Shown: in pieces, positions 1 to 64,000 of the stretch | Layout of the letters: each line of letters starts with the position of its first letter | How positions within the stretch are numbered: the first letter of the stretch is position 1 | NCBI GenBank assembly: GCA_902561155.1 | Contig: CACEOY010000006.1 | Location: forward strand, 1 to 64,000 | Length of the DNA: 64,000 nt | Source of the DNA: an uncultured Pelagibacteraceae bacterium | GTDB lineage: Bacteria; Pseudomonadota; Alphaproteobacteria; Pelagibacterales; Pelagibacteraceae | Reading direction: 5' to 3' | Notes under the pieces: generated by a model | Database searches by the model: none | What the model was told of the DNA's origin: nothing | What the model saw: only the letters and a program-made list of their open reading frames with translations | Position numbers and translations under genes: made by a program

Positions 1-525
1 AATATTTAACTTTTTGATAATATGATCAATTTTGTTTTGTTGTGCTTCTTCCAAAGTTTTTGTATTTTCTTTCCAATAAGCGCAAGAATACTGTCTATGC
101 TTTGTGTCTAGAAAAATATCATATAATTTTTCTCCTTTATCACCACCTATATCATAATGATGTTCGACATTTTTTCTTGCTTTTCCTGGTAAATTAAAAT
201 TTGAGATAAATCTTACTGCTTGATAAATCTTTTTTGATAAATAACTAGCCGTAGTAATTTCTTCTCGACCAAGATTTTCTACTAAGGACATTAAAAATTC
301 TTCTAAGTTTCCGTTTTGAATTAAAATTTCATTTCTCATATATGCCTCCGGAAACTCTAACTCAGGGTCAAGTATCAGTTTCCATCTTAAATTATCTTTT
401 AATAATTTTAAAGTTAAAGGATTATCCTTTCGAGGACTTCCGCAAATATATTTTTGACCAGTGAAGTCTTCCAAAATAATTCCATTTTTTTTATAAATTC
501 TACTTAAAACTTTTGCTAAAATCAT
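1..525 (-). CDS. Cyclopropane-fatty-acyl-phospholipid synthase family methyltransferase, N-terminal part
   Basis: The gene runs off the left edge, so only the first 175 residues are visible. Reading from an ATG at 525, residues ~120-150 carry NVEHHYDIGGD and a following YSCAYW block. This pair is characteristic of the CFA/mycolic-acid cyclopropane synthase family, which uses SAM to methylenate unsaturated acyl chains of membrane phospholipids. The SAM-binding core itself lies outside the window. The start is 2 nt after the stop of the upstream aldolase-family gene, so the two are probably co-transcribed. A family member methylating another lipid-like substrate cannot be excluded from this half. 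Confidence 0.8.
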   Translation of the reverse strand, partial: MILAKVLSRIYKKNGIILEDFTGQKYICGSPRKDNPLTLKLLKDNLRWKLILDPELEFPEAYMRNEILIQNGNLEEFLMSLVENLGREEITTASYLSKKIYQAVRFISNFNLPGKARKNVEHHYDIGGDKGEKLYDIFLDTKHRQYSCAYWKENTKTLEEAQQNKIDHIIKKLNI

Positions 526-527
526 AT

Positions 528-1412
528 TTATGCTGCGATGTTATTTTTAAAACTAAACTTTAAAGTTTCGAGCTTTTTTAATAATTCTTTACTTTCTTTG
601 GAATTTAATAATCTCAAAGGAGGTAATAAATTTTCAAATTTTGAATTTTGGGTGGACATGTAGCTATGTAAGCTCGAAATTAAATTATAATTATCAAAAA
701 CTTGTCTTACCATTATTAATTTTTCATTATTGGTTTGGGGCTTGTTGTTTTCATAGTTATCGAAAACTTCCCTTGCTAACTTGTGTGTAACATTTGCGAT
801 AGCAGAAATACATCCAGAGCAGCCAATTTGCAAACCTTTGAGTAACTTTGACTCATCTCCTGGAAAAATTAAAAAATCCTTTATCTTAAGACTTTCGTAC
901 AAGTTATAAGTAGAGTCTTTACAGCCAATAATATTTTTAGGAAATGCCTCTACTAATTTTTTAACAAAGTTTACCTCAAATTTAAAACCGCTTAATTTTT
1001 CAAAATTATATAGAATAATTTTTGCCTTAGGAGTTTCTTTGATTATTTTGGAATAAAATGCAAAAACTCCAGCTTCAGTATTGCCCTTATAGTAAGCTGG
1101 AGGCATTATGAGAAAATTGTGAAAATCATATTCTATTGAATACTTGATAAACTCAATATTTTCTTTTAATGAGTTGCAACCAGTACCTAAATGAAAATTT
1201 TTTTTAAATTTGCTTATTGGAAGTTTTGATACTAGTTCCTTTTTTTCAGCCATTGAAATTAATTGACTTTGTCCAGTAGAGCCAAAAAAGAAAACGCCAT
1301 GCAATCCCTCTTTTATAATGTTTTCAGCATGAGCTATCGTTTCATCTATATCTAAAGAACCATTTTCATCCAAAACACTTAGTGTTGCTGCATAAACACC
1401 TTTTTTGATCAT
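528..1412 (-). CDS. Dihydrodipicolinate synthase / N-acetylneuraminate lyase family aldolase
   Basis: A class I aldolase of the DapA/NanA family (294 residues, normal length). The catalytic tyrosine is visible at about residue 135 (ILYNF) and the Schiff-base lysine at about 165 (GCKDS). The substrate loop reads GSTGQ (about 44-48) instead of the GTTGE of true DapA, and the arginine usual for DapA is not obvious, so I do not call it dapA. Members of this family cleave or form pyruvate adducts such as sialic acids and keto-deoxy sugars; the substrate here is unknown. It is transcribed away from the GT9 gene, with 47 nt between starts, and sits directly before a cyclopropane synthase gene. Confidence 0.8.
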   Translation of the reverse strand: MIKKGVYAATLSVLDENGSLDIDETIAHAENIIKEGLHGVFFFGSTGQSQLISMAEKKELVSKLPISKFKKNFHLGTGCNSLKENIEFIKYSIEYDFHNFLIMPPAYYKGNTEAGVFAFYSKIIKETPKAKIILYNFEKLSGFKFEVNFVKKLVEAFPKNIIGCKDSTYNLYESLKIKDFLIFPGDESKLLKGLQIGCSGCISAIANVTHKLAREVFDNYENNKPQTNNEKLIMVRQVFDNYNLISSLHSYMSTQNSKFENLLPPLRLLNSKESKELLKKLETLKFSFKNNIAA

Positions 1413-1459
1413 AATCTTACCTAAATTTTTATGTCTAGGTTATAATAATATATTTCAAA

Positions 1460-2404
1460 ATGAAAGTTCTTGTTGTACAGCAAAGATATGGAATAGGGGA
1501 TATGCTTATATTTTTACCTTATCTAAAAGCTTTATCAGAAAAAAATAATGTAAAAATTTCTTTACTGGCAAAAAAAACATCAAGATCATCTGAATTATTT
1601 AAATCAGAGAATTTCTTGGATGAGATTATAGATTTAGATTCTACTAGTGATGGAATTTCAGGTTTTTTCAATTTATCAAAAGAAATTAAAAAAAGAAAAT
1701 TCGACAAGATATATATTTTTAATGGATCTCTAAGATATAAGCTCATAGCTATATTTGCTGGTATAAAAAATATATATCAATACCCACTTTTTACTTCTAA
1801 AGATGTTATATTTCAAACAGCAAAAGTTTTTACAGAACCACTGGTTGGCAAGATTCTATCTACAGAACCTAATCTGTTATTAAAAGAGGAAGATGTTAAA
1901 GGTGCAAAAAATTCTTATAGAATAAATGAAAAAACTACAAATATTGTTTTAGGTGTTTCTGCTTCTGGGCCAACAAAAAGATGGGATATTGCAAATTATA
2001 TAAAATTAGCAACTCAATTAAGCCAGTATAAAGAATGTAAGTTTTTTATTGCGGTTGGAAAAGATGATTTAGAAATAATAGATAAAATAAAAAAATCAAA
2101 TATTAATACCATTTGTATGACTATGGAAAAATTATCAATTTCACATATTCTCACTATAATTAAAAATTGTAATTTATATATCGGTAATGATACTGGGTTC
2201 ATGCACATGAGTGCTGCGCTTGGAATAAAGTCGATTGGAATTTTTACAGACTCACCGGCTTATTCATATAGTGGTTACTCCACAAATATAATTCCTATTG
2301 TCCCTAGAGGAGAAACAATTGAAAGTACGACTCACGATACTTTAGGTAAAGATAGGATTTCTTTAGAGGACGTATTAGAAACTGCAAAAAAAATTTTAAA
2401 TTAA
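1460..2404 (+). CDS. Glycosyltransferase family 9 (heptosyltransferase-like)
   Basis: A 314-residue protein with the GT9 architecture. There is an N-terminal Rossmann half beginning with IGDMLIFLPYL (residues ~12-22). The C-terminal half has the donor-site signatures SASGPTKRW (~168-176) and IGNDTGFMHMSAALG (~242-256). The family transfers ADP-heptose (or similar sugars) to the lipopolysaccharide core on the cytoplasmic face. Acceptor and donor cannot be assigned. A TATAAT-like box lies about 19 nt before the ATG in the divergent spacer, but no convincing -35 is seen. The last 4 nt overlap the end of the convergent J-domain gene. Confidence 0.85.
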   Translation: MKVLVVQQRYGIGDMLIFLPYLKALSEKNNVKISLLAKKTSRSSELFKSENFLDEIIDLDSTSDGISGFFNLSKEIKKRKFDKIYIFNGSLRYKLIAIFAGIKNIYQYPLFTSKDVIFQTAKVFTEPLVGKILSTEPNLLLKEEDVKGAKNSYRINEKTTNIVLGVSASGPTKRWDIANYIKLATQLSQYKECKFFIAVGKDDLEIIDKIKKSNINTICMTMEKLSISHILTIIKNCNLYIGNDTGFMHMSAALGIKSIGIFTDSPAYSYSGYSTNIIPIVPRGETIESTTHDTLGKDRISLEDVLETAKKILN

Positions 2405-2901
2405 CTAAAGTCAGTTTTTATAATTTTTTCTTTTGCTTCGTTTACTAACTGACTAAGTCGCTCTGAATTCACATCGCGGTTCATATCTGGATGTATTTTT
2501 TTTTGTAATTTCGCTGCAGTTTTTAAAACATCTTCCTTTGAACATCCCTTTTTTAAACCTAAAATTTTATAACTTTCCTCAGTTGATATACTTGTGGTCG
2601 CTTGCGAACCTTTATTACCGAACCTACCTGAGCTTCTTAAAACTTGTATAAGCCTCCATAATTGAAATAATTGTAATGCTGTAAAACCTTTTATTTTCAA
2701 TCCGCTAAGGAGAATTAATAAAAATGGTAGTGAAAATATATATTTACCACCTATTGTTAAAATTGCTGCCAAAAATATAGCTATAACTATAGCTAATCTT
2801 TTCAAAAATTGGGCAATTTTTTTTGTACTAGTTTTGGCAAACCAATTTAAAAATAAATAAACAATGACAAATATGATAATTCCAATTAAAAACCAATTCA
2901 T
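2401..2901 (-). CDS. Membrane-anchored J-domain (DnaJ-like) protein
   Basis: A 166-residue protein with one or two hydrophobic N-terminal segments (about residues 3-20 and 35-70) and a C-terminal J domain (about 108-165). The J domain has the diagnostic HPDM motif, which stimulates Hsp70/DnaK ATPase. The layout (membrane anchor, glycine-rich RFGNKGSQ linker, J domain at the end) resembles TIM14/DjlA-type membrane J proteins seen in alphaproteobacteria. Its client is unknown. The start codon is only 14 nt from the divergently transcribed peptidase gene, so its promoter must lie largely inside that neighbour. Confidence 0.8.
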   Translation of the reverse strand: MNWFLIGIIIFVIVYLFLNWFAKTSTKKIAQFLKRLAIVIAIFLAAILTIGGKYIFSLPFLLILLSGLKIKGFTALQLFQLWRLIQVLRSSGRFGNKGSQATTSISTEESYKILGLKKGCSKEDVLKTAAKLQKKIHPDMNRDVNSERLSQLVNEAKEKIIKTDFS

Positions 2902-2915
2902 ATAATTCTTTTAGA

Positions 2916-4995
2916 ATGAGTATACCAGAATTAAAAAAAATAAAGAGCGAGAAAAAGTATCACAATACTACTTTAAAGGATGATTATTCTTGGGTGGATC
3001 AGCCGGATATTTTAGATGTTTTAAAAAATCCAAACAAGCTCCATCCTGAAGTTAAAAAGTACATTGATGAAAATAACTTATTGACTGAAAAATATTTTGA
3101 TGATGTTAAAGATCTGCAAAAAAAACTTTTTAATGAAATTAAATCGAAAATTAAACTTGATGATACATCTTTAAAATTCAAAGATAAAAAATACTTTTAT
3201 TGGAGTAAAACCGAAACCAAAGGGAATTATGGTAAGCGATTAAGACAATTAATCGATAAATCTAAGCCAGAAGAAATTTATTTTGATGGAGACTTAGAAA
3301 AGAAAAAATCTGGATCTGAATATTTTGGCCTAGGTAGTGTAAGTGTTTCCCATAATGATGACTGTATGGCATATTCTCTAGATTTAAAAGGATCTGAGTA
3401 TTACACTATTTATTTAAGAGATTTAACCAATAATAAAAATTTTCCCGATCAAATTGAAAATACTAGTGGAAGTATTACTTGGTCGCTAGATAGTAAAAGT
3501 TTTTTTTATTCTAAACTAGATAAATTTCATAGACCTAGAAAAATTTACAAACATTTCTTAGGCAAACCTGTTGAAAGTGATAAACTTATTTTTGAAGAAA
3601 AAGATGACACTTTTACATGTAGTATTGGTTTAACATCGGATGAAAAATATTTTATAATTTCCACTTCAGATCATATTACCACTGAGGAACATTTTTTTGA
3701 GTCAAATAGTGAAGAAATTAAACCAAGACTATTTAAAAAAAGAAAAAAAGACGTACGTTATTCTTTGGACTCCTGGAGGGATTATTTTTATGTTCACACC
3801 AATGAAAATGCAAGAGACTATAAAATTTTAAGGTGTAAAAAAGACAATATTGAAAATTTAGAGGAATTTGTTCCGCCAAAAAAAGAGACGGTTATTGGTG
3901 GTTTGGATTTTTTAGATGATTATATCATTAGAGCTGAAAAATCTGATGCAATTCCAAAGTTATATGTGAGAAATATTAATACTAATAAGGAAGAAGAAAT
4001 AAAAATTTCTAACGAACCTATTGGCGTCCCTGGAGCAAGCTTGATGCAAAAGGATACTAATACTTCTAAAATAAGAATTAGTTGGGAAAGTATGGCGACA
4101 CCAGGTAAAATATTTGAATACGATATTAAAACGAAAGAAAAAAAACTAGTTAAGGAAGTTGAAATTCCCTCAGGTCATGATCCAAATAAATATGTTGTTG
4201 AAAGAATAAAAGCTAAGTCACATGATGGACGTATGATACCCATAAGTTTAGTAAGACTTAAAAGTTCAAAACAAGATGGAATGTCAAAAATATTATTATA
4301 TGCTTATGGAGCATATAAGCATAGTGTTTCCCCATCATTTAGTGCATCAAGATTTTGTTTAGTTGATAGAGGGATTACATTTGCTATAGCGCATATAAGA
4401 GGAGGAGGAGATTTAGGAGACAATTGGCATACCGAGGGGAAAAAGAAACTTAAGAAAAATACTTTTCATGATTATATTGCATGTGCAAATCATTTAATTG
4501 AACAAAGGTATACACATAAGGGCGGAGTGTGTTTTTACGGAGGAAGTGCAGGAGGACTTACTGGTGGCAGTGTAGCAAATATGGCTCCAGAATTATTTTT
4601 TGCCATGCTTTTGCTTGTCCCTTTTGTAGATACAATGACTACAATGTTAAATGAAAAACTCCCACTCACACCTGCTGAATGGGAACTTTGGGGTAATCCA
4701 ATCAAAAGTAAAGAGTACTTTGATTATATATTATCTTATTCTCCCTATAATAATTTAAGCAAAAAAAAAATACCCGCCGATGTTAATCACGTCATCAATA
4801 TTTGATAATAGAGTTTTATATTCTGAACCAGTAAAATATATTGCTAAATTAAGAGATGTTAAGGAAGATGATAACGAACAATTATTAAAGTGTAAAATGG
4901 AAGCAGCCGGTCACGGCGGTATGAGTGGTAGAGATAATGCTATTAAAGAACTTGCTGAAGAATACAGTTTTATTCTAAAGAATGCCAAAATTTAA
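2916..4995 (+). pseudogene. Oligopeptidase B (S9A prolyl-oligopeptidase family), split by a +1 A frameshift
   Basis: The first frame (2916-4805, 629 residues) holds the beta-propeller and most of the alpha/beta-hydrolase domain, including the nucleophile serine in GGSAGG (about residue 544). After the A10 run at 4761-4770 this frame reads unrelated sequence and stops. Reading with nine A instead of ten gives KYPPMLITSSIFDNRVLY and continues to 4995. That restores the family's substrate-acid aspartate (codon near 4804) and the catalytic histidine in AGHGG (codon near 4912). As written, the gene lacks two of three catalytic residues. A real frameshift, a homopolymer sequencing error, or slippage-mediated expression are all possible. 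Family function: cleavage of short peptides after basic residues. Confidence 0.85.
4761..4770 (+). other. A10 homopolymer, site of the oligopeptidase B frameshift
   Basis: Ten consecutive A lie between AGC and TACCCG. With nine A the downstream frame is continuous with the conserved C-terminal end of the family; with ten A translation ends at 4805. A runs of nine or more are known sites of RNA-polymerase slippage in AT-rich bacteria and also of sequencing and assembly errors. Confidence 0.9.
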
Positions 4996-4998
4996 ATT

Positions 4999-5439
4999 AT
5001 GGAAGTAAAGGAAAAATTTGATTGGTATTGTAGGACTACTTGGTCAAAAAGTGCTTATAATACTTTATGGTGTCTAATCGGATGCTCTATAGGAGATTTT
5101 GGAACTATTTATTATTTTCAAATAACTCCTCACTCTTTATCGGTATTTTTAGTTATGTTTATTGCAATAATTAATGGAATAATAACTTCTATCATTCTTG
5201 AGACTATAATTTTATTTAAACAAAAATTTAAATTAATTGAAGCGTTTAAAATCGCTTGTGGGATGTCACTAATCAGTATGATTTCTATGGAAGTGGCAAT
5301 GAACTTGACAGACTACTTAATTGTAGGTTCAGTAAAATTAGTATGGTGGGTTGTGCCAATAATGTTGTTAGTTGGATTTTTAACACCCTGGCCTTATAAT
5401 TATTGGAGACTTAAAAAATTTAATAAGGCTTGTCACTAA
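4999..5439 (+). CDS. DUF4396 integral membrane protein
   Basis: A 146-residue protein with about four hydrophobic segments. Conserved-looking positions are the SMEVAMNLTDY stretch (about residues 94-104) and the final transmembrane segment ending in PWPYNYW, both matching my memory of the DUF4396 family. No function is known for the family. The start lies 3 nt after the stop of the broken peptidase, so it is likely on the same transcript. Its last 4 nt overlap the end of the convergent lipoprotein gene. Confidence 0.65.
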   Translation: MEVKEKFDWYCRTTWSKSAYNTLWCLIGCSIGDFGTIYYFQITPHSLSVFLVMFIAIINGIITSIILETIILFKQKFKLIEAFKIACGMSLISMISMEVAMNLTDYLIVGSVKLVWWVVPIMLLVGFLTPWPYNYWRLKKFNKACH

Positions 5440-5735
5440 AAACAGTTTTTACTTGTAAAACCTACTACCTTATTTTCTGAGCTAATTTCAAAAATTCTTT
5501 GGCATTTTATCTTTAACTTTTCTTTTGTATAAACATAAAACCTATTTCTTGAATTATTTTTAAAATCAATCTTATCTGGTTTGCCAAATTCTATTTTTAA
5601 TGCCTCTTCAGACCTATTTAGCCACTTGCTTAATTGCTTTTCTTCCTCTGAAACTTTTTCATCAATTTTGTTGGAAACAGTTTGGCACGAAGCTAAACTT
5701 AAGAATAAAAAAATTAATATAAAAACAATTTTCAT
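5436..5735 (-). CDS. Small lipoprotein of unknown function
   Basis: About 99 residues starting at ATG 5735 (a TTG two codons upstream is also in frame). It begins with a signal peptide ending in the lipobox LASC, so it is predicted to be lipidated at the cysteine near residue 17 and exported. The mature part (LKIEFGKPDKI, FYVYTKEK, C-terminal cysteine pair) loosely resembles the SmpA/BamE-like fold of small outer-membrane lipoproteins, but this is weak. No operon partner: it is convergent with the DUF4396 gene and divergent from the purine permease. Confidence 0.7.
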   Translation of the reverse strand: MKIVFILIFLFLSLASCQTVSNKIDEKVSEEEKQLSKWLNRSEEALKIEFGKPDKIDFKNNSRNRFYVYTKEKLKIKCQRIFEISSENKVVGFTSKNCF

Positions 5736-5869
5736 TTTCAACCAAGTGTAGAATATACATCAATTTTATAAACAGAAATATTTATCACAGGTTGTAATTT
5801 TATATTAGAGACAGTTTTTTCAAAGATTTATCTAAAGAATCATTGTAAGCAGAATTATTAGGAGGTTTT

Positions 5870-7180
5870 ATGCTTGAAAAATATTTTGAATACAAAAAAC
5901 ACAAAACAAATTTTAGAACTGAAGTAATAGCTGGCGTAACTACGTTTTTAACAATGGCTTATATAATGTTCTTAAATCCTTTTATTTTATCTGGAGAGTT
6001 TGCAGGACCAGAAAAAGGATTTTTTGAATTTGGTGCTGTCTTTACTGCAACAATAATAGCTACTGCCATAGCCTGTTTCATAATGGCTTTTTACGGAAAA
6101 ACTTGGCCAATAGGTTTAGCTCCAGGGATGGGAATAAACGCATTTGTTGCTTTTGGAGTTGTAGCTGGAATGGGTTACACTCCTCAGGAAGCTTTGGGTG
6201 CAGTATTAGTTGCTGGAGTACTATTCTTAATAATTTCTTTAACTCCAATAAGAGCTTGGTTAATCAATTCTATCCCAAAAAGTTTGAAGTTAGGAATTGG
6301 GGCGGGAATAGGTGGATTTCTTGCAATTATTGGACTAGAAATTATGGGAGTAGTAGGAGATCACCCGGTTACCTTGGTAACTTTAGGAGATATAAAAAAT
6401 CCGTTGGTTCTACTTGGATGTTTGGCATTTGTTTCAATGGTAGTGATGGAAAAAATGAAAATACGTGGAAACATTATAATTGGAATACTAGTTTTCAGTA
6501 TTATAGCGTGGGTAACTGGTCTTGCTAAATTTAATGGAGTAGTTAGCACTCCACCACCAATGACTTACCTTTTTGCATTTGACTTAGGTGCTGCTTTTAC
6601 AGCAGGAATGTCAACAATAATATTTACTTTATTATTTATTGACTTTTTTGATACTGCTGGAACCTTAACTTCTGTTGCAAATGTTGCTGGTAAAGTTGGC
6701 AAAGATGGAAAAGTGCAAGATATAAATAAAGCCATGCTTTCTGACAGCGTTGGCACAGTTGCAGGAGCGTTTATGGGTACAACTACTGTTACAAGCTATG
6801 TGGAGTCAGGTGCTGGTGTAAAAGCTGGTGGAAGAACAGGAATGACCTCACTTGTTATAGGTGTGTTATTCTTAGCATGTTTGTTCTTCTCTCCTTTAGC
6901 CACTTCTTTACCTAAAGAGATAGATGGTGCCGCGTTGTTATACGTTGCAGTCTTATTTGTAAGAAACTTAACAGATATAGAGTGGAATGATATTGCAGAG
7001 TCAGCGCCTGCGGTTGTGGCTTTTATTGCTATGCCTTTGACTTATTCTATAAGTCACGGAATCGCTTTAAGCTTTATTGCATATGCATTAATTAAAATTT
7101 TTACAGGGAAATTTAATACTACTTCTCCTGCTATTTGGTTGATAGCTGTGTTAAGTGTTGCAAGTTTTGCTGTTGCTTAA
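5870..7180 (+). CDS. NCS2-family purine (adenine/guanine/hypoxanthine) permease
   Basis: A 436-residue polytopic membrane protein of the AzgA/PbuG branch of nucleobase transporters. It shows the branch's hallmarks: N-terminal FRTEVIAGVTTFLTMAYI, GLAPGMGINA (about residues 82-91) and the FDTAGTL motif (about 260-266). The predicted role is proton-driven uptake of purine bases across the inner membrane. It has one of the clearest ribosome sites of the window, AGGAGG 4-5 nt before ATG. The facing gene encodes a purine phosphoribosyltransferase, so the pair forms an uptake-and-salvage unit. The 130-nt upstream spacer shows no recognisable purine riboswitch. Confidence 0.9.
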   Translation: MLEKYFEYKKHKTNFRTEVIAGVTTFLTMAYIMFLNPFILSGEFAGPEKGFFEFGAVFTATIIATAIACFIMAFYGKTWPIGLAPGMGINAFVAFGVVAGMGYTPQEALGAVLVAGVLFLIISLTPIRAWLINSIPKSLKLGIGAGIGGFLAIIGLEIMGVVGDHPVTLVTLGDIKNPLVLLGCLAFVSMVVMEKMKIRGNIIIGILVFSIIAWVTGLAKFNGVVSTPPPMTYLFAFDLGAAFTAGMSTIIFTLLFIDFFDTAGTLTSVANVAGKVGKDGKVQDINKAMLSDSVGTVAGAFMGTTTVTSYVESGAGVKAGGRTGMTSLVIGVLFLACLFFSPLATSLPKEIDGAALLYVAVLFVRNLTDIEWNDIAESAPAVVAFIAMPLTYSISHGIALSFIAYALIKIFTGKFNTTSPAIWLIAVLSVASFAVA

Positions 7181-7186
7181 ATAATT

Positions 7187-7210
7187 AAAGGGCTGGGAAA
7201 CCGGCCCTTT
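7187..7210 (+). terminator. Rho-independent terminator after the purine permease gene
   Basis: A 10-bp stem (AAAGGGCTGG paired with CCGGCCCTTT, one wobble) encloses a GAAA tetraloop, followed by TACTTTT. It starts 6 nt after the permease stop codon. Because the 5' arm is preceded by A-rich sequence it may also serve the convergent phosphoribosyltransferase gene, whose stop codon touches the hairpin's last base. Confidence 0.85.
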
Positions 7211-7731
7211 TACTTTTGACTCTTCTTTAAATCTTCAATTCTTATTTCTTCGTATTTTTCAAATGGCTGTACTATCCAAGGATTGTCTTTAAGTTTTTGA
7301 GCACAAAAATCTGGATCAAAAGTTGAGTCTGCTTTTTTCCAAAGTACTGCGGTTTTAATTGATTTAATTTTTCCTTTTAATGGAGGATACTTTTTTAACC
7401 AATCAATGCTTTTATTTAGTGTAACTCCAGTATCTGATAAATCATCACAAAGTAAAATGTTGCCACTCATATCTTGAACCGTAGAACTTAGCTCCCTAGA
7501 AAAAATTAATTCTCCTTGTTGATCTTCAATATTTTCTCCTGAGTATGACTCTACAGCTAAATATGCACATTTTAGTTTAAAAACTCTACTTAGAACATCA
7601 ATTATTGGTGCTCCACCTCTCATTATTCCTATTAATAAATTGGGTTTAAAACCGCTATCATGAATCTGTATTGCAAGCTTCTCTACTATTTGATTATACT
7701 CTTTCCAATCTATGATTAATTTCTTAGCCAT
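7210..7731 (-). CDS. Purine phosphoribosyltransferase (xanthine/hypoxanthine-guanine type)
   Basis: A 173-residue type I phosphoribosyltransferase. The PRPP-binding loop reads LLCDDLSDTGVTL (about residues 92-104), and GIMRGGAPI (about 35-43) matches the PP-loop of the Gpt family. It converts a free purine base and PRPP into the nucleotide in the cytoplasm. Whether guanine, xanthine or hypoxanthine is preferred cannot be told from sequence. It faces the purine permease across a shared terminator, which supports a salvage role. Confidence 0.85.
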   Translation of the reverse strand: MAKKLIIDWKEYNQIVEKLAIQIHDSGFKPNLLIGIMRGGAPIIDVLSRVFKLKCAYLAVESYSGENIEDQQGELIFSRELSSTVQDMSGNILLCDDLSDTGVTLNKSIDWLKKYPPLKGKIKSIKTAVLWKKADSTFDPDFCAQKLKDNPWIVQPFEKYEEIRIEDLKKSQK

Positions 7732-7764
7732 AAAAAAAATTAATTTATTTTAAAGGAGTTGTAA

Positions 7765-8052
7765 ATGAAAGGTTATGTAGTTTGTGTTTATAAAAGTATT
7801 AGTAATGAAGAAAAGCTGAAAGAATATGCTGTTAAAGCTAAAGCGGCAGTTGAAAAATATAAAGGTAAGTTTTTAATAAGAGGGGGGAAGTCCATTAATA
7901 ATGAAGGTGAAAAATCACCTAGGACAGTTGTAATTGAATTTCCATCCTATGTTGAAGCAAATTTTTTTTACAATTCAAAAGAATACCAAGAAGCTCACTC
8001 AATTTTAAAAGGCTACGCCATAAGGCAACACCAAACGGTAGAGGGCGCCTAA
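7765..8052 (+). CDS. DUF1330 family protein
   Basis: A 95-residue protein with the ferredoxin-like dimeric alpha/beta-barrel pattern of DUF1330: N-terminal KGYVVCVYKSI, the RGGK turn (about residues 39-42) and VVIEFPSYVEANFFYNSKEYQ (about 55-75). No catalytic function is established for the family. Translation start is well supported by AAAGGAG 7 nt before ATG. The final 4 nt overlap the convergent glycosylase gene. Confidence 0.85.
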   Translation: MKGYVVCVYKSISNEEKLKEYAVKAKAAVEKYKGKFLIRGGKSINNEGEKSPRTVVIEFPSYVEANFFYNSKEYQEAHSILKGYAIRQHQTVEGA

Positions 8053-8675
8053 TACTGTATTGGTTCATCGTCTATTGACCTCCAAAGATACCAGGTAGCA
8101 ACGGAGCAATAAGGGCTGAATTTTTTGTAAAGTTTTTTTAAAAAAATTTTTGGTGGAAAATATTTTTTTTTATAATTATTCGATATTGCTCTAAGCAATC
8201 CTATGTCCTGCAGAGGCCAAATATTTGATCTATTAAACGTAAATAATAATATCATTTCTGCTGACCACCTACCTATTTGTCTTAATCTAGATAAATACTC
8301 TATGGCCTCCTCATCATTCATTTTTTTGATCAACTCTGGATTAAATTCTTTATTTAAAGTTTTTTTTGCTAGTTCTTTAATTCCCTTAACTTTTTGTCTG
8401 CTCAAGCCACAACTTTTGAGACTTGACGTGGATAACTTATTCACAATTTTAGGGTTTATCTTTCCGTAACATTTTTTTTTGAATTTTAAGAATACAGAAT
8501 TAGCTGCTGCAACGCTTATTTGTTGACCAATTATGCTTTTACATAATGAAAAAAATACATCATTTCTTGTTATCAATGATCCATCTTTATAATTTAAAAT
8601 TAGTCTTGCCATTACTCTATCTTTTTTTGAAAGTATTTTTTTGGCTTTAGTCCAATACCTAGGTGGTTTGTTCAT
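8049..8675 (-). CDS. DNA-3-methyladenine glycosylase II (AlkA-type HhH-GPD)
   Basis: A 208-residue helix-hairpin-helix glycosylase that excises alkylated purines to start base-excision repair. Visible signatures are SIIGQQIS (about residues 47-54), the hairpin LRQIGRWSAEMIL (about 131-143) and the catalytic aspartate in WPLQDIGLLRAI (D157). It lacks the N-terminal extra domain of E. coli AlkA, giving the compact form common in small genomes. Its ATG overlaps the stop of the upstream transporter gene by 4 nt, so translation is probably coupled. Confidence 0.85.
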   Translation of the reverse strand: MNKPPRYWTKAKKILSKKDRVMARLILNYKDGSLITRNDVFFSLCKSIIGQQISVAAANSVFLKFKKKCYGKINPKIVNKLSTSSLKSCGLSRQKVKGIKELAKKTLNKEFNPELIKKMNDEEAIEYLSRLRQIGRWSAEMILLFTFNRSNIWPLQDIGLLRAISNNYKKKYFPPKIFLKKLYKKFSPYCSVATWYLWRSIDDEPIQY

Positions 8676-9553
8676 GGTCTTGGATTAATAATTTGTTTTT
8701 TTAGTTTGTTTTCTCTCATGAAAATTATAAGAGAACTAGTTATGACTAGTAATGCACCGAAAAGTGTTAATAATTTTGGTATTTCACTCCAAATTAAGAA
8801 GCCAAATACAATTGCAAAAACTAAACTTAGATATTTTATTGGAGTTACTAATGATGTTTCTGCTAATCTGTAGCTTTGAGTAAGTAATAAGTTTGCAACA
8901 CTTCCACACAAGCCCATTATAATAAAAATTCCTAAATCTATTCCGTTTGGTAAAACCCAATCTCCTTTAAAGATAGTTGCTATACCTAATAATGAGCAAA
9001 GTAATGTAAAGTAAAATGCAATTCTATAATTTGGTTCAGTTTTAGATAAGGATCTAACACTTATAGCAACGCAAGCAAAAAAAATACAAAATATTATCGG
9101 TGTGATGTAGTAAAAATTTAAATCTATAAAAGCTGGCTGTACTATTAATAACATTCCAATAAAGCCCAAAAATACTGCGGACCATCTTTTAATTCCAACT
9201 TTCTCAGATAAAAAGAAAATTGATGCAACTGTAACAAATATTGGCCCTCCAAATGTAAGGGACACCACATCAGCTAAAGGTAATTCTCTTAAACCAATGA
9301 ATAATGCAATAATTGCTGCTGCACCAGTAAAAGCACGAAATGCATGAAGACCTGGTCTTGAAGTTTTGTAAAAAATTAATAATTTTTTTCTTGGAATTAT
9401 AAAAAAAATAGGAATAAAGCCTATAAAAAATCTTAAGAAAAGAACTTGCCCAACTGGGTAATAATCTAGCCACTTAACGCATATATCCATAATGGAAAAG
9501 CATATTACGCTGGCCACCATGTACAATACGCCTATTTGATTTTTAGTAAGCAA
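8672..9553 (-). CDS. EamA/DMT-superfamily transporter
   Basis: A 293-residue membrane protein with about ten hydrophobic helices arranged as two EamA repeats. The first repeat begins with ASVICFSIMDICVKWL and contains the FLRFF and GLRELPLADV signatures. The family exports or imports small metabolites, and the substrate cannot be predicted. The start is a TTG at 9553, favoured because a GAGG ribosome site sits 8 nt upstream and the helix-1 residues NQIGVLY are kept; the first in-frame ATG (9520) would cut helix 1. The start is about 40 nt from the divergent msrA. Confidence 0.8.
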   Translation of the reverse strand: MLTKNQIGVLYMVASVICFSIMDICVKWLDYYPVGQVLFLRFFIGFIPIFFIIPRKKLLIFYKTSRPGLHAFRAFTGAAAIIALFIGLRELPLADVVSLTFGGPIFVTVASIFFLSEKVGIKRWSAVFLGFIGMLLIVQPAFIDLNFYYITPIIFCIFFACVAISVRSLSKTEPNYRIAFYFTLLCSLLGIATIFKGDWVLPNGIDLGIFIIMGLCGSVANLLLTQSYRLAETSLVTPIKYLSLVFAIVFGFLIWSEIPKLLTLFGALLVITSSLIIFMRENKLKKQIINPRP

Positions 9554-9593
9554 TTTATTATCCTCAATACTTCATAACATAAAAAAATTACTT

Positions 9594-10043
9594 ATGCAAA
9601 AATGTTACTTAGCAATGGGATGTTTCTGGAAACCTGAGGAGCAATTTAAAACTCAAAAAGGCATAATAGATACCGAGGTAGGATATGCTGGTGGATATAA
9701 ATCAAAAGTTACCTATGAAGAAGTTTGCCAAGGTAACACTGGTCACGCAGAAATTGTAAAGCTTTCGTTTGACGAAAACATTATTTCTTATGAAAAAATT
9801 TTAGAGCTATTTTTTAAATTTCATGATCCAACCCAAAAAGACATGCAATTTCCAGATGTTGGAACTCAATATAGAAGTGAAATATTTTATGAAAATGAGC
9901 AACAAAAAGTGGTAGCAGAAAAAGTAAAAGAAAAATTTAATAAAACATTAAATAATAAAATCGAAACAAATATTTCTCCAATAAAAAACTATTGTAAAGC
10001 AGAGGAATATCATCAAAAATATATTGAAAAAACCCGAAGATGA
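9594..10043 (+). CDS. msrA: Peptide methionine-S-sulfoxide reductase
   Basis: A 149-residue MsrA with the catalytic GCFW motif at residues 9-12 and the family block TEVGYAGG (about 28-35). A later cysteine in NYCKAEEYHQKY (about residue 130) is positioned to act as resolving thiol. It reduces oxidised methionine in proteins using thioredoxin. It is the first gene of a tight + strand run with a sulfurtransferase and an RND pump, and its stop overlaps the next start by 4 nt. Confidence 0.92.
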   Translation: MQKCYLAMGCFWKPEEQFKTQKGIIDTEVGYAGGYKSKVTYEEVCQGNTGHAEIVKLSFDENIISYEKILELFFKFHDPTQKDMQFPDVGTQYRSEIFYENEQQKVVAEKVKEKFNKTLNNKIETNISPIKNYCKAEEYHQKYIEKTRR

Positions 10044-10855
10044 GTCCTTTAAAATCTACCAAATGGCTTGAGGAAAATATTAGTAAAGTAAAAATTTTAG
10101 ATGCTACTTGGCATATGCCTAATTCAAATCGAGATGCATTTAAAGAGTATGAACAAAATCACATTAAAAGTTCAATTTTTTTTGATTTGGATAAAAATTC
10201 AAATCAAAATATTTCCTTACCCCACATGTTACCAGATTCTCAAAATTGGGAGAAAGTAGTTTCTAAATTAGGCATTAAAAATGATGACCATATTATTATC
10301 TACGATAACTCTGAAGTACTAAGTGCAAGTAGATGTTGGTTTACATTTTTATATTTTGGGCATGATATAAATTTGGTCTCAGTCTTAGATGGTGGATTAA
10401 AAAAATGGAAATTAGAAAATAGACCGTTATCAAATGAAACGGTCAGTTTAATAAAAACTAAATATAAAGCTAAAGAAAAAAATGATTTAGTAATTAATTT
10501 TAATCAAGTCGAAGAAAATATTAAAGAAAAAAAGTTTTGTTTAGTTGATGCTAGAGGTGAAAATAGATTTAAAGGATTGGTAGATGAGCCGAGAAAAAAT
10601 TTGAAAAAAGGAAATGTAAAAGGATCAAAAAACCTGCCATTCTCAAAAATGATAAATTCTGAAAACAATACCTTTAAGAAAAAAGAAGAACTAGAGAAAA
10701 TATTCATAAACCACGGCATAAATCCAAACGAAAAATTAGCTTTTAGCTGCGGAAGTGGTATAACGGCCTGTGTCTTAGGTCTGGCAAGTACTGTCATTAA
10801 TAACAAATTACCAGTTATTTATGATGGTTCCTGGGCAGAGTACGGGCTCAAATAA
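10040..10855 (+). CDS. 3-mercaptopyruvate/thiosulfate sulfurtransferase (tandem rhodanese)
   Basis: A 271-residue protein with two rhodanese domains. The first (about 1-130) is catalytically silent and the second (about 150-271) carries the active-site loop CGSGITA with the persulfide cysteine near residue 237. The CGSG(I/V)TA loop is the form typical of SseA-type mercaptopyruvate sulfurtransferases, which move sulfane sulfur to thiols or cyanide. It overlaps msrA by 4 nt and is 2 nt from the RND adaptor gene, so all four genes are likely co-transcribed. Confidence 0.88.
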   Translation: MSPLKSTKWLEENISKVKILDATWHMPNSNRDAFKEYEQNHIKSSIFFDLDKNSNQNISLPHMLPDSQNWEKVVSKLGIKNDDHIIIYDNSEVLSASRCWFTFLYFGHDINLVSVLDGGLKKWKLENRPLSNETVSLIKTKYKAKEKNDLVINFNQVEENIKEKKFCLVDARGENRFKGLVDEPRKNLKKGNVKGSKNLPFSKMINSENNTFKKKEELEKIFINHGINPNEKLAFSCGSGITACVLGLASTVINNKLPVIYDGSWAEYGLK

Positions 10856-10857
10856 AA

Positions 10858-11733
10858 ATGAAAACATCAACTAAAATAAAAACTTTTATTATTATATTTA
10901 TCATTGCTATTACTGTTGTAATAATTGCAAGACATTTTATAGGATTACACTTTAAAAAAAAATTTAGTACAAGACCAGCACCAGGTGTAATAGTTAAAGA
11001 GGTTGAGAAATCACAATTTTATAAAAGTATTGAAACCTTTGGTACTGCAATAGCTCAAAATTCCAAAACTTACAGAATAAAAAAAGATAATCTTGTAGGA
11101 AATTTAAGAATAGAAAATAGATTTGTAAAAAAAGGGGAAATCATAGCTGCTTTAAAAGATAGTAATAATATAATTGCAGATTTTGCTGGTAAACTTGGTA
11201 AAAGGGAAATAGCGCAGGGTGTTCTAGGATCAGATAGTTTAATTATTACTCTTGATGATTTAAAAAAAATTGTAATAGATATTAAAATTCCTGAAAGTTA
11301 TGTAGGAATTTTAAAACCGGGTCTAAAAGCAGAGATATCCAGCTCAGCTTTTCCCGAAAAAAATTTTAAAGGGATAGTGTCCTCTATTAGTTCAAGGATT
11401 GATCCTTCGACAAGATCAATTTTAGCCAGAATTTCCGTAAATAACAAAAATTTTGAAATAATTCCTGGGCAGTTGATGACAGTAAAAATAATTTATAATG
11501 AAATTAATCAAATAGGGGTTCCAGAAAGTGCAGTGACCATTCAGGGAAATACCTCTTTTGTCTATATTGTAAAAAATAATGCTGCTGAAAAAAGAGATAT
11601 TAAAATTGGAAATAGAAATTTTGGAAAAGTCTCTGTTCTCTCAGGAATAAAAGAGGGTGACCTGGTGATTTCTGAAGGAGTTTCTAAAGTGCGAAATAAA
11701 ACAAAAGTAAAAATTATTAATACTAAACAATAA
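10858..11733 (+). CDS. RND-pump periplasmic adaptor lacking the alpha-hairpin
   Basis: A 291-residue membrane-fusion protein anchored by one N-terminal helix (about residues 8-27), with no lipobox. The two lipoyl half-motifs are nearly adjacent: the first ends at KKGEIIAALKDS (about 91-102) and the second starts at IIADFAGKLG (about 105-114). Adaptors of the AcrA type normally carry a long alpha-helical hairpin there, which docks onto TolC. Beta-barrel and membrane-proximal segments follow (about 125-291). It is 1 nt from the transporter gene and surely works with it. Confidence 0.87.
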   Translation: MKTSTKIKTFIIIFIIAITVVIIARHFIGLHFKKKFSTRPAPGVIVKEVEKSQFYKSIETFGTAIAQNSKTYRIKKDNLVGNLRIENRFVKKGEIIAALKDSNNIIADFAGKLGKREIAQGVLGSDSLIITLDDLKKIVIDIKIPESYVGILKPGLKAEISSSAFPEKNFKGIVSSISSRIDPSTRSILARISVNNKNFEIIPGQLMTVKIIYNEINQIGVPESAVTIQGNTSFVYIVKNNAAEKRDIKIGNRNFGKVSVLSGIKEGDLVISEGVSKVRNKTKVKIINTKQ

Positions 11734-11734
11734 A

Positions 11735-14700
11735 ATGTTTTTGACCGATTTATCGATAAAAAGACCTGTTGTTGCATCTGTGATGAGCATGGCTTTGGTT
11801 ATCTTTGGTCTTTTTACTTTTAATGAAATACCAACAGATGAGTTGCCAGATGTTCAGCCTCCTGTTGTTACTATTCAGACAGAATATAAAGGTGCATCTG
11901 CAGAAATTATTGATACCCAGATAACTCAAAGAATAGAAGATTTTGTCGGAGGAACGCCTGGATTAGAAACTATAGACTCTTTTAGTGAAGATGAGAGCTC
12001 TAGAATTACTCTTACATTTGAAAACAATCTAGATTTAGACGATGTAGCCAACGATGTCAGAAGTTCAGTTGCAAGAGTATTAGATAATCTTCCTGATGGT
12101 GCTGAACAACCCGAAATTTTTAAACAAAGTGCTGGAATGAGAACAACAATGTGGTTGTCTTTTAATTCTGATACCATGACAGATTTAGAATTAACTGATT
12201 ATGCTGATCGATACTTAACTGATTTATTTTCAACTGTAGAGGGGGTCGGTAGAGTTCGTTTAGGAGGAGAGAGAGAACTTTCCTTAAGAGTTTGGTTGGA
12301 TCCGATAGCTCTTGCAGCTAGAGATTTGACAACACAAGAAGTTGAGTCGGTTTTAAGAAAAGAAAATGTTGAGTTTCCTGCAGGAAGAATTGAGTCTAAA
12401 GATGTTGATTTAACTATCAAATTAGATAAGGCCTATAAAAATTTAGAAAATTATAAAAAACTACCACTTAAAAGAGCAAGGGATGGATCAATTATCACAC
12501 TTTCAGACGTTGCCAGAGTTGAACTTGGGGCAGAATCAACCAGAACATTATTTAAAGGAAACGGTAAACAAGTTGTTGGTATTGGTATTTATCAACAGTC
12601 AGATGCCAATACTATTAAGGTTGCAAATGGGATTAAAAATAAAATAAAAGAAATTAAACCAGGATTACCTCCTGGAACATCTTTAGAAGTTTCTTTCGAC
12701 AGAAGTAATTACATAAAGGCCGCGATAAAAGAAGTTTACAAAACTTTATTTATTGCTTTGATATTGGTAACAATTATCATTTATTTATTCTTAGGTAATA
12801 TTAGGGCATTAATAGTTCCTCTAATTGCTTTGCCGGTTTCTTTAATTTCTACTTTTTTATCTATTTATTTTTTTGATTTTTCTATAAATCTATTTACCTT
12901 AATGGCATTAGTCTTAGCGATAGGGATCGTTGTTGACGACGCTATAGTAATGCTTGAAAATATTGTAAGAAGAATAGAGTTAGGAGATACGCCACTTGTT
13001 GCAGCATATAAAGGGGCGAAGCAAGTCTCTTTTGCAATTATTGCCACTACAGTTGTATTAGTTGCAGTGTTTATCCCGCTTATTTTTATTAAAGGCATTA
13101 CTGGTGTATTATTTACCCAAACCGCAATCACTTTAGCTTCAGCTGTAGTTATATCAAGCTTTGTAGCACTTTCTTTAAGTCCAATGATAGGTAGTAAAGT
13201 TCTTAAGAAAAATATGAATAAATCAAAAATTGTAATAAAATTCGAAAAATTTTTAAAAAATATTACATTAGTTTACAAGCAATCGCTTATTAGCTGGATA
13301 AAAAAAAGAAAAATTATAATTTCTTTTTTAGCAATAGTATTGTCTCTAACAATTTTTTTATTTAATTATGCACCAAAAGAACTAATTGCACCTGAAGACA
13401 GAGGTGCATTTTTCGTAATAGTGAAGGCCCCTCAAGGTTCAGGGTTCAATTTTACAAAATCTAAAGCAGAAGATATTGAAAATCTTTTATTGCCTAATGT
13501 TGGTAAAGGAGAATATAGGAAATTAATATTGCGAGTACCAGGATTTGGAAAGTCAGCAAAACAAGTAAACAGTGGTTTTATAATAGTTCTTTTGGAACCA
13601 TGGGCTAAAAGAGATCGTCATGGAGTTAAAATAATGAGAGAGTCATTTGGAAAAATTTCTAAAGTACCAGGCGTGCTTGCTTTTCCAATAATGCCTCAAG
13701 GTATTAGAACGGGTGGTGTAGAAAGTCCTGTTCAATTTGTAATCTTAGGTAATACATATGACCAATTAATAGAATGGAAAAATGTTATTAAAAAAGAATC
13801 TAGAAAGAATCCGGGACTTACATCAATACAAGATGATTTCGATTTAAATAAACCACAACTTAATGTTCAAATAGATCAAAAAAAAGCTGCAGATTTAGGT
13901 GTTTCTACAGAGGACATAGGGAGAACAATTGAAACTATTTTTGGCTCTAAAAGAGTTACAAATTTTACTAGAGATGGAAAAGAATACTCCATTATTCTTC
14001 AGGGCGATATTAAAGATAGACAAGAGCCGGATAGTATTAGTAAAGTTTTTGTAAGATCCAATAATAACGGAAAACTTGTATCAGTCTCTAATTTAATTAG
14101 TTATGATGAAGAAGGTCAGTCTCCTTTCTTAGCAAGATATAACAGACAAAAAGCAGTAACAATTTCAGCGAGATTAGTTGGTGACTACTCTTTAGATGAG
14201 GCCTTGAATTTTTTGGTCAAAGTTGTGGAAGAAAAAACCCCTGAGGCAAAAATTGCATACAAAGGAGAAAGTGAAGAATATAAAAAAACTAACACAGAAT
14301 TATATATCATATTTATATTGGCTTTGGTCACAGCATATTTAGCGATGAGTGCTCAATTCGAAAGCTGGAAACATCCTTTAACTATAATGCTAACAGTTCC
14401 ATTGGCAATACTTGGAGGTCTGCTAGGAATATTGGTTGTTGGCTCCTCTTTAAATATTTATAGTCAAATTGCTTTAATAATATTAATTGGCTTATCAGCA
14501 AAAAATGGAATCTTAATTGTAGAATTTGCAAATCAGCTGAGAAAAGAGGGAAAAAATATAGAGACATCAATAATAGAGGCTGCATCAATTAGATTCAGAC
14601 CAATTTTAATGACAAGTCTTTCAACTATTATTGGAGTACTTCCTCTTATACTTGGCTCTGGGCCAGGAGCAGCAAGTAGACTGACTGTTGGAATAACTAT

Positions 14701-14830
14701 ATTCGGTGGAATGCTTTTTTCAACTTTTTTTACTCTATATGTAATTCCTACAATTTATTCTATTATTGGAAAGAGCACTCAAAGAATTGACGCTGTTGAG
14801 ATTGAATTAAATAAGCAACTTAAAAAATAA
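11735..14830 (+). CDS. RND multidrug/solute efflux transporter (HAE1/AcrB family)
   Basis: A 1031-residue inner-membrane proton antiporter with the duplicated RND plan. There is one helix at residues 12-30, a large periplasmic porter domain, a helix bundle at about 335-540, then a second porter and bundle to the end. The proton-relay aspartates are visible in GIVVDDAIVMLENI (about residues 394-407), and FDFSINLFTLMALVLAIG matches helix 4. Substrate unknown. No TolC-like outer-membrane gene is nearby; the partner adaptor lacks the TolC-docking hairpin. It converges on the lytic-transglycosylase-like gene with 5 nt between. Confidence 0.93.
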   Translation: MFLTDLSIKRPVVASVMSMALVIFGLFTFNEIPTDELPDVQPPVVTIQTEYKGASAEIIDTQITQRIEDFVGGTPGLETIDSFSEDESSRITLTFENNLDLDDVANDVRSSVARVLDNLPDGAEQPEIFKQSAGMRTTMWLSFNSDTMTDLELTDYADRYLTDLFSTVEGVGRVRLGGERELSLRVWLDPIALAARDLTTQEVESVLRKENVEFPAGRIESKDVDLTIKLDKAYKNLENYKKLPLKRARDGSIITLSDVARVELGAESTRTLFKGNGKQVVGIGIYQQSDANTIKVANGIKNKIKEIKPGLPPGTSLEVSFDRSNYIKAAIKEVYKTLFIALILVTIIIYLFLGNIRALIVPLIALPVSLISTFLSIYFFDFSINLFTLMALVLAIGIVVDDAIVMLENIVRRIELGDTPLVAAYKGAKQVSFAIIATTVVLVAVFIPLIFIKGITGVLFTQTAITLASAVVISSFVALSLSPMIGSKVLKKNMNKSKIVIKFEKFLKNITLVYKQSLISWIKKRKIIISFLAIVLSLTIFLFNYAPKELIAPEDRGAFFVIVKAPQGSGFNFTKSKAEDIENLLLPNVGKGEYRKLILRVPGFGKSAKQVNSGFIIVLLEPWAKRDRHGVKIMRESFGKISKVPGVLAFPIMPQGIRTGGVESPVQFVILGNTYDQLIEWKNVIKKESRKNPGLTSIQDDFDLNKPQLNVQIDQKKAADLGVSTEDIGRTIETIFGSKRVTNFTRDGKEYSIILQGDIKDRQEPDSISKVFVRSNNNGKLVSVSNLISYDEEGQSPFLARYNRQKAVTISARLVGDYSLDEALNFLVKVVEEKTPEAKIAYKGESEEYKKTNTELYIIFILALVTAYLAMSAQFESWKHPLTIMLTVPLAILGGLLGILVVGSSLNIYSQIALIILIGLSAKNGILIVEFANQLRKEGKNIETSIIEAASIRFRPILMTSLSTIIGVLPLILGSGPGAASRLTVGITIFGGMLFSTFFTLYVIPTIYSIIGKSTQRIDAVEIELNKQLKK

Positions 14831-14835
14831 TATAC

Positions 14836-15420
14836 TTATTTTTGTCCAAGTTTTTTTTTACAAATAGTTAATTGTTTCCTATATTTTGAAGCCATATCTT
14901 TTACTGATTTAGCGTAGATGATGGCTTTTTTATCTTTAGAATAATTTTTATAATCACCCCAACCCTTGTAATAAGCTAAGTATTGCTTGTAAGCATCTTT
15001 TTTTGAAATTCTTAAAATCTTATTAGTTTTATTTATGTACCAGCCGATAAAATCAACCGAGTCTTTAAATCTCGCCCTTGTTGCTAAAGGATTTTTAGTC
15101 TCTCTTTTATATTGCTCCCAAGTTCCCTTTACAGCTTGTGAATACCCAAATGATGAAGAAGGTCTTTTAAAAGGGATAACCTTGAAAAGCTTTTTTCTTG
15201 GCGGTTTAGCTAACCAATTGAAGTCGCTTTCCTTTTTCACAAAAGCTAATTGTAAATGTATTGGGGCCCCCCATTTTTCGTAAGAAGCTTTAGAATGTTT
15301 ATACCACAAATATCTTTCTTCAAATATTGCACAGCTATTCTGAGTATTTTTTGGAATTGAAGAGCATGCTGATAAAATTAAAAAAAGAAATATAATTAAG
15401 TTTTTTCTATAAAGAATCAC
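14836..15420 (-). CDS. Lytic-transglycosylase-like lipoprotein
   Basis: A 194-residue exported lipoprotein with signal peptide and lipobox LSAC (cysteine near residue 19). The mature protein shows an SLT-like core: KKESDF with a candidate catalytic glutamate (about residue 63), SSFGYSQA (about 89-96) and an AYYKGWGDYK segment (about 148-157) like the tyrosine region of SLT folds. The likely role is cleavage of peptidoglycan glycan strands in the periplasm. No internal methionine precedes the signal peptide, so the start is a GTG at 15420. Activity is an inference from motif order. Confidence 0.75.
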   Translation of the reverse strand: MILYRKNLIIFLFLILSACSSIPKNTQNSCAIFEERYLWYKHSKASYEKWGAPIHLQLAFVKKESDFNWLAKPPRKKLFKVIPFKRPSSSFGYSQAVKGTWEQYKRETKNPLATRARFKDSVDFIGWYINKTNKILRISKKDAYKQYLAYYKGWGDYKNYSKDKKAIIYAKSVKDMASKYRKQLTICKKKLGQK

Positions 15421-15440
15421 TAATCAATTTATACTAAAAA

Positions 15441-15932
15441 TTAATTAAGCTTTCTCCATTTTTCTGGCCTTAAAAATTTACCTTGCCACAAACCTAGCTT
15501 ATTTTCCCTCGCAAAATCTTCATCAGGTATATACTCTTTTGAATATCGTTTATAAGCCACTGCATGACCATTTCTAACCATCCATTGATTCAAATTGACA
15601 TCATCTTTGAAGCACGTGGCTAAATATCTTTCGTATCTGTCCTTAGAAGAAGAAACACATTTTATCTTTGACCCATTAATTTTACCATCAAGACTTTCTT
15701 TTGAAGCTTTTCCACAATAGTAATCTTCATAAAAAGTGTAACCTATAACTGATGAAATTTTCAGTTTTTCTTTTTTACACGTTTGTCTCATTTCTGGTGC
15801 ATCAATACCTTCTAATCTAAATTTGAAATTATTAATATGGACAGTATCGCCGTCAACAACTCTGGGAATTCCAATTATTTCCTCGGCTAATATATTTGTA
15901 GTCAACACAAAAATTATAATTATTGTTCTCAT
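15441..15932 (-). CDS. Secreted thermonuclease-like (SNase) protein
   Basis: A 163-residue protein with an N-terminal signal peptide and a staphylococcal-nuclease OB-fold: VVDGDTVHI (about residues 25-33), FRLEGIDAPE (about 38-47) and DRYERYLATCF (about 98-108). The catalytic arginines are in the second and third motifs. It probably degrades nucleic acid in the periplasm or outside the cell, which would suit phosphate or nucleotide scavenging. Five cysteines in the mature part suggest disulfides. It follows the VanZ-like gene by about 10 nt. Confidence 0.85.
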   Translation of the reverse strand: MRTIIIIFVLTTNILAEEIIGIPRVVDGDTVHINNFKFRLEGIDAPEMRQTCKKEKLKISSVIGYTFYEDYYCGKASKESLDGKINGSKIKCVSSSKDRYERYLATCFKDDVNLNQWMVRNGHAVAYKRYSKEYIPDEDFARENKLGLWQGKFLRPEKWRKLN

Positions 15933-15941
15933 AAATCAACT

Positions 15942-16334
15942 CTAAAATTTTAAATTTTTAATCAGATACAAGATAAAAAAGGCAGATACAACCCCTGCGG
16001 TATTGGCAAACAAATCATTAAGTTCAAATGCTCTATTAGGAATTATTAAATGCAACAATTCAAGTAGGATTGAAACACAGATTAAAAAAGAGAAACTATA
16101 AATTATTTTTTTATGCTTGTCGTTTGTAATAAAACTAAGAAGACCCAAATAGAAAAAAAATATAAGGTGATTAATTGAAGTACCTATTGGATTGGGAATT
16201 AGATTAGGTTGTTTTCCAAGATCACTATATAGCAAAAAACCAATTAGACTGCCTGGAAACAAGTATAAAATTAGTAACACTATTAAAGATAAATAGTATG
16301 TATATTTTACTACTTCAAATATAGTATTTTTCAT
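15942..16334 (-). CDS. VanZ-like membrane protein
   Basis: About 130 residues with four hydrophobic helices. It carries the VanZ-family end motif FELNDLFANTAGV followed by a last helix (about residues 101-130). VanZ proteins confer low-level teicoplanin resistance in some Gram-positives, but the role here is unknown. I start it at ATG 16334: the alternative start at 16382 would overlap the beginning of divergent gpmA and adds no conserved residues. Likely co-transcribed with the downstream nuclease and lipoprotein genes. Confidence 0.75.
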   Translation of the reverse strand: MKNTIFEVVKYTYYLSLIVLLILYLFPGSLIGFLLYSDLGKQPNLIPNPIGTSINHLIFFFYLGLLSFITNDKHKKIIYSFSFLICVSILLELLHLIIPNRAFELNDLFANTAGVVSAFFILYLIKNLKF

Positions 16335-16374
16335 TTTGATATTATTATAGTACAAAATAATTGAATTAACTATT

Positions 16375-17094
16375 ATGAGCAAACTAATCCTTACTAGACA
16401 CGGTCAAAGTATATGGAATGCAGAAAATAGATTTACAGGATGGGTGGATGTAGATCTATCAGAAAAAGGTATTAAAGAAGCAGAAAAATCAGGAGAACTA
16501 ATAAAAAAGCTAAATATCAAAATTGATATTTGTTATACCTCTTTTTTAAAAAGAGCGATTAAAACTTTGACAACTATTCTTCAAAAAAACAATCTTGAGC
16601 TAAAATTTAATACTGCTTGGCAGTTGAATGAGAGACATTACGGATCATTAACTGGTCTTAATAAAGATGAAACTAAAAAGAAAATTGGTGAGGAACAGTT
16701 TAAAAAATATAGAAGATCATGGGATATTCCTCCTCCCCCTATTAAAGAAGATAGTAAATACCTATCAAATTTCAGTCCATTAAATGGAGGTATTCCAATT
16801 GGCATGACTCCATTAACTGAATCTTTAAAAAATACTTATGAAAGGGTAATCCCTTTTTATGAAAATGAAATCAAAAAAAATCTTTATGAGGATAAAAATA
16901 TTCTAGTTTCAGCACATGGAAACTCTTTAAGAGCACTATGCAAATATTTATTTAAGATTTCAGATGGAAAAATTAATGAATTAGAAATTCCAACTGGCAA
17001 TCCATTAATGATTGAATTTGAAAAAAATTTAAATATCAAAAAATTTTTTTACTTAGATGATTCTAGAACTAAAAATATAATTTTTAATCAATAA
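16375..17094 (+). CDS. gpmA: 2,3-bisphosphoglycerate-dependent phosphoglycerate mutase
   Basis: A 239-residue histidine-phosphatase-superfamily mutase that interconverts 3- and 2-phosphoglycerate in glycolysis and gluconeogenesis. The phosphorylated histidine lies in TRHGQSIWNAENRFTGW (residues 7-23), the acid in NERHYGSLTGLN (about 84-95), and the second histidine in SAHGNSLRAL (about 179-188). The last 11 nt overlap the end of the convergent nucleotidyltransferase gene. Confidence 0.95.
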   Translation: MSKLILTRHGQSIWNAENRFTGWVDVDLSEKGIKEAEKSGELIKKLNIKIDICYTSFLKRAIKTLTTILQKNNLELKFNTAWQLNERHYGSLTGLNKDETKKKIGEEQFKKYRRSWDIPPPPIKEDSKYLSNFSPLNGGIPIGMTPLTESLKNTYERVIPFYENEIKKNLYEDKNILVSAHGNSLRALCKYLFKISDGKINELEIPTGNPLMIEFEKNLNIKKFFYLDDSRTKNIIFNQ

Positions 17095-17782
17095 TATCTA
17101 AATTTGAAATTTTGTTATACATATCTTCGGTATTAAGATGATAAAATTTTTGTCTACTTTCTAAACCACAAAGCTTATTCTCGTCCATTAACTTATCCCA
17201 AACTTCGTTCATTGAAAAAACTTTTTTATCGATCGTATATAGACAATTTCTGTCTATCAATTGAAGGCCAGTGAAAATAAAATTATTTTCTATATCTTTA
17301 GAAACAATATTTTTTTTTAAATTAAAATCTCCTTTAAAAGAAGTATCGAAAGATAGTTTTTTATTAACTAGCAATAAGCATGGTTTTTTACTCTTGAAGA
17401 AATTCTTCTCTAAAGATTTCATTTCACTTAAATAATTGGATAACCATAAGGTATCTGGGTTTAAAACAAAAAAAGGGTTGTCGTCAAATGTTTTTGTCCC
17501 CTCTTTTACTCCACCACCAGTATCTAGTAGCAAACTTTTTTCATTCGAAATATCTATTTTTATATTTGATTTAATATTTAAAATAAATTTTTCGATTTGG
17601 TCTGCTAGGTGATGAACATTTATAATTATTTTTTCTACCCCATAATTTTCCAAAAGATTTATAGATCTTTCTAATAAATTTTTACTTCCTACTTTTATTA
17701 AAGGTTTTGGTGTTTCTAGGGTTAACGGTTTCATTCGTGTTCCAAGTCCCGCAGCCAATATCATCGCGTATTTAACATTCAT
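17084..17782 (-). CDS. murU: Sugar-1-phosphate nucleotidyltransferase, MurNAc-1-P uridylyltransferase type
   Basis: A 232-residue NTP transferase with the signature LAAGLGTRMKPLT (residues 9-21), the PKPLIKVG loop (about 25-32) and NPDTLW (about 121-126). Its place directly after the AmgK-like kinase (4-nt overlap) matches the MurNAc/GlcNAc anomeric-kinase recycling route, in which AmgK makes MurNAc-1-phosphate and MurU makes UDP-MurNAc, bypassing de novo synthesis. The assignment leans on this pairing, and a mannose-1-phosphate guanylyltransferase-like activity is the main alternative. Confidence 0.78.
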   Translation of the reverse strand: MNVKYAMILAAGLGTRMKPLTLETPKPLIKVGSKNLLERSINLLENYGVEKIIINVHHLADQIEKFILNIKSNIKIDISNEKSLLLDTGGGVKEGTKTFDDNPFFVLNPDTLWLSNYLSEMKSLEKNFFKSKKPCLLLVNKKLSFDTSFKGDFNLKKNIVSKDIENNFIFTGLQLIDRNCLYTIDKKVFSMNEVWDKLMDENKLCGLESRQKFYHLNTEDMYNKISNLDIID

Positions 17783-18741
17783 AACTTTTTAATTTTTTTT
17801 AATTTTTTTATCTTAACGTGTTTGTTTAATAGTAAATGAAGTTTTTTGAAAATAGGATTTTTAATCCGTCTATTAATTAAATTCCAAGTATGTGGTAAAA
17901 ATTTTAAATAAAATGACTTATTATCCCTTTTGTATAATCTAACAAATATTCCTAAAATTTTAAAGTTCCTTTGAACTGATAATATGTCGTAATCATTTTT
18001 TAAATTCTGAAAATTTTCACTCTTAAATTTTGATTTTGAATAGTAAAATTTTAGAAGTTTATTTTGCAAATTAATAGGCAATTTTATTCTGACATCATCA
18101 ATTAAAGAGGCTACATCGTAAAGAGGGTTGCCAATTATTGCATCTTGGCTATCGATCAAGCCAAAAGCTTTTTTGTTAATCATAATGTTTGCGGCATGAA
18201 AATCTCTGTGTACAAAAGTATTATTTTTGAAATAAAGTTTTTTATAAACTTTATTTAGTTCTATTTTTAAAATTTTTTTAATTTTATTAATTTCCAAATT
18301 TTTTGAAATAAACTTGAGATACCAATCAAAAAATAAGTCAGACTCTTTGTGAAGATTACGTAAAGAATATTTTTGTAATTTTAATTTGTGTTTTCCTAAA
18401 TGATAGTTTTTTTTAATTTTTATTCTTTGTAGTTTCAAAATAATTTTGATTAAATCTTTATAATAATTTAATTTATTTTTTTTTTTTAAAATTATGTCAT
18501 AAAAGGATTTTTCACCCAGGTCTGAAATTTCTATCACGTTGTGCTGATAATGATTGCTTATTAGTTTAGGTGCATTAATCTTATTTTTCTTAAGAATCTT
18601 ATTTATTATTGCGTAAGAAATTAAATTTTTAAACTTTTCTTTATTAGCTTTTACTATAATTGAAGTTTTATTACCTTTTTTTAATCTATAAAACTCTCTA
18701 AATGATGCATCTCCTGAAATCCTTTTTAATCTATAATTCAT
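17779..18741 (-). CDS. amgK: Anomeric MurNAc/GlcNAc kinase-like aminoglycoside phosphotransferase family protein
   Basis: A 320-residue APH-fold kinase. Visible are the catalytic loop FVHRDFHAANIMI (about residues 177-189), the metal-binding IDSQDAI (about 197-203) and the GNPLYDVASLIDD segment that follows. It is very rich in lysine and leucine. Paired with a MurU-like gene and TsaE, as in many alphaproteobacteria, it likely phosphorylates recovered cell-wall sugars at C1. Its start overlaps the end of tsaE by 11 nt. Confidence 0.78.
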   Translation of the reverse strand: MNYRLKRISGDASFREFYRLKKGNKTSIIVKANKEKFKNLISYAIINKILKKNKINAPKLISNHYQHNVIEISDLGEKSFYDIILKKKNKLNYYKDLIKIILKLQRIKIKKNYHLGKHKLKLQKYSLRNLHKESDLFFDWYLKFISKNLEINKIKKILKIELNKVYKKLYFKNNTFVHRDFHAANIMINKKAFGLIDSQDAIIGNPLYDVASLIDDVRIKLPINLQNKLLKFYYSKSKFKSENFQNLKNDYDILSVQRNFKILGIFVRLYKRDNKSFYLKFLPHTWNLINRRIKNPIFKKLHLLLNKHVKIKKLKKIKKL

Positions 18742-19180
18742 TAAAATTTTTCCACTTACCTGTTCCTAATAATCTTAGTTTTCTCTCATTATCGTGTTTA
18801 GCATAATCTAGATGAATTTCTAGTTTATCAGATATAGGTAATTTTAATAAACTTGGCCACTCTATAATTTTTATAGCATTTTCATTATCTTGAAATATGC
18901 CTAATGTATTGAGTTCTTTTTTATTTTTGATTCTGTAAAGATCATAATGCATGATTTTATATTTTTTTAAATCGTACTCATATAACAAGTTGAAAGTAGG
19001 GCTTAATACTTCTGTAGCCTTCGAACCTTCCTTTTTTTGCAAATAATTAATTAAATACCTAGTAAATGTGGTTTTTCCAACTCCAATTTCTCCTGTCAAG
19101 AAGATGCAATCTTTTTCTTTTAGTTTATTAGCTACTTTTTCGGAAAGAGAATTGAGTTGCTCTAAAGATTTTATAATCAT
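18731..19180 (-). CDS. tsaE: tRNA threonylcarbamoyladenosine biosynthesis ATPase
   Basis: A 149-residue P-loop ATPase with Walker A GEIGVGKTT (about residues 31-39) and the conserved SPTFNLLYEY (about 61-70) and HYDLYRI (about 79-85) blocks. TsaE drives the TsaB-TsaD complex that installs t6A37 on ANN-reading tRNAs. TsaB is encoded at the far right of this window in an unusually short form. It is 11 nt downstream of ahcY on the same strand. Confidence 0.92.
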   Translation of the reverse strand: MIIKSLEQLNSLSEKVANKLKEKDCIFLTGEIGVGKTTFTRYLINYLQKKEGSKATEVLSPTFNLLYEYDLKKYKIMHYDLYRIKNKKELNTLGIFQDNENAIKIIEWPSLLKLPISDKLEIHLDYAKHDNERKLRLLGTGKWKNFNEL

Positions 19181-19191
19181 TAGCTACTAGT

Positions 19192-20481
19192 TTAGTAGCG
19201 ATAAGTATCTGGTTTGAAAGGCCCTGATTGTTTAACGCTAATATAATCTGCTTGATCTTTTGACATTTTTGTTAATTTTGCACCTACTTTTTCTAAATGT
19301 AACATTGCTACTTTTTCATCTAAATGTTTAGGTAATACATAAACTTTATTCTCGTATTTATCTGAGTTATTCCATAATTCAATTTGTGCAATAACTTGAT
19401 TTGTAAAGGAAGCGCTCATCACAAAACTGGGGTGACCTGTAGCACACCCAAGATTGACCAATCTTCCCTCGGCTAACAAAATTATTCTTTTTTTACTTGG
19501 AAGTTCTATCTCATGTACTTGTGGTTTAATTTCATCCCATTTATAATTTTTAAGAGCTTCAACTTGAATTTCATTATCAAAGTGACCTATATTACAAAGT
19601 ATTGCTCTATCTTTCATGTCTCTCATGTGATCAGCAGTTACAATGTCCTTGTTGCCGGTTGCTGTTACTACAATATCTGCATCTTTAATAGCATCATCCA
19701 TTAAAACAACCTCATATCCTTCCATTGCTGCTTGTAGTGCACATATAGGATCGGTCTCCGTTACAAGAACTCTTGCCCCGGCTTGCCTTAAGGAAGCTGC
19801 ACTACCTTTACCTACATCTCCGTAACCAGCTACAATAGCAACTTTGCCGGACATCATAACATCAGTTGCTCTTTTAATCCCATCTACAAGGCTCTCTCTG
19901 CATCCATAAAGATTATCAAATTTAGATTTAGTAACGGAGTCGTTTACATTTATAGCTGGAATTAATAGCTGTTTATTTAATTCCATTTTTTTTAGTGCCA
20001 ATACCCCTGTTGTTGTTTCCTCTGAAACACCCTTAATATTTTTTAGTAAATTTTTGTGTTCTTTATGCATTAAAGCAGTGAGATCTCCTCCATCGTCCAA
20101 TATCATATTTGGTACCCAATCTTTTTTTCCTTCAATAGTTTGTTTTACACACCACCAATATTCCTTTTCGGTCTCACCTTTCCAAGCAAATACAGGTATG
20201 CCTGCTTTTGCTATCGCTGCAGCGGCATGGTCTTGAGTAGAAAATATATTACAAGAAGACCACCTACATTCGGCGCCTAACTCAGTTAAAGTCTCAATTA
20301 AAACTGCTGTTTGTATAGTCATATGTAAACATCCTAGAATACGTGCTCCCTTAAGCGGCTTTTTATTTTTGTACTCTTGTCGTAAAGCCATTAAACCGGG
20401 CATCTCTGTTTCTGCTAGAGAAATTTCTTTTCTACCAAATTCTGCAAGTTTTATATCTTTTACTTTAAAATCATCTGACAT
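19192..20481 (-). CDS. ahcY: Adenosylhomocysteinase
   Basis: A 429-residue S-adenosylhomocysteine hydrolase. It has the NAD-binding [16 protein letters not shown] loop (about residues 217-232), the substrate segment near [16 protein letters not shown] (about 50-65), and the strictly conserved C-terminus KPDTYRY. It removes the inhibitory product of SAM-dependent methylation, returning homocysteine and adenosine. The 46-nt gap to the upstream sensor kinase gene leaves no room for a full SAH riboswitch and none is recognisable. SAM synthetase is encoded elsewhere in the window. Confidence 0.97.
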
Positions 20482-20527
20482 AATTTAACGGGTTTTAACA
20501 ATATAAACTAATCTAATCAAGTAAGAA

Positions 20528-22048
20528 CTAGGATAATATTTTCGGCAACAAAACTTCAACCTGAGCTCCTTTTTGATTTATTCTATTTGACGCAGCAATC
20601 GCTCCTTTGTGAAGCTCTACTATATTTTTAGCAATATTTAAGCCCAAACCTGAGTGTTCTCCAAACTTGGATGGTCTGTTACTATAAAACCTCTTAAAAA
20701 TTTTTTGAGGTGAAGCTTCTGTAAAACCAGGTCCTTGATCTTTTATGGTCATAACAAAATTATTTGATGTTTCTGTGAGATCAATTTCGATCTTTTGTTG
20801 ATCATTGCTAAAAGAGATAGCATTATCGAGTAGATTAGCTATAACTTGTTCGAGTCTATTTTCAATTCCAATAATAAAAAAATTTTTCTCTTCTTTATTG
20901 GAAAAATTAGTAAAAATTTCTATCTTTTTATTTTGATTGATAAGATCTTGCCTAAAATCCTCAACAACATTAAGTATTATTTTCATAAGATTAACTTTTA
21001 ACATTTTTTCTCGAGATAATGATGCTTCATCCTTTAGCATTTGAGAATAATCAGTGATTAATCTCTCAATCCTCTCTACATCATGATTTATTATTTCAAA
21101 TAGTTTATTTCTATCTTTTTTATCATCTGTTTTATCTAATAGTTCTGAGGCACCTTTTAAAGAAGCTAAAGGATTTCTAATTTCATGAGCTAAATCAGTA
21201 GAAAAAGTTTCTGCTCTTGTAGTTCTTTTTTGAAGTTCTTTTGTCATTTCATCTATTGATTTGGTCAATTTTCCTACCTCGTCCTCTCTAACGAAAAATT
21301 TTTGTATATCAATATTTTGATCTGATTTATTTTTAACAGCTTCCGTAAAAGAGACTAAAAACCCAATTGGCTTTAATATATACTTATTTAAAAACATTGA
21401 AAAAATCAAAATAACTAAAGCTATAGCTAAAACAGTTCTTATAATAAAATTTTTTCTTTCAGCTACCGCTATCAGAATATCATTAGCCTCATTTGTTACT
21501 ACTATGTAGCCAGCTGTAACATCATTTAATTTTAATTCGCTAACAGTACTTACAAAAAAAGAGTTGTTAATTTTATTTTCTATTGTAATTGGTTCATCTT
21601 TATACTTTTTTTTAATGATGGTAGTTATAGAACTTTTGTCAGAGCTCTCGTCTAACAATGGTTTAGCTTTTGCTTGTTTTTTTTCAGCTCCCTCTTCTAT
21701 AACTTCATCGGATCTCTGAAAAACGCTAGTGTCTAAATCTAATATATTCGTGTCACCTATTAATTCCGCATTTTTAGAGAAAAATTGAACTCTATCTAAT
21801 CCTTGAAAAAGGAATCTTGTTGATAATAAAAATTTTTTTATGCCTTCTTTATTGAAACTAACACCAAGTCTTTCAATGTGATCTGAAGTATTATTTATTA
21901 TTATAAAATGATTTGTTGAAACTTTTTTAACTAAATTTGGCTGTATCGCATTAAGGTAGAGGATAGTAAATAGACCTAAAACCGAAAAAATAGATAAATT
22001 AAAAAGTAGGAACTTTCTTAAAATTGAGGATGTTTTTTTCTTTTTCAT
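20528..22048 (-). CDS. chvG: Sensor histidine kinase ChvG/ExoS type
   Basis: A 506-residue membrane kinase. It has a helix near the N-terminus (about 15-32), a periplasmic sensor (about 33-195), a second helix (about 197-217), a HAMP linker, the phospho-acceptor H-box DLAHEIRNPLASLKG (about 286-300), an N-box (NLLDNAISFS) and a GLGLNIAKN G2 box. Order and sensor length match ChvG, which in other alphaproteobacteria responds to acid or envelope stress. The gene overlaps its regulator by 1 nt. The periplasmic regulator ExoR and the HPr-kinase/PTS genes common beside chvG in Rhizobiales are not here. Confidence 0.85.
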   Translation of the reverse strand: MKKKKTSSILRKFLLFNLSIFSVLGLFTILYLNAIQPNLVKKVSTNHFIIINNTSDHIERLGVSFNKEGIKKFLLSTRFLFQGLDRVQFFSKNAELIGDTNILDLDTSVFQRSDEVIEEGAEKKQAKAKPLLDESSDKSSITTIIKKKYKDEPITIENKINNSFFVSTVSELKLNDVTAGYIVVTNEANDILIAVAERKNFIIRTVLAIALVILIFSMFLNKYILKPIGFLVSFTEAVKNKSDQNIDIQKFFVREDEVGKLTKSIDEMTKELQKRTTRAETFSTDLAHEIRNPLASLKGASELLDKTDDKKDRNKLFEIINHDVERIERLITDYSQMLKDEASLSREKMLKVNLMKIILNVVEDFRQDLINQNKKIEIFTNFSNKEEKNFFIIGIENRLEQVIANLLDNAISFSNDQQKIEIDLTETSNNFVMTIKDQGPGFTEASPQKIFKRFYSNRPSKFGEHSGLGLNIAKNIVELHKGAIAASNRINQKGAQVEVLLPKILS

Positions 22049-22746
22049 TAACTAACATTCCATCTATATCCGCTTCCATATCTTGTTTCAATTGCTGAAA
22101 ATTTATCATCTACTTTTTTAAATTTTTTACGTATCCTTTTGACGTGGCTATCAATGGTTCTGTCCTCTATTTCAGTGTTTTCTTTGTAAGCGATATCCAT
22201 CAAATGAGCTCTTTCCTTTATAACACCAGGTCTTTTTGCCAATTCTTTAACTATTAGGAATTCCGTAGTCGTAAGTTTATCAGGAAGTGCTTTGCCATTC
22301 CACTCACATTCTAATTGAGATGGATCTAACTTTAATTTACCATGAGAAATTATATTTTTAGTATCTTCCACCTTATCTGCTTTTTTTCTTAGTTGAACTC
22401 TTATCCTTTCGACTAATACCTTCATTGAAAAACCACCAGATTTTTTTACAAAATCGTCCGCTCCAAGTTTTAGTCCAAGCAATTCATCAACCTCTTCATC
22501 TTTTGACGTTAAAAAGATTATAGGAATAGACATTTTTTTTCTTATTTTCTTTAACAGCTCTTCCCCATCCATTCTTGGCATTTTAATATCTAAAATAGCT
22601 AAGTCGGGAGGGTTTCTCGTAAGACCTATTAATGCTGTTTCTCCATCAATGTAGGTTTGCACTTTAAAGCCTTCTCTTTCTAAGGCTATGCTGATACTGG
22701 TCAAAAGATTTCTGTCATCATCTACTAAAGCAATTGTGTGACTCAT
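22048..22746 (-). CDS. chvI: Response regulator ChvI, OmpR family
   Basis: A 232-residue regulator with a receiver domain (acidic DDD at residues 8-10, phospho-acceptor in LAILDIKMPRMDGEELL near residue 54, lysine in FLTSKDEE) and a C-terminal winged-helix DNA-binding domain (about 135-232; RTIDSHVKRIRKKF). It is phosphorylated by the adjacent ChvG-type kinase and should control envelope or acid-stress genes. Targets cannot be inferred here. It lies 50 nt after polA on the same strand. Confidence 0.9.
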   Translation of the reverse strand: MSHTIALVDDDRNLLTSISIALEREGFKVQTYIDGETALIGLTRNPPDLAILDIKMPRMDGEELLKKIRKKMSIPIIFLTSKDEEVDELLGLKLGADDFVKKSGGFSMKVLVERIRVQLRKKADKVEDTKNIISHGKLKLDPSQLECEWNGKALPDKLTTTEFLIVKELAKRPGVIKERAHLMDIAYKENTEIEDRTIDSHVKRIRKKFKKVDDKFSAIETRYGSGYRWNVS

Positions 22747-22796
22747 ATTTAAATTTTCATAATTAAATTGTCAAAATTTAGGCGACATTTTATTTA

Positions 22797-25568
22797 TTAA
22801 TGTGCTTCTCCCCAATTATAACCTGAATTTACATTTACTTCCAATGGAATTGAAAACATATGAAGTTCTGAAGAAGACACAGAGGTCATAATTTTTTTTA
22901 TCAATTTCTCATTGTTTTTTTGGTCTTTTATGGGACTTTCAAAAACTAGCTCGTCATGAATCTGTAGTAACATTTTCGCACTAATTTTTTTTTCTTTTTC
23001 AGTAATTTTGTCTATTTCAATCATTGCCAACCTTATTATATCCGCGGCAGAACCTTGTATCGGCGCATTAATTGCTGCTCTTTCTTGAAAAGACCTTACA
23101 CTAAAATTCTTATCGTTAATACTTCTTAAGTGAATTCTTCTTCCAAAAATATTATTTACATATCCATTTTTTCTACAAAATTTAATTGTATTGTTCATGT
23201 AATCTTTAATTTCAGGAAACTTTTTGAAATATTCGTCTATAAACTCTTGTGCTTCTTGATTAGAAACTGAAATCTGTTTTGCTAACCCATACTGTGTTAT
23301 ACCATATATGATTCCAAAGTTAATTGCTTTTGCTTTTCTTCTTAAGTCTTCATTTACCTTATTTAAAGCTACACCAAAAACTTGACTTGCTGTTAAAGAA
23401 TGAATGTCTTGATTATTTTTAAAAGCTTTTTTAAGTTCTTTTACATCTGCCATATCCGCAAGAATTCTCATTTCTATTTGATTATAATCAGCCGAAATTA
23501 AAATATTATTATTATCGGCAATAAAAGCTTTTCTAATTTCTTTTCCATCGACTGTTTTGATTGGTATATTTTGTAAGTTTGGATCACTTGATGCAAGTCT
23601 TCCTGTGTTGGTCGCTGCTAATAAGAATGAAGTATGAACTCTCTTGGTTTTTTGATTGATATGGTCCTGCAAAGCATCTGTATAAGTACTTTTTAATTTG
23701 GAAACTTGTCTCCATTCAAGAACAAGTTCAGGAAATTTGTGACCTGTTAAAGCAAGATCCTCGAGTATTTTAGCACTTGTGGCTAAACTGCCTTTTTTTG
23801 TTTTCTTCATTTTAGCAATTTTTAAATCATTATAAATTATTTCTCCTAATTGTTTCGGTGACCCTATATTAAACTCTTTACCAGACAGTTTATAGATCTC
23901 CTTTTTTTTTTTTATTAATCTTTCCTCAAATTTTTTTGATAGTTTTTTTAGGTAGGCATCATCAATTTTTATCCCATTCATTTCTAATTTCGAAAGTAAT
24001 TTAATCATTGGTTTTTCAAATATCTCATATATTTTATTAAGATTTTCATTATTCACTCGGTCTTTCAAAATATTATAAAGTCGTAATGTTATATCAGCAT
24101 CTTCTGCAGCATATTTTGTAGCGTCTTTTAAATTTACTTCAGAAAAATTTAATTGTTTTTTTCCTGAACCTACTACCTCTTTATACGATATAGTTTTATG
24201 ACCTAAGTGTATTTCGGACAACGTATCCATATTGTGTCTATTATTACCAGCGTCTAAAGTATATGAAAGAAGCATTGTATCTTCTATGGGTTCAATGTTA
24301 ATTCCATATTTTTTAAAAATTATAAAATCATATTTTATATTTTGACCAATTTTTTTTATGCTCGGATCTTCAAGAATTTTTTTTATCTTTTTGACCACAA
24401 ATTCTTTATCTAGACTTTTAACATTTTTGTGTGCAACTGGAATGTAATAAGCTTCATTGATATCATGGCTAAAAGAAACTCCAACGAGTTCCGCATTGAT
24501 AGGATTTAGTGATGTGGTCTCACAATCAACTGAGATTATTGATTTTTCGTTTAGTTTCTTAATTAGATTATCGAGATCATTTTCACTTGTTATATTTTTA
24601 TAATTATTAGTGTCAACCTTAGATATTTTTGTAGTGTTTGCTTTTCCTTTTTTTGATTTTTGTGCACTTTCACCGTAGAAACTTATCGCTTGACTTAATA
24701 GTCTGTTAAATTCCATCTCTCTTAAAAAATTAAACAGATTTTCTTTATCTACGTCCTTTAAAATAAAACTGCTTAGTTCATCTTTTACTGGTACATTAGA
24801 TTTTAAAGTAACTAATTCCCTGCTTAACAAAGCTTTATCCTTGTTTTTAAGTAAAGTTTCTCTTCTCTTGTTTTGTTTAATCTCAGAAGCCTTTTTAAGT
24901 AATGTGTCTAAATTTTTATATTTGTTTATTAATTCAGAGGCAGTTTTAATACCGATTCCAGGTACACCTGGAATATTATCTGAGGAGTCGCCTGCTAATG
25001 ACTGAACATCTATAACTTGATTTGGTTTAACACCAAACTTTTCAATTACTTCTTTCTCTCCTATAACTTTGTTCTTCATCGGGTCGTATAATCTAATATC
25101 TTTAGAAACGAGCTGCATTAAATCTTTATCTGATGAAATTACAGTAACTTTTGCTCCCAATTTAGAAATTTGTTTTGCATACGTTGCTATTAAATCATCA
25201 GCCTCATAATTGATTAGTTCTATTGAGGGTAAATTAAAAGCCTTAACCGATTTTCTAATGTATTCAAACTGGGGGGCCAGATCTTCCGGTGCTTCGCTTC
25301 TGTTTGCTTTATATTCTTTGTATATCTCATTCCTAAAATTTTTTCGTGCAGAATCAAAAATTACTGCGAAATGCGTTGGTCTCTCTTTACTGTCATCAGC
25401 TCTTGAGTCTTCTAAAAGTTTAAAAAGCATAGAGCAAAATCCGCTAACTGCTCCAGTTGGTAAACCATCACTTTTTCTTGAAAGAGGTGGTAAAGCGTAA
25501 TAAGCTCTAAAAATATAACCTGAGCCATCAATTAAATAAAAATGATCTGACTTTTTAATTTTGCTCAT
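22797..25568 (-). CDS. polA: DNA polymerase I
   Basis: A 923-residue family A polymerase with all three parts. The 5'-3' exonuclease/flap domain spans about 1-300 (LAGDSSDNIPGVPGIG). The 3'-5' proofreading domain appears intact, with DCETTSLNP (D348, E350), the NIKYD motif and YAAEDAD. The polymerase domain follows (DPNLQNIPI; motif A SADYNQIEMRIL; motif B RRKAKAINFGIIYG; motif C QIHDELVFE). It fills gaps in repair and removes Okazaki primers. Its start is 39 nt from a divergent ABC ATPase gene. Confidence 0.97.
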   Translation of the reverse strand: MSKIKKSDHFYLIDGSGYIFRAYYALPPLSRKSDGLPTGAVSGFCSMLFKLLEDSRADDSKERPTHFAVIFDSARKNFRNEIYKEYKANRSEAPEDLAPQFEYIRKSVKAFNLPSIELINYEADDLIATYAKQISKLGAKVTVISSDKDLMQLVSKDIRLYDPMKNKVIGEKEVIEKFGVKPNQVIDVQSLAGDSSDNIPGVPGIGIKTASELINKYKNLDTLLKKASEIKQNKRRETLLKNKDKALLSRELVTLKSNVPVKDELSSFILKDVDKENLFNFLREMEFNRLLSQAISFYGESAQKSKKGKANTTKISKVDTNNYKNITSENDLDNLIKKLNEKSIISVDCETTSLNPINAELVGVSFSHDINEAYYIPVAHKNVKSLDKEFVVKKIKKILEDPSIKKIGQNIKYDFIIFKKYGINIEPIEDTMLLSYTLDAGNNRHNMDTLSEIHLGHKTISYKEVVGSGKKQLNFSEVNLKDATKYAAEDADITLRLYNILKDRVNNENLNKIYEIFEKPMIKLLSKLEMNGIKIDDAYLKKLSKKFEERLIKKKKEIYKLSGKEFNIGSPKQLGEIIYNDLKIAKMKKTKKGSLATSAKILEDLALTGHKFPELVLEWRQVSKLKSTYTDALQDHINQKTKRVHTSFLLAATNTGRLASSDPNLQNIPIKTVDGKEIRKAFIADNNNILISADYNQIEMRILADMADVKELKKAFKNNQDIHSLTASQVFGVALNKVNEDLRRKAKAINFGIIYGITQYGLAKQISVSNQEAQEFIDEYFKKFPEIKDYMNNTIKFCRKNGYVNNIFGRRIHLRSINDKNFSVRSFQERAAINAPIQGSAADIIRLAMIEIDKITEKEKKISAKMLLQIHDELVFESPIKDQKNNEKLIKKIMTSVSSSELHMFSIPLEVNVNSGYNWGEAH

Positions 25569-25607
25569 AATTTATAATACCTAAATTTAATGTTATATTA
25601 AAATTTT

Positions 25608-26540
25608 ATGATGAAAACTGCCTTATCTGTTGAAAACCTTTCAAAAGTATATTTTCGAGATAAAAAAAAAGTTTCAAACATAAATGCATTAAATAATATT
25701 ACTCTAGATGTGAAGCAAGGTGAAATTTTTGGGTTACTGGGGCCTAATGGAGCAGGCAAAACCACTTTTTTAAGCATACTTGCGGGAACAGTAATTAAAA
25801 CGAGTGGTAAAGTGAATGTTTGGGGTTTTGATCTTGACAAAAATCCAAGACAAGTAAGAGCATCTATCGGGATAGTACCTCAAGAAGTAAATTTGGATGC
25901 TTTTTTTAGTCCAAAAAAGTTATTGGACTTACAAGCAGGTCTTTATGGAATTAAGAATAATCAAAAAATAACTGAAACAATTTTAAAACTCGTTTCTTTA
26001 GATAAACAAGCTGATAGTTACTCTAGAAATTTATCTGGTGGTATGAAAAGAAGATTATTGATTGCTAAAGCTATGGTTCACCAGCCACCTATACTTGTGT
26101 TGGACGAACCTACAGCAGGAGTTGACGTTGAATTAAGAAAAAACTTATGGGAAAATGTTAAAGAACTAAATAAAATAGGAGTAACTATAATTCTTACCAC
26201 ACACTATTTATTTGAAGCTCAAGAAATGTGCAATCGAATTGCAATTATAAATAAAGGAAATTTGGTAGCCTTAGATACCACAAAAAAACTTTTAGATAGA
26301 ATTAAAACAAAAAAAATCACTTTTAAACTCAAAGAATTTGATACAAATTTAATTCTGAGCCTACCAAATGTGGAATTTATAATTGAGTCTAATAATACTA
26401 TTTCGATAAATTATGAAAAAGAATTAATTAATTTTGAACATTTAATAAATTACCTTAAAGAAAAAAACTTAAAAATACTCGATATTTCAATAGACGAAGG
26501 AGATTTAGAAGATGTTTTTATTCAACTAACAAAAAACTAG
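25608..26540 (+). CDS. ABC transporter ATP-binding protein (ABC-2 exporter type) without a neighbouring permease
   Basis: A 310-residue ATPase: Walker A GPNGAGKTTFL (about residues 45-55), Q-loop VPQEV, signature NLSGGMKRRLLIAKAM, Walker B ILVLDEPTAGVDVE, H-loop LTTHYLFEA. A C-terminal regulatory extension (about 235-310) is typical of CcmA/NatA-like subunits that power ABC-2 permeases exporting lipids, polysaccharides or drugs. No permease gene is adjacent: the next gene, 31 nt on, is bioY. The partner must be encoded elsewhere, unless an unusual pairing with BioY exists. Confidence 0.85.
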   Translation: MMKTALSVENLSKVYFRDKKKVSNINALNNITLDVKQGEIFGLLGPNGAGKTTFLSILAGTVIKTSGKVNVWGFDLDKNPRQVRASIGIVPQEVNLDAFFSPKKLLDLQAGLYGIKNNQKITETILKLVSLDKQADSYSRNLSGGMKRRLLIAKAMVHQPPILVLDEPTAGVDVELRKNLWENVKELNKIGVTIILTTHYLFEAQEMCNRIAIINKGNLVALDTTKKLLDRIKTKKITFKLKEFDTNLILSLPNVEFIIESNNTISINYEKELINFEHLINYLKEKNLKILDISIDEGDLEDVFIQLTKN

Positions 26541-26571
26541 ATAATTTCTTTAAATAAGGGTAGATTCAATT

Positions 26572-27150
26572 ATGGAGTTAGTAAAAAATTTAAAAATTTC
26601 AAAAATAATAAAATATGCTTTCATTGCGTTAATTGGAAGCATTATACTTGCTATTTCATCCAAAATTAAAATTCCATTTTATCCAGTGCCGATGACAATG
26701 CAGACATTAATCGTTTTAGCTATTGGGGTTTTGTTCGGATGGAAGCTTGGTGTCGCTACGATTTCATTATATTTATTTGAAGGAATAATTGGATTACCGG
26801 TATTTGCGGGAACACCAGAAAAAGGAATGGGGTTAGTTTATTTCACTGGTCCTACAATGGGATATCTTCTTGGATTTATTCCAGCAGTTTTTTTTTCTGG
26901 ATTTTTAAAAGTTTACTTTAAATATAGTTTGATTGTACGTTTTATTTTAAATTTTGCATTATATGCTTTTTCAGTTTCTTTCATATATACTTTTGGTCTA
27001 ATTTGGTTACTTAACTTTGTTCCAATAGAAAAACTGTGGGCTCTAGGAGCTTTACCATTTTTACCTGCAGAAATTTTAAAAATTTCTATATTGGCAGTTT
27101 TTACAACAATATTTAATAAAGATACTTTATCTTGGAGATCTCTTAGATAG
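26572..27150 (+). CDS. bioY: BioY-family biotin transporter
   Basis: A 192-residue membrane protein with about six hydrophobic helices and the BioY signatures KIPFYPVPMTMQTL (about residues 30-43), LFEGIIGLPVFA (about 64-75) and GPTMGYLLGF (about 88-97). BioY binds biotin as the S component of ECF transporters and in some proteobacteria occurs without dedicated BioM/BioN. No ECF ATPase or T component is visible here. The last 24 nt overlap the end of convergent regA. Confidence 0.92.
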   Translation: MELVKNLKISKIIKYAFIALIGSIILAISSKIKIPFYPVPMTMQTLIVLAIGVLFGWKLGVATISLYLFEGIIGLPVFAGTPEKGMGLVYFTGPTMGYLLGFIPAVFFSGFLKVYFKYSLIVRFILNFALYAFSVSFIYTFGLIWLLNFVPIEKLWALGALPFLPAEILKISILAVFTTIFNKDTLSWRSLR

Positions 27151-27699
27151 AATTCTTTGAAGAGTCCTTCTGTGCATTTTAAGTCTTCGGGCTGTTTCTG
27201 AAACATTTCTATTACATAATTCAAAAACTCTGTGAATATGTTCCCATTTAACCCTGTCTGCAGACATCGGGTTTTCTGGTGGCTTTGCTTTTGACTCAGG
27301 AGCAGCTAGTAAAGCTGATTCTACATCGTCTGCATCTACAGGTTTAGCTATATAATCTATTGCACCAGCTTTAACTGCGGCTACAGCAGTAGGTAAGTTT
27401 CCATATCCTGTCAGCATCACAATTCGACTGTCTGACTTCTTTTTAGACAGCTCTTTTATGACATCAAGTCCGTTTCCATCCTCAAGCCTTAGGTCTACTA
27501 CAGCAAAGTTTGGGGGCGTTTTTTGAACAAATTCAAGCCCTTCTGCAACCGTTTTAACCTCTTTCACCATAAAACCTTTTTTCTCCATTGCTCTGGATAA
27601 TCTGCCTCTAAAAGGATCATCATCATCGAGGATTAATAAGGATTTATCTTCAAAATCACTTATTTTTAGCTGTGGTGTCTGTAGACTTGTCTTTCTCAT
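27127..27699 (-). CDS. regA: Redox response regulator RegA/PrrA/ActR
   Basis: About 190 residues from ATG 27699 (an upstream in-frame start at 27768 would add 23 non-conserved residues). Receiver domain: acidic triad near residues 25-28, phospho-acceptor in FAVVDLRLEDG (about residue 69), and MLTGYGNLPTAV. The C-terminal Fis-type helix-turn-helix ends in RNVSETARRLKMHRRTLQR, almost invariant in RegA. It controls respiration, carbon and nitrogen genes in response to quinone redox state. The cognate kinase gene regB is about 4.3 kb away, beyond the polyamine genes. Confidence 0.93.
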   Translation of the reverse strand: MRKTSLQTPQLKISDFEDKSLLILDDDDPFRGRLSRAMEKKGFMVKEVKTVAEGLEFVQKTPPNFAVVDLRLEDGNGLDVIKELSKKKSDSRIVMLTGYGNLPTAVAAVKAGAIDYIAKPVDADDVESALLAAPESKAKPPENPMSADRVKWEHIHRVFELCNRNVSETARRLKMHRRTLQRILSKRSPR

Positions 27700-27816
27700 A
27701 ATTTCACATATGGGTACTCTTAAGACAATTACAACCTGCTCAGTAAAAGATTCTAACATATCGGGCATGCATTTTTTTCTTTACATAAGGTGAAAAAACA
27801 CTAAATACGTTCGAAT

Positions 27817-27848
27817 AAGAGTTTTTTATAAATTTTTTGAAAGCTCTT
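27817..27848 (+). other. Possible hairpin in the decarboxylase leader
   Basis: AAGAG at 27817-27821 can pair with CTCTT at 27844-27848, extended by T-A and wobble pairs to about 10 bp, followed by TT and an AT-rich stretch before the ribosome site. It is the only structured-looking element in the 177-nt spacer between regA and the decarboxylase gene. Low GC makes chance formation quite possible. Confidence 0.25.
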
Positions 27849-27876
27849 TTGTGTTAATTAATTGGGGACACATGAA

Positions 27877-29055
27877 ATGGAAAAATTTAGTAACGTTAAC
27901 GAACTAGTTAACAAACTTAAACCAGTTAATCCTATATACTGTATACGTCCAGATACCATTAAAAATTCAGTTAAAACTTTTCGAGATAAGTTTCCAGGTA
28001 AAATATTGTACGCTGTTAAGACCAATCCAAATGAGTACGTTCTTAAACACATTATTAAAAACGGCGTAGAAAGATTCGATGTTGCATCAATCAATGAAGT
28101 GAAACTTATAAGAAAATTGAGCCCTAAATCTAAATTATATTTTATGCACCCTATTAAAAGTAGAGAGGATATTGCATCAGCATACTTTAATTACAATGTA
28201 AGAGATTACTCTTTGGATACAAAAGAAGAATTAATGAAAATATTAGACTCAACTAAAAATGCAAAAGATTTAAATTTGTTCGTGAGAATCGCAGTATCTA
28301 ATGAACATGCAGAACTAGACCTGTCCAGAAAGTTTGGTGCTTTAACAAGTGAAGCTTTAGGCTTAGTAAGACTTTGCAAACAACATGCAAAAAAGTTAGG
28401 TATTAGTTTTCATGTAGGTTCTCAATGTATGCATAAGATTTCTTTTTCAAAGGGGTTAAAAGAAATTTCAAATGTAATTAAAAAAACTAAGATTATTCCT
28501 GATACTATCAATGTTGGTGGAGGATTTCCTTCTATTTATCCAGATTTAAAACCCGAACCATTAGAAAATTACTTTAATGAAATTAAAATAGGTTTAGAAC
28601 AATTAAAATTAGAAAAAATGCCAGAAATTATTTGTGAACCTGGAAGAGCTTTAGTCGCTGAAAGTGGCTCTACAATAGTAAGAGTAAACCTAAGGAAAAA
28701 AAATAAACTTTATATTAATGATGGAACTTATGGGTCTTTATTTGATGCGGGTGTGCCAAATTTTATATTACCTTCAAGATTGATCACTAACGGGAGAGTT
28801 CAATCTAAGAAGATAACAGCTTTCCATTTTTACGGGCCGACTTGTGATAGTTTAGATTATATGAAAGGACCTTTTTTGTTACCAAATAATATTAAAGAGG
28901 GTGATTATATTGAGTTAGGTCAATTAGGAGCTTATGGACTTACTTTTAGGACAAAATTTAATGGTTTTTATTCAGATACTATTGTCGAGTTAAATGACAA
29001 ACCCATAATGTCATTATACAATAATGCTGGTAAATTTAATTTCTTAGTAGCTTAA
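27877..29055 (+). CDS. Ornithine/lysine/arginine decarboxylase-like, PLP fold type III
   Basis: About 392 residues. The PLP lysine is in YAVKTNP (about residue 48), the phosphate-binding glycine run in NVGGGFPS, and the dimer-interface CD pair in GPTCDSLD. These match eukaryotic-type ornithine decarboxylases of the alanine-racemase fold. I start at ATG 27877, preceded by GGGGA, rather than the in-frame TTG at 27862. The three following genes process agmatine and polyamines, so the substrate could be ornithine (giving putrescine) or arginine (giving agmatine). The FDAG segment after DGTYGS keeps an aspartate, as in ornithine decarboxylase. Confidence 0.88.
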   Translation: MEKFSNVNELVNKLKPVNPIYCIRPDTIKNSVKTFRDKFPGKILYAVKTNPNEYVLKHIIKNGVERFDVASINEVKLIRKLSPKSKLYFMHPIKSREDIASAYFNYNVRDYSLDTKEELMKILDSTKNAKDLNLFVRIAVSNEHAELDLSRKFGALTSEALGLVRLCKQHAKKLGISFHVGSQCMHKISFSKGLKEISNVIKKTKIIPDTINVGGGFPSIYPDLKPEPLENYFNEIKIGLEQLKLEKMPEIICEPGRALVAESGSTIVRVNLRKKNKLYINDGTYGSLFDAGVPNFILPSRLITNGRVQSKKITAFHFYGPTCDSLDYMKGPFLLPNNIKEGDYIELGQLGAYGLTFRTKFNGFYSDTIVELNDKPIMSLYNNAGKFNFLVA

Positions 29056-30098
29056 TGAATAAAAAAAATGGTCCTAATTCAGGGCACAATAAAAAATCAT
29101 TTCTTAACAAACCTATCGAGCACATAGATATAACAAAATTTGATGCTCGAGAAATAATTAAGTCTATGAGTAAAATGTCTTTTACTTCAAGAGATACTGC
29201 AAATGCATCAAAAATATTTAATGAAATGATTGAAGATAAATCATGCTCTATTTTTTTAACTTTAGCAGGGTCTACTTCAGCTGGAGGCTGTATGAAATTA
29301 TATTCGGATTTAGTAAAATACAATATGGTGGACGCTATTGTAGCTACAGGAGCCTCTATAGTTGATATGGACTTTTTTGAAGCACTAGGTTTTAAACATT
29401 ATCAGGGTTCTCAGTTTGAAGATGATACTAAGTTAAGAGATAACTACGTTGATAGAATATATGACACTTACATTGATGAGGAAGAATTGCAGGCATGTGA
29501 TCAAAAAATTTGTGATATAGCAAATTCTTTGGAACCTAGAAGTTATACTTCAAGAGAAATTATATCTGAAATGGGGAAATTTTTAAAAAAGAATTCAAAA
29601 AAGAGAGGTTCTTTAATTGAAACAGCATACGATAATAATGTTCCAATTTTTTGTCCTGCTTTTACAGATAGTTCTGCTGGTTTTGGATTAGTAATGCATC
29701 AAGAACAAAACCCTAAAAGACATCTAACTATAGACTCTATAAGAGAATTTAGAGAGTTAACCGAAATAAAACTTAAATCAAAACAATCGGGTTTATTAAT
29801 GATTGGTGGTGGAGTTCCCAAAAATTTTGTGCAAGACACTGTCGTATGCGCAGAGCTACTTGGTAAAAAAGTTGAAATGCACAAGTATGCTATACAAATA
29901 ACTGTAGCTGACACAAGAGACGGTGCTTGTAGTAGTTCTACCTTAAAAGAGGCAAGTTCTTGGGGTAAAGTAGATATATCTAAAGAGCAAATGGTTTTTG
30001 CAGAAGCAACTAGTGTATTACCCTTAATTGCTAGTGATGCTTTTCATAGGCAAAATTGGAAAAAAAGACAAAGAAGAAATTTCCAAAAAATATTTTGA
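29055..30098 (+). CDS. Deoxyhypusine-synthase-like protein (putative polyamine aminobutyltransferase)
   Basis: A 347-residue member of the deoxyhypusine synthase family. It has the NAD-binding TLAGSTSAGG (about residues 69-78) and GGGVPKNF (about 251-258), and the strictly conserved lysine in SSWGKVD (K305), which forms the enzyme-imine intermediate. In eukaryotes and archaea the enzyme modifies eIF5A/aIF5A. Bacteria lack that substrate, so here it more likely transfers an aminobutyl group to a free amine such as putrescine, forming homospermidine. Start and preceding stop share one base. Confidence 0.85.
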   Translation: MNKKNGPNSGHNKKSFLNKPIEHIDITKFDAREIIKSMSKMSFTSRDTANASKIFNEMIEDKSCSIFLTLAGSTSAGGCMKLYSDLVKYNMVDAIVATGASIVDMDFFEALGFKHYQGSQFEDDTKLRDNYVDRIYDTYIDEEELQACDQKICDIANSLEPRSYTSREIISEMGKFLKKNSKKRGSLIETAYDNNVPIFCPAFTDSSAGFGLVMHQEQNPKRHLTIDSIREFRELTEIKLKSKQSGLLMIGGGVPKNFVQDTVVCAELLGKKVEMHKYAIQITVADTRDGACSSSTLKEASSWGKVDISKEQMVFAEATSVLPLIASDAFHRQNWKKRQRRNFQKIF

Positions 30099-30102
30099 TA
30101 AT

Positions 30103-30978
30103 ATGAAGAAAACAAGATTAGCGTTAATACAGATGAAAATGTCATCTGATAAAGAAAAAAATATAAAAAATGCAATCTCAAAGATTCACTTGGCAAAAAA
30201 AAAAGGTGCTAATATAGTATGTTTGCCTGAATTATTTTTAACAAACTATTTTTGCCAAGTTGAAAAACATTCCAATTTTAATCTAGCAGAGAGTATCCCT
30301 GGACCAACGACAAAAATTTTTTCTTCATTAGCCAAAGAATTAAATTTAATTTTACTTATATCAGTCTTTGAAAAAAGAACTTCAGGAATTTACCATAATA
30401 CAAGTATTGTAATTAATGAAATCGGAAAAATTTTAGGAAAGTATAGGAAAATGCATATACCCGACGACCCTCAATATTATGAGAAATTTTATTTTACACC
30501 AGGAGATCTTGGTTATAAGTCTTTTAAGACAAAAAAGGGAAATTTAGGAACATTAATTTGTTGGGACCAGTGGTTTCCAGAAGCAGCAAGATTAACTGCT
30601 CTTAAGGGTGCAGAAATACTATTCTACCCAACCGCAATTGGCTGGCATCCAAAAGAGAAAAAAAAGTTTGGTAGATCACAATTAGAGTCGTGGTTAACTG
30701 TACAAAGATCTCATGCTATAGCAAATGGTATTTATGTTGCAGCAATAAATAGAGTAGGTATTGAGAAACAAGGTGGTAAGAAATTGGAATTTTGGGGAAA
30801 TAGCGTAATATTTGATCCAAGCGGAAATGTTGTTGAAAAAGGTAATTTAAATGAACAAGTTTTAGTTTGTGATATTGATTATAGAAAGATCGATAATGTT
30901 CGAAGACATTGGCCTTTTTTTAGAGATAGAAGAATTGATTCATACAAAAACATTCTTAAAAATCCAATCGATGACTAA
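30103..30978 (+). CDS. aguB: N-carbamoylputrescine amidase
   Basis: A 291-residue nitrilase-superfamily enzyme with the complete triad: E43 in CLPELFL, K116 in YRKMHIPDD and C153 in LICWDQWFPEAARL. The MHIPDDPQYYEKFYFTPGD and WHPKEKK blocks are typical of N-carbamoylputrescine amidase, which releases putrescine, CO2 and ammonia. I chose ATG 30103 because upstream in-frame codons lie inside the preceding gene and are not conserved. It overlaps the agmatine deiminase gene by 8 nt. Confidence 0.92.
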   Translation: MKKTRLALIQMKMSSDKEKNIKNAISKIHLAKKKGANIVCLPELFLTNYFCQVEKHSNFNLAESIPGPTTKIFSSLAKELNLILLISVFEKRTSGIYHNTSIVINEIGKILGKYRKMHIPDDPQYYEKFYFTPGDLGYKSFKTKKGNLGTLICWDQWFPEAARLTALKGAEILFYPTAIGWHPKEKKKFGRSQLESWLTVQRSHAIANGIYVAAINRVGIEKQGGKKLEFWGNSVIFDPSGNVVEKGNLNEQVLVCDIDYRKIDNVRRHWPFFRDRRIDSYKNILKNPIDD

Positions 30979-32017
30979 ATTCTCAATCCCTGAAGGTTTA
31001 ATAATGCCTGCTGAATGGGAAAAGCAAGAGTCAACTTGGATAGCTTGGCCCCATAATAAAAATGACTGGCCAAACAAATTTGATCTTGTTCCAAACGTAT
31101 TTGCTGAAATAATTTTCCATATTTCCCAAGATCAAACAGTAAATATACTTATAGAAAATAATTCACTTAAGAAAAAGGCAACTGCAATTTTAAAAAATTT
31201 TAAGGTTAATTTTTTAAATATAAAATTTACTTTATGCAAAACTAATAGAGTGTGGTTAAGAGACTCTTTTCCAATTTTTGTTAAAAACAACAAAAATAAA
31301 AAATTTTTGATTAATTGGGATTTCAATTCTTGGGCAAAATATAAAAACTTTGAAAAAGATAATAATATCATCAATAAAATAGAGAAAACTTTAAAACTTA
31401 ACTCAATTTCACCTATTTTTAATAAAAGAAAAATTGTTCTAGAGGGAGGTGCAATAGATGTAAATGGCAAAGGGGTTCTCATTACTACCGAAGAATGCCT
31501 TTTGAGCAGAGTTCAGCAGAGAAACCCTGGATTAAAAAAAAATGATTATGAAAAATTATTTAATGAATATTTCGGAATAGAAAAAGTTTTATGGCTTAAA
31601 AAAGGAATAGTAGGTGACGATACTCATGGTCATGTTGATGATTTGGCTAGATTTGTTTCTGAAAAAAAAATTTTTTTAGCGTATGAAAGAAATAGAAGAG
31701 ACGCAAATTATAAAATTCTAAGAAATAATTTAAAAATTATAAAAAAAATAAATAATTTTAAAAAATTTAAAATTATCAAAATACCCATGCCAGCGGCTAA
31801 ATACATCGAGGGTACTAGAGTTCCAGCAACGTATCTTAATTTTTATATAGCTAATAAAATTGTGTTAGTGCCTACATTTAAGGATAATAATGACAAAATA
31901 GTTTTAAAAATTTTTAAAAAACATTTTAAAAATAGAAAAATTATTCCCATAGATTGTTCAATTCTCATTTGGGGATTTGGTGCTATACATTGCTTGACGC
32001 AACAGGAACCTAAATAG
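30971..32017 (+). CDS. aguA: Agmatine deiminase
   Basis: A 348-residue peptidyl-arginine-deiminase-family enzyme. It starts with MPAEWEKQESTWIAWPH (from about residue 11), carries VWLRDSFPIF and VLEGGAIDVNG, the histidine region DDTHGHVDDLARF, and the C-terminal nucleophile cysteine in AIHCLTQQEP (about C341). It converts agmatine to N-carbamoylputrescine, the substrate of the gene just upstream. The ATG at 30971 overlaps the previous gene by 8 nt. Its last 8 nt overlap convergent regB. Confidence 0.93.
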   Translation: MTKFSIPEGLIMPAEWEKQESTWIAWPHNKNDWPNKFDLVPNVFAEIIFHISQDQTVNILIENNSLKKKATAILKNFKVNFLNIKFTLCKTNRVWLRDSFPIFVKNNKNKKFLINWDFNSWAKYKNFEKDNNIINKIEKTLKLNSISPIFNKRKIVLEGGAIDVNGKGVLITTEECLLSRVQQRNPGLKKNDYEKLFNEYFGIEKVLWLKKGIVGDDTHGHVDDLARFVSEKKIFLAYERNRRDANYKILRNNLKIIKKINNFKKFKIIKIPMPAAKYIEGTRVPATYLNFYIANKIVLVPTFKDNNDKIVLKIFKKHFKNRKIIPIDCSILIWGFGAIHCLTQQEPK

Positions 32018-33293
32018 GCAAATCATTTATTCTCCACTTAATTTTCACTTTAGCCCCATTAAAGACGCTGCCATTCTCAAAATATATTACCGCTGATTGT
32101 CTCTCTAATAAAGTTTTACCTAAAAATGTTCCTAATCCTAAACCTGCATTATTTTTATATAATTTCGATCTGGATTTAATATAGGGCTCCCCTAAAGCTT
32201 TCATTATGTCTTCTGGAAAACCTGGACCGTCGTCTTCGATAATAATAAATAAGTTTATATTATCACTTACTATTGATATTTGAATTTTTTGATTTGCAAA
32301 TTTGACAGCGTTACCTATAAAATTTCTCAAACCGTAAACTAGTTCGGGATTTCTTTTTATATCTATTTTATTTATATCTTTGTCTGTATTAAGTTTTATG
32401 TCTTTTTCAGTTGACTCTTGAAAAGTCTTTATTATTTCTTCTAATAAATCTTCAAAATTTATAGAGCTAAGAAATTCATCACTAATAATTTTTTTTTGTG
32501 ATATTTTTTTTAGAATTTCACTACATCTCTTAGTCTGACTTATCAGTAAATCTATATCCTTTATAAGCTTAGAACCTTCTCCTACTTCTTTTCTTAATTC
32601 TTTAGCAACCACTGTTATAGTAGCTAACGGAGTTCCAAGTGAGTGTGCAGCAGCAGCGGCCTGTCCTCCTAATGATTCTAATTCATATTCTTTGGCTAGA
32701 ATTTGTTGAAGCTTATTCAACGCATCAGATCTTTTTTTTGTTTCTCCTGCAAATCTTATGCCAAAATAACTTAAAAAAATAAGACCTATTACTAAAGAAA
32801 TTAAAATTCCTGTTACATAATAATTTGGAAATGATAGTACATATTCTTCCATTCCAGGTAGAGGCATTTTAAAAAAGGTTAAAATGAATAATAAAAAAAT
32901 CGTCGAAGATCCAAGTATAATAGTGCTACCCATACTCAAAAAAGTGGATGAGACAATTGTTGGGACTATTAAAAGAATTGCAAAGGGATTAAAAATACCT
33001 CCAGTTAAAAATAACAGAATACTTAACTGAATAATGTCATACAATAAAAAAGAGCAGGAATATAGATCCTTAAGCAAATTTGCTTTTAAACCAAATTGTA
33101 AGTATATATTTGTAAACAATCCTACAGCAATAACTATATGACAGAGTAAAACTGGAAAATTTAAATCTAAAAAAAAATATACTAAATTAATTGAAAAAAG
33201 TTGACCAAAAATAGCAATCCACCTTAAAAAGACTAATGTATTTTTATCTAAATTAAGGTTTTCTTCTAACCTGAAAATAGTAGCAAAATCCAT
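32010..33293 (-). CDS. regB: Redox sensor histidine kinase RegB/PrrB
   Basis: A 427-residue kinase with about six membrane helices (about residues 20-185). The quinone-binding heptad GGIFNPF is at 98-104. The H-box GGQAAAAAHSLGTPLATI has its histidine at about 217. A cysteine at about 257 in TKRCSEIL lies exactly 40 residues later, the spacing of the redox-active H225/C265 pair reported for Rhodobacter RegB. N, G1 and G2 boxes follow (GNAVKFA, DDGPGFPE, GLGLGTFLG). It senses ubiquinone redox state and phosphorylates RegA. It lies 5 nt after gyrB and apart from regA. Confidence 0.93.
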   Translation of the reverse strand: MDFATIFRLEENLNLDKNTLVFLRWIAIFGQLFSINLVYFFLDLNFPVLLCHIVIAVGLFTNIYLQFGLKANLLKDLYSCSFLLYDIIQLSILLFLTGGIFNPFAILLIVPTIVSSTFLSMGSTIILGSSTIFLLFILTFFKMPLPGMEEYVLSFPNYYVTGILISLVIGLIFLSYFGIRFAGETKKRSDALNKLQQILAKEYELESLGGQAAAAAHSLGTPLATITVVAKELRKEVGEGSKLIKDIDLLISQTKRCSEILKKISQKKIISDEFLSSINFEDLLEEIIKTFQESTEKDIKLNTDKDINKIDIKRNPELVYGLRNFIGNAVKFANQKIQISIVSDNINLFIIIEDDGPGFPEDIMKALGEPYIKSRSKLYKNNAGLGLGTFLGKTLLERQSAVIYFENGSVFNGAKVKIKWRINDLPI

Positions 33294-33298
33294 GTGGT

Positions 33299-35368
33299 TT
33301 AAATATCTAAATTAGCTACATCCAATGCGTTGCTAGTAATAAATTCTCTTCTTGGTGCAACTTCATCACCCATTAAAATACTGATTATTTTTTGGTCCTC
33401 TTTCGATTTATCTTTAGTTCCATTTGAATATTGTACTTTTAATAAATTTCTATTGTCGGGGTTTAGAGTAGTTTGCCATAGCTCTTCTGGATTCATTTCA
33501 CCTAAACCTTTAAATCTTTGAATTGTAAATTTTTGCTTCTCTTGCTGTAAAATTTTATTTATCTCTTTAGTTGATAACTTTCCTTTTTTTTCCTTATTAT
33601 TAGAATTTTTTAAAATATAATTTTCCAAATCTTTTTCGTCTTTCATGTAATGACTTTTATTACTCTTGGAAATCTTAAACAAAGGGGGTTGAGCCAAATA
33701 TAAATGTCCATTTTCTATTAATTGATTAAATGGGTGATTATTAAAAAAAGTTAAAAGTAAAGTTCTAATATGGGAACCATCTACATCGGCATCTGTCATA
33801 ATTATAATTTTGTCATATCTTAAATTATTAATATCAAAATCTTTTGAGCCTGTTCCTAAAGCATTAATTAATGTTACTATTTCACTTGATGACATCATTT
33901 TAGAAAGCGCCTTAGTTTCATTTTCAGCAATTTTTCCAGCATTTCTACCGTTAGTATTTACATAAGTATTAAGTATTTTTCCTCTTAGGGGCAAAACAGC
34001 TTGAAACTCTCTATTTCTTCCTTGTTTTGCTGAACCTCCTGCGGAGTCACCCTCAACAATATAGAGCTCTGTTCCCTCTTTTTTAGAAATTTGACAATCA
34101 GCAAGTTTGCCTGGCAACCCTGTTATTTCAAAACTTCCCTTTCTTCGAACATTATCTCTAGCTTTTCTCGCGACATCTCTAGCTACAGCGGCCTGAACAA
34201 TTTTCTCTAAAACATTTCTAATAATTGATGGGTTTTGATCGAACCACATCGAAATTTTATCATTTATTATACTCTCAACAATAAGACGAATTTCTGATGA
34301 AACTAATTTATCTTTAGTCTGAGAAGAAAACTTAGGGTCAGGCATTTTTATTGAGAGAACTACTGTTAATCCCTCTTTTATATCTTCACCACTTAATGAT
34401 AATTTGTTTTTTTTATTATGTTCATTTGAGTATTTGTTAATTACTCTTGTTAATGCACTTCTAAAACCTAATAAATGTGTTCCTCCATCTTTTTGGTGAA
34501 TATTATTTGTAAAGGCCATCACCTCTTCAGAATACCCTGCGTTCCATTCTAAAGAGCATTCTACATTCACATCATTTTTATTTGCTGATATGTATATTGG
34601 TTTTTTAAATACTGCTTTTTCGTTTTTATTAGATAAAATAGGCTTTTTCTTATTAATAAATTGAACAAACTCTAAAATACCTCCGTCGAACTTATTTTCA
34701 TATTTTTTTGGTTTAGAAGATGTTTTATCAACTAATGTTAAGCCTATTCCTTTGTTTAAAAATGCTAGCTCTCTCATTCTTTTTTGTAATACAGATGAAC
34801 TAAATTTTATTGAAGAAAATATCTCTTTTGATGGCAAAAAAGTAATATTTGTTCCTCTCTTAGAAGATTTACCTATTTTTTTTAATGGTTTTAGAGATTT
34901 GCCATTTTCAAACTCTATAAAATATTCAGCCCCATCTCTAAAGATTTTTAATACGAGTTTTTCTGAAAGCGCATTGACTACAGATACACCTACACCATGT
35001 AGTCCACCAGAAACTTTGTAAGAATCATGATCAAATTTTCCTCCAGCATGGAGTTGGGTCATAATAACTTCTGCAGCAGACATCTTTTCAGTTTTATGCA
35101 TATCAATAGGTATTCCTCGTCCATCATCTTCGACTGTGATAGTATTGTTTGAATTGATAAAAACTGAAATATTTTTACAATGCCCTCCAAGAGCCTCGTC
35201 AATTGAATTATCAAGAACCTCAAAGACCATATGATGCAAACCAGTTCCATCATCCGTATCACCAATATACATTCCAGGTCTTTTTCTTACTGCATCTAAA
35301 CCTTTAAGAACTTTAATTGATGAAGCGCTGTATTCGTTTTTTTGATTTAATTGAGATTGTTTTGACAT
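33299..35368 (-). CDS. gyrB: DNA gyrase subunit B
   Basis: A 689-residue GHKL topoisomerase subunit. ATP site: EVLDNSIDEA (about 51-60), EDDGRGIPID, and GGLHGVGVSVVNALS. TOPRIM: EGDSAGGSAKQGRNREFQAVLPLRGKILN in parts (about 436 onward) and MTDADVDGSHIRTLLL. The C-terminal QRFKGLGEMNPEELW closes the protein. It is about 115 residues shorter than E. coli GyrB, matching the compact form without the large TOPRIM insertion. Context with dnaA and dnaN supports gyrase rather than ParE. recF, often between dnaN and gyrB, is absent. Confidence 0.94.
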   Translation of the reverse strand: MSKQSQLNQKNEYSASSIKVLKGLDAVRKRPGMYIGDTDDGTGLHHMVFEVLDNSIDEALGGHCKNISVFINSNNTITVEDDGRGIPIDMHKTEKMSAAEVIMTQLHAGGKFDHDSYKVSGGLHGVGVSVVNALSEKLVLKIFRDGAEYFIEFENGKSLKPLKKIGKSSKRGTNITFLPSKEIFSSIKFSSSVLQKRMRELAFLNKGIGLTLVDKTSSKPKKYENKFDGGILEFVQFINKKKPILSNKNEKAVFKKPIYISANKNDVNVECSLEWNAGYSEEVMAFTNNIHQKDGGTHLLGFRSALTRVINKYSNEHNKKNKLSLSGEDIKEGLTVVLSIKMPDPKFSSQTKDKLVSSEIRLIVESIINDKISMWFDQNPSIIRNVLEKIVQAAVARDVARKARDNVRRKGSFEITGLPGKLADCQISKKEGTELYIVEGDSAGGSAKQGRNREFQAVLPLRGKILNTYVNTNGRNAGKIAENETKALSKMMSSSEIVTLINALGTGSKDFDINNLRYDKIIIMTDADVDGSHIRTLLLTFFNNHPFNQLIENGHLYLAQPPLFKISKSNKSHYMKDEKDLENYILKNSNNKEKKGKLSTKEINKILQQEKQKFTIQRFKGLGEMNPEELWQTTLNPDNRNLLKVQYSNGTKDKSKEDQKIISILMGDEVAPRREFITSNALDVANLDI

Positions 35369-35502
35369 GTAATTTTTAAAATTTTATTTTTATATCATTT
35401 TTTGTCCTCAATATACAATCAAACAGCAACCTGTCCTTCTATTAGTGACAATTATCAATGCTTTTAGATGATTTTTTAAAAAAAAAAGGTGAAAAATGAC
35501 TT

Positions 35503-36618
35503 TTAAATTTTCATCGGCATTATTACATAAAAACTGTTTTTATCTGAGTTATCAAACACTAGAACTGGTGAGGTTGAGTTTTTAAGACTAAATGTTAAAT
35601 TTTTATCTTCAATCTCAGATGCTATATCAATCAAATATTTTGAATTAAAACCTATAGTAAGGTCTTCTCCATCATATTTAGCAGCTACTGTTTCATTTCC
35701 ATCTCCAGAATTAGTGCTATTTACTGATAATTTCAATTTGTCTCGGCTTAATTCTAGTTTAACACCTTCCTTTCTATCGATCGAAACGGATGCAACTCTT
35801 TCGACAGAATTGATGAAATCTTTAGATGAAACTGTTAGAGTTTTTGTATTCTCTTTAGGCACTACCTTTTGATAATCGGGAAATTTACCATCTATTACTT
35901 TTGATATTAACTTTATTTTTCCTAATGAAAACTTAATCTTATTGGCACTTGTTTGGATAAACAATTTTTCATCTACATTATCTAGTAGCGAACATAGCTG
36001 AAAAACAGTTTTACGTGGAATGATTATTGATGTAAATGTTTTTATATTTTCAACTGCTATACTGCTAGAGGAAAGTCTGTGACTGTCAGTTGCAACTCCT
36101 GTTAAAAATGTATTTTTGTTTGATTCTGTTGCATGAAGATATACACCATTCAAATAATGTCTTGTATCATCATTAGAAATAGAAATTTTTGTTTTATTAA
36201 GTAAAGAAAGAAACCTTTTTTTTTCAATCTCCAATTTTTCAATTTCAAATTTATCATCAAAAGTCGGAAAATTACTTGTAGGCAAACACAATAAGTTGAA
36301 ATCGGAATTTTTTGATTTTAAACTTAATTTATTTTCACCTTTTAAAGAAAAATTTATTTCAGTTTCAGCAGGGATTTTTCTCAATATATCAAATAAAACA
36401 TTTGCAGAAGTTGTTGTATTGCCCTCCTCAATGATTTTTAATTCTGATATTTCGTCATAAAAAACTATATCTAAGTCAGTGGCGACTATCTCTAATTTCT
36501 TATTTTTTATGTTTAACAAAACATTAGAAAGTATAGGTAATGTGTTTTTTTTTTCTACTACTCCTTGTACAAAATTTAATGATTTAAGGAGTAAGTCTCT
36601 ATTAATATTAAATTGCAT
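35503..36618 (-). CDS. dnaN: DNA polymerase III beta sliding clamp
   Basis: A 371-residue clamp of normal length, starting MQFNINRDLLLKSLNFVQGVVEKKNTLPILSN-like (first 32 residues in this pattern) and ending in the typical SPVLVFDNSDKNSFYVIMPM. Three repeated clamp domains of about 120 residues are apparent. It tethers polymerase III to DNA. It starts 5 nt after dnaA, so both are probably on one transcript. A 134-nt spacer, with no gene and no clear DnaA box, separates it from gyrB. Confidence 0.96.
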   Translation of the reverse strand: MQFNINRDLLLKSLNFVQGVVEKKNTLPILSNVLLNIKNKKLEIVATDLDIVFYDEISELKIIEEGNTTTSANVLFDILRKIPAETEINFSLKGENKLSLKSKNSDFNLLCLPTSNFPTFDDKFEIEKLEIEKKRFLSLLNKTKISISNDDTRHYLNGVYLHATESNKNTFLTGVATDSHRLSSSSIAVENIKTFTSIIIPRKTVFQLCSLLDNVDEKLFIQTSANKIKFSLGKIKLISKVIDGKFPDYQKVVPKENTKTLTVSSKDFINSVERVASVSIDRKEGVKLELSRDKLKLSVNSTNSGDGNETVAAKYDGEDLTIGFNSKYLIDIASEIEDKNLTFSLKNSTSPVLVFDNSDKNSFYVIMPMKI

Positions 36619-36623
36619 CAGTT

Positions 36624-38018
36624 TTAATTCTCTAACAAAAGACTTTTAATATGGACAAGATTTTTTTTCATTTCTTCATCCTTCTCAGACAATTTTGTTA
36701 TAGTTTTAACCGCGTGTATTACAGTTGTATGATCTCTGTTAGCAAATCTTCTTCCGATTTCAGGCAATGATCTAGTTGTCAACCTTTTTGCAAGATACAT
36801 AGCAATTTGTCTTGGTCTTGCAAGTGGTCTCGATCTTCTTTGCGACAACATATCATTTAAAGAAATATTAAAATAATTTGACACTGTATTTTGAATTTTA
36901 TCTACAGTCACTATTTTTGCTTGATTGAAAACATCTTTTAAAATATTTTTACAGTCGCTAATATTCAAAACTCTTTTATGTAGCCGGCTAAATGCAATCA
37001 CTCTGTTTAAAACTCCAATTAATTCCCTGATATTAGTTTTGGCTTCGGTTGCAATAAAATTTATTACTTCCTCAGAAATTTTTATGTGTTCTTTAAACTG
37101 ATTTTGAATATGATTAATTCTATTAGCAATGATATTTTTCTTTAATTCTAAATCGGGAACATCAATATCAATTATTAAACCGCCTGAAAGTCTTGATTTA
37201 ATTCTCTCTTGAACTCTATCTAGCTTCAATGGTGGTCTATCAGCAGAAATGATTATCTGAGCGCCTTGTTCTAAAAGGCTATTAAATGTATGGAAAAATT
37301 CTTCCTGTAAGCTCTCTTTTCCTCTTATAAACTGTATATCATCTATAATAAAAACTGATGATTTCCTAAAAAAATCTTTAAAATTAACCATATCATTTTT
37401 TTTTATCGATTTAATAAAATGGTACATAAATCTTTCAGCTGAAATAAACATAACTTCTTTAGAAGATTGAAGCTCTAATCCTATTGCATTTAATAAATGA
37501 GTTTTACCCAGTCCTACTCCCCCATAAATATATAAAGGATTGTATCTAGATGTGTGTTCACACACTTTTTTGGAATAGGATAGAGCTACCTCATTACTCG
37601 TTCCTTTAATAAAATTTTCAAAATTTAAATTCGGGTTTAATCTATTATAATTTAATATGGAGTCTTTTATTTCTGTAACTTTATTAAAATCTTCTAGCTT
37701 AAATTCATCGCTTTTATTATTTTTTGGGTCTTCAATGATTTTAAATTCAATTCTACTTAAACTCAATTTGAAATTTTTTACTATTTCTAAAATTTTATCT
37801 AAATATCTTGATACTATCCAATCCCTAAAAAATCTGGTAGGTACGCCTAATATTAGGTAGTCGTTAAACTCTTTTACAAGAATAACATTTTTTAACCAAC
37901 TATTATATACTTCATCACCGAAATTTTTTTTAAACTCAGTTTGAAGATCAGACCATTTAATTATTTTTTCTTCCTCAGAAACAAAGCTGTTGTCATGTTT
38001 GATTAATTTATTTTTCAT
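36624..38018 (-). CDS. dnaA: Chromosomal replication initiator DnaA
   Basis: About 464 residues from ATG 38018 (an in-frame TTG at 38024 is also possible). Domain I spans about 1-90. The AAA+ domain III has Walker A GGVGLGKTHLLNAIG, Walker B IDDIQF and the ISADRPP sensor. Domain IV carries the DNA-binding signature RRFANRDHTTVIHAVKTI near residue 435. It opens the origin at DnaA boxes. The 200-nt region upstream, toward rpsT, is probably its leader; the rpsT-dnaA order is common in alphaproteobacteria. Confidence 0.96.
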   Translation of the reverse strand: MKNKLIKHDNSFVSEEEKIIKWSDLQTEFKKNFGDEVYNSWLKNVILVKEFNDYLILGVPTRFFRDWIVSRYLDKILEIVKNFKLSLSRIEFKIIEDPKNNKSDEFKLEDFNKVTEIKDSILNYNRLNPNLNFENFIKGTSNEVALSYSKKVCEHTSRYNPLYIYGGVGLGKTHLLNAIGLELQSSKEVMFISAERFMYHFIKSIKKNDMVNFKDFFRKSSVFIIDDIQFIRGKESLQEEFFHTFNSLLEQGAQIIISADRPPLKLDRVQERIKSRLSGGLIIDIDVPDLELKKNIIANRINHIQNQFKEHIKISEEVINFIATEAKTNIRELIGVLNRVIAFSRLHKRVLNISDCKNILKDVFNQAKIVTVDKIQNTVSNYFNISLNDMLSQRRSRPLARPRQIAMYLAKRLTTRSLPEIGRRFANRDHTTVIHAVKTITKLSEKDEEMKKNLVHIKSLLLEN

Positions 38019-38024
38019 GATCAA

Positions 38025-38225
38025 AATTTACTTGAGAGTTTAAAAACCTCATTTTTAAAAAACTTTCAAGAATTATTTTTAGTTTTAAAAAAAAAATTCA
38101 GTTTTGGTTGTAGACTTAGCGTGTCAATAGAAATTTACTTTTACAACCCATAACAGAAATTTGAATCTATATTTTGTTTATAAAACTAAATAAGCTAAAA
38201 ATTTAACAACTTTAAATTGTTTGTC
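38025..38225. other. Spacer between rpsT and dnaA (probable dnaA leader)
   Basis: About 200 AT-rich bases without a gene. It contains a 7-bp inverted repeat, GGTTGTA at 38106-38112 and TACAACC at 38142-38148, and on the minus strand a TTGACA hexamer at 38127-38122 with no good -10 at the usual distance. I found no match to the DnaA box TTATNCACA, so there is no support for calling it the origin. Confidence 0.4.
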
Positions 38226-38480
38226 TTAAGAAATTTTTTTTGAAATTTTTGAAATTTTTCTTGCAGCAGTTTTTCTATTTACGATACCTTTTTTAGCAAC
38301 CTGCATTAGAATTGATTGAAATTTAGGAAAATATTCTTTAAGTTTTTTTTTATCTCCTTTTTTAATTAGGCTTTCAATGTGTTTGACTGCTGATTTATAC
38401 TTGCTTTTTCTTACCCTGTTAACTGATGTTTGTTTTTTTACCCTTCTTACTCTTCTTATGGCAGATTTTGTATTTGGCAT
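38226..38480 (-). CDS. rpsT: 30S ribosomal protein S20
   Basis: An 84-residue, strongly basic protein beginning MPNTKSAIRRVRRVKKQ with the S20 helical pattern and the end RKTAARKISKISKK. It binds 16S rRNA early in 30S assembly. It lies between mutM (44 nt upstream) and dnaA on the same strand, the usual alphaproteobacterial order. Confidence 0.96.
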   Translation of the reverse strand: MPNTKSAIRRVRRVKKQTSVNRVRKSKYKSAVKHIESLIKKGDKKKLKEYFPKFQSILMQVAKKGIVNRKTAARKISKISKKIS

Positions 38481-38524
38481 GATTGTAAGTTTGTATATAT
38501 GTCGAATAAAAGCTGGTCAACTTA

Positions 38525-39391
38525 TTATTTTTGGCATTTATCACAAAAAAAAGTTGATCTGTTGGATATTCGTAACCTTTGAATTACTCCTATACAATTT
38601 GACCGAGAACATGGATCACCTTGTTTACCATACACATTAAAAAATTGCTGAAATTTGCCTTTTTTGCCCTTAATATTATTGAAATTTTTAATAGAGGAAC
38701 CTCCTTCTTGAATTGCTTTTTTTAAAACCTTTTTAATATTAGAGACTAATAGTTTAATTTTTTTTAACGAAATTTTATTCGCTCTGACTTTAGGATTTAT
38801 TTTACTCAAAAATAAAGCCTCATTAACATAAATATTTCCTAAACCCGCTATAAATTTTTGATCCATCAAAATATCCTTTAGGCAAATTTGTCTCTTTCTA
38901 ACATTGTTTTTAAAATAAAAAGAGTTAAATTTTTTCGAAAGAGGCTCTGGTCCAAGCTTGTTTAAATGAGAACTTGAGTATAAATTGTTAGTTTTAAATA
39001 TCTTTATAAAGCCAAATTTTCTTACATCGTTGTAAGTAAATAAAATATTTCTACTAAATTTAAGTATTAAATGGTTATGTATAGGCTTTGTGTCTTCTAG
39101 TTTATAATAAAAACTTGTTTTATATTTTTTTTTATTTGCAGCGGTTATTATTATTTTACCAGTCATGCCTAGGTGAAACATAATTGTAAATTTATTGTTT
39201 AGGTTTATAAGTAAATATTTTGATCTTCGTGAAACAGAAAGGACTTTTGAACTAATCATTTTTTTCATCAATTTTTCATTGATTTTATATCTTAAAAATT
39301 TATTGGGTATTTCTATATTTTTTATTCTTAAATCGTATATAGTCTTCTTAAGTGACTTTTTAACGACTTCAACTTCTGGTAATTCTGGCAT
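38525..39391 (-). CDS. mutM: Formamidopyrimidine-DNA glycosylase
   Basis: A 288-residue Fpg. The catalytic N-terminal proline and glutamate are in MPELPEVEVV, the helix-two-turn-helix with FIAGLGNIYVNEALFLSKI lies at about residues 173-191, and the C-terminal zinc finger has four cysteines (CSRSNC near 263-268 and CDKC near 283-286). It excises 8-oxoguanine and opened purines. The ATG is only 10 nt from the divergent ubiE start, so both promoters must extend into coding sequence. Confidence 0.95.
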   Translation of the reverse strand: MPELPEVEVVKKSLKKTIYDLRIKNIEIPNKFLRYKINEKLMKKMISSKVLSVSRRSKYLLINLNNKFTIMFHLGMTGKIIITAANKKKYKTSFYYKLEDTKPIHNHLILKFSRNILFTYNDVRKFGFIKIFKTNNLYSSSHLNKLGPEPLSKKFNSFYFKNNVRKRQICLKDILMDQKFIAGLGNIYVNEALFLSKINPKVRANKISLKKIKLLVSNIKKVLKKAIQEGGSSIKNFNNIKGKKGKFQQFFNVYGKQGDPCSRSNCIGVIQRLRISNRSTFFCDKCQK

Positions 39392-39401
39392 ATAATTAAT
39401 T

Positions 39402-40109
39402 ATGAATTTACGTTATGAAGACAAATCTAAACTAGTAAAAAAAGTTTTCAATAAAGTTTATGATAAATATGATTTAATGAACGATATTATGTCGCTGGGC
39501 ACACATAGAATGTGGAAAAAAAATCTTGTTTCTTGGATAAATCCAAAAAAAAATAACAAAATTATAGACGTTGCTTCCGGCACAGGCGATATTGCGAAAT
39601 TATGTTCTGAGAGCACAAATAATAGTTGTGAGATAGTATGTGTTGAACCAAATGAAAAAATGCTTCGAGAAGGAAAAAACAAGTTAAGAAGTTTTAATAA
39701 TATAAAATGGGAAATGTCATCAGCAGAAAGTTTGCCTTTCAAGGACGAGACTTTTGATTACTATACGATTAGTTTTGGAATAAGAAATGTTACAAATTTT
39801 AAGAAATCTTTGAATGAAGCTTATAGGGTCTTAAAAAAAGGAGGAAGATTTTTTTGTCTAGAATTTTCAAAAGTTGAAAATGAAATACTCAAATTTATTT
39901 ATAAAAATTATTCTAAGTTTATACCGACTGTTGGAAAAATTGTTGCAGGTGATGAAATGCCGTACAAATATTTAGTGCAGAGTATTGAACAATTTTATAA
40001 CCAAGAAGATTTTTCAAATAAACTTTTAGATTTAGGTTTTACTAATGTAGAATATAGAAATCTTACAAATGGCATAGCTGCTATACATTCTGGTTGGAAA
40101 ATTGAATAA
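39402..40109 (+). CDS. ubiE: Ubiquinone/menaquinone biosynthesis C-methyltransferase
   Basis: A 235-residue SAM methyltransferase with the UbiE hallmarks: YDLMNDIMSLGTHRMWK (about residues 24-40), the SAM loop DVASGTGDIA (about 56-65), YTISFGIRNVTN (about 118-129) and PYKYLVQSIEQF near the C-terminus. It methylates the quinone ring during ubiquinone synthesis. It shares one base with ubiB, so translation is coupled. Confidence 0.95.
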   Translation: MNLRYEDKSKLVKKVFNKVYDKYDLMNDIMSLGTHRMWKKNLVSWINPKKNNKIIDVASGTGDIAKLCSESTNNSCEIVCVEPNEKMLREGKNKLRSFNNIKWEMSSAESLPFKDETFDYYTISFGIRNVTNFKKSLNEAYRVLKKGGRFFCLEFSKVENEILKFIYKNYSKFIPTVGKIVAGDEMPYKYLVQSIEQFYNQEDFSNKLLDLGFTNVEYRNLTNGIAAIHSGWKIE

Positions 40110-41674
40110 TGATAAAAAGAATAATTTTATTAGTTAAAATTGCGAGAAAATTAGCTTCTTCAGGAGCAATAGATACCATAAATCAATTGTATAAACTACC
40201 AATCACATTAAAGATATTTTTTGACATTATATCGATTGGATCAAAAAAAAAAATTGCAAATCATACTAAATCATCGGGTGAAAAATTATGTGACGCTTTA
40301 GAAGGGATGGGCACCACCTTTATAAAATTAGGACAATTTTTAGCTACTCGTCCAGATATAATTGGGAACGAATTAGCTCAAGACTTAGAAAAATTACAAG
40401 ATAAACTTCCCCCATTTAGTTTTAATGAGGCAAAAGAAATATTAAAAAGTGAGGTGGGAGATAATCAATTTACTAATATTCTGGATATTTCTAAACCTAT
40501 AGCTGCGGCATCAATCGCTCAAGTTCATTTAGCAAAAATAAAAGTTAAAGATAAAGAAAACGAAGTAGCAATAAAAATTTTAAGGCCAAACATTGAGAAG
40601 ATTTTTAATGATGAATTAGATGCTTTAATGTTGTTTGCCTATATTATTGAGGCTACCTTAAAAAAGACAAGAAGACTCAAGCTTGTAGAAGTTGTTCATC
40701 TTTTGAGAGAAATCACTAATATTGAGATGGATTTAAGATTTGAGGCTGCAGCAGCAAATGAATTATTTGAAAATACAAAAAATGATAAGGGCTTTAAAGT
40801 TCCAAAAATTTATTGGCAATACACATCCAAAAAGGTTTTAACTTTGGATAAAGTTGATGGAGTTTCAATAAGAGATCACCGGGCACTAAAAGAAAAAAAT
40901 ATAGATTTAAAAAATGTTGCAGAGAATTTAATACAACATTTTTTAAGACAAGCAGTTAGAGATGGATTTTTTCATGCTGACATGCATGAAGGAAATTTAT
41001 TTGTAGATAGCGAGGGTAATATTGTACCAGTAGACTTTGGGATTATGGGAAGATTAGATAAGTACAATAAAAAATATTTAGCGGAAATACTTTATGGTTT
41101 TATAAAAAGAGATTACGTCAAAGTTGCAGAAGTACATTTTCAGGCTGGATTAGTTCCTAAGACAGCTTCAAAGGAAGAATTTGCGCAAGCTCTAAGGTCA
41201 GTTGGTGAACCTATATTTGGGCAAAATATTAAAGATATATCTGGCGGTAATTTACTATCACAGCTATTTGAAATTACAGAAAAATTTAACATGGCAACAC
41301 AAACCCAACTTTTATTACTGCAGAAAACAATGGTTGTTGTTGAGGGAGTTGCTAGAAAATTATATCCAGATACAAATATTTGGAATGTTTCAAAACCAAT
41401 ACTTGAAAATTGGCTAGAAAATTTAAAAGGACCAAAAGCAACAATAACAAGCGCAATAGATACTTCTGGAGAAATTTTAAAAAGAATACCTGATCTTCCT
41501 GATTTTATGGACAAGGCTAACCAAGCATTACAGCTAATTGCAGAAGGTAAATTAAACCTAGCCAATAGTAGCAATACTTCTCTTGAAATAGAAAAACTAA
41601 GAATAAAAAGTTTTAGAAACAATATTTTAATTTCAATATTAGGTATTGTAATTATAACATTTGTAGTATTTTAA
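40109..41674 (+). CDS. ubiB: Ubiquinone biosynthesis protein UbiB (atypical kinase/ATPase)
   Basis: A 521-residue ABC1/UbiB-family protein. The family KxGQ motif appears in FIKLGQFLATRPDII (about residues 71-85). An AAASIAQVH A-rich loop (about 131-139) and a catalytic-type loop FFHADMHEGNLFV with VDFGIMGRL follow. There are two hydrophobic segments at the C-terminus, one ending the protein (about 500-520). It supports ubiquinone synthesis at the inner membrane, probably by handling lipid intermediates. It lies between ubiE and coaBC, a usual alphaproteobacterial order. Confidence 0.94.
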   Translation: MIKRIILLVKIARKLASSGAIDTINQLYKLPITLKIFFDIISIGSKKKIANHTKSSGEKLCDALEGMGTTFIKLGQFLATRPDIIGNELAQDLEKLQDKLPPFSFNEAKEILKSEVGDNQFTNILDISKPIAAASIAQVHLAKIKVKDKENEVAIKILRPNIEKIFNDELDALMLFAYIIEATLKKTRRLKLVEVVHLLREITNIEMDLRFEAAAANELFENTKNDKGFKVPKIYWQYTSKKVLTLDKVDGVSIRDHRALKEKNIDLKNVAENLIQHFLRQAVRDGFFHADMHEGNLFVDSEGNIVPVDFGIMGRLDKYNKKYLAEILYGFIKRDYVKVAEVHFQAGLVPKTASKEEFAQALRSVGEPIFGQNIKDISGGNLLSQLFEITEKFNMATQTQLLLLQKTMVVVEGVARKLYPDTNIWNVSKPILENWLENLKGPKATITSAIDTSGEILKRIPDLPDFMDKANQALQLIAEGKLNLANSSNTSLEIEKLRIKSFRNNILISILGIVIITFVVF

Positions 41675-41682
41675 TTACTTAA

Positions 41683-42909
41683 ATGAAAATTAAAAATAAA
41701 AAAGTTTTAATTATAGTAGGTGGTGGCGTATCAGCTTATAAATCATTAGACCTGATAAGATTTTTAAAAAAGGATGGTTACGAAATTAAAATAGTTCTCA
41801 CTAAAAGCGGTAAACAATTTGTAACTCCATTATCCTTAGCTTCATTATCGGGAGGAAAAGTTTATGAAAATTTATTTGATAGAGAAAACGAAGCTGAAAT
41901 AGACCATATTGCTTTATCTAGATGGGCAGACTTAATTTTAGTAGTTCCTACAACAGCAAATATAATAAGCAAGTTAAGCCAGGGTAAAGCTGAAGATTTA
42001 GCTTCAACAATTTTGTTGGCTTCAAATAAAGATATTATTTTAGTTCCAGCAATGAATGTGAGAATGTGGAGTCATAAAGCTACACAGGAAAACTGTAAAA
42101 AACTTATTACTTATGGTTATAAATTTTTAGGTCCCACTGAGGGACAGATGGCATGTGGAGAATTCGGAAAGGGTAAGATGTTGAGCCCTAAAAAAATATA
42201 TAAGGAAATTAAAAATTATTTTTATAAAAAAGACATTGTAAAAAATAAAAAATTTAAAGCTTTAGTTACTACAGGTCCAACAAGGGAATATCTTGATCCA
42301 GTACGTTTTATTTCTAATGAGTCAAGCGGAAAACAAGGATATGAGATAGCCTTAGCCTTAAAAAGAATGGGTATCAAAACAACTTTAATTGCAGGACCAT
42401 CAAACCTCCAAATTGAAAAAGGTTTAAAGGTTATAAAAGTTAAAACCTCAGACCAAATGTTTACTGCAGTTAAAAAAAGCTTACCAGTTGATGTAGCGGT
42501 TTGCACCGCTGCTGTTTCGGACTTTAAACCGTCAACATTTCAGAAAAATAAAATAAAAAAAAATAAAACAAAAGAAAGTATCGACTTAGATGGTACCATA
42601 GATATCTTAAATTATATTGGAAAAAATAATCAATACCGTCCAAAATTAGTAATTGGTTTTTCGGCTGAAACAGAAAAACTTTTACATAATTCAAAAATAA
42701 AATTAAAAAATAAGAATGCTGACTGGATCATAGCAAATGATGTCTCTAAAAAAGATATTGGATTTAATAAAGATTATAATGCAGTTACAATTATACGCTC
42801 TGATGGTAAAATATCACAAATTAAAAAAAACAAAAAAAGTTTTATTGCTTCGATAATATCTGAAGAGATAATCAAAAAATTATTAATTAATGACAAAAGT
42901 CTTAATTAA
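41683..42909 (+). CDS. coaBC: Bifunctional phosphopantothenoylcysteine decarboxylase / phosphopantothenate-cysteine ligase
   Basis: A 408-residue fusion for coenzyme A synthesis. The N-terminal CoaC flavoprotein domain (about 1-185) has GGVSAYKSLDL, the catalytic histidine in EIDHIALS, PAMNVRMW and the substrate flap MACGEFGKGKM. The C-terminal CoaB domain (about 188-408) has TTGPTREYLDPVRFISN, KTSDQMF, CTAAVSDF and GFSAETE. It joins cysteine to phosphopantothenate and decarboxylates the product. Confidence 0.96.
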   Translation: MKIKNKKVLIIVGGGVSAYKSLDLIRFLKKDGYEIKIVLTKSGKQFVTPLSLASLSGGKVYENLFDRENEAEIDHIALSRWADLILVVPTTANIISKLSQGKAEDLASTILLASNKDIILVPAMNVRMWSHKATQENCKKLITYGYKFLGPTEGQMACGEFGKGKMLSPKKIYKEIKNYFYKKDIVKNKKFKALVTTGPTREYLDPVRFISNESSGKQGYEIALALKRMGIKTTLIAGPSNLQIEKGLKVIKVKTSDQMFTAVKKSLPVDVAVCTAAVSDFKPSTFQKNKIKKNKTKESIDLDGTIDILNYIGKNNQYRPKLVIGFSAETEKLLHNSKIKLKNKNADWIIANDVSKKDIGFNKDYNAVTIIRSDGKISQIKKNKKSFIASIISEEIIKKLLINDKSLN

Positions 42910-42912
42910 AAT

Positions 42913-43662
42913 ATGAAAATTTCTAGTAAAGAGTATCAAAGATTTTCAAAACAAATAATTTTAAAGAAAATAGGGGTTGTTGGACAGCAAAAGTTAAAAT
43001 CTGCAAAAGTGCTAGTTTTAGGTATGGGTGGCCTAGGATGTCCTTTGTCAATTTATTTAGCTAGTCTGGGCATTGGTACAATTGGTATAGTAGATGACGA
43101 TAAAGTCGAATTATCTAATTTAAATCGGCAAATTATTTATAATGTAAATGATATAGGAAAGTATAAAGTTGATGTGGCAAAAAATAAAATCAAATTAATA
43201 AATAAAAATACAATTATAAAATCACATAAGATCAGACTTAACATAAATAATATTGAAAAACTTATTAAAAATTTTGATATAATATGCGATGGAACAGACA
43301 ATTTTAAAACTAGACTGTTAGTTAATGATCATTCTCTTAAACACAAAAAGATATTAATTTCTGCGGCTGTAAGTGGCTTTGATGGTCATATTTTTAAATT
43401 CAACTTTAAAAAAAAGACACCCTGTTATAGATGTTTCTTACCGGAGATACCTGAACAAGATAATAACTGTGAAGCAGAAGGTGTTATACCAACAATAACC
43501 GGTATCATGGGTACCCTACAGGCTAACGAAGTTGTGAATTCTATATTAAACTTTAATTCAAAAATGGAAAAAAAAATGATTATTTTTAACTCGATTAAGA
43601 TGAATTTTAGAACTATAAATTTAAGTAAAAATAAAAATTGCAGTAATAAATGTTTAAAATAA
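42913..43662 (+). CDS. ThiF/MoeB/HesA-family adenylyltransferase
   Basis: A 249-residue E1-like enzyme. The nucleotide loop is VLGMGGLGCPLSIYLASLG (about residues 35-53), followed by VELSNLNRQI (about 66-75) with the conserved arginine, and the DGTDNF motif. Structural zinc cysteines occur as CYRC (about 174-177) and CSNKC at the C-terminus. It adenylates the C-terminus of a ubiquitin-like sulfur carrier for thiamine, molybdopterin or tRNA thiolation. No carrier gene is adjacent, so the pathway is unresolved. It starts 3 nt after coaBC. Confidence 0.88.
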   Translation: MKISSKEYQRFSKQIILKKIGVVGQQKLKSAKVLVLGMGGLGCPLSIYLASLGIGTIGIVDDDKVELSNLNRQIIYNVNDIGKYKVDVAKNKIKLINKNTIIKSHKIRLNINNIEKLIKNFDIICDGTDNFKTRLLVNDHSLKHKKILISAAVSGFDGHIFKFNFKKKTPCYRCFLPEIPEQDNNCEAEGVIPTITGIMGTLQANEVVNSILNFNSKMEKKMIIFNSIKMNFRTINLSKNKNCSNKCLK

Positions 43663-44081
43663 TTATTATTTTTTATTTTATTTTTAATACTTTGGCCAGC
43701 GAAGAATATTTTTTATCCTTAAGAAATGACAAAGTAAACTTGAGATTAGGTCCATCTTTTGATTATCCTATAAAAATAGTTTACAAAAAAAAATACTTGC
43801 CAGTTTTGGTAAAAGATAAGTCAGAAAATTTTCGAAAAATACAAGATCATGAAAATAATTCTGGTTGGATACATATTTCTCAATTATCAAAAAAAAAATC
43901 TGTTATTACTTTAAAAGATTTAATTTTATATAATAGACCCACAATATATTCTAAGCCTTTGGTAAATATTGAAACTGGTCGTTTACTTTTAGTTTCAAAA
44001 TGTAAGGATAATTGGTGTAAAGTTAAATCTGGAAAATATTCAGGATGGATTAAAAATAATGAAATTTGGGGTAGGATATAA
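43650..44081 (+). CDS. Exported protein with two bacterial SH3 domains
   Basis: A 143-residue protein with a signal peptide ending near ASE (residues 16-18). Two SH3b repeats follow: one with VNLRLGPSFDYP and SGWIHISQL (about 28-80), the other with YNRPTIYSKP and SGWIKNNEIW (about 90-142). Such proteins usually bind cell-wall peptides in the periplasm. It overlaps the previous gene by 13 nt. The same protein next to ThiF-like and coaBC genes is a familiar alphaproteobacterial neighbourhood, but its role is not established. Confidence 0.82.
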   Translation: MFKIIIIFYFIFNTLASEEYFLSLRNDKVNLRLGPSFDYPIKIVYKKKYLPVLVKDKSENFRKIQDHENNSGWIHISQLSKKKSVITLKDLILYNRPTIYSKPLVNIETGRLLLVSKCKDNWCKVKSGKYSGWIKNNEIWGRI

Positions 44082-44083
44082 AG

Positions 44084-44329
44084 TTATTTTGAAGCAACTT
44101 TAGATGCCCAAAATTTATCCAATAAGAAATACCAAACGGTATTAGCTAATGGTTCAACTATGGCGTCTGTCAAAGCGATCATAAAAGAAACATCGGCTAC
44201 AAGCATCAAGACAGTTATTGCTATTAAAAAATGTCCAATAGTGTAAACGAGTGTTCTTAATAGTGAGCCTTTATTATTTTCATAAATTTTTCTAGCTGCA
44301 CCATGAATGCCTTGTGTAAATTCAGTCAT
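44084..44329 (-). CDS. DUF2061 small membrane protein
   Basis: An 81-residue protein with two hydrophobic segments (about 24-45 and 50-68) and the DUF2061 pattern RTLVYTIGHFLIA then EPLANTVWYFLLDKFW. No biochemical function is established for the family. It starts 1 nt after the katG stop on the same strand, so it is probably co-expressed with catalase-peroxidase, which hints at a stress-related role by association only. Confidence 0.75.
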   Translation of the reverse strand: MTEFTQGIHGAARKIYENNKGSLLRTLVYTIGHFLIAITVLMLVADVSFMIALTDAIVEPLANTVWYFLLDKFWASKVASK

Positions 44330-44330
44330 A

Positions 44331-46508
<2,178 letters not shown>

Positions 46509-46524
46509 TTAGTTTATTATATAG

Positions 46525-46541
46525 TTTATAATAATTCTAAA
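46525..46541 (-). promoter_or_regulatory. Candidate iron control element (Irr box) upstream of katG
   Basis: TTTATAATAATTCTAAA is one base away from a perfect TTTAGAA-N3-TTCTAAA palindrome, the shape I recall for Irr-binding ICE motifs in Rhizobiales. It lies 23-39 nt before the katG start codon, where a bound regulator would cover promoter or leader. The gene just upstream encodes an Irr-like Fur-family protein. The surrounding sequence is very AT-rich, so chance similarity remains possible. Confidence 0.45.
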
Positions 46542-46563
46542 CTAGAAAGTCAATAATAGATGG

Positions 46564-46983
46564 CTATTTTTGAATTCTGATTACAACTTCAAGATTTTTT
46601 ATTTTTTTACCCTTTGGTGGGACTGGAACTTTGCTTAATTTTATTTGACTATAATGAATATCAGTAAGTTCTTTGCTGCCTTCATCGTAAAAGTGGTGGT
46701 GCGACTTAATGTTAGTGTCATAATAACTTTTATTTTTACTTGTCAAAATTTCTTTTAAGTATCCAGCGCTAGTAAATGCTTCGACTGTATTATAGATTGT
46801 TGCCAAAGAAATTTTGGTAGCTCCATTTTTATTTATTTTTTTGTTTAATGTCTCAACAGTAAAATGAAAAGTTTTTTTTCTATCGAATAAAAACTGACAA
46901 ATATTTAACCGTTGTTTTGTAGGTCTAAGATTTGAGGATCTTAATTTTTGGACATACATTTTTAAATTATCACTGATAATCAT
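46564..46983 (-). CDS. irr: Fur-family regulator, Irr-like
   Basis: A 139-residue Fur-superfamily protein. The N-terminal winged helix has RPTKQRLNICQFLF and the recognition helix ISLATIYNTVEAF (about residues 58-70). The dimer domain has three consecutive histidines (H95-H97, SHHHFYDE), the haem/metal site of Irr proteins, and an Irr-like C-terminus PPKGKKIKNLEVVIRI. It sits divergent from fabA, as irr does in many alphaproteobacteria, and 61 nt upstream of katG. A PerR-like peroxide sensor is the alternative, given katG. Predicted role: haem/iron- or peroxide-responsive repression. Confidence 0.82.
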   Translation of the reverse strand: MIISDNLKMYVQKLRSSNLRPTKQRLNICQFLFDRKKTFHFTVETLNKKINKNGATKISLATIYNTVEAFTSAGYLKEILTSKNKSYYDTNIKSHHHFYDEGSKELTDIHYSQIKLSKVPVPPKGKKIKNLEVVIRIQK

Positions 46984-47060
46984 TGATTTTGCTTACTTTA
47001 TAATTTTAAACTATTTATATATAATTAATTACTTTAATCAAGTAAAACCATATTTAAAAA

Positions 47061-47567
47061 ATGAAGCAAAAGAATAGTTATAATTATCAAGATTTAATTG
47101 ATTGTGGAAATGGTATTCTTTTTGGTGAAGGTAATGCAAAATTACCACTGCCTCCAATGCTTATGTTTGACAGAATTACAAAAATTGAAAATAGTACAGG
47201 AACTTTCAAACGAGGCTATCTAGAAGCAGAATTAGACATTAAGGATGATCTTTGGTTTTTTAAATGTCATTTTCAAAAAGATCCAGTGATGCCAGGCTGT
47301 CTTGGGTTAGACGCAATGTGGCAATTGGTTGGTTTTTATCTTGGTTGGACAGGTGAGCCTGGAAAAGGAAGAGCTTTAGGGGTAAGCACAGTTAAATTTA
47401 CTGGTGAAGTATTAAAAAAAGTTAAGATGGCCACATATAAAATAAATATAAAAAGAATTTTAAAAAAAGAGGGTGCTGTAGTAGGATTAGCTAATGGTAC
47501 ATTAGATGCTGATGGAAAAGTAATCTATTTAGCAGAAAATTTGAAAGTAGGTTTATTTAAGTCATGA
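47061..47567 (+). CDS. fabA: 3-hydroxydecanoyl-ACP dehydratase/isomerase
   Basis: A 168-residue hot-dog enzyme. The active-site histidine is in [23 protein letters not shown] (a 23-residue core near 72-94), with the conserved aspartate in LGLDAMWQ. It dehydrates 3-hydroxyacyl-ACP and isomerises the C10 product, starting anaerobic unsaturated fatty acid synthesis. It is first in the fabA-fabB-fabI operon and is divergent from irr. The stop overlaps fabB by 4 nt. Confidence 0.95.
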
Positions 47568-48775
47568 GAAGGGTAGTAATTACGGGTCTTGGTATAGTAT
47601 CTTGTCTTGGTAATAATCAAGAAGAAGTCAATCAATCCTTAATAAATTCAAAATCAGGCATTTCCTACGCTGACGAATACAAAGAGCATAATCTTAAAAG
47701 TCATGTGCACGGTAAACCAAATATTAAACTTTCAGATTATGTAGATAGAAAAACAATTAGATTCATGGGGTCTGGTTCAGCTTATAATTATATTGCGATG
47801 AAGGAAGCAATTTCAGACTCTGGTTTAAAAGAAAACGAGGTAAGTAACTTTAAAACTGGAATAATTATGGGTTCAGGTGGTCCATCTATTGAAAATGTAA
47901 TTCTCGCTGCTGATAAAACTAGAGCTAAAACTCCAAAATTAATGGGTCCATTTATTGTACCTAGAACAATGGGTAGCACAGCTTCTGCCACACTCGCAGT
48001 ACCATTTAAAATTAAAGGAACAAATTATACAATGAGTTCTGCCTGTGCAACTAGCGGACACTGTATTGGAAATGCAATGGAATTAATTCAAATTGGAAAA
48101 CAAGACATTATATTTGCAGGTGGAAGTGAAGAGGTCCATTGGGCAATGACTGCTATGTTTGATGCTATGACTGCTTTATCCTCAAAATATAATGATAAAC
48201 CTGAAACTGCTTCACGGGCTTATGATAAAACTAGGGATGGATTTGTTATTGCTGGAGGAGCTGGAGTATTAGTGCTAGAAGAATATGAGCATGCGAAAGC
48301 CAGAGGAGCAAAAATTTATGCTGAGTTAACTGGCTATGGTGCAACATCTGATGGTTATGACATGGTTGCCCCATCTGGTGAAGGCGCTGTAAGATGTATG
48401 CAAATGGCCATGGCTACAGCTAGAAACAAAATTGACTATATAAATACACACGGAACATCAACCCCTGTAGGAGATATTACAGAGCTCAATGCAGTTCAAA
48501 AGACTTTCGGAGAAAAGATTCCAAAAATTAGCTCTACAAAGTCTTTATCGGGACACCCTTTAGGAGCCGCATCGGTGCATGAAGCGATTTATTGTCTAAT
48601 TATGATGAAAAATAATTTTATTGCTGGTTCTGCCAATATAAATGAAATGGATGAAGAGGCAAAAAAATTCCCTATAGTTACAAAAACTGAAAAAGGGGCT
48701 AAGCTCAATACTGTAATGTCTAACAGCTTTGGTTTTGGAGGCACAAACGCTGCTTTGATTTTTGAGAAATTATAA
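47564..48775 (+). CDS. fabB: 3-oxoacyl-ACP synthase I
   Basis: A 403-residue condensing enzyme with the Cys-His-His triad: C161 in SSACATSGH, the histidines in [11 protein letters not shown] and in [12 protein letters not shown]. The C-terminal [14 protein letters not shown] is standard. Placement directly after fabA marks it as the FabB type, which elongates the cis-unsaturated intermediate. The ATGA overlap with fabA implies translational coupling. Confidence 0.95.
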
Positions 48776-48777
48776 TT

Positions 48778-49563
48778 ATGAGTTTAATGAAAGGTAAAAG
48801 AGGATTGGTAATGGGAGTTGCAAATGATAGGTCAATTGCATGGGGAATTTCTCAGAAACTTGCAGAGGCTGGTGCTGAATTAGCTTTTACATATTTAGGA
48901 GATGCCTTAAAAAAGAGAGTTATACCTTTGGCTGAAAAACTTAATTCAAAAATTACATTTAGTTGTGATGTTGAAAAAAAAGATGAGGTTATTAAACTTT
49001 TTGAGAATGTAAGGTCTAAATGGGGTGAAATTGACTTCGTAGTTCACGCAGTTGCCTTTTCAGATAAATCAGAATTATCAGGTGAGTATTTAAATACTTC
49101 AAGAGAAAATTTTTTAAAAAGTATGCTTATTTCTTGTTTTTCCTTTACTGAAGTATCAAAAGAAGCATCTAAAATAATGAAAGATGGGGGAAGTTTGTTG
49201 ACTCTTACTTATGAGTCAAACAAAGCAATTCCAAATTATAATGTTATGGGAGTTTGTAAATCTGCTTTAGAGGCAAGTGTAAATTACTTAGCAAGAGATC
49301 TTGGAAAGAAAAAAATTAGAGTTAATGCTATTAGCGCAGGTCCAATTAAAACTTTGGCAGCATCTGCAATAGGAGATGCAAAATTTCTATATAAATGGAA
49401 TGAAGATCATTCTTTTTTAAAAAGAAACGTTGATATTCACGATGTGGGTAATTCAGCGCTTTATTTATTAAGTGATTTAGCTAGTGGTGTTACTGGAGAA
49501 ATACATTACGTTGACGCTGGGTATAACAAAGTTGGAATGCCAGATCCAAAAAATATATCTTAA
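48778..49563 (+). CDS. fabI: Enoyl-ACP reductase (NADH)
   Basis: A 261-residue short-chain dehydrogenase of the FabI type. The cofactor loop is VMGVANDRSIAWGISQ (about residues 11-26), and the catalytic tyrosine and lysine are in NYNVMGVCKSALEASV (spacing Y-x6-K). AISAGPIKTLAASAIG forms the substrate-binding loop. It carries out the last reduction of each fatty acid elongation cycle. It closes the fab operon, 2 nt after fabB. Confidence 0.95.
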   Translation: MSLMKGKRGLVMGVANDRSIAWGISQKLAEAGAELAFTYLGDALKKRVIPLAEKLNSKITFSCDVEKKDEVIKLFENVRSKWGEIDFVVHAVAFSDKSELSGEYLNTSRENFLKSMLISCFSFTEVSKEASKIMKDGGSLLTLTYESNKAIPNYNVMGVCKSALEASVNYLARDLGKKKIRVNAISAGPIKTLAASAIGDAKFLYKWNEDHSFLKRNVDIHDVGNSALYLLSDLASGVTGEIHYVDAGYNKVGMPDPKNIS

Positions 49564-49640
49564 CTTGCGAAAATCACATTACTAATTTGCATAAATAGAA
49601 AAACCAAAAAAAATAAAAAAGATTAAAAATAAAGGTTAGA

Positions 49641-50156
49641 ATGAAAGATTTAAATAAAAAGTTTAAAGAGAAATTTGAAAACTTCTTTGATTGGATAAAA
49701 GGAGCAGAGCTTGTTGAACTTAAGTCGTGTAATCCTAATGAAGATCCAATTCGACCAGAGCTTAATAATGATTTTAGGACTAGTTATGGTCGTAAAATAT
49801 ATGGTGTGAAGTATAAAAATGAAATTTGTGCAATAATGTGCTTCGGTTTTACAAATGAAATACCTAAGTCTGTAAATGAATTGGATTTAATGACAAAAGA
49901 TGCACACTTACAAAGTATTAGAAGAGATCAAAAAGTTGGTAAAATAGCTATAGCTTACACTGTTTGGTCTAAAAAAAAAGGTGGAGGTAAGCTTATTGTA
50001 AAAGAGGTTTTTAAAAAAATTAAAAAATCTAATCACTTAAACAGATTAGTAACTCTTTCTCCATTGACTGATATGGCTAGAAATTTTCACTTAAGAAATG
50101 GAGCTATTGAGCTTCAAGTCAACAAAGAAACTCAAAATTTTGAGTACAAAATTTAA
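49641..50156 (+). CDS. Uncharacterised protein, possible GNAT-like fold
   Basis: A 171-residue soluble protein I cannot assign firmly. The middle has alternating strands (KIYGVKYKNEICAIMCFGF, about 50-68). The C-terminal half shows GKIAIAYTVWSKKKGGGKLI and LVTLSPLTDMARNFHLRNGA, which looks like the acetyl-CoA-binding helix and last strands of GNAT acetyltransferases; similar marine bacterial and phage proteins come to mind, unverified. It lies 77 nt after fabI and converges on pnp with 5 nt between. An AAAGG ribosome site precedes the ATG. Confidence 0.6.
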   Translation: MKDLNKKFKEKFENFFDWIKGAELVELKSCNPNEDPIRPELNNDFRTSYGRKIYGVKYKNEICAIMCFGFTNEIPKSVNELDLMTKDAHLQSIRRDQKVGKIAIAYTVWSKKKGGGKLIVKEVFKKIKKSNHLNRLVTLSPLTDMARNFHLRNGAIELQVNKETQNFEYKI

Positions 50157-50161
50157 ATAAT

Positions 50162-52234
50162 TTAAGCTACAGCTTGTTTAATGGAAAGTTTAACTTTACC
50201 TCTATCGAAACCAAGAACTTTGACTGATACCTCATCACCTTCTTTTACTACATCTGTCACCTTGGCTACCCTTTTGCCTGCAAGTTCAGAAATATGAACT
50301 AGACCATCTTGTTTCCCGAGAAAATTTACAAACGCTCCAAATTCCATAATTTTAACCACTTTGCCTTTATAAATTTTACCCACCTCAGGTTTCGCTATCA
50401 AACCTTTAATAATCTCAATAGCAGAGTTTCTTGATTTTTCATCAGGAGCAGCAACAGTCACTTCTCCTGTGTCCTTAACATCAACTTTTGCCCCAGATTT
50501 TTCAACTATTTCTCTAATAGTTGCGCCACCTTTTCCAATTACTGTCGCAATTTCTTTTTTATCGACTATTATTGTTTCTATCTTAGGTGTGTGTTTTGAA
50601 AATTCTTTTCTTGATGTTTTAATTGCTTTACTCATTTCACCTAAAATATGTTCTCTACCCTCTTTTGCTTGATTTAAAGCTTGCTCCATTATCTCAAAAG
50701 TAATTCCGGTTATCTTTATATCCATTTGCAAAGATGTAATACCGTCTTTAGTTCCCGCTACTTTAAAATCCATATCACCCAAATGGTCCTCATCTCCTAA
50801 AATATCTGACAAAACTGAAAACTTTTCTCCCTCTTTAATTAAGCCCATAGCTATTCCTGCTACTGGTTCTTTAATAGGCACTCCCGCATCCATAAGTGAT
50901 AAGGATGTTCCACACACTGTTGCCATTGAAGAAGAACCGTTTGACTCTGTTATTTCAGATACAACTCTTAAAGTATAAGGAAAGTTCTCTTTTAGAGGCA
51001 ATGATGAGTTAATAGCTCTCCAGGCAAGTTTACCATGACCTATTTCTCTTCTACCAGTACCAATTCTTCCGCATTCACCAACTGAAAAAGGAGGAAAATT
51101 ATAGTGCAACATGAAGCTTGATCTTTGCATGCCATCTAAACTTTCAAGTCTTTGTTCATCATCTGACATACCTAAAGTTGTTACCACTAGCGCTTGGGTT
51201 TCACCTCTTGTAAATAAAGCTGATCCATGTGTTCTGGGTAAAACACCTACTTCACACTCAATTTTTCTTACATCAGCGAGTCCTCTGCCATCAATTCTTT
51301 TTTTATCTTTTAATATTGCAGTCCTTACAATATCTTTTTCGAGAGATTTTAATTGTGCCATTGCTTGATTCTCTGTGACATTCTCATCATCTTTGAACAT
51401 GTCTTTACATTTAGAGTTTATTTCAGATATAGATGTTGATCTTTTTTTCTTATCAACTTCTTTAAATGCTTTTCTTAGATTGCTTTCAAATTCTTTAGCA
51501 ATTTTTTTCTTAAGTTCAGTATTATCAACTTCTTCGATCTCCCATTTTGGTTTACCAGCTTTCTTTGTCAATTTTTCAATTGACTCAATAATTGGTACAA
51601 ATTTTTCGTGTCCAAATTTTACTGCACCAAGCATTATTTTTTCTGAAAGACCAGAGGTTTCGGACTCTACCATTAATACTGCATCTTTTGTTCCAGCGAC
51701 CACTAAATCTAACTCTGAAGTTTTTAACTCTTCTTGAGACGGATTTAACAAATATTTCCCATCCTTGTATCCTACTCTGCTTGCAGCTATTGGTCCTTGA
51801 AAAGGAAGACCTGAAATACATAATGCAGCTGAAGAGGCAATTATAGATAATATATCTGGTTGATTTTCTCCATCATAAGATAAGACGGTTGGTAATAGTT
51901 GTACCTCATTCATAAAACTTGATGGAAATAAAGGTCTAATAGGTCTGTCGATTAATCTAGAAATTAAAGTCTCAGCCTCAGTTGGTCGGGCTTCTCTTTT
52001 AAAATAACCACCTGGAATTTTTCCAGCAGCATAATATTTTTCCTGATAGTTCACTGATAAAGGAAAATAGTCTTGACCTTCATTAAGTTTTTTTGCGCCA
52101 ACAGCTGTTGCGATAACGACTGTTTCACCTAATTTTGCTATAATAGCTCCATCAGCTTGCCTTGCAACCTTACCAGTTTCTAAAATTAGTTTTTTTCCAC
52201 CAAAATCTATTTCTTCTTTTTGAATTTTAAACAT
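50162..52234 (-). CDS. pnp: Polyribonucleotide nucleotidyltransferase (PNPase)
   Basis: A 690-residue phosphorolytic 3'-5' exoribonuclease. It has two RNase PH domains (about 1-220 and 310-545; the active one includes [19 protein letters not shown] and [17 protein letters not shown]), a KH domain with [12 protein letters not shown] (about 565-576), and an S1 domain (about 618-690; [15 protein letters not shown]). It degrades mRNA and can add 3' tails. It shares one base with rpsO at its start. Confidence 0.96.
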
Positions 52235-52494
52235 TATTTTCTCAAACTTAATTGTTTTATAATTTTTTCATATGAGTCAGGTTTTTTTCTTTTAAGATAA
52301 CTTAATAATTTTTTTCTTTTATTTACTGACTTTGATAAACCAATAGTTGAGTGTTTATCTTTTTTAAATTTTTTAAAGTGTATTGCTAATTTTTCTATTT
52401 TATTGCTAAGCAATCCGATTTGAATTTCAGCTGAGCCTACGTCTGACTTGTTTATAGCAAGTGACTTAATTATATCTTTTTTTGTTTGTTTCAT
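52234..52494 (-). CDS. rpsO: 30S ribosomal protein S15
   Basis: An 86-residue protein with the S15 signature segments: [20 protein letters not shown] (about residues 20-39), [25 protein letters not shown] in parts (about 45-69), and a final helix. It binds the central domain of 16S rRNA. The start codon lies 29 nt inside the end of rbfA, an unusually long overlap, and truB, the gene normally in between, is missing. Confidence 0.95.
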
Positions 52495-52867
52495 TTTTCT
52501 TATTTTCTTTTATTAATCTTTCAATTTTTTCTGCATATTCAAAAGATTTATCTTCAATAAAGTTGAGTTTTGGAAGAAACTTTAAACTTAGCTTTTTTGA
52601 CAAAGCTTTTCTAACAAGATGTGCGTTATCAGTCAATACACCAACAATTTCTTTCATATCTATACCGCCTAGTGGTATCACATAAACCCTAGCTGTTTTC
52701 AAGTCGGGGGTCATCCTTACTTCAGTAACCGTTATAAATCGCGAATTAAATGATGATATTTTTGTCTCGTTTTTTATAAAAATTTCACCAATGCTCTGCT
52801 TAACAAGTTCTCCAACTCTCAGCTGTCTCTGAGAATACCCTTTATTCGACAAGTCGCTATTAATCAT
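52466..52867 (-). CDS. rbfA: Ribosome-binding factor A
   Basis: A 133-residue protein with the RbfA pattern: SQRQLRVGELVKQSIGEIF at the N-terminus (about 12-30), ITVTEVRMTPDLKTARVYV (about 45-63), and LVRKALSKKLSLKFLPKLNF (about 83-102). It helps mature the 30S subunit and is linked to cold adaptation. It overlaps infB by 4 nt upstream and rpsO by 29 nt downstream. A lysine- and asparagine-rich tail makes up the overlapping part. Confidence 0.93.
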   Translation of the reverse strand: MINSDLSNKGYSQRQLRVGELVKQSIGEIFIKNETKISSFNSRFITVTEVRMTPDLKTARVYVIPLGGIDMKEIVGVLTDNAHLVRKALSKKLSLKFLPKLNFIEDKSFEYAEKIERLIKENKKNETNKKRYN

Positions 52868-55059
52868 ATAGTTCTTTCAATCTTTTCTATTTGGTATGAC
52901 TGTATTATATCTTTCTCTTTAAAATCTATAAAATCCTTCAAGCTTATCCCGCATTCCAAACCATTTTTAACCTCTTTGACTGCATTTTTTTCTCTAAAAA
53001 TACTTAGAATTTCTCCATCATAAACTATTGTGCCATCTCTTACTATTCTAGCTTTTGACTTATTTTGAATTTCTCCCTCAATTACTTTTGATCCAGCTAT
53101 TTGACCAAATTTTGAAACTTTGAATATTTTTTGAACTTCAGCTGAACCAAGAGAAACTTCTTTGATGTCAGGCTCCAAAAGTCCAGATAGTCTTTTTTCA
53201 ATATATTCAATTGCTTCATAAATTATATTGAAATATTTAATTTCTATTTTTTGTTCATCTGAAATCTTTTTTGCCTCTCTGTTAGCTTTCACATTGAAAC
53301 CAATCAATACAGCATCAGATGCTTTTGCAAGTGATACATCTGTTTCGTTTATCATTCCAATTTCTGACAATATAATTTTTGTTTTTACCTCGGGGTGTTC
53401 TATTTTTTCAATCGCCATTTTAAGAGCTTCACTAGAACCATGAACATCGGACTTGATTATAACATTTAGTTCTTCTTGGTCACTTCCCTTGTCAAATATC
53501 GTTGATTTGTCATTTAGAAGAATTTTCTTTTTGGAAGAATTTTCATTTTTAAATTTTGAAATTTCTTTAGCTTTATCTTCATCTTCAGTTACTAAAAATT
53601 CAGCGCCTGCAAAAGCTGTAGCGTTCATGCCTAAAATCTCAACTGGCATTGACGGGTAAGCTTCATTTATAGAAAGTCCATCGTGATTAATCATAGCTCT
53701 AATTTTTCCCCATGTTTTTCCGCAAACAAAGTAGTCACCTTTTTTTAATTTTCCGTTTGATACTAAAATTGTTGATACCGGTCCTTTACCTTTATCAATT
53801 TTTGATTCTATTACCACCCCAGTAGCTTTATCTGAAATTGAAGCTTTCAAATCTAATATTTCTGATTGTAGCAAAATACTTTCTTTAAGTTTATCTAAAT
53901 TAATTTTTTTTAAAGCAGAAACTTCTACAAACAATGTATCACCACTTAGATCTTCAGCTACAAGTTCATATCTCATTAAATCATTTTTTATTTTTGTAAT
54001 GTTTTTGTTTGGTAAATCTGATTTATTAATTGCAACAATTATTGGAACTTTTGCGGCTTTAGCATGATTTATAGCCTCTATTGTTTGTGGTTTAATTCCA
54101 TCGTCAGCTGCTACAACTAATACAACTATATCAGTAATTTTAGAACCTCTAGCTCTCATTTCTGTAAAAGCAGCGTGTCCGGGAGTATCGATAAAAGTGA
54201 TTAATTGATTATTTTCTGCTTTAACTTGATAAGCTCCTATGTGTTGAGTAATCCCACCAAATTCATTTGAAACAACATTTGTTTGTCTAAGCGCGTCAAG
54301 AAGCGAAGTCTTTCCATGATCAACATGTCCCATAATAGTTACTACAGGTGGTCTTTTTTCTATTGCTCCACTCATAGATTTATTTTTATTAATCTCTTCG
54401 GGGTGAGAGTTTTCAATTATTGCCTTGTGACCAAATTCTTTTACAATATATTCAGCGGTGTCTTTATCAATTGAGTGATTTATAGTTGCGATGACTTTCA
54501 TATTTAACAAAAATTTTATAATATCATTAGATTTTTCTGCCATTCTATTTGAAAGTTCTTGAATTGTAATTTGTTCAGGAATTTTTACTTCTTTTATAAC
54601 TTTTTTATATTCCTTTTTGTCTTCTGCCTCGGGACTATTCTTCTTTTCTTTAAGTCTTGCTCTTTTGACCGCTGCTAAACTTCTCTGTTTAATTTCTATT
54701 TCTTCAACATTTAAAGCTCTAGAAACAGTCAATTTAAAATCTCTTTTGTCTATAGGTGTTTTAAGTTTTAACTTACTTTTTCCAGTTGGTTTTTCATCTT
54801 TTTTTATAAATGCTTTGGTGGCTTGTTGTTCTATAAATTTTCTATTGAATTTTTTTCCTTTATTACTTTGATTTTTTAAGTTTTGACTTAAAGAATTGAT
54901 TTTTTTGAAATTCTTTGAAGGTTTGAATGAACTTTTTTTGTCATTTGGTATTGAAAACGATTTTTTGATTTCATTTTTTGATAGGTTATTTGAATCAATT
55001 TTCTTTTTAAAATTTGATGAAATTGTTAATGTTTTTTTCTTTTCTCTCTCTTTATCCAT
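52864..55059 (-). CDS. infB: Translation initiation factor IF-2
   Basis: A 731-residue translational GTPase. The lysine-rich, low-complexity N-terminal region (about 1-150) is shorter than in E. coli. An IF2-N motif ([13 protein letters not shown], about 165-177) follows. The G domain has [14 protein letters not shown] (G1), DTPGHAAF (G3) and NKSDLP (G4), followed by domains II-IV. It delivers initiator tRNA to the 30S subunit. It follows nusA by 3 nt. Confidence 0.96.
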
Positions 55060-55062
55060 AAC

Positions 55063-56616
55063 TTATTTAAATACAATATTTCTTGCAGACATTATTAGTT
55101 GATCTGCCTCCTCTCTAGTTAAAGAAAACTCTTCTAAATATCCTTGTAACCTTACCTTTTTACCTTTTACTTCGTCATACCCACCAACAAGTTCGTCTGT
55201 TGACAAATCGGCAAAATCAGAGAGTTTTTTAATATTTTTTTGCCCCAATATTACTAACATACCTTGTGTCATCCCTTTTAAATTAATTAATTCTTCTTCC
55301 ACACCTAATTCTTTAAGTCTTTTTCCAACTTCTTCTTTAACTTTTATTAGACTCTCTTTCGATCTTGAAATTAGCTCTTTTGCAGTTTCTTCATCTATAG
55401 CTTCAATTTTAGAAATATCTTCTGCATTGGCTTGGGATATCTCATCAATGCTTTGAAAGCCTTCGGAAACTAATAGCTGCCCTAAAGTTTCATCAACCTC
55501 TAAATTTTTTATTAAAGCTTCTGTTTTTTCTTTAAATTCTGCCTGTCTTCTTTCTGAGTCCTCTTTGTCTGTCAAAATATCAATTTCAAAATTTGTAAGT
55601 TTAGAAGCTAATCTAACGTTTTGACCTCTTCTGCCAATAGCTTTACTTAAATTTTCTTCACTTAAAATAACATCAATTTTTTTGTTAGATTGATCAATTA
55701 GAACCTTTTGTATTTCAGCAGGTGATAAAGACTCTGAAATAAGAGTTGGTAAGTCTTCAGTCCATTTTATAATATCAATTTTTTCACCATGAAGTTCATT
55801 TACAATTGTCTGCACTCTGCTCCCTCTCATTCCAACACATGCGCCTACAGGATCTATAGAAGTATCTTTAGAATAGACGCAAATTTTAGCTCTACTACCA
55901 GGATCTCTAGCAACTGATTTAATTTCAATTATTCCCTCATAAATTTCTGGAACTTCTTGAAAAAAAAGTTTAGCTAAAAATTGAGGATGGGCTCTTGATA
56001 AAAATATTTGATGACCTTTAAGTTCTTTTTTTACTTCGTAACAATATGCCTTAACTCTTTCACCAGTCTTAAGTACTTCTCTTGGAATAAGTTCATCTTT
56101 TTTAATAACTCCTTCCGCCCTTCCCAAGTCAACAATAACGTTGCCGTATTCTAGTCTTTTAATTATTCCACTTAATATAAGTCCTTGTTTATCTATAAAG
56201 TCCTCATACTGTCTATTTTTTTCAGCCTCTCTTACTTTAGAATTTATAACTTGTTTTGCACTTTGCGCCGCTATTCTTCCAAAATCTATTTGGGGAAGGT
56301 CTTCATAAATTTTATCACCTACCTTCAATGTTTCTGATTTATCATTGTTCATAGAATTTGCGTCTGTAAAGGTAATTTCGCGGCTAGGGTCTTCCACAGT
56401 TTCGACTATGTCTAGAACTTTTTGAATACTTATATTGCCAGTTTCCCGATCAATTTTTACAAGAATATTATTGTTCTGACCAAACTTTGTTAAAGCTGCT
56501 TTTTGTATTGCGCTTTCCATTGATCCAATTACGATATCTTTATCAATTGATTTTTCATTAGCTACCGCATCAACTATTCTCAATAATTCAAGTTTGTCCA
56601 ATCCTCTATTTAACAT
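55063..56616 (-). CDS. nusA: Transcription termination/antitermination factor NusA
   Basis: A 517-residue NusA: N-terminal RNA-polymerase-binding domain (about 1-130), S1 domain (about 137-200; GIIKRLEYGNVIVDLG), two KH domains (DPVGACVGMRGSRVQTI near 250 and EENLSKAIGRRGQNVRLAS near 320), and two C-terminal acidic helix-hairpin-helix repeats (about 365-510). It modulates pausing and intrinsic termination. A strong AGGAG ribosome site sits between the T-run of a terminator-like hairpin and the ATG. rimP, which commonly precedes nusA, is absent. Confidence 0.96.
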   Translation of the reverse strand: MLNRGLDKLELLRIVDAVANEKSIDKDIVIGSMESAIQKAALTKFGQNNNILVKIDRETGNISIQKVLDIVETVEDPSREITFTDANSMNNDKSETLKVGDKIYEDLPQIDFGRIAAQSAKQVINSKVREAEKNRQYEDFIDKQGLILSGIIKRLEYGNVIVDLGRAEGVIKKDELIPREVLKTGERVKAYCYEVKKELKGHQIFLSRAHPQFLAKLFFQEVPEIYEGIIEIKSVARDPGSRAKICVYSKDTSIDPVGACVGMRGSRVQTIVNELHGEKIDIIKWTEDLPTLISESLSPAEIQKVLIDQSNKKIDVILSEENLSKAIGRRGQNVRLASKLTNFEIDILTDKEDSERRQAEFKEKTEALIKNLEVDETLGQLLVSEGFQSIDEISQANAEDISKIEAIDEETAKELISRSKESLIKVKEEVGKRLKELGVEEELINLKGMTQGMLVILGQKNIKKLSDFADLSTDELVGGYDEVKGKKVRLQGYLEEFSLTREEADQLIMSARNIVFK

Positions 56617-56629
56617 TTTTAATTCTCCT

Positions 56630-56656
56630 AAAAAAAAATGGGCTAGTGCCCATTTT
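56630..56656 (-). terminator. Intrinsic terminator between metK and nusA, possibly a nusA leader attenuator
   Basis: On the minus strand AAAATGGGC pairs perfectly with GCCCATTTT around an ACTA loop (9 bp), followed by T; the 3' arm plus tail gives nine consecutive T. It lies about 52 nt after the metK stop codon, so it can end the metK transcript. The T-run ends only 13 nt before the nusA ATG, directly against its AGGAG site, so any nusA transcript begun upstream must read through it. Confidence 0.8.
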
Positions 56657-56708
56657 GTAGTTTCAAATTTTTACTTATTATTAAAGAAAAATTAAGGTTT
56701 TTTCAAGA

Positions 56709-57878
56709 TTACACCTTTTTAAAAAATGACGTTTTATCTGTTTTTTCCCAAGAAAATTCACCTTTATTTGTAGGTTTTCTCCCAAAGTGACCGTAGGATG
56801 ATGTAATCTCATAAATTGGCTTATTTAAATTAAGCAATTCTCTTATTCCCCGAGGTGACAAATCAAAATTATCTTTGATAATTTTTTCAACTTTAGATGT
56901 TTTGCTTTGATCTTTGTCTCCTAATTTTACATATATTGATAATGGCTTAGAAACTCCAATTGCATAAGATAGTTGGATCAAACATTTTTCTGTTAAACCA
57001 GATGCTACAATATTTTTTGCTAAATATCTTGAGACGTAGGCTGCCGAGCGATCAACTTTTGTAGGATCTTTGCCTGAGAACGCTCCTCCGCCATGTGGAG
57101 CGGCTCCTCCATAAGTATCAACAATTATTTTTCTTCCGGTTAGACCGGTGTCGCCATCAGGTCCTCCAATTATAAATTGTCCTGTAGGATTAATATAGAT
57201 TTCTGAATTTCGAAGATCACTCAATAATTCTTTCGGTATAGATTTATTTATGTAAGGCAGTATTAGTTGTTTTACCTTTTCTAGGTCCAAATCTTTAGAG
57301 TGTTGTGTTGAAATTACTACCGATGTTACTTTTTTAGGTTTTCCATTTTCATATAGCATTGTTACTTGACTTTTTGAGTCTGGTTCAATCCCTTTTAACT
57401 CTCCTGACTTTCTATCTTGTGCCATTAAGCGTAAGATTTTATGTGAGTAAAATATTGGCGCTGGCATAAAATCATCTGTCTCATTACAAGCGTATCCAAA
57501 CATAATCCCTTGATCTCCAGCACCCTCGTCTTTGTTGTCTTTTGAGTCTACACCCATTGCTATATCAGTTGATTGTTCATGAAGATGGGATTCAATTTTT
57601 GTTTGCTCTTTCCATGAAAAACCCTCCTGGTCATAACCTATATCTTTAATACAATTTCTTACTTTATCTATAATTTCCTCTTTACTAATATTTGGTCCTC
57701 TTATTTCACCTGCTAGAACAACTTTATTAGTAGTTGTTAAAGTTTCACAAGCCACTCGGGCGAAAGGATCTTTGGATAAATAACTGTCTACTACCATATC
57801 AGATATTCTGTCACATACTTTATCAGGGTGGCCTTCAGAAACTGACTCACTAGTAAATAAGTAATTTTTTTCAGTCAT
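56709..57878 (-). CDS. metK: S-adenosylmethionine synthetase
   Basis: A 389-residue MAT. Signatures: [20 protein letters not shown] at the N-terminus (residues 8-27), [12 protein letters not shown] (about 118-129), [21 protein letters not shown] in parts (about 243-263), and the P-loop-like [19 protein letters not shown]. It makes SAM from methionine and ATP. It overlaps the end of lnt by 8 nt, so no SAM riboswitch can precede it here; expression must come from the upstream lnt cluster or from within lnt. Confidence 0.97.
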
Positions 57879-59433
57879 TTTTTTTGTACTTTAGAAAGAT
57901 TAAACAATATGTAAATAAAAGGACAAAAAATATCAAATCATTTTTATTTCCATTATTCTTTTCTATTACCGGTAAACTGTACTCTAGATTCCCAGTTTCA
58001 TTGTTTTTTAGGCTTTTGATGATCTGTCCTTTATTATTTATTATAGCGCTTAATCCTTTATTTGCTGATCTTAAAACAAAAGAATCGCTCTCAATGGCTC
58101 TATAAATTGATTTTGAAAAATGCTGATACGGGCCAATAGAATCACCAAACCATCCGTCTTCTGAAATATTTATTAATAACGTTTTTTTTGATTTAATTTT
58201 TTGAATTAGTTCTGGAAAAATTATTTCATAACAAATTAAAGGTATTATATTTATTCCACTATATGAAAAAGTTCCATCTTTAGTACCTTTACTAAACGAC
58301 CCAAAACCCTCTGTAACTTTTTTGAGTCCAAATTTTTCCAATATATCATGAAAAGGTAAAAATTCTCCAAAGGGAACCAATTTAACTTTGTTATATTGAA
58401 ATATTTTATTTAAATTGTTGTCCACTAAAACAAAACTATTATAAAATTTATTTTCATTTTTATTTAAAGTATTTATTCCAAGAATAATAGAATGGTTGGA
58501 AGAAAAGTTTTCTTTTATTAAACTTCTATACTTCTCTATTTCGAAAAAATATTTTCCTGATAATGCGCCCTCAGGCCACACAAACAATGTTTTTTTATTT
58601 TTTTCAATATCACTATACTTAATGAGTTTTTTTATTCGTTCAGATGTTTCTTTATCAGATAAATAATATTTTAATTCAAAATTTGGTGAAACTATTTTAA
58701 TATTGATTTGATTATTTTCTTTAAGATAATTTTGACTGTTTATTTTGTAATTATTAAGTACATAATTTCCGTATATGTAGTTTGAAAAAAAAATTACTAA
58801 AAAAAAACTAGAAATTAAAGTTTTATATTTATATTTTTTAATAAAAAAAACACTTGGTATACAAAAAAAAGTTATTGTTAACAAATTAAATGCAAATAAA
58901 CCAATAGGGTTTAAAACTTGAATTATTTCAGTAAACCAGGACCAACTATAAGCCCAAAGATTCCAGGGGAACCCAGTTAGTAGTTTTGCTCTTAAATAAT
59001 CTACGGCAGACATTGTAGCACAAAACAAAAAGATAGACCCTAAATTGTAATTTAAATATTTTCCACAGATTAAAGAGCCAAATCCATAAAATAATCCAAG
59101 TGATAGGGGAAGTATTATAATTGTTAAAGGTATTAAACTCTTAAAGTATTCGTCAAATTGTAAAGAATTTGAAATCCAATACGTTCCTGTTAAGAAGAAA
59201 CCAATCCCAAAAAAATATCCTACATAAAATAAATTTATTAAATATGGTTTTTTTCTATATTTGTTTTTTGATCTCTTATTTATGTAACACAAAATAAAAA
59301 AAAGACACGGGAATATAAAAAAATTTATAAATGTATAATTGTATGGTTGAAAAGAAAAAACAGAAAGACAGCCCAATAAGAAAGGAATTATAAATACCAA
59401 TAGTACTCTATTGTTTATAAAAAAATTAATCAT
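57871..59433 (-). CDS. lnt: Apolipoprotein N-acyltransferase
   Basis: A 520-residue inner-membrane enzyme with about six helices (about 1-215) and a periplasmic nitrilase domain (about 230-485), then a last helix. The Glu-Lys-Cys triad is visible in [23 protein letters not shown] and [13 protein letters not shown]. It adds the third acyl chain to lipoproteins, relevant to the two lipoproteins encoded in this window. It follows ybeY with no intergenic base; corC, often between them, is absent. Confidence 0.93.
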
Positions 59434-59892
59434 TTAAATTAATTTGCTAAGCAATTTTTTTTCTATAGTATTCATTTTTTTGTAGTTACTATCTTTTTTA
59501 TGATCATGTCCTAATAAATGGACTAATCCATGTATCCATAATATATCAAAATGTTTTTTAAATAATTTTTTTGATGAAGTATTCATTTTTTTAAAATTAA
59601 TAATAATATCCCCTAAATATATTTCTAAATTCGATTTTGATAATATTTCAAGATCTTTTTTGTTTTGACTTGGAAAAGATAATATATCTGTTGTTTTATT
59701 TTTTTTTCTAAATTTTTTGTTAAGATGTTTTATTTCTTTTGTACCAGATAATAAAACACTAAAAAGATAATTTTTTTTATTTAAAAAATTATCTTTTTGA
59801 ATTACTTTAATTTTTTTTTTTAAGTAATTTTTTGGATTTTTAATAAATTTAAGCCAAGCTTTGTCTTTAACAATAACATTAATTTTAATCAT
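59434..59892 (-). CDS. ybeY: Endoribonuclease YbeY
   Basis: A 152-residue metalloenzyme, lysine-rich, with the zinc motif HGLVHLLGHDH (about residues 120-130) and the upstream KKTTDILSFP segment (about 65-74). It takes part in 16S rRNA 3'-end maturation and ribosome quality control. The start overlaps phoH by 8 nt, the usual phoH-ybeY partnership. Confidence 0.93.
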   Translation of the reverse strand: MIKINVIVKDKAWLKFIKNPKNYLKKKIKVIQKDNFLNKKNYLFSVLLSGTKEIKHLNKKFRKKNKTTDILSFPSQNKKDLEILSKSNLEIYLGDIIINFKKMNTSSKKLFKKHFDILWIHGLVHLLGHDHKKDSNYKKMNTIEKKLLSKLI

Positions 59893-60880
59893 TAATATTT
59901 TTGTTGAAAGCTTGAATAATTTTTGTAACTAAAGGATGTCTGACTACGTCTTTATGATCAAATTCGATTAATTTAATTTCTTTTACCTTGTTCAATATTT
60001 TCTTCGTTTTTATTAATCCTGATTGAGATTTATTTATTAAATCTATCTGTGAAGGATCGCCATTTACTACAATTTTAGAATTTTCACCTATTCTTGTTAA
60101 AAACATTTTAATTTGTGTAAGTGTTGCATTTTGAGCTTCGTCCAATATGGCAAAAGAATTTTTCAAAGTTCTTCCTCTCATAAATGCTAAAGGAGCAATT
60201 TCAATCTCTCCTGTCTCAATCTTTTTATTTATTTTTTCAAAGCCGAAGAGATCGTAGAGGGCGTCGTATAAAGGTCTCAAGTAAGGGTCAACTTTTTCTT
60301 TCATGTCGCCTGGTAAAAATCCAAGTTTTTCTCCTGCCTCTACAGCTGGTCTAGATAAAATTACTTTTTCTACTTTTTTTTCAAATAACATTGTCATAGC
60401 AACTGAAACTGCTAAAAAACTTTTTCCTGTTCCAGCGGGTCCTAAAGCCATAGTTATGTCGTTATTTGTTAAAGCTTTAATATAGTCAGACTGCTTTTTA
60501 GATCTCGCTATTACTGTTTTTTTTGGAGTTTTTATTAATTGACCAAAATTATGAATATTGGATTTAAAATTTTTATTTTTTTCTTTCAAGGATAACAGCA
60601 AGTCTTGTTTTTCAATAATGTTAGTCTTCAAATATTTGTTTATCAAAAATTTAATAGCATCAGATGCTTTATTTGTTTCTTCAGGGCTGCCTTTTATGGT
60701 GATTGAATTTCCTCGAAAAAATATCTTTGACTTAGTCAATTTTTCTAACTCATTTAAATTACTATTAAATTCTCCTACAACTGATACTAAAATATCATTA
60801 TTATGAACTTTAATGTTAGTCGTTTCTTTATCTATTTTTTTTATACTGTAATTCTGGTCAAGGTTTTCAATTTTAGACAT
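59885..60880 (-). CDS. phoH: PhoH-family ATPase (YbeZ-like)
   Basis: A 331-residue protein with an N-terminal KH-like segment (about 28-90) and the PhoH P-loop domain: Walker A GPAGTGKSFLAVSVA (about 147-161), SRPAVEAGEKLGFLPGD, and Walker B FAILDEAQNAT. It is a putative RNA helicase/ATPase that associates with YbeY. It lies between miaB and ybeY with 2-8 nt spacing or overlap. Confidence 0.93.
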   Translation of the reverse strand: MSKIENLDQNYSIKKIDKETTNIKVHNNDILVSVVGEFNSNLNELEKLTKSKIFFRGNSITIKGSPEETNKASDAIKFLINKYLKTNIIEKQDLLLSLKEKNKNFKSNIHNFGQLIKTPKKTVIARSKKQSDYIKALTNNDITMALGPAGTGKSFLAVSVAMTMLFEKKVEKVILSRPAVEAGEKLGFLPGDMKEKVDPYLRPLYDALYDLFGFEKINKKIETGEIEIAPLAFMRGRTLKNSFAILDEAQNATLTQIKMFLTRIGENSKIVVNGDPSQIDLINKSQSGLIKTKKILNKVKEIKLIEFDHKDVVRHPLVTKIIQAFNKNIND

Positions 60881-60882
60881 AT

Positions 60883-62238
60883 TTAAGCTGCAAGAGAGTT
60901 GTCTGTATTAATTAATTCACCATAGATTGTGTGTTGAGAAGTTTTTTTTATAAGTACTCTTTTTTCTTGCCCAATAATGTTTTTCTTTGAGAAAACTATA
61001 ACTGGGTTATGATATTCATCCCTTCCAAAGTATTTATTTTTTTCTTTGATCATTTTATTCTCAAATAATACTTTTACAACTTTATCTAAAAGTTTTTTTT
61101 TATAGTTAGTCTTGATTTTTTCAGCAAGATTTTGAAAGATTGTAAGTCTCTTTTGGGCTAAATTTTCATCAACCATTTTCATGTCACCAGCTGGTGTACC
61201 AGGTCTAGGGCTAAAAATAAAAGAGTATGAATTTATAAATTTTACATTTTCCATTAATTCACAAGTTTGATTGAAGTCCTCTTGTTTTTCACCAGGATAA
61301 GCAATTATAAAATCACTAGCAAATTCTAATCTTGGATTTTTTTCCTTTAAAGTGTTAATAATTTCTAAATATTCTTTTTTGTTATGTTTTCTATTCATGC
61401 TTTTAAGCATTTTATCAGAACCTGATTGAACGGGAAGATGTAATAAAGGCATAAGTTTGGAGCATTTTTTATGGGCCTCAATTAAATCTTTTGTCATATC
61501 TTTGGGGTGAGAAGTATAGTATCGAATCCTTTTTAGATCTTTTTTTTTCTGTAGAGCATGTATTATATCAGATAATCGGTTGTCTTTATCATTGTAGGCA
61601 TTTACATTTTGACCTAACAAAATTATTTCTCTTGATCCGTTACTTATAAGCTCTTCTGCTTCATCTAAAATTTCTTTAAAGTTTCTTGAATATTCTGGGC
61701 CTCGTGTATAGGGGACAACACAAAATTTACAGAATTTATCACAACCTTCTTGTATTGTTAGAAATGAAGAAATTTGAGAATTATTATTTTTTATAAATTT
61801 AAGTTCATCAAACTTTTTTATAGTTTCAAAATTTGTGATATCAAATTGTTTATTTTTATTTTCTATATCTTTTATGACTTTATTTATAGATTGATAGGAC
61901 TGAGGACCGATTACTGCATCCACATATCGATCTTTTTTTAAAATTAAATCTCCCTCAGCCTGAGCAACACATCCGGCAATGATAAGAATGGGTTTTTTTT
62001 TATTTTTATATTCTTTCTTTACTCTACCTACATCATGAAATACTTTTTCAGTCGCCTTTTCTCTAATATGACAAGTATTAATTATATAACAGTCTGCCTC
62101 TGCTTTTTTTTTCGTCGGAAAATAATTAATTTGCTTAGTAATATCAAAAATTCGGTTGCTATCATATTCATTCATCTGACAACCAAAAGTTTTTATAAAT
62201 ATTTTTTTTTTCAAATTACTTTTTATTTTTTGATCCAT
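60883..62238 (-). CDS. miaB: tRNA-2-methylthio-N6-dimethylallyladenosine synthase
   Basis: About 451 residues from ATG 62238 (an upstream in-frame codon at 62274 lies deeper in fur and is less likely). N-terminal UPF0004 domain with FIKTFGCQMNEYDS and NTCHIREKA. Radical-SAM cluster in EGCDKFCKFCVVPYTRG. C-terminal TRAM domain (about 385-445). It methylthiolates A37 of tRNAs reading UNN codons. It overlaps the end of fur by 23 nt. Confidence 0.95.
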   Translation of the reverse strand: MDQKIKSNLKKKIFIKTFGCQMNEYDSNRIFDITKQINYFPTKKKAEADCYIINTCHIREKATEKVFHDVGRVKKEYKNKKKPILIIAGCVAQAEGDLILKKDRYVDAVIGPQSYQSINKVIKDIENKNKQFDITNFETIKKFDELKFIKNNNSQISSFLTIQEGCDKFCKFCVVPYTRGPEYSRNFKEILDEAEELISNGSREIILLGQNVNAYNDKDNRLSDIIHALQKKKDLKRIRYYTSHPKDMTKDLIEAHKKCSKLMPLLHLPVQSGSDKMLKSMNRKHNKKEYLEIINTLKEKNPRLEFASDFIIAYPGEKQEDFNQTCELMENVKFINSYSFIFSPRPGTPAGDMKMVDENLAQKRLTIFQNLAEKIKTNYKKKLLDKVVKVLFENKMIKEKNKYFGRDEYHNPVIVFSKKNIIGQEKRVLIKKTSQHTIYGELINTDNSLAA

Positions 62239-62641
62239 AAAGCTCAAGTTTATGGTCCACCAAATTATAACCAAGTTTTTTTGCTATTTTAATTTGCAAT
62301 TCTTCGATATCTTTGTCCACAAACTCAATTATTTCTCCAGTATTAATATCAATTAAATGATCATGATGTTCATCTGTTGAGGGTTCATATCTTGATTTAC
62401 CTTCCTTAAAATCATGTCTCTCAATTATTCCGGACTCTTCAAATAATTTTAAAGTTCTATAAACTGTAGCTATACTAATTTTTTTATCTAATAAAGTTAC
62501 TCTTTTATGCAACTCGTCAACATCAGGATGATCTTTAGAGCCAAAAGTTAACTTTGACTCCGACATTACTTTGGCTATTATCCGCCTTTGCTCAGTAAGT
62601 CTTACTCCTTTTTTTTTACATTTTTCTTCAATAACACTCAT
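62216..62641 (-). CDS. fur: Ferric/manganese uptake regulator Fur (Mur type)
   Basis: A 141-residue Fur-family regulator: winged helix with TEQRRIIAKVM and SIATVYRTLKLFEESGII (about residues 56-73), then metal-binding HHDHLID (H92, H93, H95) and a C-terminal ELYGSK tail. No CxxC zinc pair is present, as is usual for alphaproteobacterial Fur/Mur. It controls iron or manganese uptake. This is a second Fur-family gene besides the Irr-like one. It starts 18 nt after tsaB. Confidence 0.92.
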   Translation of the reverse strand: MSVIEEKCKKKGVRLTEQRRIIAKVMSESKLTFGSKDHPDVDELHKRVTLLDKKISIATVYRTLKLFEESGIIERHDFKEGKSRYEPSTDEHHDHLIDINTGEIIEFVDKDIEELQIKIAKKLGYNLVDHKLELYGSKNKK

Positions 62642-62659
62642 TATTATTTTAAAACCCTT

Positions 62660-63040
62660 TTATAAATAAATTGGATTTACCATTTTATTTTCTAATTGTT
62701 TATTTTTTATCAAATTCTCAATAGTTTCAAGTTTTAATTCTGATAATTGAGAATTTTTATAGCCATATAGTTTAGAACCATGAACAATTTGGATTCCTTT
62801 TGCCACAGATAAAGATATTCTGACAGAAGAATAGCTCCCAGGCCCCATATTAACTATTATGGAGTACTTATTGCTTAATTTAACTTTATGTTTTTTTATA
62901 AAACCAATAATATTACTAACAAGGAGATTATTGGAATTAATATTGTTTTGTAATTTTTCTGTAAAGAATTTATTATCAAATTTTAAACCTATTGAATTAT
63001 TATTGCCAGTGCAGTTAATTATTAAAAAATTATTTATCAT
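62660..63040 (-). CDS. tsaB: tRNA threonylcarbamoyladenosine biosynthesis protein TsaB, minimal form
   Basis: Only 126 residues, against about 200-230 for usual TsaB. The N-terminal ASKHA-like half is recognisable: FLIINCTGNNNSIGL, then MGPGSYSSVRISLSVAKGI (about residues 66-84), the family's core motif. After about residue 100 the protein jumps to a short lysine-rich stretch and the terminal NPIYL, which resembles the usual C-terminal end of TsaB. The second half therefore seems deleted internally rather than cut off. TsaB scaffolds TsaD in t6A synthesis; its partner gene tsaE is in the window. rimI, a frequent neighbour, is absent. Confidence 0.82.
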   Translation of the reverse strand: MINNFLIINCTGNNNSIGLKFDNKFFTEKLQNNINSNNLLVSNIIGFIKKHKVKLSNKYSIIVNMGPGSYSSVRISLSVAKGIQIVHGSKLYGYKNSQLSELKLETIENLIKNKQLENKMVNPIYL

Positions 63041-64000
63041 TTTTTTATTTATTTTACCTTTTAATTTTAGTTTGCACTCATCCGAATTAGCTGTAGATGA
63101 CTTTGGTATAATTACTATAATGTATCATCGATTTGAAGAAAATAAATATCCCTCAACAAATATAAAAATTGATGACTTCAAAGAGCATATTGAGTTGATA
63201 AAAAAAGATGATATTAGATTTGTAAATCCCTCAAATTTTGAAAATGAACTAAATAATAACAAAAAGGAGAGAAAAATACTTATTACAATAGATGACGGAT
63301 ATCAGTCTTTCTATGATAATGCTTGGCCAATTCTTAAAAAAGACAAAATCCCTTTCATCTTATTTGTAAGTACAAGAGAAGTGGGGAAAAAGGGATATAT
63401 GAGTTGGAAAAATATTAGAGAAATAGAGCAATATGATTTTGTTGAAATAGGAAATCACAGCCATACCCATGATTATCTAATTGATTTTGATGAAAAAGAA
63501 ATTCAAAATGATTTAGCAACGTCCATTAAAATATTTAAAGAGGAACTTGGTAAAAATTCAATTTTTTTTTCTTACCCGTTTGGTGAATATAGTGTTAATT
63601 TAAAAAATATTGTAATTGATCTAGGTTTTAAATATGCATTCGGTCAACACTCTGGTGTCACTGATTACACTAAAAATTTGTTTGAAATGCCAAGATTTCC
63701 AATTAATGAAAAATACGGAGAAATAGACAGATTTAAGACAATATTAAAAACTTTGCCGTTTCCCTATAAATCAATTCAACCAGAAGAGAGGTACATTGAT
63801 GATGCAAACAATCCACCGAAAGTGAATATTCAATTTTATGATAATCTAAGTAATTTAGAAAATATTAACTGTTTTTCCAATGAAGAAGATAAGTGGAGAA
63901 ATTCAAAAATAAGATTTAATGGTGAGAATAATTTAAATATAAATTTAGAGGGAAAATTTATAACGGAACGCGGTAGAATAAATTGTTCTTTAAGAGAAAC
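63009..64000 (+). CDS. Secreted polysaccharide deacetylase (NodB-type), truncated by the window edge
   Basis: An open frame continues past the right edge. With a GTG start at 63009 it begins with a good signal peptide (lysines at residues 6-7, hydrophobic core FIIFLFILPF). The first ATG, 63120, would remove it and cut into the MYHRF strand. NodB motifs are present: ITIDDGYQ (metal aspartates), GNHSHTHD (histidines) and YPFGEYS. It should remove N- or O-acetyl groups from a surface or wall polysaccharide. After about residue 250 a further domain of unknown type begins. The GTG start overlaps the divergent tsaB start by 32 nt. Confidence 0.82.
   Translation, partial: MQLIIKKLFIIFLFILPFNFSLHSSELAVDDFGIITIMYHRFEENKYPSTNIKIDDFKEHIELIKKDDIRFVNPSNFENELNNNKKERKILITIDDGYQSFYDNAWPILKKDKIPFILFVSTREVGKKGYMSWKNIREIEQYDFVEIGNHSHTHDYLIDFDEKEIQNDLATSIKIFKEELGKNSIFFSYPFGEYSVNLKNIVIDLGFKYAFGQHSGVTDYTKNLFEMPRFPINEKYGEIDRFKTILKTLPFPYKSIQPEERYIDDANNPPKVNIQFYDNLSNLENINCFSNEEDKWRNSKIRFNGENNLNINLEGKFITERGRINCSLRE

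Follow-up and report, generated by a model that had tools for sequence, protein, structure and literature searches.

On the minus strand of the window, by which we mean the whole 64,000-nt stretch of Pelagibacteraceae DNA analysed here, a short hairpin and a run of nine T end just before the start codon of nusA. The position raises a question: does this element close the transcript of the upstream gene, metK, or does it control the operon that begins with nusA? An initial annotation had proposed the latter, with NusA possibly setting its own level, and had named the former as the alternative.

Architecture of the nusA leader

The initial annotation described a 9-bp stem and nine T ending 13 nt before the nusA ATG, and this is exact (minus strand, 56656–56630; ATG at 56616). 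The relevant features of the window are listed below; the genes were assigned by domain search, which also confirmed lnt in the window.

56709–57878, minus strand: metK, the upstream neighbour of nusA in the window
56677–56706, minus strand: promoter-like element TTGAAA-18-AATAAT, 10/12 matches, between the metK stop and the hairpin
56635–56656, minus strand: terminator-like hairpin AAAATGGGC-ACTA-GCCCATTTT, 9 pairs (4 G-C), 4-nt loop
56656–56648, 56647–56644 and 56643–56635, minus strand: 5′ arm, loop and 3′ arm of this hairpin, respectively
56630–56638, minus strand: nine-T run, its first four T within the stem; predicted 3′ end of the terminated transcript
56625–56629, minus strand: Shine-Dalgarno-like AGGAG, adjoining the end of the T-run
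55063–56616, minus strand: nusA, 517 aa, with N-terminal, S1 and KH domains
52864–55059, minus strand: infB (IF-2)
52466–52867, minus strand: rbfA
52234–52494, minus strand: rpsO (S15)
50162–52234, minus strand: pnp

From nusA to pnp, the genes are joined by a 3-nt gap or by overlaps of 1 to 29 nt. As listed, the rpsO reading frame shares 29 nt with the end of rbfA (52466–52494). Typically, ylxR sits between nusA and infB, and truB between rbfA and rpsO; besides the missing rimP, the stretch from 52234 to 56616 has no room for these two genes at the nusA/infB and rbfA/rpsO junctions.

The stem core of the window hairpin is GGGC/GCCC, the type found in rimP-leaders. A 35-nt piece carrying the hairpin folds at -11.9 kcal/mol, against a mean of -4.06 kcal/mol for dinucleotide shuffles, none of which (0/200) does as well. 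Taken as a whole, the 113-nt spacer shows no unusual degree of structure, as 19 of 200 shuffles fold equally well, and a loose terminator-pattern scan of positions 50000–64000 returns 3 sites, compared with a shuffle average of 4.5. With the spacer fold and the loose scan both unremarkable, it is the long T-run and the conservation described below that set the element apart from chance.

Four sites in the 64 kb satisfy a strict scan (stem of at least 6 pairs, 3 or more of them G-C, and a T-run of 5 or more); the three besides that at nusA are within ORFs, and their T-runs number 5. Across the 967-kb assembly (83% complete), ATGGGCNNNNGCCCAT was found once and the looser pattern GGGCN{3,6}GCCC at three places. 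In a full-length fold, the T-run and the ribosome site also pair with the -35 region; we set this structure aside, the -35 stretch being upstream of the predicted start.

Transcription would begin about 7 nt past the promoter-like element of the window, hence about 14 nt before the stem, giving a leader of some 40 nt that takes in the whole T-run. A leader of this length would be too small for a riboswitch, a leader peptide or an antiterminator.

Conservation within Pelagibacterales and linkage to nusA

We compared 120 leaders: that of the window, those of 79 of the 80 closest nusA loci, and 40 from genera g2–g8 of the same order. The remaining close locus was left out, its contig beginning 3 nt ahead of the nusA match. 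The 40 loci were sampled out of 183 genomes of the order with nusA, genera g9 and g10 being outside the sample. One leader (L069) is identical to another (L065) and was dropped from counts of distinct leaders, which leaves 119.

The GGG[C/T]/GCCC core is present in 120/120 leaders, across 8 genera and 2 families. The T-run counts exactly nine in 119 of them and ten in the last one, and lies 9–26 nt from the start codon. The comparison across SAR11 that the initial annotation had called for shows hairpin and T-run to be strongly conserved. Among the 79 distinct leaders formed by the window and its closest loci, 21 of the 23 columns of stem and T-run are invariant, including the entire 3′ arm and, in the 5′ arm, the inner seven columns; the outermost two bases of the latter arm show identities of 0.81 and 0.95, and the loop columns 0.40–0.83. 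For comparison, fourfold-degenerate sites of nusA have a mean identity of 0.379 for the same set, with none (0/78) invariant.

Between the families, the stem undergoes a paired change: AAAATGGGC/GCCCATTTT versus AAAGTGGGT/GCCCACTTT, the latter in 14 loci, with a G-U intermediate in 3 loci. We counted these changes on the hairpins directly, since a MAFFT alignment of 14 leaders shifts the stem of family f2 by one column. The core is shorter in the four g5 loci, with nine T directly after it. In six loci (L124 and L125 of g2, L127–L130 of g5), the hairpin and the nine T are kept without a clear Shine-Dalgarno sequence before nusA.

Which gene does the element accompany? metK is found upstream of the hairpin in 99 of the 120 leaders, window included (98 by motif, L086 by inspection). 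The gene upstream of the other 21 (in g2, g4, g5, g7 and g8) carries a TrmB-like PDPW motif in 21/21 cases; a PF02390 match was obtained in all five such genes tested, one per genus. The nine T are kept at all 21 TrmB-like-linked loci. The hairpin being retained with nusA where metK is not upstream, we conclude that the element follows nusA, not metK; the link to metK that would mark an ordinary metK 3′ terminator is lacking.

Promoter-like elements were sought between the upstream stop codon and the hairpin with a TTG-based rule (spacing of 15–19 nt, at least 8/12 matches). They occur in 111 of 119 leaders, compared with 21.8 expected from single-base shuffles, an expectation that ignores kinship. 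The eight leaders without one are both of g2, that of g4, three of the four of g5 and two of the closest set. Spacers in g2, g4 and most g5 loci measure less than 40 nt, which means that any promoter would have to reach into the gene upstream. The -10 hexamers that score best in the metK-linked genus are poor, most commonly TTTAAA at a spacing of 15. Transcripts that start at such elements, upstream of the hairpin, must cross it.

Two further terminators of the same genome served as controls, both between genes, of which the livK-like and TRAP binding-protein ones were named by reading their translations:

G000:C3:125034–125045, minus strand: hairpin GGGGGC/GCCCCC with T8 (L154), between a livK-like gene and a csaA-like gene (PF01588 tRNA-binding domain)
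G000:C12:8794–8805: strong hairpin with T7 (L156), between a TRAP binding-protein gene and dctQ (PF04290)

The comparison used the 30 best matches of each search, minus one csaA-like and two dctQ loci that had no usable start. Among these, nusA has one stem arm in 27/30 and nine T in 29/30. At the csaA-like gene, 22 of 29 usable loci share one arm, T-runs range over 6–9 and 3 loci are without a hairpin; dctQ has 13 arms as called, a count that is partly an artefact of stem extension, and T-runs of 7–8 in 28 usable loci. Both stem and loop are more variable at dctQ than at nusA, and the dctQ hairpin perhaps sets differing expression levels inside its operon. The nusA hairpin forms folded from the window's genus give -10.8 to -11.9 kcal/mol, versus -16.3 to -18.3 kcal/mol for the controls, and the nusA T-run is longer than in nearly all control terminators.

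Conservation of the stem is thus partly a general trait of SAR11 terminators, with nusA the extreme of the three. As the two controls are also fairly conserved, we rejected conservation as sole proof of regulation. Closeness of terminator and start codon was rejected as evidence too: the csaA-like hairpin ends 13 nt before its gene, the same geometry as at nusA with a stronger stem. The initial annotation was right that no space for a promoter is left after the nusA hairpin; since the csaA-like gene shares this geometry, the lack of space is not diagnostic.

Apparent RimP loss and the choice of effector

Naville and Gautheret (2010, PMC2965389) describe the rimP-leader as a premature terminator, with a GGGc(...)gCCC stem and a U-stretch, in the leader of rimP-nusA-infB. 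By their account it is the most ubiquitous transcription attenuator; the terminator lies 4–130 nt from the first start codon and has no antiterminator. Weighing two effectors, RimP and NusA, they favoured NusA. The SAR11 element has the stem, the U-stretch and the 4–130 nt distance to the gene start of this class. It departs from it in the operon that follows: rimP is first there, and here nusA-infB come without it.

This absence extends over the order. The Pfam domain RimP_N was found in 0/197 of its genomes and the C-domain of RimP in 0/15; 149 of the 197 have a completeness of 90% or more and a contamination of 5% or less. Positive controls match in 10 of 14 genomes in each search, Caulobacter included, and RimP is present in 170 of 192 genomes of a sample of the class Alphaproteobacteria.

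We then considered leaders outside the order. In 40 alphaproteobacterial loci with rimP just upstream of nusA (L174–L213), the pattern GGG[C/T]...GCCC followed by at least 4 T is found on the 5′ side of rimP in 22, and on the opposite strand in 5; by the same rule, 18 of the 40 have no leader motif. Escherichia coli, with the gene order rimP-nusA-infB, carries GGGCTTTAGGCCC and T7 directly before rimP. We also took 13 rimP-less alphaproteobacteria with nusA from outside the order, after removal of L160, L167, L171 and L172, where rimP is present. Five of them (G331, G440, G455, G363 and G418) have a clear hairpin and T-run at most 200 nt upstream of nusA, with the exact GGGC/GCCC core in G418 only. 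Two (G322, G429) have weak or distant hairpins only, and six have none. The leader hairpin can therefore outlive rimP, yet often does not.

Four other explanations have to be weighed. If the hairpin were the 3′ terminator of metK, nusA being fed via read-through, it would end metK transcripts in the 99 leaders where that gene is upstream. We nevertheless hold this to be quite improbable: hairpin and nine T persist at 21/21 TrmB-like-linked loci, the same motif precedes rimP in other alphaproteobacteria and in E. coli, and the stretch from metK to the hairpin holds promoter-like elements. The 21 loci thus disfavour termination of metK, the alternative offered by the initial annotation, as the reason for conservation; with metK upstream, such termination may occur as a by-product. 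Hairpins close to the 5′ end are generally known to be able to protect mRNA, and the element could likewise serve stability or processing at the 5′ end, without termination. Such protection needs no T-run, and the nine T in 119 of 120 leaders make this explanation very improbable.

The remaining two explanations accept an attenuator and differ as to its effector. Feedback of RimP on its own leader, which Naville and Gautheret (PMC2965389) held possible, has a negligible chance of applying here: RimP is undetectable in 197/197 genomes of the order and the leader is kept, so RimP can hardly be the effector there, short of a RimP so diverged that Pfam misses it. IF-2, S15, PNPase or hairpin-melting cold-shock proteins (by antitermination) might act instead, the operon then answering to cold or to the state of translation. 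infB, rpsO and pnp are indeed retained in the window operon, and Csp antitermination was proposed for the E. coli operon (Bae et al. 2000, as cited in PMC6511841). The data presented in PMC6511841 do not fit it at that operon, however, the effector reported for Bacillus subtilis is NusA (PMC12288461), and the predicted 14 nt or so before the stem would offer little room for a protein site or an antiterminator. We regard an effector other than NusA as unlikely.

The explanation that we favour, and consider likely overall, is a minimal attenuator of the rimP-leader type immediately ahead of nusA, which probably places nusA-infB-rbfA-rpsO-pnp under a feedback loop of NusA. It builds on what can be read from the sequences: the hairpin, its conservation and linkage to nusA, the promoter-like element and the undetectable RimP. 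Hairpin and nine T would form a promoter-proximal, factor-dependent attenuator of this operon, and a rimP-leader-type terminator would stand directly before nusA because the order is without rimP. RNA polymerase would start at a promoter just past metK (or the TrmB-like gene) and make the leader of about 40 nt. The GGGC/GCCC hairpin would fold, with release of the polymerase at the U-tract in some rounds. NusA on the elongating polymerase would raise the released fraction: when plentiful, the operon would be cut short, and when scarce, it would be read through.

Of the autoregulatory attenuator first proposed for this locus, an attenuator in the leader is upheld by comparison, namely by the linkage to nusA, the upstream promoter-like elements and the published class; the role of NusA is one that we infer. 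Termination at the SAR11 leader and partial read-through would be parts of the same scheme. With RimP undetectable and a NusA feedback in B. subtilis, NusA appears to be the best candidate and most likely the effector.

One may go further, though with less than even confidence. In the streamlined SAR11, the rimP-leader may have been cut to about 40 nt, its most conserved parts being the GGGC/GCCC hairpin and nine U, and kept after the loss of rimP under the control of NusA only. The order would then be a natural deletion experiment, and the NusA-polymerase complex might read the sequence of the hairpin, not just its stability.

If true, SAR11 would show that the effector of a widespread attenuator is NusA and not RimP: an abundant ocean lineage with the leader, and without detectable RimP, would separate the two with no experiment needed. 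The leader would also provide a very short natural construct for testing how NusA recognizes terminators, and would represent one feedback that strong genome streamlining apparently spared.

Relation to known leaders

No Rfam family matches the window at the gathering threshold. At a permissive E-value there are 26 matches, all under the family cut-offs, and RF01770 alone fits in strand and context: its weak match, on the right strand at 56715–56633, scores 17 bits against a cut-off of 47, for a model that is gammaproteobacterial. The main text of Meyer et al. (2009), on RNAs of P. ubique, mentions none of nusA, metK, infB and rimP. Excerpts of PMC8060035, PMC12448304 and PMC10319736 contain nothing bearing on an element in the nusA leader. 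Apart from PMC2965389, whose supplements possibly list it, the SAR11 element is unreported in the titles and abstract starts among the matches listed.

In B. subtilis, NusA is described as autoregulated via NusA-stimulated termination in its own leader (2025 review PMC12288461; primary work by Mondal et al. 2016). The likeness lies in a leader terminator with NusA as its effector. That system was studied by experiment, whereas control by NusA in SAR11 is deduced; the B. subtilis leader is given as 180 nt (PMC2965389), compared with a predicted length of about 40 nt here.

The E. coli operon metY-rimP-nusA-infB has the terminators t1 and t2 and is said to be regulated by NusA, its transcripts rising upon impaired NusA termination (PMC6511841). 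It resembles the SAR11 operon in having a leader hairpin with a T-run, in E. coli GGGCTTTAGGCCC and T7 ahead of rimP, and in the control by NusA that would be common to both. It differs in having two terminators before rimP, several promoters, an upstream tRNA gene, and rimP itself. A reporter of the E. coli rimP leader plus ORF fell, rather than rose, in a Rho mutant (PMC7815308), and control there is therefore not simple.

The closest relation is with the rimP-leader: both have the form of a premature terminator with a conserved core and a U-stretch, in the leader of a nusA-infB operon. In contrast to that class, the SAR11 element stands directly before nusA, in an operon that has no rimP and a genome where none is detectable. 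This kind of attenuator is known; the variant found here is its rimP-less form before nusA.
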